Source: a virus. From it: a stretch of 34,768 bases of DNA. A model generated the notes under the pieces. It did not search any database. It was not told the DNA's origin and saw nothing but the letters and a program-made list of their open reading frames with translations. Positions 1 to 34,768 of this stretch are shown one piece after another. The stretch covers positions 1 through 34,768 of the IMG/VR virus record IMGVR_UViG_3300047201_000009. The stretch is one strand, 5' to 3'. The position numbers and the translations under genes were made by a program. Positions within the stretch are counted from its first letter, which is position 1. Every line of letters begins with the position of its first letter.

Positions 1-102
1 TCATTCATTTGTAAAGTATTTCTTTGGAACTGCCGATAAGAGGATTATTCGACAGTCTGCTGGTTGCAAGAGGGGAGTCAAATCATTCCGGTCCCGTGGC
101 AT
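1..102 (-). CDS. Possible small protein at window edge
   Basis: A 33-residue frame with ATG at 102 and TGA at 3-1, partly overlapping the inverted repeat. No family, no strong ribosome site. Listed only because the rest of 1-141 holds no other gene; the call is weak. Confidence 0.2.
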   Translation of the reverse strand: MPRDRNDLTPLLQPADCRIILLSAVPKKYFTNE

Positions 103-134
103 CACAGATTGGAGTTGCGAGTCACAGGACCGGA
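87..134. repeat. 12-bp inverted repeat downstream of the last gene
   Basis: Arms 87-98 and 123-134 pair over 12 bp with one G-T wobble (TCCGGTCCCGTG and CACAGGACCGGA), spacing 24 nt. It begins 8 nt after the last supported stop codon. There is no T tract on either strand, so it may be a factor-dependent end or an RNA hairpin. Confidence 0.55.
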
Positions 135-141
135 TAAATCA

Positions 142-507
142 TTACAGCGGTTCCTCTGGCGGAGGTTCCACCGGAGGCGGCACTACGGGATTGTCCAGCG
201 CCGCGATTGCCTTGCTGGTATCTGAGAGTAGTCCCAATCTCGCCTTGATTTCTTCCATGCCGGCCAGAACCTCAGCCGGGGTTGCGGAATTGGCAGCCAG
301 AAGCCGCTCAATATCCGCCTGGATCTCCACCAAGGCCGCTGAAATTTCGTTGGTCCGTCCGTTTACTGCCGCGGTGAATACCGCAAAATCTTCTGTGACT
401 CCCATGATAAGCTCCTTTAATTCATGTTGGTTTTGAAGGATTAACTGCTGGTTAAGAAGGATCTGCCTGATCCCATATTTGATGCCCTTGGAACAAAATA
501 GGCCCAT
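142..507 (-). CDS. Coiled-coil protein with Pro-rich tail
   Basis: Predicted 121 residues. Helical heptad-rich region (about 15-105, IRQILLNQQLILQNQHELKE, later LVEIQADIERLLAANSATPA) and a Pro/Glu-rich tail (NPVVPPPVEPPPEEPL). ATG 507 has AGGGG 7 nt upstream; an extension to 591 overlaps the preceding gene and is rejected. Similar small coiled coils follow lysis or fibre genes in other phages; role unknown. Confidence 0.6.
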   Translation of the reverse strand: MGLFCSKGIKYGIRQILLNQQLILQNQHELKELIMGVTEDFAVFTAAVNGRTNEISAALVEIQADIERLLAANSATPAEVLAGMEEIKARLGLLSDTSKAIAALDNPVVPPPVEPPPEEPL

Positions 508-517
508 ATCGGACCCC

Positions 518-1219
518 TTATTTGGTATTGAAAGAGTGAATCGAACTTTCGACCGTTTGCCCATTGCACACGCTCTGAACTTTGTAAACATAATGCGTTC
601 GAGTTATTAAGCCGGTGATGCGGGAAAGGTGATCGGTTGTTCCGAGGTTATTTGAGGTGACGGCAAATAATCGACTTGGATCGGCACCCCAGAGTGCTAT
701 CCCGCTGCACTCAGGAACCGTAGTCCAGACGATAGTTGCCGCGCTGGTTGTAATGTCGGACACGGATAGCCAGTTAATGCGCGGAATGGGAAGTACGCCA
801 CCCTCACCTGGTGGTCCTTGTGGACCAGTCGGACCCGCTGGCCCGGTCGGACCTTGTGCTCCAGTCGCTCCTTGTGGTCCAGGAACGCCGCGCGCCCCGA
901 TACCGACTTCGTTGCTGAAATCGCTCTCATTGCCAGACGTATCAAATGCAGTAACGGCAAAGAACCATTGCCCGTCTGGAAGGCTGGGATACGTGTAAGT
1001 CAGTACGTCTCCCAACACGACAGGATTTGGCAGATAGGTTCTCGACGTGTTGCCGGAATACATCTTATAACCGGCAATGTTGTCCGATACGCTCGCATCC
1101 CACGCGAGACTCACGGAAACGGTGCAGGGCGAAACGATGATCTTGGGAGGTGCCGGAGTTTGCGCCAGGAGCGGCATGGTTAACACCAGAATGAGGCAAA
1201 ACATTGATAGTCGTTTCAT
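518..1219 (-). CDS. Secreted FN3 and collagen-like protein
   Basis: Predicted 233 residues. Sec signal peptide ([20 protein letters not shown]), an FN3-like domain (about 28-100, [19 protein letters not shown], later [19 protein letters not shown]), then about eleven Gly-x-Y collagen triplets ([20 protein letters not shown], and on to GPPGEGG, about 108-140), and a second FN3-like domain (about 145-233). Start ATG 1,219 with GGAGG 4 nt before and an ATGA overlap upstream; a start four codons earlier is less likely. Collagen-like repeats are common in phage fibres, but a signal peptide makes export of this one likely. Confidence 0.75.
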
Positions 1220-1521
1220 ACTTCCTCCCATAATTCGTTATGTTTAAGTCCCAAGTTTGCGGCTAAAAGATTGCGCCGTTCGGCATCACGGAATGTGTAA
1301 AGGTTGTAATAATGGCCCAGATCGCTACTGTTAATTCCTGCAAGTTCAAATTTCCGAGTCCTGCTTCCGCGAGGCACGGTACTCTTAAACAATTTCTTAT
1401 TGAGTCTGTACCGTTTCATCGGATTACCCTGCCGACATCGATTCATCGAAAAGGAATGACATCTTCTGCATCTGCCAGTGATGACTGATCGATAACTGTC
1501 AGGATGGCCGTGGATGCACAC
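1216..1521 (-). CDS. Small zinc-finger-like basic protein
   Basis: Predicted 101 residues. The start MCIHGHPDSYRS with GRCRRCHS gives a C-x-H-x-H...CxxC cluster typical of small phage or HNH-associated zinc-binding domains, followed by a basic region rich in Arg and Lys. GTG start at 1,521 directly follows the preceding TGA; an ATG at 1,416 (MKRYRLNKK) with AGGG site is an alternative that would drop the cluster. Ends in ATGA overlap. Function unknown. Confidence 0.6.
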   Translation of the reverse strand: MCIHGHPDSYRSVITGRCRRCHSFSMNRCRQGNPMKRYRLNKKLFKSTVPRGSRTRKFELAGINSSDLGHYYNLYTFRDAERRNLLAANLGLKHNELWEEV

Positions 1522-2025
1522 TCACTTGCCCCAGCCGATTATCCCGCCAAATATAAGCTGCCAATCGGTGAGATTGCTCTTGATTACCCGGACATGCGGC
1601 AGGATCTTCCACGAGTGATCTTTACTGATTGCGATAGAAGACGCAAATCCAGCGGTCCACGCCCAGCCTACAGTGCTACCTGTGGTCAACTTGTCTTGAT
1701 CCTGGCCAATAGCAACACCAAGACCTGTCGTCCCGTAGATTGGTAATTCTCCGAGCTTGAATAGCTCCTGTGCGATTCCAGGCGTGATGACCGGAGTAAC
1801 AGTGAAAGGCTTCTCGGTGCTGGAGATCAAATCAAGAAAGGTAAAGCTGTAGGTATTTTCCGAAATCCCCTTGATTTTCTTAGCATGTAATCCATTGATG
1901 CTGACGTTCGGGCTGGCATAAGCATTGTAGCTTGCCCCCGCGCCAACGAATTGGTCAGGACTGTCTTGAGCAAGACAAACGCTGCAAAACATGGTAAAAA
2001 GCAGTAAAGCTATGATGGTTCGCAT
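1522..2025 (-). CDS. Secreted outer-membrane-barrel-like protein
   Basis: Predicted 167 residues with a clear Sec signal peptide (MRTIIALLLFTMFCSVCLAQ, cleavage after Ala-19/Gln-20) and a mature part of alternating beta strands ending WQLIFGGIIGWGK, with the aromatic-terminal pattern of small outer-membrane proteins. This supports a Gram-negative host. It is not a usual virion or lysis protein; it may change the host surface, for example to block superinfection. It ends in TGA directly abutting the next gene's GTG. Confidence 0.65.
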   Translation of the reverse strand: MRTIIALLLFTMFCSVCLAQDSPDQFVGAGASYNAYASPNVSINGLHAKKIKGISENTYSFTFLDLISSTEKPFTVTPVITPGIAQELFKLGELPIYGTTGLGVAIGQDQDKLTTGSTVGWAWTAGFASSIAISKDHSWKILPHVRVIKSNLTDWQLIFGGIIGWGK

Positions 2026-2189
2026 GGTTTTATCTCCTTTTTTGCGAGATTGATTGTGATAACCAAACCGTCGAGACGCGACACGATGGCATCGAGGTCG
2101 GCAACGGTCTTTTCCAGGAGGTGCCGGAGTTCTGGCAGCGTCTCCGCATTGAACTTGTCGAGAGCTTCCCTGAGTTTGAGCACGTCCAT
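2010..2189 (-). CDS. Small coiled-coil protein in the lysis block
   Basis: Predicted 59 residues, helical throughout (LKLREALDKFNAETLPELRH, LLEKTVADLDAIVSRLDGLV) with a Lys-rich end. I prefer ATG 2,189 (AAGGA 8 nt upstream) to an ATG three codons earlier. Overlaps the next gene by 16 nt and contains that gene's ribosome site. Possibly a lysis regulator or antiholin; not proven. Confidence 0.6.
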   Translation of the reverse strand: MDVLKLREALDKFNAETLPELRHLLEKTVADLDAIVSRLDGLVITINLAKKEIKPCEPS

Positions 2190-2190
2190 A

Positions 2191-2457
2191 TCACTCATCC
2201 TTTGATGGAGGCGTTGTGACCGTTGTCGTTACTGTACTTTTGGGCTCAGTTGTGGTCGTGATCGTTGGCGGAGTCGTAAAGACGTTATGCGTTACATTCG
2301 CTATGAGCACACCCCCAATGATTCCGAGAAGTCCGAATATGGCTTGGGTGGTAAGAAGCTCGGCCCAGGTTTTGAATCCTACGCCCCAGGAGCATATGGC
2401 CAAAAGCATGCCCCCAAGGAAAACCAACAACCTTTGATCACTGAGAAATTTATCCAT
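2191..2457 (-). CDS. Holin-like two-transmembrane protein with Thr-rich tail
   Basis: Predicted 88 residues. Two membrane segments at about 10-28 (LLVFLGGMLLAICSWGVGF) and 38-56 (QAIFGLLGIIGGVLIANV), followed by a Thr/Pro-rich tail (TTTTEPKSTVTTTVTTPPS) and a final Lys-Asp-Glu. The two-TM, short-loop topology and position next to the endolysin fit a class II holin. Start ATG 2,457 has a strong AAGGAG site. The tail is unusual for a holin. Confidence 0.75.
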   Translation of the reverse strand: MDKFLSDQRLLVFLGGMLLAICSWGVGFKTWAELLTTQAIFGLLGIIGGVLIANVTHNVFTTPPTITTTTEPKSTVTTTVTTPPSKDE

Positions 2458-2540
2458 TACATTTCTCCTTAATGGTTAAAAACCCTGCCAGGATCAACGG
2501 AGAGGAATGATCTCGCCTGAACCCATATCCTGATACCCCC

Positions 2541-2894
2541 TCAATAAAGCCAAATCGTCGGATTCGGCAATGTGGAGTCGTTATCCAGATGGACAAAGGT
2601 CTTGCCAATCCCGATGCGCGTTATGCCGTGTATGATCGCTGCCTTCGCGATGATGTACTTCTGCTTCCCGGTTAAGGCCACCACATCAGCCGCCAGCCCT
2701 CGAGTATGCGCACTATTGGGACCACCGTTCACCTCCATATTGTGCGCGAGAGTCCGGAAGCCGCTGTTGATATGGAACGGGATTCCCGCTTCCTCCCGGA
2801 TGCTGTCGAGAAGTTCAAGGAAGTGCGGGTCCATGCGCGATCCGCTGTCTGGTAGATCCGGGCTTGCGAATTCATCTAAGGTGAAATGCTTCAC
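2541..2894 (-). CDS. Endolysin, M15 family D-Ala-D-Ala carboxypeptidase/endopeptidase
   Basis: Predicted 117 residues covering the whole catalytic domain of the M15_3-type peptidase. INSGFRTLAHN (42-52) and NSAHTRGLAADVV (60-72) give the conserved SxHxxGxAxD zinc motif (H63, D70); FVHLD (100-104) supplies H102. It should cut the peptide cross-links of peptidoglycan. GTG start at 2,894 with GAGG 7 nt upstream, GTGA overlap with the membrane protein gene. No signal peptide, so it needs a holin for release. Confidence 0.9.
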   Translation of the reverse strand: MKHFTLDEFASPDLPDSGSRMDPHFLELLDSIREEAGIPFHINSGFRTLAHNMEVNGGPNSAHTRGLAADVVALTGKQKYIIAKAAIIHGITRIGIGKTFVHLDNDSTLPNPTIWLY

Positions 2895-3106
2895 TCGATT
2901 TCCTCTCGTCCATTATTGACACGCTTCCAGATCCGGTCCAAATTCTTTTCGATGCGCTTCCATCGTTCATCTTCGCGCAAATGAATTTGCGTACACATTT
3001 TGACATCGACATATTTCCCGTTTCTGATTCTTTCAACAAGTTGACCGGCACCGAAGACAACGACAGCGCTTCCTGCAATCATGGGCCATATTTCAGTAGG
3101 GGACAT
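2891..3106 (-). CDS. Small membrane protein, holin or spanin candidate
   Basis: Predicted 71 residues: one transmembrane segment near the N-terminus (MIAGSAVVVFGAGQLV, about 9-24), then a charged helical region with Arg/Lys/Glu (WKRIEKNLDRIWKRV). Strong AAGGAG ribosome site. It ends in a GTGA overlap with the endolysin gene, the classical position for a lysis partner. A pinholin-like or accessory lysis role is likely; a spanin is less so because there is no lipobox. Confidence 0.6.
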   Translation of the reverse strand: MSPTEIWPMIAGSAVVVFGAGQLVERIRNGKYVDVKMCTQIHLREDERWKRIEKNLDRIWKRVNNGREEIE

Positions 3107-3121
3107 GAGCGTTCTCCTTGA

Positions 3122-3358
3122 TCAGCCTATAACGGTGCCGACAAATTCGAGTTGGTTGCCGCGCCAGTAGTAATGGCCATTGCAAACCCCAGCGTTCAGT
3201 TTCGCCTTACAGATGATGCTGTCGAAACCCGCGAGCATGGCATCCGTAATCCCGATGTTGCCGCCGCAGCGCGGACATCGGATGATCGCGTGAGTGTAGT
3301 TTCCTATGGGCGGAATTTTTATCAGCCGTGCATCAAATCGCGGATGTGTACTAAGCAT
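3122..3358 (-). CDS. Zinc-ribbon protein before the lysis genes
   Basis: Predicted 78-residue protein with IIRCPRCGGNIGITDA and later SIICKAKLNAGVC, the four-Cys layout (CPRC...C...C) of a zinc ribbon. I start it at ATG 3,358, six nucleotides after the preceding stop; the much longer frame to 3,646 is antiparallel noise inside the upstream gene. The ribosome site is weak, so it may rely on coupling. Function unknown; possibly a nucleic-acid-binding or structural clip. Confidence 0.65.
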   Translation of the reverse strand: MLSTHPRFDARLIKIPPIGNYTHAIIRCPRCGGNIGITDAMLAGFDSIICKAKLNAGVCNGHYYWRGNQLEFVGTVIG

Positions 3359-3363
3359 AAATA

Positions 3364-3993
3364 TTACCCATAAAACGAGAATGCCGCCCTTATGGCCGAG
3401 CCGCCTATGTCTGAGGCTACCTGCGCCAGTACTTTTGTTGCGGCGGGGATGGCGATTCGGAACCTGTATATTTGCTCTCCGACATTTGAAGATGTTCCAA
3501 GACCGGCGGAGAGATCGGTTATCAATGGCGTGTGCGAATCTGTTAGGCTGATTGATATATGGAAATTGGCGACAGAGGAAGGATTGCCAATTGCCATTAT
3601 CATTTCCGTAACTGCAAAGCTGGTCGCCGCTACAATCGTCGTCCATGCCCCATATGTGTCTGCGGCCCCATCCGCCGTTATGGTCGTATAATAGGCCGCT
3701 CCAGTAACGGACGATTGCATTTGAGTGGGCGTGCTATTACCGCTTGCCGCAAGCGTAACATCGATCTGATCATTTACGGCATCATCGGCGACAGTAATGG
3801 TCATTCCGAGGCCGCTGACGAAATTGATCGCCTTGCGCCCGCCAACGACTGCGCCACCATCTTTCTGCGCCTTCATTGGCGCGTCGGCAATCGCTTTTAG
3901 ATAAGCGAGGTTTCCCGTCGTACCGAGATAATTATTCCATTCCACAACCGTAACCACGGTTGCCGCATGATCCACAGGAGCCGTCCACGCCAT
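3364..3993 (-). CDS. Tail/receptor-binding-like structural protein
   Basis: Predicted 209 residues, Ala/Thr/Ser-rich with strands. The first 50 residues (DHAATVVTVVEWNNYLGTTG, then NLAYLKAIADAP) resemble the N-terminal module of several phage fibre or tail-tip proteins; the rest is a beta domain ending AIRAAFSFYG. Good ribosome site AAGGAGG before ATG 3,993. Follows the hub and small gene; likely part of the tail tip. Confidence 0.65.
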   Translation of the reverse strand: MAWTAPVDHAATVVTVVEWNNYLGTTGNLAYLKAIADAPMKAQKDGGAVVGGRKAINFVSGLGMTITVADDAVNDQIDVTLAASGNSTPTQMQSSVTGAAYYTTITADGAADTYGAWTTIVAATSFAVTEMIMAIGNPSSVANFHISISLTDSHTPLITDLSAGLGTSSNVGEQIYRFRIAIPAATKVLAQVASDIGGSAIRAAFSFYG

Positions 3994-4000
3994 TGCACTA

Positions 4001-4300
4001 CCTCCTTACCAGAAATCTGCCAATCTGTTTATAAATTCATAGGACGAGATTTGGGATAATCCAGACCGTATTTGTCAAAGTAGGTTTCAACCTGCTTCTT
4101 TGGTGAATCCACAGAAACCGTGCAAGTATCAAATAGGTCATCCTCGAATATTAGATATTGCCGGAGTAATTCTTCTGTATCTTTAAGGCGACTTTCGAGA
4201 ACACATTGAGTGCACTTATCCGGGTTTATAATGATGTCTCCCTGATAATGTTCTTTGCATAAAAAACCCATAACATGTCTCCCTACCAGAAATCTGCTAA
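4001..4300. repeat. 23-nt direct repeats flanking the 80-residue gene
   Basis: Plus-strand positions 4,278-4,300 and 4,001-4,023 match at 20 of 23 bases, including an identical TTACC/CTACC-AGAAATCTGC core (14 bp TACCAGAAATCTGC). One copy is the end of the hub gene, the other the leader and ribosome site of the next gene, so the copies carry different functions but the same sequence. Confidence 0.75.
4029..4271 (-). CDS. Small Cys-containing protein in the tail region
   Basis: Predicted 80-residue protein, MGFLCKEHYQGDIIINPDKC then TQC and a charged helical tail, i.e. a possible zinc site (C5, H8, C20, C23). Start at ATG 4,271 with GGGAG 8 nt upstream; an extension to 4,340 would lie inside the hub gene and is rejected. 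It is bracketed by two near-identical 23-nt sequences, suggesting it was inserted by recombination. Function unknown. Confidence 0.6.
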   Translation of the reverse strand: MGFLCKEHYQGDIIINPDKCTQCVLESRLKDTEELLRQYLIFEDDLFDTCTVSVDSPKKQVETYFDKYGLDYPKSRPMNL

Positions 4301-5914
4301 AATTGTTCCCACGCCCAGCACATCGGTTCCTAAAATCCAAACATCGGTAAAGGCATCGGCGCTCGACAATTCGTATGTCGTAACGTGATCCGATCCTCTA
4401 TTCAATACAGATTGCTCGATTGCCTCAATCCAGAAGTCGCCACTGACGCCGAGACCCGATGCGCCATTTGCAACCAGTGTTATGCGGTCGCCAAAATCCC
4501 GCGCCAGTGATTCCGTCAGTGCGGCCACTGACCGAGTTGCCCGATATTTAACCGTCAGGATCGGGACTGGATCCTTGCTGCCCGCGATTATCCAATCAAC
4601 ATATCGCTGAGCCATTGTTGTGGACGGCAGCCACGGCGCCTGCAAGGGATATTCACGGACGCCATATTTTGCCTGGCTGGTCGCGTCTTCCGCCCGTACG
4701 GTTGTTTTATCCAGTTCCATAAGGGCGATCCCACGGGCCTGTAGAAAGGTAATATAGGCAACGCTGCCGCTATTGTTCTTCAAGCTGATTTTCATCGATG
4801 TTGCAAACTTGGATGTAGTAACGGCGATATTGGTCGTGAGGTTTGTGCCCGTTCCGGCCGCCGTACTATTCGCCAGAAAATCCGTTGTCGCAACCGGCGT
4901 TGTCCACGATTGAACGGCTATAATATCGCTGCCTATCGTCGTCCAAAAATCCCGCGTCGCCCCTACCTCGATGGACGGTGAGTCTTCGCCCGTTTCGGAA
5001 TTGGTCCACAGGACGGCCGATGCCTGTAAACTGTATTGGATTACGGTGACGGTTGCCTTGTTGTGAATTTCCTCAATAGGATCTGCTTGGTTAATTTCGT
5101 TATAGGCAAGTGTTGCGTCGGCAGCATCCGAAAGCGTTGCCCGGCTCGTATCATAAGGTGTGCCTAAGCGCCGTGTGCGAGATTCAAATCCAATCTTGCC
5201 GTCTTTGGTTTCATAAGTCACCCCGGCTTCGGATCTCTCCAGCTCGCGCATCAGGTTTAAGGCATCCTGATCTTCAAGGGCAAAATAGTATGGAATGACG
5301 GTTGCGCCCGTATCCACAACCCTGTCCTCAAGCGGCCAACCGATAGCGGTAAGGATCGCGTTTATCGCTGCGCCGGTATCTATATTCTCCGACAGTGCAA
5401 CAGACGCATATTGCTCGCGTATAAATCCGAGGGGACCGAAACCGCTGATTGTGGCCGTATGGCCGCCGCCTCTTTTTGGTTGCGGATTTATTTCTGTGAT
5501 GAATCCAGTCATCTGCCGTGCAACCACGCCTCCATAGTTTGAGATGACGGCGACCTTGCGCCCCGGCAGAAGCTTTTCGTAATAGGGGCCGGTAGTCAGG
5601 AATGAATTAAAGCGGCCGTCCATATTCAATAATTCGATGGTGAATGACAGCGACACGCATTCGCCCGTTAAGTTGCTCGCTCGGTCGCGCCCGCGCCGCC
5701 AAGACATGGAAGTCACGTACGGCGTAATGTCGTCGATTGTTTGATAGAAACTATTGTCGTTATCCCAATCGACATAAATTCCCCATCGGCCCGAAGGAAT
5801 TACAGTTTCATCGATGACGGAATATGTTAAAGCCTTGCTGAAACTGATTCCCTTCGGCGGAGACAGAACATTATAGACATTTGCCTTGCTGGCATTGATT
5901 CCGGTTTCCGGCAT
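4283..5914 (-). CDS. Tail tip/baseplate hub-like protein
   Basis: Predicted 543 residues. The central region ISNYGGVVARQMTGFITEIN, SVALSENIDTGAAINAILTA and DALNLMRELERSEAGVTYET, with the DGKIGFESR motif, resembles siphophage tail hub proteins (Tal/gp27-like) that form the tail tip and thread DNA through. The C-terminal half is another beta domain. The 3' end contains a 23-nt sequence repeated about 280 nt downstream, flanking the next small gene. Confidence 0.7.
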   Translation of the reverse strand: MPETGINASKANVYNVLSPPKGISFSKALTYSVIDETVIPSGRWGIYVDWDNDNSFYQTIDDITPYVTSMSWRRGRDRASNLTGECVSLSFTIELLNMDGRFNSFLTTGPYYEKLLPGRKVAVISNYGGVVARQMTGFITEINPQPKRGGGHTATISGFGPLGFIREQYASVALSENIDTGAAINAILTAIGWPLEDRVVDTGATVIPYYFALEDQDALNLMRELERSEAGVTYETKDGKIGFESRTRRLGTPYDTSRATLSDAADATLAYNEINQADPIEEIHNKATVTVIQYSLQASAVLWTNSETGEDSPSIEVGATRDFWTTIGSDIIAVQSWTTPVATTDFLANSTAAGTGTNLTTNIAVTTSKFATSMKISLKNNSGSVAYITFLQARGIALMELDKTTVRAEDATSQAKYGVREYPLQAPWLPSTTMAQRYVDWIIAGSKDPVPILTVKYRATRSVAALTESLARDFGDRITLVANGASGLGVSGDFWIEAIEQSVLNRGSDHVTTYELSSADAFTDVWILGTDVLGVGTILADFW

Positions 5915-6894
5915 TATGTTTCCGACCGCAAATTAAGTTCCATTGCATCCAGAAGCGCCGTAGTCATGGCCGCGCCGTTAATCGTGGCCGCGAGCCGTTC
6001 ATACGTAGCCCAGCCAGTCGTGAGAGCCTGGCCCGCGTCTACGTCCACGGTTCCCCCGCTCAATAATCCCAATTTCAGAGTTCCTATGGAGGCGTCTACG
6101 GATTTCGTTGCCCTGGCCGCAATCTTGACGGCCTTTACTTGGAATGTACCGGCAGGACAATTCGACATTGCATATTGAGCGTCTTTATCGGCGACATCCA
6201 CATAGGCAAGGTCTGCGTCGTTAATAGTCGCTTCGTCAATTGTGGTATAATCCCCCGTCCATTCAAGCAGACTTCCCGCACCATTAGGATAATGAGTAAC
6301 CAGACTAAAGCTGCGGGTATCCTCGTCGGCTACGATGATCTCGGATATATTTTCCATCTGGTTCCCCACCATGCCCAGGGTCACCGTGTTCAGCTCTGTT
6401 ATGCCGGCTATACTGATGTCTCCTGTGTAAGTGGCCACCAAACTCCCGTTCAGATAAAGATTGACCGTACCGGATCCACCATAATTTATGATCTGAAGGT
6501 CGATCTGGAATATCTGAAATCCGCCGATACTATAGGCTATTTCGGAGGCAAGGTTTGTCATTGAGGAAGCATCGTACTTCCCCACGCAAAGTTTACCCAT
6601 ATTCCCGGTGACGGCGGACTGATAGACATAAATCCCCTTCAGGGTTCCAGCCGAAGTGACGCCAATTATCCGGTCTGCTCCATCATTCTGATTGCCGAAA
6701 TAGCCCCGTAGATGCAACCAACAAGAGGTTACGGCCCCGCCCGGAAAGGCATTGCTATAACAATTTAATGTGCAGTTCTGCATGTTTAGTGCATGCCTTG
6801 CATAACCAGCTCGGAACCGTCCTGCGGTGGCAATCACCGGGGGGATCACGCCATTAAAATCTATGTCTTCCCCGCCACACCATAAAATACTCAT
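5914..6894 (-). CDS. Distal tail protein with LamG-like domain
   Basis: Predicted 326 residues. The first 200 residues have the jelly-roll pattern of concanavalin/LamG-like domains (YARHALNMQNCTLNCYSNAF, FQIFQIDLQIINYGGSGTVN, then LYLNGSLVATYTG), and the last 90 form a separate beta domain (AVKIAARATKSVDASIGTLK). It follows the tape measure, in the position of the distal tail protein, and starts MSILWCGGEDIDF. LamG-like folds bind sugars or act as structural modules. ATGA start and TAATG end overlaps. Confidence 0.7.
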   Translation of the reverse strand: MSILWCGGEDIDFNGVIPPVIATAGRFRAGYARHALNMQNCTLNCYSNAFPGGAVTSCWLHLRGYFGNQNDGADRIIGVTSAGTLKGIYVYQSAVTGNMGKLCVGKYDASSMTNLASEIAYSIGGFQIFQIDLQIINYGGSGTVNLYLNGSLVATYTGDISIAGITELNTVTLGMVGNQMENISEIIVADEDTRSFSLVTHYPNGAGSLLEWTGDYTTIDEATINDADLAYVDVADKDAQYAMSNCPAGTFQVKAVKIAARATKSVDASIGTLKLGLLSGGTVDVDAGQALTTGWATYERLAATINGAAMTTALLDAMELNLRSET

Positions 6895-9800
6895 TTGGTA
6901 GCCCCCAGATAGGACAATCCGCCAAGTTTGAAGGTGCGCTTGATGCTGAGCGCAATTTTCTTATCCAAATCATCGAGCCCATAGGCCGTTATGTCGCCGA
7001 TGATATTGACGGTAACAGATCCGCGATTTTCGCCCGCCGGGATAACAGCTTCGCCGCGTTCGAGCTGATAGATCCCAGTCCTGGGCACATAATCAGTGCC
7101 GGAAGCATATTGCGGAATGAACTGGCTTAAACCGTTAGCCGATCCGACGGTTTGCAGATACTCCGCAGCGGTTGCGCCGATTGATTCCAGGTATTGCTGG
7201 TATCCTGCAACCTCGGAACCGATACTTTGCACCAGGTTGCCGCCGATGGTTCCGACCAGGCCCGCCGCCGATCCTATGCCCTGAATCAAATTGTTCCAGT
7301 ATTGCGTGACCATTTCTCCGACCTGGCTAAAGGCATCCCCAAAACCGGTCGTGATTGAGTCTGCGATAGTGCCGGAGAGATTCTCTGAAACGGTAGCGAC
7401 CTCACCGATCTTGCCGATGATGATGTCCAGGTCCGACAGCACGGCCTCACGGGCGGTCGCCAGAGTGCCCTTGATATACTCAGCCGCTATGTCGAGCGCC
7501 GCCGTCATATCCTTCGTGTACTGGTCGATCTTGGTTTTGGCGTCGGTCTGAGCCGTATTCAGAGCAGTCAAGACACTCGGCACAAGCGTTGCCAACTTAT
7601 CGTTGATAGATTGCAGCGCCGCCTGCCCTTCCTCGGTAAGATCGCCGCTCAATGCGTTACGTGCTTGGATAAGATCGGCCATTGACTGCATTTGCTCATA
7701 GAGGCCGCTGGTGGCAAAATCGGGAATGATGTTTGCAAGTGAGGCGATCAATTCGGGGCTGATAATTCCTTCCTCGATAAACTGCTGAATCGGATCAAGG
7801 GTTTTGGGAATCAGATCGGCGAAGGCATCGGCTATGCTGGCGGCTAGAGATTGCAGCGTTGACAATCCTTCTCTGAGTCCGGGCAGCAGGGCGGCATTAT
7901 CCAACACACTCAGATTGATCCCGGCTTGCACGAATATATCCGATAGCCCCGCCATCACCGTGCCGTCTTGTTCCCACTCGGCGCGGGCGGTTGCAAAGGA
8001 ATTGGCCATTCCGATGACATTTGAGTATGTTTCAAATGCCGCCATATTGGCCCCGAGATCGCCAAGGGATTTGCGGAAATCATCACTCATGGCGCCGGTT
8101 TCAAAAAAGGCTTGATAAACATTATTGGCATCGGCGGCAAGTTGTTTTTCTGAATCGCTGACCATCTGCATAACGCCCCGCAAATCCGTAAAGCCAGTGA
8201 ATAGTTTCTGATCAGCCTCGGATAACGCAGCAAAATCATTTGCAGCTTTAAGCAATGGATCTTCCGCCATCGTTAATTCTTCGCGCCATTTCGGAAATAC
8301 TTTCGCCAATTGCTCGCTATGTTCATAGGCGTCCTGAAATTGTTCATTAAGGTCTGACCAATCGCCGGTAGATTCGCCCAACTCGAAGGCGGCGCGGAAA
8401 TTAAATGTCCCCCACGCAGTCTTAACCTTTTCCAAACTTGTTAAAAATTCTTCCATCCGGCCTTGTTCTTTAGCGAGCGGCCCGGCGATCTGTGCTAGAA
8501 ATTGCGGTGAGGTGTAAAGATCCTTGCGGACACCGTAGGACTCGCCTTCATTGAGTCCCAAGGCTTCATAGAAACTTTTGAAAACTCCTCCGGGTAACTC
8601 AACTCCGCCCAAATCTCGCTTTACTTCCATCTGCCCGGCAACGGATGTTGATTTGCCAAGCATGGATTGTAGAAGGGTTAGTACCCCGGCTGAGCCGATG
8701 CCCATTGCCGTTTTTGCAATCCAATTGCCGGAGAATGCCGCCTGAATAGTCTTCATTGCCGTTGCCGCTATCGCTCCGATAGCCGTTCCTATGCCCGGCG
8801 CGATAGATGTTCCAACCGAGGCACCTCCAGCGATAGTTTCCCCCCAACCCTTCGCGCCCGGAGTTGTCATTCCCTGATAAACAAGATAGGCTCCGCCTCC
8901 CGCCCCGGCCGCCTTACCGTACCAACTGGAGCCTCCGGTTGCGGTCTGCCCTTGCTGTAAGGGTCCTACGAAATCTTCTGTCGATGTGCCGCCGATCATT
9001 TGTTGAGAGCCAGTAAAGAGGCTTGTGAAACTTGATAAAATGTTTTTACCTACACTACCCTCTGATGAAAAAAGTTTTCCGAACCAATCACCCAGCGTTG
9101 ATCCCCATTCCTGCATTTGCTTTGTCAGCGGCTTGAGCAACCCTTCGAGGAAACTAGACAACAGGGATTTGGCCAGGCTCTTCACCGTACTCAATAGCGT
9201 TGCACCCCAACCCTTCCATTCGATGATATTGTCGGCGAGCTGCTGAACCATGTTGGTGAAGATCGTAGAGACTTCGTTGCCAAAACCCTTGCTGGAATCA
9301 ACCGCCGTCCCGTTATTCTTGACCCATGCGGCGCACCAGGCATCGTCCTCACTTTTCCAACGGCTCATGTCGTGAATGATGTCATCAGAGAATTTATCTA
9401 GTTCTTTGTTGGTGTCCGCGATAGATCCTTGGATATTGACGAAGCCGCCTACAATCTGCTCGGCTGTAGGCAGGAGTTGCGTTCGCAGATCGAGTTCATA
9501 CTTGTCGATTTTCGCATTGTGTTTATCGAGTTCGGCGTTCGCATCTTTTAAGACATTGCCGATGTCCTTCCAAATCTCGGCGGGTTTGAGGTTTTTGAGT
9601 TCTTCGAGCTTTTTCCTTTCCGCTTCCAATTCCTTGGTGTGATCCTTGGTTTCATCCGTCACGGCCTTCAATTTCTTTAGGAAATCGGCAAGCGTCAAGC
9701 CCCCTGCCTTGTGCGCTTTTTCCGATGCCTGCGTGGCCTTGAGTTCATCGTTTATCTTTTCCTCGTATAATTTCGCCTGGATACCTGCATTCATCATTTG

Positions 9801-11129
9801 CGCGGTCAATCCAATAAGGCTGGCTTTAAGTGAATCAAGGGGGATGTTGACGCCCGGGAGTTTATTGAATGCCTCGATGACTTTGATTATGGCGTTGACA
9901 GCGGTGATTGCCCACGATGCAATTGTAACTTCGCATTTATAGATGGCGAGTATCCAAGAATCAAAACCGATCACACCATATGTGCCAATATAGGTTATGG
10001 CAAGCTTCGCTTTCATCAGGAAGGTATCCCAGGAACGCCCAACTTTATCCATCATCGTATCGAATGCCAGAAGCTTATTTTGCGTAATGTCATCCCAGAC
10101 CGGGCCGCTTTTCTTTTGTATCTCCATGCCTTCGCGGATGCCTTGGTTCACATCGAGAACCGGAACCAGAAGATCGCGATATCTTACTCCCAATATTTGT
10201 AAGCCAATTTGTGAAGCCTCTGTGGTGGAATTCGCGCCGAGCAATGCGATACGTAGTTCGTCGAGAATTTGGATGGCATCCTTTTGTTTGCCCGAAACAT
10301 CGGTAGTAGCTATCCCGATTGCCTTCAATTTCAACTCGAATTCTTTGCCCTCTGGTTTTCCGAGTTGTTGATTGAGATAGGCTATCGACCTGCCCAAATC
10401 CATGCCTTCGAGTCCAGCTTCTTTGGCTACTTGTTGAAGCGCTTGCAAATCCTGGGTGCTCATACCCGTTATTTTGGATAGATTATCTAATTGCTCCGCC
10501 GTATCGCTTAGATCATCGACCATTTTGAATAACGCAAGTCCAGCCGCGCCAATCGCAGTGGCAACCCCGCCAATACCAACAGCGGTCGGCCCCATCTTTT
10601 CTAACAACGAAACAATCCCCTCCTTGGCGCTCTCCAACGGATGGCGGGCAAATTCCGTGATGGCTTTCCCGAAACTTTCAAAACCACTTCCGCCCTTTTG
10701 CGTTTCCTGGTATAGATCCGCATACTTTCGCGTAAGGGGTTCGACGGCCTGCCCGTTGGCCTTTGCGATATCCGCAAATTTAGATGCCTCTGCTCCCATT
10801 ACCTTGAGAATGTCTGTTTCGCTGCGCCCCTCATTTCCGAGCAGTCTGAGTTTCTCTCCAAATTCAATGGTTGGATTGAGGGCATTATCGAAGCTTGCGG
10901 TTAGTTTATTGATTACCGATTGCTGTTCCTCAAACTTTGAGAGGGCGGATTGTGCCGATTTGCCAAGCGAATCTATGGACGATGCGAAACTATCGGAGGC
11001 TTGCTTGCCAGTTGCTGATGTATCGACGGCCTTTTTGCCTATGCCGTCAAGCGCAGTTCCAGCCTGTTGGCTGGCAGAAATTATCGGCGAAGCGTCGGCT
11101 TTTATCCTAAAATTGAGTTCGGTATCCAT
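6891..11129 (-). CDS. Tape measure protein
   Basis: Predicted 1412 residues, the longest gene, starting directly after the T-like stop (TAG then ATG) and ending in an ATGA overlap with the next tail gene. N-terminal region is helical/coiled-coil with a Gly-rich linker; hydrophobic segments appear around residues 178-205 (GPTAVGIGGVATAIGAAGLA) and near 770-820 (GTAIGAIAATAMKTI, GSAGVLTLLQSMLG), which in the family help membrane penetration during ejection. The C-terminus has GRAVI-type motif YQLERGEAVIPAGENR, common in tape measures. Length sets tail length, about 210 nm by the usual rule. No lysozyme or peptidase motif seen. Confidence 0.95.
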   Translation of the reverse strand: MDTELNFRIKADASPIISASQQAGTALDGIGKKAVDTSATGKQASDSFASSIDSLGKSAQSALSKFEEQQSVINKLTASFDNALNPTIEFGEKLRLLGNEGRSETDILKVMGAEASKFADIAKANGQAVEPLTRKYADLYQETQKGGSGFESFGKAITEFARHPLESAKEGIVSLLEKMGPTAVGIGGVATAIGAAGLALFKMVDDLSDTAEQLDNLSKITGMSTQDLQALQQVAKEAGLEGMDLGRSIAYLNQQLGKPEGKEFELKLKAIGIATTDVSGKQKDAIQILDELRIALLGANSTTEASQIGLQILGVRYRDLLVPVLDVNQGIREGMEIQKKSGPVWDDITQNKLLAFDTMMDKVGRSWDTFLMKAKLAITYIGTYGVIGFDSWILAIYKCEVTIASWAITAVNAIIKVIEAFNKLPGVNIPLDSLKASLIGLTAQMMNAGIQAKLYEEKINDELKATQASEKAHKAGGLTLADFLKKLKAVTDETKDHTKELEAERKKLEELKNLKPAEIWKDIGNVLKDANAELDKHNAKIDKYELDLRTQLLPTAEQIVGGFVNIQGSIADTNKELDKFSDDIIHDMSRWKSEDDAWCAAWVKNNGTAVDSSKGFGNEVSTIFTNMVQQLADNIIEWKGWGATLLSTVKSLAKSLLSSFLEGLLKPLTKQMQEWGSTLGDWFGKLFSSEGSVGKNILSSFTSLFTGSQQMIGGTSTEDFVGPLQQGQTATGGSSWYGKAAGAGGGAYLVYQGMTTPGAKGWGETIAGGASVGTSIAPGIGTAIGAIAATAMKTIQAAFSGNWIAKTAMGIGSAGVLTLLQSMLGKSTSVAGQMEVKRDLGGVELPGGVFKSFYEALGLNEGESYGVRKDLYTSPQFLAQIAGPLAKEQGRMEEFLTSLEKVKTAWGTFNFRAAFELGESTGDWSDLNEQFQDAYEHSEQLAKVFPKWREELTMAEDPLLKAANDFAALSEADQKLFTGFTDLRGVMQMVSDSEKQLAADANNVYQAFFETGAMSDDFRKSLGDLGANMAAFETYSNVIGMANSFATARAEWEQDGTVMAGLSDIFVQAGINLSVLDNAALLPGLREGLSTLQSLAASIADAFADLIPKTLDPIQQFIEEGIISPELIASLANIIPDFATSGLYEQMQSMADLIQARNALSGDLTEEGQAALQSINDKLATLVPSVLTALNTAQTDAKTKIDQYTKDMTAALDIAAEYIKGTLATAREAVLSDLDIIIGKIGEVATVSENLSGTIADSITTGFGDAFSQVGEMVTQYWNNLIQGIGSAAGLVGTIGGNLVQSIGSEVAGYQQYLESIGATAAEYLQTVGSANGLSQFIPQYASGTDYVPRTGIYQLERGEAVIPAGENRGSVTVNIIGDITAYGLDDLDKKIALSIKRTFKLGGLSYLGATK

Positions 11130-11588
11130 CTATCCACCAAATCCAGCAAGAGATTTCATCTGCATTTCCTGCACCTTCGCCCGCTGGCGCATCATGCGGG
11201 CAACCATGAAGTCCTCCGGGCTAAGTTCTTGAGGCAATATATTCAAATCGATCAGATCCTCGATATAATGAGCTACTCCGAGCAAGGCAGCGTGATCCTG
11301 CAGCGATGAAAATAATTCGCCTTCTCGCTCATATGGATTGTTCGGGCAAGGATCGCCAATTTTTGCCCCTTCGATTTCAAAAGGGAAACAATCACAGGCA
11401 TTCGGATCTTCCTGTAACCAACGGCAATGCGTTACGTCGGGATATGCGGCCCGGATGTGATCCTGCTCTGTTTTCTTTCCACTCGCCTGATAAAGTTCCT
11501 GGAAGCATTTTTCCCTGACGCATCGTCCCAATTCCGCCGCCCGTTGCTCGTCGCGGAGAGCCTTATTTAACTCATCCGCGATCAGGCG
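11130..11588 (-). CDS. Tail assembly chaperone (T-like, -1 frame)
   Basis: The frame entered by the -1 slip encodes 152 residues from the CGC at 11,588 to the TAG before the tape measure. It would be made as part of a 422-residue G-T fusion. The open frame starts within the upstream gene and has no good start of its own; a TTG at 11,531 could initiate a 133-residue form but would cut the helical ADELNKALRDEQRAAELGR start. It is Cys-rich in the middle (CVREKC, HCRW, NACDC, DPCP), which suggests a metal-binding or disulfide-like cluster. In lambda, the T domain links the chaperone to the tail tube subunits. Confidence 0.75.
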   Translation of the reverse strand, partial: RLIADELNKALRDEQRAAELGRCVREKCFQELYQASGKKTEQDHIRAAYPDVTHCRWLQEDPNACDCFPFEIEGAKIGDPCPNNPYEREGELFSSLQDHAALLGVAHYIEDLIDLNILPQELSPEDFMVARMMRQRAKVQEMQMKSLAGFGG

Positions 11589-11594
11589 TTTTTT
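11551..11594 (-). promoter_or_regulatory. Programmed -1 ribosomal frameshift signal (slippery site plus hairpin)
   Basis: A AAA AAC at 11,594-11,588 is in the required zero-frame phase. A 6-nt spacer (containing the zero-frame TGA, 11,584-11,582) precedes a perfect 7-bp TCGCGGA/TCCGCGA stem (11,581-11,575 and 11,557-11,551) with a 17-nt loop. Slipping -1 leads into the open frame that runs to 11,130. All standard elements of a bacterial -1 frameshift are present and in the canonical tail-chaperone position. Confidence 0.85.
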
Positions 11595-12397
11595 ATTTCA
11601 ACATCCTGAATGGCCTGGCTCATGATGTAGATTTTGGGAATGAGAAGCAGGCGTTTTACCCAGGATTCCTTATTGATTGCCGTACAGGGCTGGCCGTCAA
11701 TCACGGCGCCTTCAAGACATTTCAGCCGTTGGTTGCAAAGCTGTTCAATGACATCCCAGTTGGCCTCGGTGTAGGTCTCTCCGCGCCGGCTGTTCTCAAT
11801 TATGGAAATAGCCTTGTCGTACTGGTGCTTGTCCGATTGCGTGAGTTTATCGATGATGGCTATGGGACGGAGAACTTCCTCGAATTTTCTTTCAGGGGAA
11901 TAGAGTCGAAATTCAAGGTGGATCTTCTGTTCCTTCTGGCCAAATAGAAGGATTGCTTTGCCCAGCCTGGCTTCGTCCGGGCGTTCGCGCGGGCCTACGC
12001 TATCGATGCCCAGCCGGAAGATGCGCTCCAGGAAGGTGGAGTTTTCCTCAAGCCATAGCTTTTGCTGCTCTGGCCCTGGCGCGGAACCATCGGCCAGTAC
12101 TGCGCCCGTAAAGGACTCGAAGTGATCCAATACGAACGTACGCATATCGGCCATGTCGGGAGTTTCAACCGTATTCTCCGCAGTAGTCCGCCGTTTGCGC
12201 TTGGGGATTATCTGATCGTAAAACTTTTTGATCGCGTAGGCTTCATACACCCGCATGGCGACATAGAGTTTGAATTGATCGTCGGGCGTGTTGATGGGGT
12301 AGATGTAGCGATCGGCGGCAAGTTCAAGACATGGCTTGCCATCGACATAAACCACTGCCGATTTTTGCGGCTGAGAGGCTTTGGGCGTGTCAGTCAT
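11582..12397 (-). CDS. Tail assembly chaperone (G-like, upstream frame)
   Basis: Predicted 271-residue soluble protein in the position of lambda gpG, directly between tail tube and tape measure genes. It is mostly helical with a basic KRKRR patch (about 66-70). Identification rests on position and on the frameshift signal at its 3' end: the last codons are ATA AAA AAC GCC TGA, giving the slippery heptamer A AAA AAC. A -1 slip would extend it by 152 residues through the next frame. Length exceeds lambda gpG (140), so it may have an additional domain. It would bind and solubilise the tape measure during tail assembly. Confidence 0.75.
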   Translation of the reverse strand: MTDTPKASQPQKSAVVYVDGKPCLELAADRYIYPINTPDDQFKLYVAMRVYEAYAIKKFYDQIIPKRKRRTTAENTVETPDMADMRTFVLDHFESFTGAVLADGSAPGPEQQKLWLEENSTFLERIFRLGIDSVGPRERPDEARLGKAILLFGQKEQKIHLEFRLYSPERKFEEVLRPIAIIDKLTQSDKHQYDKAISIIENSRRGETYTEANWDVIEQLCNQRLKCLEGAVIDGQPCTAINKESWVKRLLLIPKIYIMSQAIQDVEIKNA

Positions 12398-12416
12398 AGG
12401 GCTCCTTAAATGGAAA

Positions 12417-12436
12417 GGGCCGCCCGAGGACGGCCC
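12417..12436 (-). terminator. Hairpin between tail tube and tail chaperone genes
   Basis: GGGCCG/CGGCCC 6-bp stem with an 8-nt loop, followed by TTTCCATTT and then AAGGAG and the ATG at 12,397. It would lower transcription of the chaperone and tape measure genes relative to the tail tube, a known need in siphophages. Weak T tract, so partial at best. Confidence 0.55.
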
Positions 12437-12451
12437 GATCGATCAAATGGA

Positions 12452-12880
12452 TTAACTGGTTAACTGAGTCCAGACCCCCGAGGGAGTCCACTTCACAGGG
12501 CTCATGACAATGGCCCCGCGCTTGCCGGTGAAGGGCGTATAGGACGATACGAACGCCTTGCCGCTCCATCCCGGGTTAGTTGCCGAACGCGACGCACTGT
12601 CTGGCTGCACGATAATATCGTGGAGCACCTTACCGCTCCATAGCGGCATGATGGTCGCGTGAACCTTGGCCGCGGCGAAATCCTGGAAGAAATTCGCATC
12701 GACGGAGCCCACGTCCAGATTTCCGGCGCACGCATAGTTTTGGACTTCTCCCATGCCGGCGGCCGGGAGAGCCTCGGTTGAGAACGGCCCAAGAGTCACG
12801 GTGTCAAGATGGTCGCTTAGGTCCACACCGTTGACTGTGAGTTTTGCGTTATAGAGTACAATCCTGTCTGTTCCTGGCAT
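12452..12880 (-). CDS. Major tail (tube) protein
   Basis: Predicted 142 residues, beta-rich. RIVLYNAKLTVNGVDLSDHL, with DTVTLGPF, then a central FFQDFAAAKVHATIMPLWSG and a C-terminal GAIVMSPVKWTPSGVWTQ with strand spacing, resemble phiC31-type and related siphophage tail tube proteins. Strong AAGGAGG ribosome site, as expected for an abundant protein, and a terminator-like hairpin follows its stop. Position just before the chaperones and tape measure confirms the role. Confidence 0.8.
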   Translation of the reverse strand: MPGTDRIVLYNAKLTVNGVDLSDHLDTVTLGPFSTEALPAAGMGEVQNYACAGNLDVGSVDANFFQDFAAAKVHATIMPLWSGKVLHDIIVQPDSASRSATNPGWSGKAFVSSYTPFTGKRGAIVMSPVKWTPSGVWTQLTS

Positions 12881-13130
12881 TTTCTGCCTCCTTGAATGTT
12901 GCCGAAGGAGGCTGCACAGGCAGCGAGCTTAGGTTGTGGTTTTGTTCTTCGAGCGAGCATAGGCACTTCCGGCCAGCTTTGACCATGCCCTTGCTGAGTC
13001 GAATTAGCGATTGATGCATTTCATAGGATGCGCCAGTTGGAACAATCCCAGCCCAGCGTTCCCATGCTTCAATATTACTCATGGCTGAAAGGATTAGGTG
13101 TTGAATTAGCTTTGTGGTTTCCGGCCTCAT
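12849..13130 (-). CDS. Small hypothetical protein before tail tube gene
   Basis: Predicted 93-residue protein with two helical segments (TTKLIQHLILSAMSNIEAWE, and MHQSLIRLSKGMVKAGRKCL) and a Pro/Ser-rich tail. Supported by an ATGA overlap with the tail-terminator stop. Its 3' end overlaps the tail tube start by 32 nt, including that gene's AAGGAGG ribosome site. No family recognised; may be a tail adaptor. Confidence 0.5.
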   Translation of the reverse strand: MRPETTKLIQHLILSAMSNIEAWERWAGIVPTGASYEMHQSLIRLSKGMVKAGRKCLCSLEEQNHNLSSLPVQPPSATFKEAENARNRQDCTL

Positions 13131-13549
13131 CCGCGCCCCTTGTCTATCCAGACCGAGAAGGCGTACACCGTCCTGTTATTCTCGTCTACCTCAAGCGGGA
13201 ATGGCGGATGCAATGCCTGCATGTTGTAATAGGTGATTCCCTGGAGTGTCACCCCGCCCAGACCGTCGAGCGCCTTATAGATGGCGTAAGCTGTTGCGCG
13301 CGCCGCCGCCGGAGCCCCTGGAGCGGATCGGACTTGAACCTGTACGCTCGGGTGTTCTATTGCGCTCGCCGGAGCACTGCCCATGGGCATAGAGGAGGGT
13401 GCGCCGCCGTACTCATAAATGGAAATTACGGTATCGGGGCTCGACGGCATCGTGTTACAAAAGATATTTGTGCCGAACGTGCCCAGAGCGAGAGTTGTGG
13501 CAATGTACGAAGCGATATCATATGCAGGCCCTAAACTCGTGCTTGGCAT
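13127..13549 (-). CDS. Tail terminator/minor capsid-like protein
   Basis: Predicted 140 residues with an N-terminal helix and PSVQVQVRSAPGAPAAARAT, AYAIYKALDGLGG and RTVYAFSVWIDKGRG segments, the pattern of Minor_capsid_3 and DUF3168-like tail terminators that follow the gp10-like gene. It caps the tail tube and joins it to the head. TAATG start overlap, ATGA end overlap. Confidence 0.75.
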   Translation of the reverse strand: MPSTSLGPAYDIASYIATTLALGTFGTNIFCNTMPSSPDTVISIYEYGGAPSSMPMGSAPASAIEHPSVQVQVRSAPGAPAAARATAYAIYKALDGLGGVTLQGITYYNMQALHPPFPLEVDENNRTVYAFSVWIDKGRG

Positions 13550-13992
13550 TACGTTTTCACCTTCTCCATTTCCTTTTCCACTTCTGCGGCTGTGGATTGA
13601 TCGAGTTTAGGGAGGGCTTCTTTCAACGGATTCTCGATGTATTTGGGGCCTCCAGTTTTCGCCCAGTGCTTGTAGGGTTTCCCGCTGGGAGATAGCCCGC
13701 CCGTATGCCCGGCGCGTATGTTCTCATGGACAGCAACGGCATAATCCGCCGCGGGTCCGCCAGCTCCGATGGTTGAAGTAATCACGTTATCCGCCAGTTC
13801 TGTCTTTGCGAAAATGGTAGACCTGAGAGCGCCCGTATCAACAGGGACTCGATTTGTTTTAGACTCGCTCGCCACTTGTTCAGACCAATCCCGCATGCCG
13901 CGCTTCACCGCTTCCGGGCATGCAGCGCCAAAGGCTTGCAATTTTGCGATGGTGTCCTTTAATTCAGGGCATTCGATGTTGATGAGAGTCAC
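13549..13992 (-). CDS. HK97 gp10-like tail-completion/minor protein
   Basis: Predicted 147 residues. The core SEQVASESKTNRVPVDTGAL with RSTIF, then GGPAADYAVAVHENIRA and KPYKHWAK-GGPKYIENPLK, is the signature of HK97 gp10-like proteins, which sit at the head-tail joint or tail terminator region. I start at GTG 13,992 (GTGA overlap with the glycosyltransferase stop, GAGG 8 nt upstream); a longer frame to 14,100 lies inside that gene and is not supported. Ends in TAATG with the next gene. It shows that the glycosyltransferase cassette is inserted within the neck/tail-completion order. Confidence 0.85.
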   Translation of the reverse strand: MTLINIECPELKDTIAKLQAFGAACPEAVKRGMRDWSEQVASESKTNRVPVDTGALRSTIFAKTELADNVITSTIGAGGPAADYAVAVHENIRAGHTGGLSPSGKPYKHWAKTGGPKYIENPLKEALPKLDQSTAAEVEKEMEKVKT

Positions 13993-15359
13993 GCCTGTTT
14001 CCTCAAATCCTTCAGCCAATCCCCGGTTATCGCCCGCAGCATCAATTCCCCGTCCTGGATCTGCTGTAGGGGAAATTTGCCGGAAACGAAATCTTCCCAC
14101 ATGGCCGCGGCGGTGACATGGGCGTTGCCATCTGCCGTCTGGATCGTTATGCGAGGCTTATAATCTTCGATTTGAATCACTTCACCCATGCCAATCGGCT
14201 TCTTCCCTGGAATCAGGCGGGTCAAATGAGCGTTGAATTGTTCGGCTATCGCGTCCCAGTCGTAGGCGGGCTCTCGGGTTAAGTGGAATCCTTTTGCGCC
14301 CAACTCCTCCCGCAATTCCTCGTCCCGATAAATCCGGTCCAGAGCCTCGATAAACAAGCCCTTATCCACTATCCCGCCGATGGTATTGATCTGCATGGTT
14401 GAGCAGCTGGAAGCCGTGCAAGGTACAAGGTAGGCCGCCCCCTTCGCCCACTCGCCCAAGGCTGCATAATCGGGGGCTATTTGCACTGTGCCGCAAGCCA
14501 TGCCCTCGATGTGGATGAGCCCCCATCCTTCCCCCTCCGTTGTGCTCAACTGGCAATCTAGGGCATTGTAGACGAGGGGCATGCTGGTTTCCTTGATGCC
14601 CTGCACCGGTGTCAACCCAAGTCCGGGAATGAGCAACCGTTCCTGAATCCCGTAGTATTCGGCCAATTCCGTCAGATCCCAGCCGCCGTCCTGCTGTGCG
14701 CAATGTAGATACAGATAAACATCTGCCGGGATATCGCGTGATTTGACCCACTCGGCGAAATACTGGATCGTCAGATCCTGGCGCTTTCGCGGCTGGTTGC
14801 GGTTCACATTCCCGAAGATAAAGCCTTCCAGGGGTAGTCCGATTGATTTCCGGGCCTCTAATTTGTCCATCGGTCTGAAAAGATCCGTGTCGACGCCGTG
14901 GGGAATGATCGCGGTATGGCAATCAAGTCCGGCCAGGACAGCCTGTTCCTTGCCGAATTCCGTATACCAGATGCACAGATCGGCGGCGGATAGACTTTTC
15001 GCCCAGGCGGGTTTGAAATTCTTGGCATCGACCGGGATATAAGTGACTATTGGCACTCCGTATTCCAATTCCCGGTGCAGGGCGACAAATCGCTCTGCTA
15101 TCCAGGCATCATTGAGAACAAGCACGATATCCGGCTGAACCTTGTTGAAAATCACCTCATAGCGGGCGAATCCGGTGTAATCGGCACCCCACCCAGCAGG
15201 ATAAAGAGCGTGTGGGGTCTGGAAGTGATCGCCGTTATAATTTATCGCCAAAATCGAAATGTCCCAATCATGCTGCGCGTGCAATCGGTCACAGATATTC
15301 GTTGTGACCTTCGAGAATCCGCTCGGGATAGAGAAATCGCCGCACCAGAGGATTTTCAC
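13989..15359 (-). CDS. Family 4 glycosyltransferase (GT-B fold)
   Basis: Predicted 456 residues. The Rossmann start KILWCGDFSIPSGFSKV, IIPHGVDTDLFRP (the standard start of the second domain, about 151-164), FGNVNRNQPRKRQDL and the catalytic EGEGWGLIHIEGMACG (E-x7-E, about residues 277 and 285) identify a GT4/retaining group 1 glycosyltransferase that uses an NDP-sugar. The C-terminal extension (about 380-456) adds a helical module not part of the core. I prefer GTG at 15,359 (GTGA overlap, GGGG 8 nt upstream) over a TTG two codons earlier. Forms a cassette with the metallopeptidase and the GT2-MTase fusion. Confidence 0.85.
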   Translation of the reverse strand: MKILWCGDFSIPSGFSKVTTNICDRLHAQHDWDISILAINYNGDHFQTPHALYPAGWGADYTGFARYEVIFNKVQPDIVLVLNDAWIAERFVALHRELEYGVPIVTYIPVDAKNFKPAWAKSLSAADLCIWYTEFGKEQAVLAGLDCHTAIIPHGVDTDLFRPMDKLEARKSIGLPLEGFIFGNVNRNQPRKRQDLTIQYFAEWVKSRDIPADVYLYLHCAQQDGGWDLTELAEYYGIQERLLIPGLGLTPVQGIKETSMPLVYNALDCQLSTTEGEGWGLIHIEGMACGTVQIAPDYAALGEWAKGAAYLVPCTASSCSTMQINTIGGIVDKGLFIEALDRIYRDEELREELGAKGFHLTREPAYDWDAIAEQFNAHLTRLIPGKKPIGMGEVIQIEDYKPRITIQTADGNAHVTAAAMWEDFVSGKFPLQQIQDGELMLRAITGDWLKDLRKQA

Positions 15360-15802
15360 TTCCAAATCCCCAGACGATGCAGATTAAGATTGCATTGCCG
15401 TAGTAGATTTCCGGTTGCAAGGCAAAGTAATTCTTCCGGGCCGTCTACAAATTTTGAGGCTCTACCGGCTAATCGCGAAGCTCGCCCGATTTCAAGTAGG
15501 TCTTTTCGAATAATCCGCCGTAACCAGAAAATGGCCGCGTGTGTACATTCATGTGCAACAACATCTGTTTCAAGGCCGCGCTGATAGAAATGGATATTGC
15601 CCATTTCGGGATTAATCCGCGCTTTTTTATTCTTTCTAAAATCTATCCTGCAAAATGAATGGCAAACTGCTTTGGTTTGTCGGCTAATTGGAGCCATGCA
15701 ATTCGCCTGACAATATGCCCACATCGCCCATTTGGTATCAAAAACCTGGACTAAAAAATGCAACCTTCGCCCGATTCTTGGATATATCTTGAATTCCCTC
15801 AT
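15356..15802 (-). CDS. Putative HExxH zinc metallopeptidase
   Basis: Predicted 148-residue, basic, Cys-containing protein. VVAHECTHAAIFWLRR (81-96) carries the HExxH zinc motif H84-E85-x-x-H88, and DGPEELLCLATGNLL (120-134) offers a downstream Glu (123 or 124), the gluzincin-type third ligand. It has no signal peptide or membrane segment, and is short for a standalone peptidase, with little beyond the catalytic core. ATGA overlap with the fusion glycosyltransferase gene and GTGA with the next. It may process a virion protein or another target, or may be an inactive relative; I rank peptidase as likely on motif spacing. Confidence 0.7.
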   Translation of the reverse strand: MREFKIYPRIGRRLHFLVQVFDTKWAMWAYCQANCMAPISRQTKAVCHSFCRIDFRKNKKARINPEMGNIHFYQRGLETDVVAHECTHAAIFWLRRIIRKDLLEIGRASRLAGRASKFVDGPEELLCLATGNLLRQCNLNLHRLGIWK

Positions 15803-17067
15803 TGCCGCACCAGCATTGCAATCTTGCGCGTGTCCTGCTCGATCCAGGGATGCAAGATTTCTTTGTAGTTCGGCGAATCAATACTGCCGCAATCCCCTTC
15901 CATGAGAAGCCGTTCAATTGCATTTCTAACGCTTTCCAGGTTGGAATCGTCCACCAGAATCCAAGGGACTTCCGCTTTCATGCAGGTTTCAATATCATGC
16001 CGACAGACTTCGATTTCATGCCCACCGTCGAGCCAGGCCAAGCCGCAACCCGCAATTTGATCCGATTTCAATTTCTCCCTGGAATCTCCGATTGCATTGC
16101 TGATTCTTAAATTTGTCTCTTCGCCGAGAATTTCGCAAATATCTGCCGTCCTTGGATCTGTATCATAGGTGAGCAATTCTGTCCCCGGACCCGCCAGCCA
16201 ATTCAGGAGATAGCCGAAGAAGCCTTTACAGGTTCCCGTTTCAACAACGCGCTTAGGACGCCCGGCTTGCTCATAGGCCCATGCAATCGCCCGAGTCTGC
16301 GCTGAGATTTCCTGTTCGGTCTGTCTTTCCAAGAGTGTTCCCTGATCGGTTTCAATTGAGGCGGCCAGCTTCCGAGCCAACGGATTATTTACCAGATGGC
16401 CAACCGAAGGAACCAGCCTGTGTCCATCATAGGGAACCGAGAATATCTCTTGATGTGGAGCTCCACCCCATTTTTGCTGATAGACAAAATCCGATAGGTG
16501 GCTTTCCATGTCGGTCGCCAGGGCCAGGCGCCAATCGGCCTTGATCGTGTTGGAGGCGTCGTTTTGATGGATCACGCCTTCGGCTCCAGCCTCAATTATC
16601 CCGAACCCGGCCAGCTTCACGCGCCTGTACCAATCCTCGTCGGCGTGATACCAAGGGATTTGCGTGTCCCAGGGACCCACTATGTCGATTGCCTGCCGAC
16701 TATATAGGCACAATACGTCGTAAAGGGTGAAAATCACGCCCCAGCCCGGAGCGGCGTCCTCCGCAATGGAAATCAGCCTATCGAGCGCTTCCGGGGTACA
16801 TTTCATGTCCGAATGGGCGAAGAGAACGGCGTCGGCGTCATTTTCTCTAGCCGTTTCCTGAAATGCATTTTGGGTCTGCGCAAAACTAAGCGGAACGATA
16901 GGACGATGACAGGCTTGCCATCCCCGCGGCTGAAATCCACTTAAACTATTATCTAGGACTAGCAACTCATAGATCCTGCCGTCATCAACGGCTGGCGTGA
17001 TGCTTTTCAGGCAATCTTCCAGCAAATCCGGGCGATTGACAAAGGGCACGCAGGCAATGATTTTCAA
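15799..17067 (-). CDS. Glycosyltransferase (GT2-like) fused to SAM methyltransferase-like domain
   Basis: Predicted 422 residues with two catalytic-looking domains. Residues 1-210 resemble a GT-A family 2 glycosyltransferase: KIIACVPFVNRPDLLEDCLK, ELLVLDNS, an HSD at 85-87 (DxD-like), and WYHADEDWYRRVKLAGF (139-155). Residues 270-422 resemble a class I methyltransferase of the Methyltransf_24 type: VVETGTCKGFFGYLL (motif I, 274-288), YDTDPRT (acidic loop, 301-307), AWLDGGHE (344-351) and WILVDDSN (369-376). Start is TTG at 17,067 in a TTGA overlap. It probably makes or modifies a glycan on a virion or cell-surface target; substrate unknown. Confidence 0.8.
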   Translation of the reverse strand: MKIIACVPFVNRPDLLEDCLKSITPAVDDGRIYELLVLDNSLSGFQPRGWQACHRPIVPLSFAQTQNAFQETARENDADAVLFAHSDMKCTPEALDRLISIAEDAAPGWGVIFTLYDVLCLYSRQAIDIVGPWDTQIPWYHADEDWYRRVKLAGFGIIEAGAEGVIHQNDASNTIKADWRLALATDMESHLSDFVYQQKWGGAPHQEIFSVPYDGHRLVPSVGHLVNNPLARKLAASIETDQGTLLERQTEQEISAQTRAIAWAYEQAGRPKRVVETGTCKGFFGYLLNWLAGPGTELLTYDTDPRTADICEILGEETNLRISNAIGDSREKLKSDQIAGCGLAWLDGGHEIEVCRHDIETCMKAEVPWILVDDSNLESVRNAIERLLMEGDCGSIDSPNYKEILHPWIEQDTRKIAMLVRQ

Positions 17068-17414
17068 AAGTAAATCTCCGTAGCGAAAGGCAGGCCGTCC
17101 TTGTCCTCGATATACCTCACGTCCACAATCGGCGGAGTCTGGCCGTCTGGCATGGTGAACTTATCGAGCGGGTTCACCACCACTGAATCACACAGCGTGA
17201 TCTGCGTGTCGCTGATAACTTCCGTTCCGCTCTTACCGATCACCCTTTTCTGCTTATGGGCAATGACGCATTTGCGAGATACGCCCGTGGCATAAGTGGC
17301 CGCGCCCCAGCCGTCAACACTCACGTAGGCGGCATGGGTGATCGTCGGGAGGCCGATCAGGTTATCGGCGATGGTTCCGGCTGTCGATACCAGGCCGTGC
17401 AGGTTGATAGTCAT
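17064..17414 (-). CDS. Head-tail connector/head-closure-like protein
   Basis: Predicted 116-residue beta-rich protein. KRVIGKSGTEVISDTQITLC, then FTMPDGQTPPIVDVRYIEDK and a final ATEIYF match the general form of small head-closure or stopper proteins that follow the connector gene in siphoviruses. The family name cannot be fixed from sequence alone. ATGA overlap upstream and TTGA overlap with the glycosyltransferase-methyltransferase gene downstream. Confidence 0.7.
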   Translation of the reverse strand: MTINLHGLVSTAGTIADNLIGLPTITHAAYVSVDGWGAATYATGVSRKCVIAHKQKRVIGKSGTEVISDTQITLCDSVVVNPLDKFTMPDGQTPPIVDVRYIEDKDGLPFATEIYF

Positions 17415-17542
17415 TTATTACCGAAGATGCGCTGTAGAAAACATCTCCATCCACAGCAACAGAAATGGCCCCAACCGGGCACATGAATTCCGGCGCATTG
17501 TTTTAAATGCAAGCCGCAAAGATATGAGTGTTTCATTGTCAT
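17411..17542 (-). CDS. Tiny Cys-rich protein (43 residues)
   Basis: Predicted 43-residue protein with Cys-Gly-x-His, Cys-Ala-Gly-x-His, CCCGWRC, i.e. Cys at 9, 16, 28, 29, 30 and 34 and three His, ending in the basic FLQRIFGNK. Start ATG 17,542 overlaps the preceding stop (TGATG) with AAGGATAAGG just upstream; the TGA overlaps the next gene's ATG (ATGA). With its partner it fills the whole 252-nt space between two neck genes. Probably a small metal-binding protein; no family identified. Confidence 0.6.
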   Translation of the reverse strand: MTMKHSYLCGLHLKQCAGIHVPGWGHFCCCGWRCFLQRIFGNK

Positions 17543-17670
17543 CAATGCCTTATCCTTTTAATTATCCCGCATCTTTCGCACTGGATTTCCATATAGGATT
17601 CATAACTACAAATCCTATAGGTTTTGGGCCATTTGTGCTTTAGCAGAAACCAACATAAAAGCCTTCTCAT
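17542..17670 (-). CDS. Tiny zinc-ribbon-like protein (42 residues)
   Basis: Predicted 42-residue basic protein, MRRLLCWFLLKHKWP then a C-x9-C-x-x-C arrangement ending QCERCGIIKRIRH. Cys at 6, 21, 31 and 34, with CERCG as half a zinc ribbon. It is supported by junctions rather than length: its ATG (17,670) overlaps the stop of the preceding neck gene (ATGA) and its TGA (17,544-17,542) overlaps the next ATG (TGATG). Small proteins beginning with a hydrophobic LLCWLLxHKW-type segment and a CxxC pair occur in other phages; function unknown. Confidence 0.65.
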   Translation of the reverse strand: MRRLLCWFLLKHKWPKTYRICSYESYMEIQCERCGIIKRIRH

Positions 17671-18449
17671 ACGCGCCTCAAATCCACACTTGAACGCGAT
17701 CCATATTTACGTTCGCCCCAATCCGCCAGCATTTCCATCACAGCATCCGGAATCACCTTGCGCCTCTTTGGATTCGAGCTATTGAACCGGATGTCTATTG
17801 AGCCTACGGTCAAGCCATTGAGCCCTTCCCGGTCATCCGCCGCCGTCAGGTCGGCATCAATCTGGTAGATTGCCAGCTCGCAGCAGGCATCCTTGAGCTT
17901 CTGGGGAATAACGTTGTCGTCTATCTCATCCCCGCGCAGATCGTAGGTTCCCGCACGCGGCCACAAGAGTGCCTGAGTTTCATAAGCAGTCGGCCAGGTA
18001 TCCTCATCCCATTCGATCTGTTCATCGAGTAGGCGCGTAGCCGTAATGAGGGCCCGGTTGAGCGTGTCATCCGTTGCGGCGTCGACGGCGGTGGAATTGT
18101 GCAGCCGGGTGGAAAGATACGCCTTCATCTCGGCAAGCGTGGCGTAGGAATTGGCCGACGCGCTTCCCGGTGTGGCAACGAGTGAATCCAGAACCTTGAT
18201 CGTGTGGGAGCGCGTGTCGGTCCGGCCGCCCGATGTGACTACCGTGTTGACGGCCTGGTAACTATTGCCCGCCGTGCCGCCCGATAACCATACTTTCGTG
18301 CTCGTTGTGTCGTGGCTATCGGTCCCCTTGGTAATGCCGGTATCGACACTCCAGGTTGAGGTGTCTATGGTTTCGGCCGTGGCGAGCCAGTCGCTCCAGT
18401 CGAAACCATAATCTTTTACCGCCGCAGATTCTTTTACATAGATAGTCAT
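17667..18449 (-). CDS. Two-domain neck protein: fibre-tail-adaptor-like plus DnaT-like connector
   Basis: Predicted 260 residues. The N-terminal part (about 1-87) with VKDYGFDWSDWLA, TSTWSVDTG, VWLSGGTAGNSY and RTDTRSHTIKV matches small phage fibre-tail adaptor proteins. The C-terminal part (about 95-260) with ASANSYATLAEMKAYLS, LNRALITATRLLDEQ, TQALLWPRAG, VIPQKLKDACCELAIYQ and KVIPDAVMEMLADWGER matches the DnaT-like family, which in phages is the head-tail connector after the portal. These are often separate genes; here they are one. Its role is probably in the neck ring joining head and tail. The stop overlaps the next tiny gene by ATGA. Confidence 0.75.
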   Translation of the reverse strand: MTIYVKESAAVKDYGFDWSDWLATAETIDTSTWSVDTGITKGTDSHDTTSTKVWLSGGTAGNSYQAVNTVVTSGGRTDTRSHTIKVLDSLVATPGSASANSYATLAEMKAYLSTRLHNSTAVDAATDDTLNRALITATRLLDEQIEWDEDTWPTAYETQALLWPRAGTYDLRGDEIDDNVIPQKLKDACCELAIYQIDADLTAADDREGLNGLTVGSIDIRFNSSNPKRRKVIPDAVMEMLADWGERKYGSRSSVDLRRV

Positions 18450-18463
18450 CTCGGAACCTCATG

Positions 18464-18490
18464 GGGCCGGAGCGTCATTCATTCCGGCCC
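18464..18490 (-). other. GC-rich hairpin upstream of the neck gene
   Basis: Perfect 8-bp GGGCCGGA/TCCGGCCC stem with an 11-nt loop in the 47-nt gap between two genes, followed by CATGAGGTTCCGAG and the ATG at 18,449. No T tract. Confidence 0.5.
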
Positions 18491-18496
18491 GACGAA

Positions 18497-18907
18497 TTAG
18501 CCCAATGACTCGGTGATGGTCAGCGATGTAATGGATACTTCGGCGTATTGCACGATAGAGAGCGTCGGCATGTTCAGGTCGCTGCCCGATGTGCCGCACA
18601 ATCCCTGATGCGCTGCCGCTCCACCGCTGGTCAGGATACGGAAGAATGAAGCCGTGCCGGTTGCATCCGCGGCTGAATCCTTGGTGATGGCCGCCGCCGT
18701 TGCCACTCCAGCCGCTGCATCGCCGAACGCATCCGCACCGAGTGTCAGTGTGGCAAGCAATACCTGATCGGTTATGTTCGTGGCCACATCTGCGGGAACG
18801 CCGGACCCGACGGTATATATTTTCACCGTGCCGTTGTTGAGCAGAGCTGTCATTGCATCGCAAGCCGCATTCGCCTGGACTGCGCTTCTTTTTGGTGAGT
18901 ATGCCAT
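18497..18907 (-). CDS. Phage structural protein, widespread hypothetical type
   Basis: Predicted 136-residue Ala/Thr/Gly-rich protein. The pattern AACDAMTALLNNGTVKIYTV, LLATLTLGADAFGDAA, DATGTASFFRIL, and GTSGSDLN is one I know as a common small protein near capsid and fibre genes of tailed phages; its exact function is not established, with a decoration or adaptor role possible. I start it at ATG 18,907, 8 nt after GGAG; ten further codons upstream lie in the hairpin and are rejected. It precedes the neck genes directly. Confidence 0.7.
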   Translation of the reverse strand: MAYSPKRSAVQANAACDAMTALLNNGTVKIYTVGSGVPADVATNITDQVLLATLTLGADAFGDAAAGVATAAAITKDSAADATGTASFFRILTSGGAAAHQGLCGTSGSDLNMPTLSIVQYAEVSITSLTITESLG

Positions 18908-18920
18908 TTTGGTTTCTCCA

Positions 18921-18950
18921 AATAAAAAGGGCGCCAATGCTGAGCGCCCT
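18921..18950 (-). terminator. Terminator-like hairpin upstream of the 136-residue gene
   Basis: AGGGCGC/GCGCCCT 7-bp stem with a 9-nt loop followed on the minus strand by TTTTTATT. The segment GCCCTTTTTATTTGG is identical to that upstream of the scaffold gene. The next start codon (18,907) lies only about 20 nt beyond, with GGAG between, so it is probably an attenuator or 5'-end element. Confidence 0.7.
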
Positions 18951-18985
18951 TGTTTGAAATCTGCGATTGTTACGATTAAATTGCG

Positions 18986-20965
18986 TTATCGGTCATCCGG
19001 GATTATGGTTATCCGATTCTCTGCCGGCACTCTGCCTATGCGATTCTCTGCCGCAACCACACCGATTCGATTTTCGGTTAAAACTTTATAGAGATATCGC
19101 GCAACCGCGTAGGGATACATATCGCCTACCGCCTGGTTCGCAAACGTATGATTGAGATTACCGGATGCCCGCATTGTTTCTGCGGCCAGGACTGCCTTAG
19201 AATGGTCGAATGAAATGCTGCCGCCGCTCAGCATTGTTTCAGCACCGATAGCCGCTAAAATCTGGGATAGGGTTAATCCGCCCGAGCCAATTAATGTCTC
19301 GGCCCCAATCAAAGCCTTTGAATGATCGTGCGTCAAATTCCCAGAGCCAGGCATTGTCTCTGCGGCGACAGCGGCTTGGGAATAGAGGAAGGATAGGTTT
19401 CCATCTCCGCTCGGAGGCGCGGTAAATATCCAGTTCGTATTACTCGCCGTATTGAGCGAATTCACACCCGCATACCACAATGGCGAAGCATCCACAGTTG
19501 ATCGCCTGATATCGAGCCAGTCGCAGGAAATAGGACCAGCGCCGGTGCAGTGCAACGTGAAAGTTCCCGCTCCGTCAACCGTATCGAGGATTATGCGGAC
19601 ACTTCCGCCTCCACCAGCGCCGTTGACATTGAAGGTTGCCACATTCGTTGTGGTGCTCTTCGTAAACTTGACCGCATGAGCCGCCGTGCCGTCGTCTTTG
19701 AAGTCGGCGAAAGTTGGTCCGCCAATTATGTTTAAGTCTGCACTTCCCGCTGCGGGCGCAAACCAGAAATTATTGAATGTTTTTCCACCTGAAGTAAATG
19801 ATTTCGATAGCGCAGTTGAATCGGTGAATTTTATAGTGCTGTCTGCGGCATTTATTGTCGCATTAGCATTCACTTTCCCAGACCAATTATTTCCAGAGCT
19901 TGTTAGTGTCCATAATCCATTTCCCAGGTTAATAGTATAAATATTGGAATTGTTGCAATCAAACCAAGGGGCAGTAAAATTATTTCCATTCGCGTCAAAG
20001 GTTCCTCGGATAAGAGCGAAAGAATTTGCTGCATTGCTAGTGAAAAAACTATCTTGCAAGGTTAATGTGCCGCCAGGAGCATTTTCCCAAATTCCTTTCG
20101 CCCAAATATTTCCCGCACTCGTCAGGGTATAGCTTCCTCTTCCTTCAAACGTGTAAGTCTGCGTACTCCCCGTCAGCACCATCCCCGTAGTGGCCGTATG
20201 CAGCGCCATGCCGCCAAACACACTTGCCGCCGTGCTGGTCGTGAACGTCGGCACATTCGTTACAGGAAGCACACCGTCTACTCCAAGCCATGTGCCATCG
20301 GGAATTCGTGGCATATCCTGAGTGAGTGTCATGCCGGTTGCGCCGAATGATAGATTGTCCAGTATATAGAAATCCTGTATCAGCGGGACCCTGCCTGCTC
20401 CACCGCTTCCACCTGTGCCAAGATACCAGTTGGCTGCGGTTGACCAGTTATTTGCTGCACCGCTGGCCTTATACCAGTACTGTGGAACGCTGGCCGGGAA
20501 TGTGATACCGGAACAACCGGTCAGTGTTGTCCCTCCGCCTATATCGGTTTGAAGGGAGAAGTCCCACGAACCCGAGCCTGCACCGGTTATATCCTTGAAA
20601 TCTGTATTCGTGACTGCAACTGTTCCATTGCAGGTGATGGTGCGTTTGGTGCCGATGGCGTTCGAGCAAATCAAAACCTGATTGATGCGAGAGTTTCCGT
20701 TGAAGGTGAAATTTCCAGAAAGCGTGATATTGGCACTGAGAATAAACTGACTGGTCTTGAAGGCTACGCCGTTATAGATTATGGCATCTGGAGCAAAAGC
20801 AACATTGACCGTCACATTATAAGCAGCAGCCGCAGATGCAGAATCAAAATTGGCTACATCTCCAGCTCCGGGCACACTCGCACCACCACTACCGCCGGAT
20901 GAAGTAGACCAATGCGCCGTGTCGTTAATGTTCCCAGTTCCCAGAATCCAGAAACGGTCTGCCAT
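18986..20965 (-). CDS. Large beta-helix-like fibre/adhesin protein with C-terminal repeats
   Basis: Predicted 659-residue Gly/Asn/Thr/Ser-rich protein. It opens with FWILGTGNINDTAHW and has a second copy, YWYKASGAANNWSTAANWYL, around residue 165, both of the adhesin-type WxxGxGxWxxxxNW family; the body is a run of short strands (ANITLSGNFTFNGNSRI-like) typical of parallel beta-helices. Residues 524-603 are four exact-length 20-residue repeats with a common AAxGAETMxGSGN core, and residues 629-657 contain three ENRI repeats. No signal peptide, so probably a virion protein rather than a secreted one. Likely a fibre or capsid appendage; receptor unknown. Confidence 0.65.
   Translation of the reverse strand: MADRFWILGTGNINDTAHWSTSSGGSGGASVPGAGDVANFDSASAAAAYNVTVNVAFAPDAIIYNGVAFKTSQFILSANITLSGNFTFNGNSRINQVLICSNAIGTKRTITCNGTVAVTNTDFKDITGAGSGSWDFSLQTDIGGGTTLTGCSGITFPASVPQYWYKASGAANNWSTAANWYLGTGGSGGAGRVPLIQDFYILDNLSFGATGMTLTQDMPRIPDGTWLGVDGVLPVTNVPTFTTSTAASVFGGMALHTATTGMVLTGSTQTYTFEGRGSYTLTSAGNIWAKGIWENAPGGTLTLQDSFFTSNAANSFALIRGTFDANGNNFTAPWFDCNNSNIYTINLGNGLWTLTSSGNNWSGKVNANATINAADSTIKFTDSTALSKSFTSGGKTFNNFWFAPAAGSADLNIIGGPTFADFKDDGTAAHAVKFTKSTTTNVATFNVNGAGGGGSVRIILDTVDGAGTFTLHCTGAGPISCDWLDIRRSTVDASPLWYAGVNSLNTASNTNWIFTAPPSGDGNLSFLYSQAAVAAETMPGSGNLTHDHSKALIGAETLIGSGGLTLSQILAAIGAETMLSGGSISFDHSKAVLAAETMRASGNLNHTFANQAVGDMYPYAVARYLYKVLTENRIGVVAAENRIGRVPAENRITIIPDDR
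18989..19396 (-). repeat. Coding tandem repeats (20-residue x4, ENRI x3)
   Basis: Positions 19,396-19,157 encode four consecutive 20-residue units aligning at A-A-E-T-M/L and S-G-N/G, three of them with DHSKA or a variant. Positions 19,081-18,989 encode ENRI three times at spacing of about 9-10 residues (TENRIGVVA, AENRIGRVPA, ENRITIIPDD). DNA copies are diverged, so the repeats are old or under protein-level selection. Confidence 0.7.
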
Positions 20966-20992
20966 TACTTATTTCACCTTTATCGGTTCAAT

Positions 20993-21361
20993 CTAAAACC
21001 AAATAGGCAGCGGGTCATTGATTGAATTATTCTTTCCAGTACAATTCAGATTACCGTGCACTGTCAGGTCGGCATTTAATGTTAGAGATCCGTCATTCAT
21101 ATCAACTGACTTCGCATCAGCTTTTCGGTTGATTGTTACCATGCCAGATTTGTTGATCTTCACGGCAATGTCTTTGTCGGGAATCCAGCATGATGCTTGT
21201 CCGTTCTCTATAGCGGCCCAATTCTTAGCGTCGGACCAAGATCCCTCACCACCAATCCAATAGAGTGTTTTGGGTTTCTTCAGTCCCGAACTGATTAGGA
21301 CTGATCCTACCGCCACACCTAATAATGATGTTCCTAGAAATCCCCTTCGTGTCAGATTCAT
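20993..21361 (-). CDS. Tat-signal protein with beta-helix-type repeat
   Basis: Predicted 122-residue protein that begins MNLTRRGFLGTSLLGVAVGS, a textbook twin-arginine signal (TRRxFLG followed by a moderately hydrophobic h-region), so it would be exported folded if synthesised in a Tat-competent host. The mature part opens with YWIGGEGSWSDAKNW, a motif of adhesin and autotransporter beta-helices, and continues with short strands. The next gene starts with the related FWILGTGNINDTAHW, so the two probably share a fold. There is no lipobox Cys. A Tat-exported protein encoded between virion genes is unusual. Confidence 0.7.
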   Translation of the reverse strand: MNLTRRGFLGTSLLGVAVGSVLISSGLKKPKTLYWIGGEGSWSDAKNWAAIENGQASCWIPDKDIAVKINKSGMVTINRKADAKSVDMNDGSLTLNADLTVHGNLNCTGKNNSINDPLPIWF

Positions 21362-21720
21362 GGTTTATCTTCCTCAATAGGTTTTACCTCAATCGGCTTA
21401 ACATCCTTCGCCTTAATCTTCGCCTCAAGTTCAGCCACCTGAGCGGTTGTCTCGATAATTCGCTGCTCGGCTTCCGTTTTCATTGCGATCAACTCTTCTT
21501 TGGTGGGTTCGTAGGGAGGCTTGCTGGATTCAAGTTCAACGTGTTTAGCCCAGCCTTCTGCGAGATCCTTGCATTGCTTATAAATATCGTCTTCGGTGAG
21601 ATCCTTTAGCTGTTCTTCGCCGAAGTACAGAGCACTCTGATAACGTCCCTGTTTGGTATCCTCGTTGATCTGGATCTGCAACCGGGCACCCTTAATCTTA
21701 ATTGCTTCGGTGATGTCCAT
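21358..21720 (-). CDS. Small coiled-coil protein
   Basis: Predicted 120-residue, Glu/Lys-rich protein. Residues 72-106 (TKEELIAMKTEAEQRIIETT, then AQVAELEAKIK) form a clear coiled coil and the C-terminus has a KPIEVKPIEE repeat. It ends in an ATGA overlap with the Tat-signal gene. Possibly a structural linker or chaperone for its neighbours; no family recognised. Confidence 0.6.
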   Translation of the reverse strand: MDITEAIKIKGARLQIQINEDTKQGRYQSALYFGEEQLKDLTEDDIYKQCKDLAEGWAKHVELESSKPPYEPTKEELIAMKTEAEQRIIETTAQVAELEAKIKAKDVKPIEVKPIEEDKP

Positions 21721-21736
21721 GATTATTCCTATACCC

Positions 21737-22594
21737 TTAAGCCTGTGTCACTATCCCGATGAACCGATCCGATGCACCCGCGGCCGTGAACCTCAGGGTA
21801 ATCATCGCTCCGTTGAGATCCGTGTTGGCGAAGTCAATCGTATACATGCCGTAAGCCACTTCGGTCGCTGCATTCGCACACGCAGCAAAACTTCCTGCAT
21901 CAATACGCCGTGTAGATGTCACGGTCAATCCGGTTAAGGGCACTCCACTCGAATCCACCATGAGGAAGGTGAAATTCGGGAAAGCTGTATTCTTTTTGAG
22001 AGCAAGTTGCGCGGTGGTAAGGTCTACCGTCTGCGATAACTTTGTTCCATTTGTCGTGGGGAGACCGCCGTTTGCTCCAGGTATGGCAGCGGGCAGGCTA
22101 TTGACTGTGCCCGTAGGAGTTGCCACATCAAAAAACGCTTGGAAAGCATCGGCCACCTGCGTACCGCTTTGAGTGATTGCATGGCCCAATATTTGAGCCA
22201 GACTCACATCGAGGAGATCGGCTGTGACACCATGTCCCGCATATAGCGAATCATAGACATTCGCAGCCAACACCGTAAATTCATGGAACACAGGACAAAT
22301 CTGATCGGCATCGGTAAAGCAGAGCATCGCACGACCCAAGAAATTGACGTTCGCCGCCGTCAATTCGAGATCCCACAAGCCGCCGCCTCCGGCCGTAACG
22401 ATATCGTTATCGCCAGCACTGGCACTGAGAGTCAAATGTTGATGCGCGACAGCATCGTTATCGTCCGAATCCTGAGTCAGGATGCAGGCAATGTCCGTCA
22501 CCGTCATTGCATCCAGTGGGGTGAGGCCGTCCGCATGATCCAGAAAGGGACCGACCGTGATTCGTACGGCTGTATTGGTTTTTAGAAATCTCAT
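21737..22594 (-). CDS. Phage structural protein, fibre or baseplate-like
   Basis: Predicted 285-residue protein. The first 120 residues form a beta domain (TAVRITVGPFLDHADGLTPL, later GLWDLELTAANVNFLGRAML) that I associate with small phage upper-baseplate or fibre-like proteins; a helical/linker region (ADLLDVSLAQILGHAITQSG) follows and a second beta domain ends the protein. Strong GGAG ribosome site and an ATGA overlap upstream. Likely virion protein; partner and location are not determined by sequence. Confidence 0.6.
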   Translation of the reverse strand: MRFLKTNTAVRITVGPFLDHADGLTPLDAMTVTDIACILTQDSDDNDAVAHQHLTLSASAGDNDIVTAGGGGLWDLELTAANVNFLGRAMLCFTDADQICPVFHEFTVLAANVYDSLYAGHGVTADLLDVSLAQILGHAITQSGTQVADAFQAFFDVATPTGTVNSLPAAIPGANGGLPTTNGTKLSQTVDLTTAQLALKKNTAFPNFTFLMVDSSGVPLTGLTVTSTRRIDAGSFAACANAATEVAYGMYTIDFANTDLNGAMITLRFTAAGASDRFIGIVTQA

Positions 22595-23157
22595 AAGACT
22601 CTCCTTCTATAAGCGCTCATTAAAATCGGGATTGAAGGGCCGGAAGGGGCAGCCCCTTCCACTCCGCAACGCAATTCATACACATTATTACCCGCACTCC
22701 AATCCGCAGGCAACGCACCTGAATATCCCGCCGTCTTGTCTACCACCTGATTGAGTGCGCCATTTGTTGTGGCCGAGTAACCAATAGTGAGAGCGTTGGC
22801 AGTATCCATAGAAAAAACGATGCAATAGTTCGTCCCTCCGGTCAGAGTTACCGGATTTGGCGTAATATTGGCCTGTGTCAAATGCCCTCGCCAATCATAG
22901 GCACTCATGCCGGATGTAATTGCCACTTCTGCGGTTCCTTGACAGATCAGAGTTGCCCTATCTGCACTGTAAATAGCCAATAGAATATTGCCTTGGGCTG
23001 CATAATACTTGCAATAGACGGAGATTTCTTTAACCGTCATATTCCCCGAGCCGGGACAAGTCCAATTCAGATATGTATCCCAATTAGTGAAAAGCATCAC
23101 CGAACTTGGATTCGTATCTCCAAAATAAGTCTGATTTCCAAAATATTCTATTGCCAT
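22591..23157 (-). CDS. Hypothetical beta-sandwich structural protein
   Basis: Predicted 188-residue protein, Thr/Gly/Asn-rich with alternating strands (NMTVKEISVYCKYYAAQGNI, then LLAIYSAD, and TLTGGTNYCIVFSMDTANAL), the usual pattern of jelly-roll carbohydrate-binding-like phage proteins. No enzymatic motif. It lacks a signal peptide. The stop overlaps the following start in ATGA. I infer a virion surface or glycan-binding role, similar to its neighbours. Confidence 0.6.
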   Translation of the reverse strand: MAIEYFGNQTYFGDTNPSSVMLFTNWDTYLNWTCPGSGNMTVKEISVYCKYYAAQGNILLAIYSADRATLICQGTAEVAITSGMSAYDWRGHLTQANITPNPVTLTGGTNYCIVFSMDTANALTIGYSATTNGALNQVVDKTAGYSGALPADWSAGNNVYELRCGVEGAAPSGPSIPILMSAYRRRVL

Positions 23158-23166
23158 ATCAACTCA

Positions 23167-24222
23167 CTAGGGTAGTTTGAAAACAAAAGAGTTTTGATCA
23201 AAATTGTTGGTAATGACAAACACATCTGCCGTCGCATCATAGCGCCAATGCCCGAAGGTGCCTCGACTCCCAAGATTCTGACCTGGCCCACTGCTGTATT
23301 GATGTGCCGTCCACGACCAATCGGCAGGATCGAGAACAAACACGCTACTCGGAGCCGTCCCACTGTCGGACCCATCCCAACAAGCTATTTTCCCACTTGG
23401 AGTATGGTAGGCAGCGCCCGGAGAGCGTCCATCTGTGATTATCGTCTGAGGACCGGAGGTTTCTATTTCCGCACTGGCTACGTAATCGCTTTCGTCGTCA
23501 ATGCTGATGGTGTGAACGCCCGAAGCCCCGATAATTATGTAAAGTCGTCTAATCGGATCTATCACGCAGGAATCATAATCAGTCCCGATCGGGGTGTCGT
23601 TGTTTATTAGACGAGTCCATACATTTGAGGCATAGTCGTATGAAAAGAACGCGATTCCGGTCCTCATATAAACTAAATGTGAGACAGGATCATAAGCGCA
23701 GAGAGGGATTGATTGATTTCCCGGATTGGTTCCACTCGGGTTTTTCTGAGTCCACAGTGAAGTGCTGGGATCGAACGTCCATGTTTGATCGCTGAAACCG
23801 CCGCTACCGGAGTATAGGCTGCCCCCGAACACAAAATAACGGTCTACATTGGCCAGATATTCGAGCCCTCCATAGGTATGGCGTGAATTGGGTGTACCAT
23901 CGGAGTTGGCCTCGACATTCAGCTCTGGAGGATCGTGAGGATCTGTCAGCCGGGAAATCGCTACTGGTGACAATGCAAGGCTATAAAGTTCATTCCCGCC
24001 ATAGTCACCATGACCGCCTCCCCATATCAAAAGCCTACGGCGAAGTGTGTCATAAGCACCACCTCCCCATGCGTTAATCACAGCCTGACAATTGTCATAG
24101 AAGGGGTATCCATCGGGAGTGTTGGGAGGGCCGACTGAGCGGAGGTTGGTATTGGACAACTGCGTCCATCCCGCTGAGTATTCATCGACTCCGATTTTCC
24201 CGCACAGCACCATTGGACTCAA
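23167..24222 (-). CDS. Kelch-like beta-propeller protein
   Basis: Predicted 351-residue protein with repeated kelch/galactose-oxidase-type blades: DTLRRRLLIWGGGHGDYGGNE with LYSL (about 57-82), VDRYFVFGGSLYSG with WTFDPSTSLWTQ, and later copies SHLVYMRTGIAFFSYDYASN with VWTRL, and VFVLDPADWSWTAHQ. The double-Gly plus Tyr-x-Trp spacing is typical of kelch blades. No copper-oxidase active site is evident. The start is TTG at 24,222 (AAGGA ribosome site, TTGA overlap); an ATG lies three codons later. In phages such propellers usually bind glycans or serve as structural surface domains; here it sits in a beta-rich block between capsid and neck genes. Confidence 0.75.
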   Translation of the reverse strand: MSPMVLCGKIGVDEYSAGWTQLSNTNLRSVGPPNTPDGYPFYDNCQAVINAWGGGAYDTLRRRLLIWGGGHGDYGGNELYSLALSPVAISRLTDPHDPPELNVEANSDGTPNSRHTYGGLEYLANVDRYFVFGGSLYSGSGGFSDQTWTFDPSTSLWTQKNPSGTNPGNQSIPLCAYDPVSHLVYMRTGIAFFSYDYASNVWTRLINNDTPIGTDYDSCVIDPIRRLYIIIGASGVHTISIDDESDYVASAEIETSGPQTIITDGRSPGAAYHTPSGKIACWDGSDSGTAPSSVFVLDPADWSWTAHQYSSGPGQNLGSRGTFGHWRYDATADVFVITNNFDQNSFVFKLP

Positions 24223-24410
24223 TTCAATTGTCCTTTTTTCATGCGCCTATAATCCGCGCGCATGGGATTGCCTTGCGGCTCGAATGATATTTTACCGATC
24301 TTTAGGCCGAGATTAATCAGCCGATTCGCCAGCCAAAGTCTGGTAGCGGGAAACCATCCGGCCTGACTGACGATCATGGTCGAGGCAGTCGGGATGCGCT
24401 GGATTCTCAT
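24219..24410 (-). CDS. Small basic hypothetical protein
   Basis: Predicted 63-residue basic protein (Arg/Lys-rich C-terminus, MRADYRRMKKGQ) with a hydrophobic centre. Starts in an ATGA overlap with the preceding gene and ends in a TTGA overlap with the kelch-like gene, so it is very likely translated. Function unknown. Confidence 0.55.
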   Translation of the reverse strand: MRIQRIPTASTMIVSQAGWFPATRLWLANRLINLGLKIGKISFEPQGNPMRADYRRMKKGQLN

Positions 24411-24937
24411 TTGCGAGGTTTCCCTTTCGGCCAGCCGCGCTTGACCACAGATGGAGTCGCCTGAGTTTCAGACGGCTCCATTATCGTTTCCGCACATGGC
24501 GGATCGACTGTCGTTTCATTAATGACGCCGGGAATTACTTCTATCGGCGTTTCTTCCCAGGGCGGCTCATCTGGCGGACATGGAACCTCAATCTTCACCT
24601 CGAAGTGATCTAGATTTCCGCACCTACAAGGAACGTTATGGCGTGGCACATCTTCGGCGTTATCGAATGCAACCACGGTTCCACATGGAAGGTGAATCTC
24701 TACCGGGAACTCTATGTCCGAAATCGCCTTTTCCAGTAATTCATTTGATGGTGCCTGAAGTTGAAGAGCAGCTATCCGCCCATATTCAGCAGACACAATA
24801 ATCGGATTGGATGATTGCCCGATGCGAGCGGTCGTGGGAAAATCAAACCTTTTATGGATCGCCGGATCGTAATCGGCTTCATTGATGATCTGAAAGGTAT
24901 CGCCCGCCTTGATCTTGACTGTGGGGATTTGGCTCAT
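24407..24937 (-). CDS. Hypothetical protein with AT-hook-like C-terminus
   Basis: Predicted 176-residue protein of unknown function. Residues about 90-115 contain HLPCGTVVAFDNAEDVPRHN followed by VPCRCGN, a Cys pair arrangement compatible with a zinc ribbon. A Pro/Glu-rich linker follows, and the last 11 residues (KRGWPKGKPRK) resemble an AT-hook, a minor-groove DNA-binding motif. ATGA overlaps at both ends place it in a coupled group of three small genes. It may bind DNA, but in a structural block it could equally be a virion protein with a basic tail. Confidence 0.6.
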   Translation of the reverse strand: MSQIPTVKIKAGDTFQIINEADYDPAIHKRFDFPTTARIGQSSNPIIVSAEYGRIAALQLQAPSNELLEKAISDIEFPVEIHLPCGTVVAFDNAEDVPRHNVPCRCGNLDHFEVKIEVPCPPDEPPWEETPIEVIPGVINETTVDPPCAETIMEPSETQATPSVVKRGWPKGKPRK

Positions 24938-25320
24938 TCTTTCGACTCCTCAAAGAATGGCTCCAGCTGCGCCAGGTCTTGCGCCGACAGAACGTTTCCC
25001 TGTTCTTTGCCGAGCAGGTCCAGGAGTCCGGGAATCGTCATACTGAACGGTTTCAAATCGGATTCGGTATCCAGCACCTTGCCGAATTCGGTTGCAAATT
25101 GCGCGTGCTGTGGCGTGCCCGGTTCTAGGCTTACGTTCTCGCCTTCCCCAACACCCGCAATTTCTCGAATCATCTTGATCCGTTGTTGTTCGATCACTTC
25201 GTTTTCGGATCCTAGTTGCTTGACATATTTCAGTAGACGATAGGCCGTGTGGGGCGGGAGTTTCAAACCGGCAAGGCGCTGCCAGGCTTCACGTGATACG
25301 AAGATACCGACTAATTTCAT
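24934..25320 (-). CDS. Hypothetical phage protein, helical
   Basis: Predicted 128-residue helical protein with a Glu/Lys-rich middle (NEVIEQQRIKMIREIAG) and an acidic tail. Its general appearance recalls DUF1617-type small phage proteins, but I cannot confirm that. Start ATG at 25,320 has a strong GGAGG ribosome site 7 nt upstream and follows a GC hairpin. It overlaps the next gene in an ATGA junction, so the two are probably coupled. Confidence 0.6.
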   Translation of the reverse strand: MKLVGIFVSREAWQRLAGLKLPPHTAYRLLKYVKQLGSENEVIEQQRIKMIREIAGVGEGENVSLEPGTPQHAQFATEFGKVLDTESDLKPFSMTIPGLLDLLGKEQGNVLSAQDLAQLEPFFEESKE

Positions 25321-25338
25321 TTGATCCTCCAGAGGAAA

Positions 25339-25359
25339 GGGCCGGTGTTATCCCGGCCC
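25339..25359 (-). other. GC-rich hairpin upstream of the 128-residue gene
   Basis: Perfect 7-bp GGGCCGG/CCGGCCC stem with a 7-nt loop, followed by TTTCCTCTGGAGG and the ATG at 25,320. The T-rich segment after the stem is weak. Same arrangement as the hairpins upstream of the scaffold, 18,907 and 12,397 genes. Confidence 0.5.
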
Positions 25360-25381
25360 CATCGTGTGAAAGGTTAAGTTG

Positions 25382-25573
25382 TTATGAGGCGTTTAATTCG
25401 TATACCTCGACGGAAATACTGACGGTCCATTGCTTGCCCTTGGGTACTTCAGCGAATAGAATCTCGCTGTCTTTTGGGGAATTTATCATCACCACCTCCC
25501 CTTCCTTCAGGCTTACTTGTTCGAATCCGGTCATGTAGGTGGTTCCTATGACCTGCTGAGTAACCATCTTCAT
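25382..25573 (-). CDS. Small hypothetical protein
   Basis: Predicted 63-residue acidic protein with alternating strands (EGEVVMINSPKDSEILFAEV, then KQWTVSISVEVYEL), suggesting a compact beta fold such as a small decoration or adaptor protein. No family recognised. A very G-rich tract (AGAGGGGGGGG) lies just before its ATG and may act as the ribosome site. It sits 17 nt after the preceding structural gene and is co-directional with it. Confidence 0.55.
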   Translation of the reverse strand: MKMVTQQVIGTTYMTGFEQVSLKEGEVVMINSPKDSEILFAEVPKGKQWTVSISVEVYELNAS

Positions 25574-25590
25574 AAGACCCCCCCCTCTCT

Positions 25591-26892
25591 CTAGATAGTT
25601 CCGACAGGAATATATCTAGTACCCACGCCATTGATCCAAACAGCGATTTTGTGCGTGATAGTGACGGATCCGCCGGATTGAGCTACGAGTCCATTTCCAT
25701 CTGTCGCACCAACGCCATTGAATCCGAAAGTATGTTCCGCGCCTTGAGCGTTGGCCTCAAACAAAATGCCTATCATTTCTCCGCTCTGGCTAGTGGGATA
25801 GGTTCCCGTAATATGAATCGCCGCCAGTATGGCATTGGCAGCAACGGTCGTCCCTGCAGCCGAGATGGCCGCATTGACACCGCAAATAACCGTCCAAATG
25901 CTCCCAGTGCCGATGGTCGGCGTGCCGGAGGTTTCCACTACTCCCGAAACGGCCTGGAAGGCTTTTCCTTCGGATGGTTCGATATTGGCTGCACAAATCC
26001 GCATATGGCCCCTGATGCAGGAAAGTGCATATGCCCCGAGTTGGTTGTGCAGGATGGCAACGCGGGCATTGATCGCCTGGGCGTCAGATGCAAGCGTAAA
26101 ATTGCCATCATCCGCGAAAATGGCAATCGCTTTGTCTCCCTGGGTATCGGCGGAATTGGCAACGCCAATGTGATGGCCGATGGCCGCAGAACTAGACTTA
26201 TCGCCCATTACAAGGCCGGCCACACAAACGCCAGCCGGGAAGTACATTCCCACTATCCACGGATAGGTGGAACTGCGCACACTTGCGGCGAACGCGGCCG
26301 AGATACTTGCCGCTCCCTCAAGCGCGCCCGAGCCGTTGTTGAACGCCAGGAAGCCGGCCAATGGAGTTGTTGCGGTAATGAGAGCATGCCCACCGATTCG
26401 AGCAATGACGGCAGCGTGTCCGATGCCATAAGACGAACTGCAGACCACCGCAGTCGTATTGGCCTCGAACGTTCCCATTACTCCGGCGTGAAGGTGACTC
26501 AGAGTCGTGGCCTTGGCGACCAACTGCCCCACAACGCCATAGGTCTCATGGGCCGCAGTAGTGCAGTTGACCAAATGACGGAACCGCCCAGCCTTTGCGC
26601 TATAGGCGCTGTTGAGATTAGTTGGGCTTTCCGTGAAGATGGCCAGCACATCCAACTGACCATCGGAATAAACATTCTGATCGGTCGTGAAAGGAACGGC
26701 GCTTCCGAGTGCGCCGGCGGCGACCCAGTCTCCAATTCGGACACTGTTCATGCCGATGCCATAGGAAACCTTTTTGTTGACGGGATCGATGCTGTAAAGT
26801 TCCGTCCCGTCGGTGTTGTAAAACTTCAAAACGCCATCAACGTAGCGGCTCTTGAGTCCGCCGCCACTCGACGGATACATTCTACTATCCAT
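25591..26892 (-). CDS. Hypothetical structural protein next to capsid (possible head fibre or decoration)
   Basis: Predicted 433-residue protein, rich in Ala, Gly, Ser, Thr and short hydrophobic strands with few charges, the composition of a virion surface beta protein. The N-terminus carries a fibre-like element (LKFYNTDGTELYSIDPVNKKVSYG) resembling the start of many phage fibre or decoration proteins. I recognise no catalytic motif. It lies right after the coat gene behind two hairpins and has an AGGAG ribosome site. Position suggests a virion protein of the head, perhaps a decoration or head fibre; this is inference from context and composition. Confidence 0.6.
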   Translation of the reverse strand: MDSRMYPSSGGGLKSRYVDGVLKFYNTDGTELYSIDPVNKKVSYGIGMNSVRIGDWVAAGALGSAVPFTTDQNVYSDGQLDVLAIFTESPTNLNSAYSAKAGRFRHLVNCTTAAHETYGVVGQLVAKATTLSHLHAGVMGTFEANTTAVVCSSSYGIGHAAVIARIGGHALITATTPLAGFLAFNNGSGALEGAASISAAFAASVRSSTYPWIVGMYFPAGVCVAGLVMGDKSSSAAIGHHIGVANSADTQGDKAIAIFADDGNFTLASDAQAINARVAILHNQLGAYALSCIRGHMRICAANIEPSEGKAFQAVSGVVETSGTPTIGTGSIWTVICGVNAAISAAGTTVAANAILAAIHITGTYPTSQSGEMIGILFEANAQGAEHTFGFNGVGATDGNGLVAQSGGSVTITHKIAVWINGVGTRYIPVGTI

Positions 26893-26929
26893 GATTTTCT
26901 CCTGTGCTACTGTGGGGATTTCCCATCAA

Positions 26930-26992
26930 GCGCACGGGTATTTCAAACCCGCGCATTTGTTTTGTTTCGGGCGGGACACAATGCCCCGCCCG
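26930..26992 (-). other. Tandem GC-rich hairpins after the capsid gene
   Basis: Two hairpins fill the 112-nt gap between the capsid gene and the next gene. The first is a perfect 8-bp CGGGCGGG/CCCGCCCG stem (26,992-26,985 and 26,975-26,968) with a 9-nt loop. The second pairs GCGC and GGGT with ACCC and GCGC across a 2-nt bulge (26,954-26,930). Neither is followed by a T tract, so they look like transcript-end or processing hairpins rather than classical terminators. Confidence 0.5.
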
Positions 26993-27004
26993 TTAATGCA
27001 CGAG

Positions 27005-28141
27005 TTATCCAGCCAGCACCGCCCCAAGTTCCGGACGCGGACACCCAACGCCACACAGAATGTCGTAGCTATAACGTGTCCGTTTGTGCTCGCGGCTCAT
27101 TTCAAGCCGCAGAGCAATCCCTGAGATTGGATCGACGGCGCTTTGGAAATTACCAAGTCCGGCACTCGCATCAGCCAAGGGCCGGGAAGCGAAGGCCAGC
27201 GCATCGCGATGGAATAACAGATTCACCCGGCGAGTGGCCTTTATGGTTATTGTCTCACCGCCCACCAGGGCGATCTTTAGGGCAGGCTCTATATAAACCG
27301 TCATATCGCCCCCGCCTGATCTGCTTGCCGCAGCACTCAAAACATAAGTCTGGGTGTCGCCGGCGAACGTAATGACGTCACCGGCAAACATCGCGGCAGT
27401 CCCGCCTGTGGTCGTAGTGATGGTCTTGACTCCGATTGCATGGGCGGTAGAAGCCTTCACGATGAAGGATACTGCCGCCGCTCCGGCTGTGAAAGACGGC
27501 ACGTTTTGATCCATCACCCAAAGAGCACCGAGCTTGCGCCCGATCTGGCCGTTGATAATTCCTTCCGTGTCGCCGCGGAAAGAGGCATCCTGGAAAGCGC
27601 GAAGCTGCAAAGCATTGGCCTCGGCGTCCGCATCGATAACGCAGAAACGCGGATCCATTGGAGCCAGCTGGTTGTTGAGAGCCTTGCGCACATTGAGATA
27701 GGCAGACAAATCAGTAGAGAAAGGAGTCGTGCCAGCCGTCCCGCCGTAGCCATAGAATTTCACGGTTTGGGCAAAGAGCAGTGCGTCCATTTTATTGGCA
27801 AGGGATTTGATCGCCTCCGATGCCTGCATGGGGATAACGCCTTCCATGCAATCCATCAGATCCTTGTCGGAAAGGAAAAATGCAGCTTCCCACCATTGAT
27901 CAAGGGCAATTGTGACTTCAGTGGGTGAGATTGCCGCTGTATCGGGAGCTACGTAATTCGGCGACACTGCATTTACGGTGATGGCCGAAGGAATTGGGAT
28001 AGAAATCGTCGAGCCTTTCTGCCCGGCGATGGTCTCATACCCACGGTTTACTAGCCGCGGCATGATGGCTTGCTGACGGAGGGCCAAGAGGCCCTGAGCC
28101 AGAAGCTTGGGTAATACATAAGTGATTGTGTTCGTGGTCAC
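27005..28141 (-). CDS. Major capsid protein (P22 coat-like)
   Basis: Predicted 378-residue coat protein of the P22 gp5-like HK97-fold family. Diagnostic stretches include the N-terminal LPKLLAQGLLALRQQAIMPRLVN, the GSTISIPIP strand, DQWWEAAFFLSDKDL, the FCVIDADAEANALQL segment and the GGETITIKATRRVN strand with NLLFHRDALAFASRPL near the C-terminus, all in the order seen in P22-type coats. Length is slightly shorter than P22 gp5 (430), consistent with a smaller inserted domain. The start is GTG (28,141) with an AGGAG ribosome site 8 nt upstream. It follows the scaffold gene directly, as expected. Confidence 0.9.
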   Translation of the reverse strand: MTTNTITYVLPKLLAQGLLALRQQAIMPRLVNRGYETIAGQKGSTISIPIPSAITVNAVSPNYVAPDTAAISPTEVTIALDQWWEAAFFLSDKDLMDCMEGVIPMQASEAIKSLANKMDALLFAQTVKFYGYGGTAGTTPFSTDLSAYLNVRKALNNQLAPMDPRFCVIDADAEANALQLRAFQDASFRGDTEGIINGQIGRKLGALWVMDQNVPSFTAGAAAVSFIVKASTAHAIGVKTITTTTGGTAAMFAGDVITFAGDTQTYVLSAAASRSGGGDMTVYIEPALKIALVGGETITIKATRRVNLLFHRDALAFASRPLADASAGLGNFQSAVDPISGIALRLEMSREHKRTRYSYDILCGVGCPRPELGAVLAG

Positions 28142-28177
28142 GGTGTGACTCCTGTGAATTGATTGTTGAAATTAGGA

Positions 28178-28190
28178 GCCCCACCGGGGC
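28178..28190 (-). other. Short GC hairpin upstream of the capsid gene
   Basis: GCCCC/GGGGC stem with a 3-nt loop in the 85-nt gap between scaffold and capsid genes, 37 nt before the capsid GTG. No T tract follows. It is one of a series of GC hairpins at gene junctions in this operon and may be a processing or stability element. Confidence 0.4.
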
Positions 28191-28226
28191 CGGGCCGCGC
28201 TTCTCCGAAGCCGCCCAACAATTGAA

Positions 28227-28994
28227 CTACGGTTCTACAACTGCCTTTCCGGACGCGATGTCCTCAAGGTTTTTGCCGAATGTCACGGCGTCAGGCATTT
28301 TGATAATGCGTGCGCCGCCGGATTTATGCGTATCGCCACCGTCTGCTCCGCCGCCCGCCGATGGTTTGAAGAATGCCTTCGGGACTCCCGTTGGCAGCCA
28401 TTCCTCTGCGGTAAGAGGTTGATCGGGATGTTCTTTGCTGTAAACTGGCGTGTCACCATTCAAGGCAATCACCTTGCCATCCTTGTATTTGAAAACCTCA
28501 CGGGCAAGGGTAAGCGCGGGACGCAGACAGTCGGGATCTATGCCAGCCTTGTTGGCAACATTCGTGATGTGTTCGTCCACGGCCTTGGATTCAAGTTGCT
28601 GCTTCAAAGTAAGGCGTTCCTGCTTGATGTTGGTGAGTTCGTCCACCAGCGGCTTGACGGCGGCTGAGACGTTCTTCTGAATCAGTGCTTCGATATCATC
28701 CGCGCCCTTCACGCCTTTCTTTGTAAAGGTTTCCTTCTCGGCCTTGAGCGTTTTGTACTCTTCCGGGTCCAGGCCGTCGAAAGTCTTGAGTTTGGGGAGT
28801 AATTCTTCGTCAATCCTTTTCATAAGACGGACGTTGGAATCTCTAAATTCGCTTATTTTCGCCTTGGCCTCCTTCAACTCCGTTTCGGGAGTCAAACCCT
28901 CGGCATTCAAGAAGTATTTTCCTTCCTTCTCTGTGTAAAATTCTTTCAGCGCCTCTGGCACTGCGCCATCAAGCACCGCTTTTAGCGTTGTCAT
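28227..28994 (-). CDS. Capsid scaffold-like protein
   Basis: Predicted 255-residue, highly charged, helix-rich protein located immediately before the major capsid gene, the usual scaffold position. Residues 35-145 are strongly coiled-coil-like (Glu/Lys-rich, LKEAKAKISEFRDSNVRL, LVDELTNIKQERLTLKQQLE), as in GP20-type phage scaffolds. The C-terminus is Gly/Asp-rich. It would guide assembly of the coat protein into a procapsid and then leave. The ATG at 28,994 follows GAAGAGGAAATCAA, a good ribosome site, downstream of a terminator-like hairpin. Confidence 0.75.
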   Translation of the reverse strand: MTTLKAVLDGAVPEALKEFYTEKEGKYFLNAEGLTPETELKEAKAKISEFRDSNVRLMKRIDEELLPKLKTFDGLDPEEYKTLKAEKETFTKKGVKGADDIEALIQKNVSAAVKPLVDELTNIKQERLTLKQQLESKAVDEHITNVANKAGIDPDCLRPALTLAREVFKYKDGKVIALNGDTPVYSKEHPDQPLTAEEWLPTGVPKAFFKPSAGGGADGGDTHKSGGARIIKMPDAVTFGKNLEDIASGKAVVEP

Positions 28995-29010
28995 TTGATT
29001 TCCTCTTCCA

Positions 29011-29055
29011 AATAAAAAGGGCTGAATTCCTGGGAACCTCCCAAGTATCAGCCCT
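29011..29055 (-). terminator. Terminator-like hairpin upstream of the scaffold gene
   Basis: On the minus strand a GGGCTGA/TCAGCCC 7-bp stem (29,054-29,048 and 29,025-29,019) encloses an inner TGGGA/TCCCA pairing, and is followed at once by TTTTTATT. This is the form of a rho-independent terminator. Only 24 nt separate it from the scaffold ATG, too few for a promoter, so it probably acts as a partial terminator, attenuator or processing hairpin rather than a complete stop. Confidence 0.7.
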
Positions 29056-29075
29056 GGACTATAAGTGCAAAATTC

Positions 29076-29159
29076 TTATGCTGCTTGCTGCGCCGCCTCT
29101 TCCCTCAACTGCTCAAATATTCCTTTGCCCTCGGCCCTCACGAGGCCCTCGCAGCATCT
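29076..29159 (-). other. Open frame after the UGA of the Mu F-like gene
   Basis: Twenty-seven sense codons in the same frame as the Mu F-like gene, directly after its UGA (29,162-29,160), ending in TAA. The first three residues are R-C-C, completing the family's HPxCRC motif if the UGA is read as an amino acid; the rest (GIFEQLREEAAQQAA near the end) looks like an ordinary soluble C-terminus. It has no start codon and ribosome site of its own. A short GGCC inverted repeat lies 13-27 nt after the UGA. It could be a readthrough extension or the remnant of a recently truncated gene. Confidence 0.55.
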
Positions 29160-30089
29160 TCAGCCGGGATGGAGGGTAGGCGGGCCTTCACCATTCTCAT
29201 AGGTTCCGTCAATGGGCCGCCGCTCGCCTTCCATTTCCAAGCATTCATCGCAGAGCCGGTCGTCTTTGGTCACAATCCAGATTACGTCCCAATCCGCTTC
29301 ATCGAGTTCGCCTTTTTCAACGGCCTGCTTCCAGAGTTGCGCCTGTCCCTCTGCGCTGGCATCAATCGTCAAAGTCCGGGCAATCGTCTCCGCCCGCCGC
29401 GCAATCAACCGATCCGTATATTTCTGCACCAGCGATTCAATGCGCTCATTCGTCAGGCCAGTGCGATCCAGTACACCAAGGCCACGCTTCTCTGTAAGCA
29501 GGTTTCTCATCCCGCCCTTGCGCAGCATCCCCTCGGCAGTCTTACTCAAATCGGCAACCTCGGTGAAGCGATCAGCCAGGCCGCGCAGATATTCATCGTA
29601 TCGCCCAACGGTCTTCCAACCATTCTGCGTGAGGCCCACAAGGTCGCGGATCTCGCGCGCAATCTGCAGCGTGGGGATGCCCTCCATGAAGGAGCGTTCA
29701 ATCGCGGCCCGGATTGCCGCTTCCGTTTCCGCGCTGATCTTCAAAACCTTGTCGATCACGTCGTTGCGGATGACACTGAAGACTTGGGGATTCGTCATGT
29801 CAAACGAAATGCTGACGCCCTTGGGCAATGCAGCTACTGCCGCGCCCTTTTGCACCAGATCATGAACGGCAACCAGCGCCTCAGATTGGAACTGCGCAAA
29901 CTCGTCTTTCAGACCGATCCTTTCCATTACCTTCGCGATCTGACCCAATGAAATCAAGGCAGCGATCTGCGTTAGGTTCACATTGCCGTTGAGCCGCCGG
30001 ATTGTTTTGATAAACTCCCGGCGCAGTTGTGGCTCAAGCGAATCGGCAACCTGGTGAATCTCGGTGATGCTGGAAAGGACTTTAGCCAT
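29160..30089 (-). CDS. Minor head/head morphogenesis protein (SPP1 gp7/Mu F-like), with UGA at the HPxCRC motif
   Basis: Predicted 309 residues up to the first stop. The helical N-terminal two-thirds and the C-terminal domain with ARTLTIDASAEGQ, then a CDEC pair (280-283) and PPTLHPG (303-309), match the SPP1 gp7/Mu F family, a minor head protein bound to the portal and needed for assembly or DNA ejection. In that family the HP is followed by x-C-R-C. Here the next codons are TGA AGA TGC TGC, so a UGA sits exactly at the first Cys and the frame then encodes R-C-C and 24 more residues to a TAA at 29,078-29,076. Either the gene is truncated by a TGC-to-TGA change, UGA is read through or recoded, or there is a sequence error. 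Start ATG overlaps the portal stop (TAATG). Confidence 0.85.
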   Translation of the reverse strand: MAKVLSSITEIHQVADSLEPQLRREFIKTIRRLNGNVNLTQIAALISLGQIAKVMERIGLKDEFAQFQSEALVAVHDLVQKGAAVAALPKGVSISFDMTNPQVFSVIRNDVIDKVLKISAETEAAIRAAIERSFMEGIPTLQIAREIRDLVGLTQNGWKTVGRYDEYLRGLADRFTEVADLSKTAEGMLRKGGMRNLLTEKRGLGVLDRTGLTNERIESLVQKYTDRLIARRAETIARTLTIDASAEGQAQLWKQAVEKGELDEADWDVIWIVTKDDRLCDECLEMEGERRPIDGTYENGEGPPTLHPG

Positions 30090-31477
30090 TACAGCCCCCC
30101 GCTTCCCGTACTGCCGCCGGCTTTTATTTGAGCCTCTTCGGTTTCATAGTCCACGCCTGGCCGCGTCAACTCACCCTTTTGCAGGTTGCTGTACAGGGTT
30201 TGTTTGCTGATCGCATTACTCTGCCACAGGGCCATGAGGGCCGTGACTTCCTGAGGGCTGAGCTCCACGTCCATCAGATCGGTATTGAGCGCAATGGCCA
30301 CGTCGTCAGGATTAGCGCCTGCCCAGTCGGCCATCCACTTCACGGCCATCGTCAAGCCCATGCTGCCCGTTTGCGCGATGGATTGCAGGATGGAATTCTC
30401 GCCGCTATGGCGAAGCTTCACGGTTTCGGCTGCCTCCGGGGTTGCCCGTTGTTGTTCTAACAGCCGGGCACCAAGCGCGGCCATCTTGGCTTCTTTTTTC
30501 TCAAGAGCCTTCTCTAGGGTTTCAAGCCCCTTGCCGGTGAATTCAACATAATTTACCTTGGCATTCTCATTGCTGATCACCAGCGCCTTGGATGAACCAA
30601 CATCGATATTTTTCCCTTGGGAATCCCAGCCCGTAATGGAAACAAAGGGCAATGCCGTGAAATGGGTGCCGTGTTCAAGATCCGCCGAACTGCGATAATG
30701 GGAAATATTCACATCAACAAGATCGGCAATTGGGGAGCGCTCAACATTCGGACTGAGTGATCGCGGACCGAGAAATACAAACGGGATGAAGTCCCAGGAA
30801 TCCCCGCGGATGATTGGAATGACTGGATCTCCGGTGACCCATTCTTCCTTGCCGGCCGTCTTGACTTTGCGCCAAATGGTTTGTTGGTAGACGCGCCGGG
30901 GGCATTCCATGGACAATTCCAGCACGCGATACTGGCCCTTTAGTTCCAATTCGAATTTGTCTTTTTCGCTGGCTTCCCATGTTTCTTCATAAAGCACAAC
31001 GAGGGAAAGCAAGGTTAGATCATCAACCTTTACCGTGCGCCAATTCCTGATTTGCTCCGCTGAGTAGGTCGTCAGGTATGGCCGATGATCGGGACTATTT
31101 TCGGGCGGCATATCAACCAGAATGCCAACGCGCCCCACGGTCATAATTTCATGCAGCAGGTTCTTAGAGAACGAATCCAGGGGCTCATCTTTCAGCGTGA
31201 TGTCTTTGAGAAATGGTTCAATTAGACCAGGAACTTCTATCTGGATAGGCTTGCGGAAAATGGCACCCACAAGGCCATCAACCGTGCGGGCGGCGGCGTT
31301 GTAGAACAGCGCACGATCCTTGTAGGCTTGATATTCGGCGGGCTCCTGGTCTGGAAGTTTGGGCAGATAGGTGGTTCCGGCCGCCTTAACCGTATCGCTC
31401 CCGGCAATCACATCACGACAACCCTGCCACAGTGCGGCACTGGCTTGGTAGTCGGGATGAATAAAGGTAATAGACAT
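30089..31477 (-). CDS. Portal protein (DUF4055 family)
   Basis: Predicted 462-residue portal that forms the dodecameric ring at the packaging vertex. Sequence features match the DUF4055 portal family: an N-terminal FIHPDYQA segment, YKDRALFYNAAARTVDGLVG then a FRKP turn, the central region DLEHGTHFTALPF, and the late helical barrel with a KEAKMAALGARLLEQQ segment typical of portal crown helices. The C-terminus is Gly/Ser-rich. Length is normal for the family. It starts in a TAATG overlap with the large terminase and ends in a TAATG overlap with the Mu F-like gene, as in many phages with the order terL-portal-F. Confidence 0.9.
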   Translation of the reverse strand: MSITFIHPDYQASAALWQGCRDVIAGSDTVKAAGTTYLPKLPDQEPAEYQAYKDRALFYNAAARTVDGLVGAIFRKPIQIEVPGLIEPFLKDITLKDEPLDSFSKNLLHEIMTVGRVGILVDMPPENSPDHRPYLTTYSAEQIRNWRTVKVDDLTLLSLVVLYEETWEASEKDKFELELKGQYRVLELSMECPRRVYQQTIWRKVKTAGKEEWVTGDPVIPIIRGDSWDFIPFVFLGPRSLSPNVERSPIADLVDVNISHYRSSADLEHGTHFTALPFVSITGWDSQGKNIDVGSSKALVISNENAKVNYVEFTGKGLETLEKALEKKEAKMAALGARLLEQQRATPEAAETVKLRHSGENSILQSIAQTGSMGLTMAVKWMADWAGANPDDVAIALNTDLMDVELSPQEVTALMALWQSNAISKQTLYSNLQKGELTRPGVDYETEEAQIKAGGSTGSGGL

Positions 31478-32892
31478 TAGTGCTCCGATAATCTCACTTG
31501 AAAGAGTTGCGGGCGGATCGTGAATAACCGATAACGCGCTTCGTCGTAAACGTGGTCTTCGGAATCCTTTTCCACGTCATCGGGATCAGTTTTGCTTCGC
31601 GGTAATACCGGCACGGTCCTGATAAACTGCCTGCAGGTGTCCATGATGAATAAGCCCGGCTCTTCCAGCGGCTTTGCGGTAGAAGCCTTCAATGCCGCGC
31701 GCATTTTCTCAAAGCCCGTTTTGCGGCTGAGCGGAGATTTGTCGGCACGGGTCCAGCGGCAACCAACGCGCTCCATGTCCGCTGCAAATGAGACATCGGA
31801 GTCAAATATCTGCGTATCCGCCGGACCCGGTTTCACGTGAAACTTGAATCCCTTCTCGATCTCGACCACCTTGCGCCCGATCTCGGCAGCGTTCATGTGG
31901 TTGCCTTCATTGGGCTGCCCGTTCCATCCGTAATATTCGGCAATCCTGAAAAGAGTGCCGCGGGGATAATGCTTTCCGTTGGGAGCTTGCGTACCATCGC
32001 TCTCGGCCCACCATCCCACGCTGAACGGATGCGAGCTGCCCCAGTCAAACGAGCGGTCGACATACCAGCTCTGCGGAGGCTCGAAATAGGGAATGACGTG
32101 AATGTCGGGATTCCATATGTCGTCGAAGGCGCCGCCGGCAACAATATCCCAATCCCCGCTAAGCATTGCGCGAACAAGTGCCGGGTCTCCGTACGCCTCA
32201 AGTCGTTCACTGTATTTAGGATCTGCTTCGGTAAGCGTTGGATTGTCTTCAAGGCGCGCCGGGATGAATTGTCTCATCATCCCGCCTTCACCCTTGCCGG
32301 TAGTCCACATTTCCAGCGGTTTCACTGGATCGATAAATGCTGCCTTCACCCAATTATGGCCGATAGAGCCGGGATTGCTCGCGCTGAGAATGCGCGGGAA
32401 CATCGGCTTGTATTTCTCTGGAATCTTCAATCCGCCAAGCCTGACACGCCCTCGAAGATATCGATACATCGATCCCAGGAAGTGCGTCAATTCGTCGATC
32501 ATTAGGACGTGTATTTCCGGCCCCTGATATTTCTCAACGTCTTTTTCGTACTGACAATGACACAGGAAAATCTTCGAGCCGTTCCAAAACTGAATATCAT
32601 TGTCCGAGTAATTTATTTTTACGTGCTTGCTTCCAACCCAAGGCAACAAGAGAGCCGGGAACGATGTTGGGCCTTCCATGTGATTTTTTATCAAGTCCGG
32701 GAATATCCGCCGAAACAAATAGACCTGAAGTCCGGGAATATCGAAGCACCAAGCAATGGCCGCCACGCGCAGCAGGTGTGATTTCCCACCTCCACATGCA
32801 CCGCCGTAAAGTATTTCCGTGGCATTACTTTGGAATGCAATTCCCTGCTTCGGATGAAGCCGGAGATTTAGAATCAGATTCGATAATAACAT
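31477..32892 (-). CDS. terL: Terminase large subunit (ATPase-nuclease)
   Basis: Predicted 471-residue DNA-packaging motor. The N-terminal ATPase begins with the adenine-binding-type LHPKQ segment (12-16), then a Walker A GGACGGGKS (30-38), Walker B VLMIDE (129-134) and coupling motif SASNPG (170-175). The C-terminal RNase H-like nuclease begins around 277 with YVDRSFDWG, supplying acidic metal ligands, and continues with an ADTQIFDSD segment. Length matches typical Terminase_6 proteins. The ATG at 32,892 gives the family's normal N-terminus, so the 68-nt overlap with the small subunit is probably genuine. Its TAA overlaps the portal ATG (TAATG). It acts at the portal vertex to pump DNA into the procapsid and cut the concatemer. 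Confidence 0.95.
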   Translation of the reverse strand: MLLSNLILNLRLHPKQGIAFQSNATEILYGGACGGGKSHLLRVAAIAWCFDIPGLQVYLFRRIFPDLIKNHMEGPTSFPALLLPWVGSKHVKINYSDNDIQFWNGSKIFLCHCQYEKDVEKYQGPEIHVLMIDELTHFLGSMYRYLRGRVRLGGLKIPEKYKPMFPRILSASNPGSIGHNWVKAAFIDPVKPLEMWTTGKGEGGMMRQFIPARLEDNPTLTEADPKYSERLEAYGDPALVRAMLSGDWDIVAGGAFDDIWNPDIHVIPYFEPPQSWYVDRSFDWGSSHPFSVGWWAESDGTQAPNGKHYPRGTLFRIAEYYGWNGQPNEGNHMNAAEIGRKVVEIEKGFKFHVKPGPADTQIFDSDVSFAADMERVGCRWTRADKSPLSRKTGFEKMRAALKASTAKPLEEPGLFIMDTCRQFIRTVPVLPRSKTDPDDVEKDSEDHVYDEARYRLFTIRPQLFQVRLSEH

Positions 32893-33406
32893 TCAGTCCA
32901 AATTTAAGCGGACCCCCGCCAAGGCCACCAAGTTCACCTTTCTCGATCCACTGCCCCATTTCCTTTGCAGCCTGAACCTCATGTTCGCGCAATTCTTTGA
33001 GTAGACCGGTATCAACCTCATAAACATCGATCACTTCCGCGGCGGGTCCAGACCCTACGCCCTTCTGATCATGAGCCAAAAGGCCGGTACTTCCGCCCGC
33101 GACGCCTTTCATGGAAATATCAACTGCTCTTTCGGCAATCACTTGCTGCATTTTCAACCAGCGCTCATTGACCGCACGGATTCTCGCTTCCTTGACTGCA
33201 ATTGATTGATTTATAAGCTTTTCCGAGATGACTGATTGAATTTCGGAGATTCTTACGACAATCTTATCATTCCTTATCAAACGCGAAGAATTCGGCTCGG
33301 CTCCTTTTTTCTTGTATCCTGCCAAGACATAAGCTTCCCTTGCAGATTTTCCCCGAGCAACAAGGGTGGCGAATTTCTCGTGCTTGGAATTCTTCAGGAT
33401 ACTCAC
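32825..33406 (-). CDS. terS: Terminase small subunit
   Basis: Predicted 193-residue small terminase, which recognises the phage genome end and loads the large subunit. The N-terminal 55 residues have the pattern of the Terminase_2-type helix-turn-helix: KHEKFATLVARGKSAREAYV followed by AGYK and a Ser-Arg-Leu-x-Arg-Asn segment (compare the family's SARKAY.AAGY.. S.LL.NP). The middle is helical (oligomerisation) and the C-terminus is Gly-rich. I chose GTG at 33,406 because it forms a GTGA overlap with the upstream small gene, has a GAGG ribosome site 5 nt upstream, and places the conserved core right at the N-terminus; a start at 33,502 would add 32 unconserved residues. It overlaps the large terminase start by 68 nt. 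Position directly before the large subunit supports the call. Confidence 0.8.
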   Translation of the reverse strand: MSILKNSKHEKFATLVARGKSAREAYVLAGYKKKGAEPNSSRLIRNDKIVVRISEIQSVISEKLINQSIAVKEARIRAVNERWLKMQQVIAERAVDISMKGVAGGSTGLLAHDQKGVGSGPAAEVIDVYEVDTGLLKELREHEVQAAKEMGQWIEKGELGGLGGGPLKFGLNVIIESDSKSPASSEAGNCIPK

Positions 33407-33591
33407 GCCGCCCTCGTCTTGGGATTCATCAACGCCTGTTGCAACGCTATTGCAAAATTTCCCCAAATCCATTGGCTCCTTCGCTCCCGTGGACTCAACC
33501 AAGGACGAGCCCTTCCACCCTGCAGTGAGTAATAGGGGTTGCGCTGATCTTCGCGGTAGGCTTGCTGGACTTGAGTATCAGTGCTACCCAT
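33403..33591 (-). CDS. Small hypothetical protein upstream of terminase
   Basis: Predicted 62-residue protein, basic and aromatic-rich, with no recognised domain. Its ATG (33,591-33,589) overlaps the end of the preceding gene by 8 nt and has a GAAGG ribosome site about 10 nt upstream. Its TGA (33,405-33,403) overlaps a GTG start of the small terminase in a GTGA junction. This perfect fit at both ends is the main reason to believe it is translated. It may be a small DNA-binding or regulatory protein, or simply a coupling peptide. If the small terminase were instead initiated at 33,502, this frame would be largely spurious. Confidence 0.5.
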   Translation of the reverse strand: MGSTDTQVQQAYREDQRNPYYSLQGGRARPWLSPRERRSQWIWGNFAIALQQALMNPKTRAA

Positions 33592-33949
33592 GTCTTCGCG
33601 CCTTCACTTCACGTACAATTCTTGAAGCCTCATCCTGCTCCAGCCGATCCAGCCCGGGCAGCCTCGTATGATCAACGTCGGAATTCCTTTCCTGGCATTC
33701 GCGGCACCTACACTTCACTTGCATCGGGCCCGATAGATCCGATCCCAAAACCATTTTCAGCTCATGTGTAATTGCCTGCAGATTACTGTCATCAAAATCC
33801 TGCAGGATGCGCGGGGAAAGGATCGGTTTATTTTTAATCAGCAGACCACGCTGTCTGAGAAGCGGGAAAACATATTGGGGCACACGAATCACCTGCCCTG
33901 TATCCCAAACCCGTAAGGGATGGCCCCAAAGCGGTTGTGTGTTTTCCAA
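33584..33949 (-). CDS. Hypothetical protein sharing a module with the upstream GIY-YIG gene
   Basis: Predicted 121-residue protein with no family I recognise. Residues around 31-40 (LRQRGLLIKN) closely match LRQLGLLVKN in the upstream nuclease, followed in both by Pro-x-Leu and a short helical segment, so the two appear to share a small domain. The C-terminal half has a CRCREC cluster (possible metal site) and a charged tail. The only conventional start is a TTG at 33,949 with a poor ribosome site; the frame stays open upstream to about 34,015 with protein-like composition but no ATG, GTG or TTG, so the true N-terminus is uncertain. It ends 8 nt inside the next gene's start, which indicates coupling. 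Possibly a DNA-binding partner of packaging or of the nuclease, but that is a guess. Confidence 0.6.
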   Translation of the reverse strand: MENTQPLWGHPLRVWDTGQVIRVPQYVFPLLRQRGLLIKNKPILSPRILQDFDDSNLQAITHELKMVLGSDLSGPMQVKCRCRECQERNSDVDHTRLPGLDRLEQDEASRIVREVKARRHG

Positions 33950-34014
33950 TGCAGTAGCTATTATCTCTTCATTTTTAAGAGTTTGAAGGTTTATCTCTCT
34001 CGCTTTTGGCTGTC

Positions 34015-34566
34015 CTAGATTTCAGACAGAAAGTCGTCGAGGCTTTTATCTACCAAAAGAAAGCCGGTTGTAGCGACGATTTCGCAGATTTCCTCTTCGC
34101 TTAAATTAAACCATTCCCCCTGTATGCGCCTATCTGCATATTGCTTGTGCAGTAACCATTCGATTGCACGGAATGAACTTGTTGGGAAAAATGCTATCAG
34201 CCTTACGCCTGGAGGAAGCATCTCCCATAAATCAACCATCCTGTTTCGTACATTGCCAGTACAGCCTATTTTATAAACTTGGCTGGAGCGCAGGAGATAG
34301 ACACCACAACCTGAAACAATTGTGGGAAGTTGAACCGCTGATCCAGATTGACGTTTGGCTGTTGCTCTTTCTTTTTCCGTGAATGACTCGTTATTAAGTA
34401 ATTCTATTGCGCCTTTGATATCATTTGGAAGCTCTGAAAGAGGAACTCTTAGTTTTGGACCATTCTTCACCAACAGTCCCAATTGCCGAAGTTTTGACAT
34501 TATCCTACCATCGGTATTTAATTTTTTTTGCTGTCCTGTACTTATTGAGATTAAAAGTTTATTCAC
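34015..34566 (-). CDS. GIY-YIG family nuclease (T5orf172/MUG113-like)
   Basis: Predicted 183-residue protein with a C-terminal GIY-YIG-type nuclease fold of the T5orf172/MUG113 subfamily. Visible motifs are GVY (88-90), YKIG (98-101), an Arg at 107-109 region (RNRM), the E-x3-H segment around 136-140 (EWLLH) and EWFNL (151-155), matching the subfamily pattern of GxYxL, YKIG, R, E-xxLH, EWF. The first 60 residues form a separate region containing LRQLGLLVKN, which recurs in the next gene. The longest frame starts at a GTG (34,566); an in-frame ATG at 34,500 is an alternative and would keep the whole nuclease domain. In phages such proteins act as homing-type or accessory endonucleases; which role applies here is unknown. 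It is the most upstream gene in the window and directly precedes the packaging genes. Confidence 0.8.
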   Translation of the reverse strand: MNKLLISISTGQQKKLNTDGRIMSKLRQLGLLVKNGPKLRVPLSELPNDIKGAIELLNNESFTEKERATAKRQSGSAVQLPTIVSGCGVYLLRSSQVYKIGCTGNVRNRMVDLWEMLPPGVRLIAFFPTSSFRAIEWLLHKQYADRRIQGEWFNLSEEEICEIVATTGFLLVDKSLDDFLSEI

Positions 34567-34768
34567 ATCATCTATTCCCGTGTTTTCATCCTCTCAGGGC
34601 CGACCGCCTTGCAGGATCAGCCAGCCCTTATCGAAAGGAGGTTGCAGATAAAACTGTCAGGCTATAGTTTGAGGAAATTTTGGGGAATGAGTCAATAGAA
34701 AGCACCCTTTAGATAAAAATAAATTGGCAGTACTAGGCAGTAGTGAGCAGCTTTTGCGTTTTGGCCTT
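34567..34768. other. Gene-free upstream region with a short direct repeat
   Basis: About 200 nt before the first gene with no convincing frame. It holds GGCAGTA twice at a 10-nt spacing (34,726-34,732 and 34,736-34,742), and TTGACT-like and TATAG-like boxes on the minus strand that are 23 nt apart, too far for a normal promoter. A late promoter may lie here or further upstream, but I cannot define it. Confidence 0.3.

Follow-up and report, generated by a model that had tools for sequence, protein, structure and literature searches.

The Phage_Mu_F family (PF04233; PHROG 3517) includes gpF of phage Mu and gp7 of phage SPP1, the latter being the best-studied homologue. SPP1 can assemble without gp7, and about 25% of the virions lacking it are infectious (PMC6316719); gp7 is present in 1–3 copies (PMC5576092, PMC4493119). 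The phage gene described here shares with this family the domain, the place just after the portal gene and the CxxC...HPxCRC layout but has, in this contig, a TGA where the HPxCRC motif has its first Cys. Bacterial genes with in-frame stops are widespread, and a nonsense codon on its own is a common finding (Belinky et al. 2021, PMC7918605); here, too, an isolated nonsense codon is followed by an intact frame. The coat/A1 gene of Qbeta is likewise a virion gene in which a UGA is followed by an open frame, and A1 is produced by UGA readthrough at about 1 in 15 (PMC8067240). Readthrough is demonstrated in Qbeta, whereas the UGA described here is a sequence observation from one contig, and its extension is 27 residues long and belongs to the same domain. 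Finally, bacterial Sec/Cys selenoprotein pairs have, like the locus studied here, a UGA opposite a conserved Cys and a hairpin at a permitted spacing, for which a geometry model of bacterial SECIS elements has been published (PMC13188914). Unlike those pairs, the present case comprises a single sequence, a hairpin that does not rise above background and no known selenoprotein family. A phage example of a Sec/Cys selenoprotein was not found in the literature searched.

The DNA analysed, 34,768 bases long, is an entire virus record of IMG/VR and is referred to as the window. The head module is encoded on the minus strand in the order small terminase, large terminase, portal, Mu F-like protein, scaffold and major head protein (Table 1). 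The Mu F-like gene matched PF04233 with 35.0 bits, above the curated cut-off of 29.6, and phrog_3517, a head morphogenesis family, with an E-value of 7e-37. It is located directly downstream of the portal gene, with which it overlaps by 1 nt, and upstream of the scaffold and major head protein genes. Another gene among the structural genes (15799-17067) weakly matched a PHROG of galactosyl transferases (2.7e-6).

Table 1 Features of the head module and of the region around the in-frame TGA, in positions of the window.
Feature	Position	Strand	Evidence or remark
Terminase large subunit gene	31477..32892	-	phrog_979; relatives up to 58% identical
Portal gene	30089..31477	-	phrog_145 (5e-131); DUF4055
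Mu F-like minor head / head morphogenesis gene	29160..30089	-	309 aa up to the TGA; PF04233, phrog_3517
CxxC (Cys280, Cys283), putative metal site that Cys310 and Cys312 would complete	29241..29252	-	co-occurrence in alignment A3
In-frame TGA, codon 310, at the site of the conserved first Cys of HPxCRC	29160-29162	-	sequence; codon TGC/TGT in relatives
27-codon open continuation RCCEGLVRAEGKGIFEQLREEAAQQAA	29079..29159	-	homologous to C-terminal strand of relatives; strand 313-318 and helix 324-336 in read-through model
Hairpin GGCCU-CGUGA-GGGCC, SECIS-like geometry, not distinctive	29133..29147	-	loop starts 17 nt after the UGA
TAA closing the continued frame	29076..29078	-	sequence
Terminator-like hairpin followed by U run, between Mu F-like and scaffolding genes	29018..29055	-	-24.1 kcal/mol; z -3.64 for 71-nt segment
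Head scaffolding protein gene	28227..28994	-	phrog_206 (1.6e-19)
Major head protein gene	27005..28141	-	phrog_283 (6e-69); P22_CoatProtein

At the end of the Mu F-like gene the minus strand reads CAT CCC GGC TGA AGA TGC TGC, that is H P G stop R C C. An earlier note on this DNA had named the family and the HPxCRC motif and had placed the TGA at its first Cys codon, with a surviving frame downstream; all of this was confirmed by the sequence and the alignment of relatives. The frame indeed runs on past the TGA for 27 residues, free of further stops until the TAA at 29076, but it does not fill most of the gap as the note had it: the gap to the next gene, which starts at 28994, measures 165 nt, of which extension and TAA take up 84, about half. 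A GGCC inverted repeat 13-27 nt past the UGA and a terminator-like hairpin before the next gene, both also described there, were found again at 29133-29147 and 29018-29055 (z = -3.6 for folding of the latter segment), respectively.

The residues behind the TGA, RCCEGLVRA, resemble the tails of relatives with the pattern CRC-x-x-GLV, such as CRCAEGLVEV (L168), CRCAEGLVEA (L205) and CRCAIGLVRA (L183). On a profile of these tails, the octamer RCCEGLVR was the top scorer, matched only by itself among the 52,827 octamers of the six-frame translation of the window; the chance of such a score from background residues was 4e-5, or 0.02 if R and C were left out. The codon-usage score of the 81-nt tail was +1.4, compared to 9.0 ± 4.9 for real 27-codon stretches and -16.4 ± 10.3 for out-of-frame ones, and is thus at the low end of the range for real coding sequence. 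A frameshift or indel at the TGA was ruled out, since the homologous tail is in frame 0 and absent from the other frames. AlphaFold models were compared for the two possible products. The read-through protein, modelled with Cys at position 310, had an extra strand (residues 313-318; block pLDDT 89) and a C-terminal helix (324-336). In the model of the 309-residue protein this strand was gone, the neighbouring strand 267-272 was shortened and the last four residues had a pLDDT below 50. Solved relatives were found neither by sequence nor by fold. Because of the tail homology, the codon usage and the difference between the two models, we conclude that the sequence behind the TGA is the ancestral coding frame, interrupted by the TGA.

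Relatives were collected from phage records (23–31% identity) and from alignment-based scans of viral contigs, which gave two partly overlapping sets of 76 and 80 loci; they are distant from the window protein, being at most ~36% identical over part of it. The aligned codon could be assigned in 113 non-redundant relatives and was TGC in 81 and TGT in 32, so that the comparison proposed in the earlier note gave a Cys codon in every case and a TGA or other stop in none. Nine further sequences are without an assigned codon owing to contig ends, inteins at the Cys, Asp (two sequences) or a spurious match (one). The two with Asp in place of the first Cys (QDRC; L113 and L132) show that, outside the HPxCRC type, some variation occurs at this position. 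The inteins in related Mu F genes are inserted exactly at the Cys of HPx|C, where the window has its TGA (L150:2569-4608, L170:2327-4240, L211:1523-4975 and L199); the three that were tested matched Pfam Intein_splicing with E-values of 5e-6 to 1.4e-7, below the curated cut-off. The intein of L211 contains a DUF559/Vsr-like nuclease, and the HPx|C site of Mu F genes seems to be used by at least two intein types. The Mu F protein of L211:1523-4975 also has a long N-terminal extension and, after the Mu F domain, a match to a HipA-like kinase (below cut-off), an arrangement like that of polyvalent or Mu F fusion proteins.

In alignment A3, whose 51 members had been picked for containing CRC, Cys310, Arg311 and Cys312 were aligned in 51/51. 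All 37 members with CxxC at positions 280/283 also have His307, Cys310 and Cys312, while R/H is found at the CxxC positions in 13 of the 51. This co-occurrence in the aligned sequences suggests that CxxC, His307 and Cys310/Cys312 form a metal site. The annotated 309-aa product lacks the full CxxC...HPxCRC Cys set, which requires readthrough of the TGA to be complete; the set is a trait of a subgroup and not a condition of PF04233 membership. The protein could be adapted to the shorter length, the 309-residue form being functional and the downstream frame a fresh relic. The N-terminal helical part is intact in this form and the terminator-like hairpin lies downstream either way, but a relative with a truncated protein that stops before the motif was not found, the aligned ones retaining CRC and the residues after it, and the truncated protein is predicted to lose strand 313-318 and to end in a poorly modelled stretch. 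We consider an adapted truncation unlikely.

Next to the relatives, a recurrence of the stop was looked for. In IMG/VR, the pattern PP-x-HPx-(TAA or TGA)-RC had 7 matches, 0 of them in a Mu F reading frame, and its counterpart with a Cys codon had at least 120, of which at least 41 of 80 examined were Mu F-like and in frame; the pattern misses the window's own PPTLHP and so covers only part of the family. No close kin were found by a single-protein scan of viral contigs, by a portal scan or by a degenerate DNA search for HPGxRCCEGLV. A DNA search of phage records gave only an 82-nt match and GTDB genomes only one weak partial match that looks spurious; such searches of collections may leave out records very near the window. 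The UGA was seen in one contig and not in two or more distinct sequences, and the relatives keep the tail with Cys, not with UGA. Judged by these searches, the TGA at codon 310 is private to one contig.

Elsewhere in the phage TGA is an ordinary stop. It closes many genes and takes part in at least six overlapping stop/start junctions, often of the ATGA type (for example at genes 24934, 22591, 21358, 15799, 13127 and 6891, the last being the tape measure gene). Genes for tRNAs, including suppressor or Sec tRNAs, were not found in the 34,768 bases. Since TGA closes many phage genes and no tRNA is encoded, a change of code that makes UGA a sense codon throughout the genome of the phage or its host, for which nothing speaks but codon 310 itself, is ruled out for practical purposes.

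A near-cognate tRNA (Trp, Arg or Cys) could read the UGA at a few percent, giving mostly truncated product and a small fixed fraction with the CRC tail. Behind the UGA the frame is intact and its product is predicted to fold as part of the domain, a protein needed at 1–3 copies per head, as the homologue suggests, could be supplied in this way, and A1 of Qbeta is a precedent. However, the UGA is conserved in no relative, it is followed by an A and lacks a CUA-type readthrough context, Trp or Arg would stand in for an almost invariant Cys and the window has no suppressor tRNA. A functional leaky UGA is, in our judgement, rather unlikely.

The UGA could also be read as selenocysteine, with the hairpin at 29133-29147 as bacterial SECIS; Sec and Cys would then form a pair in a site of metal- or redox-like character. 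A UGA opposite a conserved Cys with homologous flanks on both sides is the standard Sec/Cys signature, and the hairpin fits the published geometry with its 5-nt loop with G in second position, its 5-bp stem and its spacing of 17 nt (-12.3 kcal/mol for the folded segment). The SECIS-like hairpin that the earlier note had proposed to look for is thus present, but it does not stand out from the background. Alone it has -6.6 kcal/mol, above the limit of -7.5 of the SECIS model, it folds little better than shuffled sequences (z -0.6) and no Rfam family matched at the TGA site. The criteria, in the whole-fold version, are also satisfied by 8–14% of the codons in the phage genome, and they are satisfied by 13–19 of 108 ordinary Cys codons of the relatives (12–18%); a perfect-stem hairpin as good or better follows 4% of the codons in the phage genome. 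Furthermore, the Cys310 site looks structural. A singleton UGA/Cys sequence is regarded as a candidate only, since a sequencing error can create such a TGA (rule in the survey PMC1088965), and the present case is a single sequence. Selenocysteine is therefore a very improbable reading of codon 310. The standing given here to selenocysteine and to functional leakiness is a matter of judgement and not a computed value. Taken together, it is quite unlikely that the UGA at the conserved Cys is read as Sec, or that leakage serves to restrict full-length Mu F to a few copies per head; the leaky reading is counted here only as far as leakage would have evolved for this purpose and not as a side effect.

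In sum, of the options raised in the earlier note, a truncating mutation or a base error is best supported, because genome-wide recoding is rejected, the hairpin is at background level and the TGA is found in one contig, while local readthrough and selenocysteine are left with low probability. We consider it probable that a recent nonsense change, private to this contig, has struck a Mu F-like minor head gene that is otherwise intact; the sampled phage population would carry a point mutation, or the contig would contain a single wrong base. The absence of stops in the 113 relatives, the lack of recurrence in Mu F genes, the undecayed downstream frame and the normal use of TGA as stop make this the best explanation. 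The conserved first Cys codon of HPxCRC would thus have been replaced by point mutation or by an error in the contig. Ribosomes would normally terminate at the TGA and release a 309-residue protein from which CRC and the final beta strand are missing, and basal readthrough may give a little full-length protein. The change would be recent and not programmed. The phage presumably tolerates the loss, as Mu F proteins may work at very low copy number and are not always essential, by analogy to the characterised homologue SPP1 gp7.

Some observations count against a nonsense change. Only 5 of the 108 single-base changes that create a stop in the Mu F-like gene fall on one of its five Cys codons (~5%, about 1 in 20), and the hairpin with SECIS geometry at the right distance contributes roughly another factor of ten. 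In combination the two are suggestive, albeit that the site had been singled out beforehand for this very coincidence and that isolated nonsense codons are not rare. Cys310 is almost invariant and its loss should cost something, and the tail is at the low end of coding codon usage.

If the UGA is translated, the gene would add a rare instance of recoded UGA among the head genes of tailed phages and, with selenocysteine at this codon, would encode a phage virion selenoprotein. If it is not translated, it is an ordinary nonsense change, and the alignment then still shows that CRC is strongly kept in the family and that the stop lies at a true Cys site.
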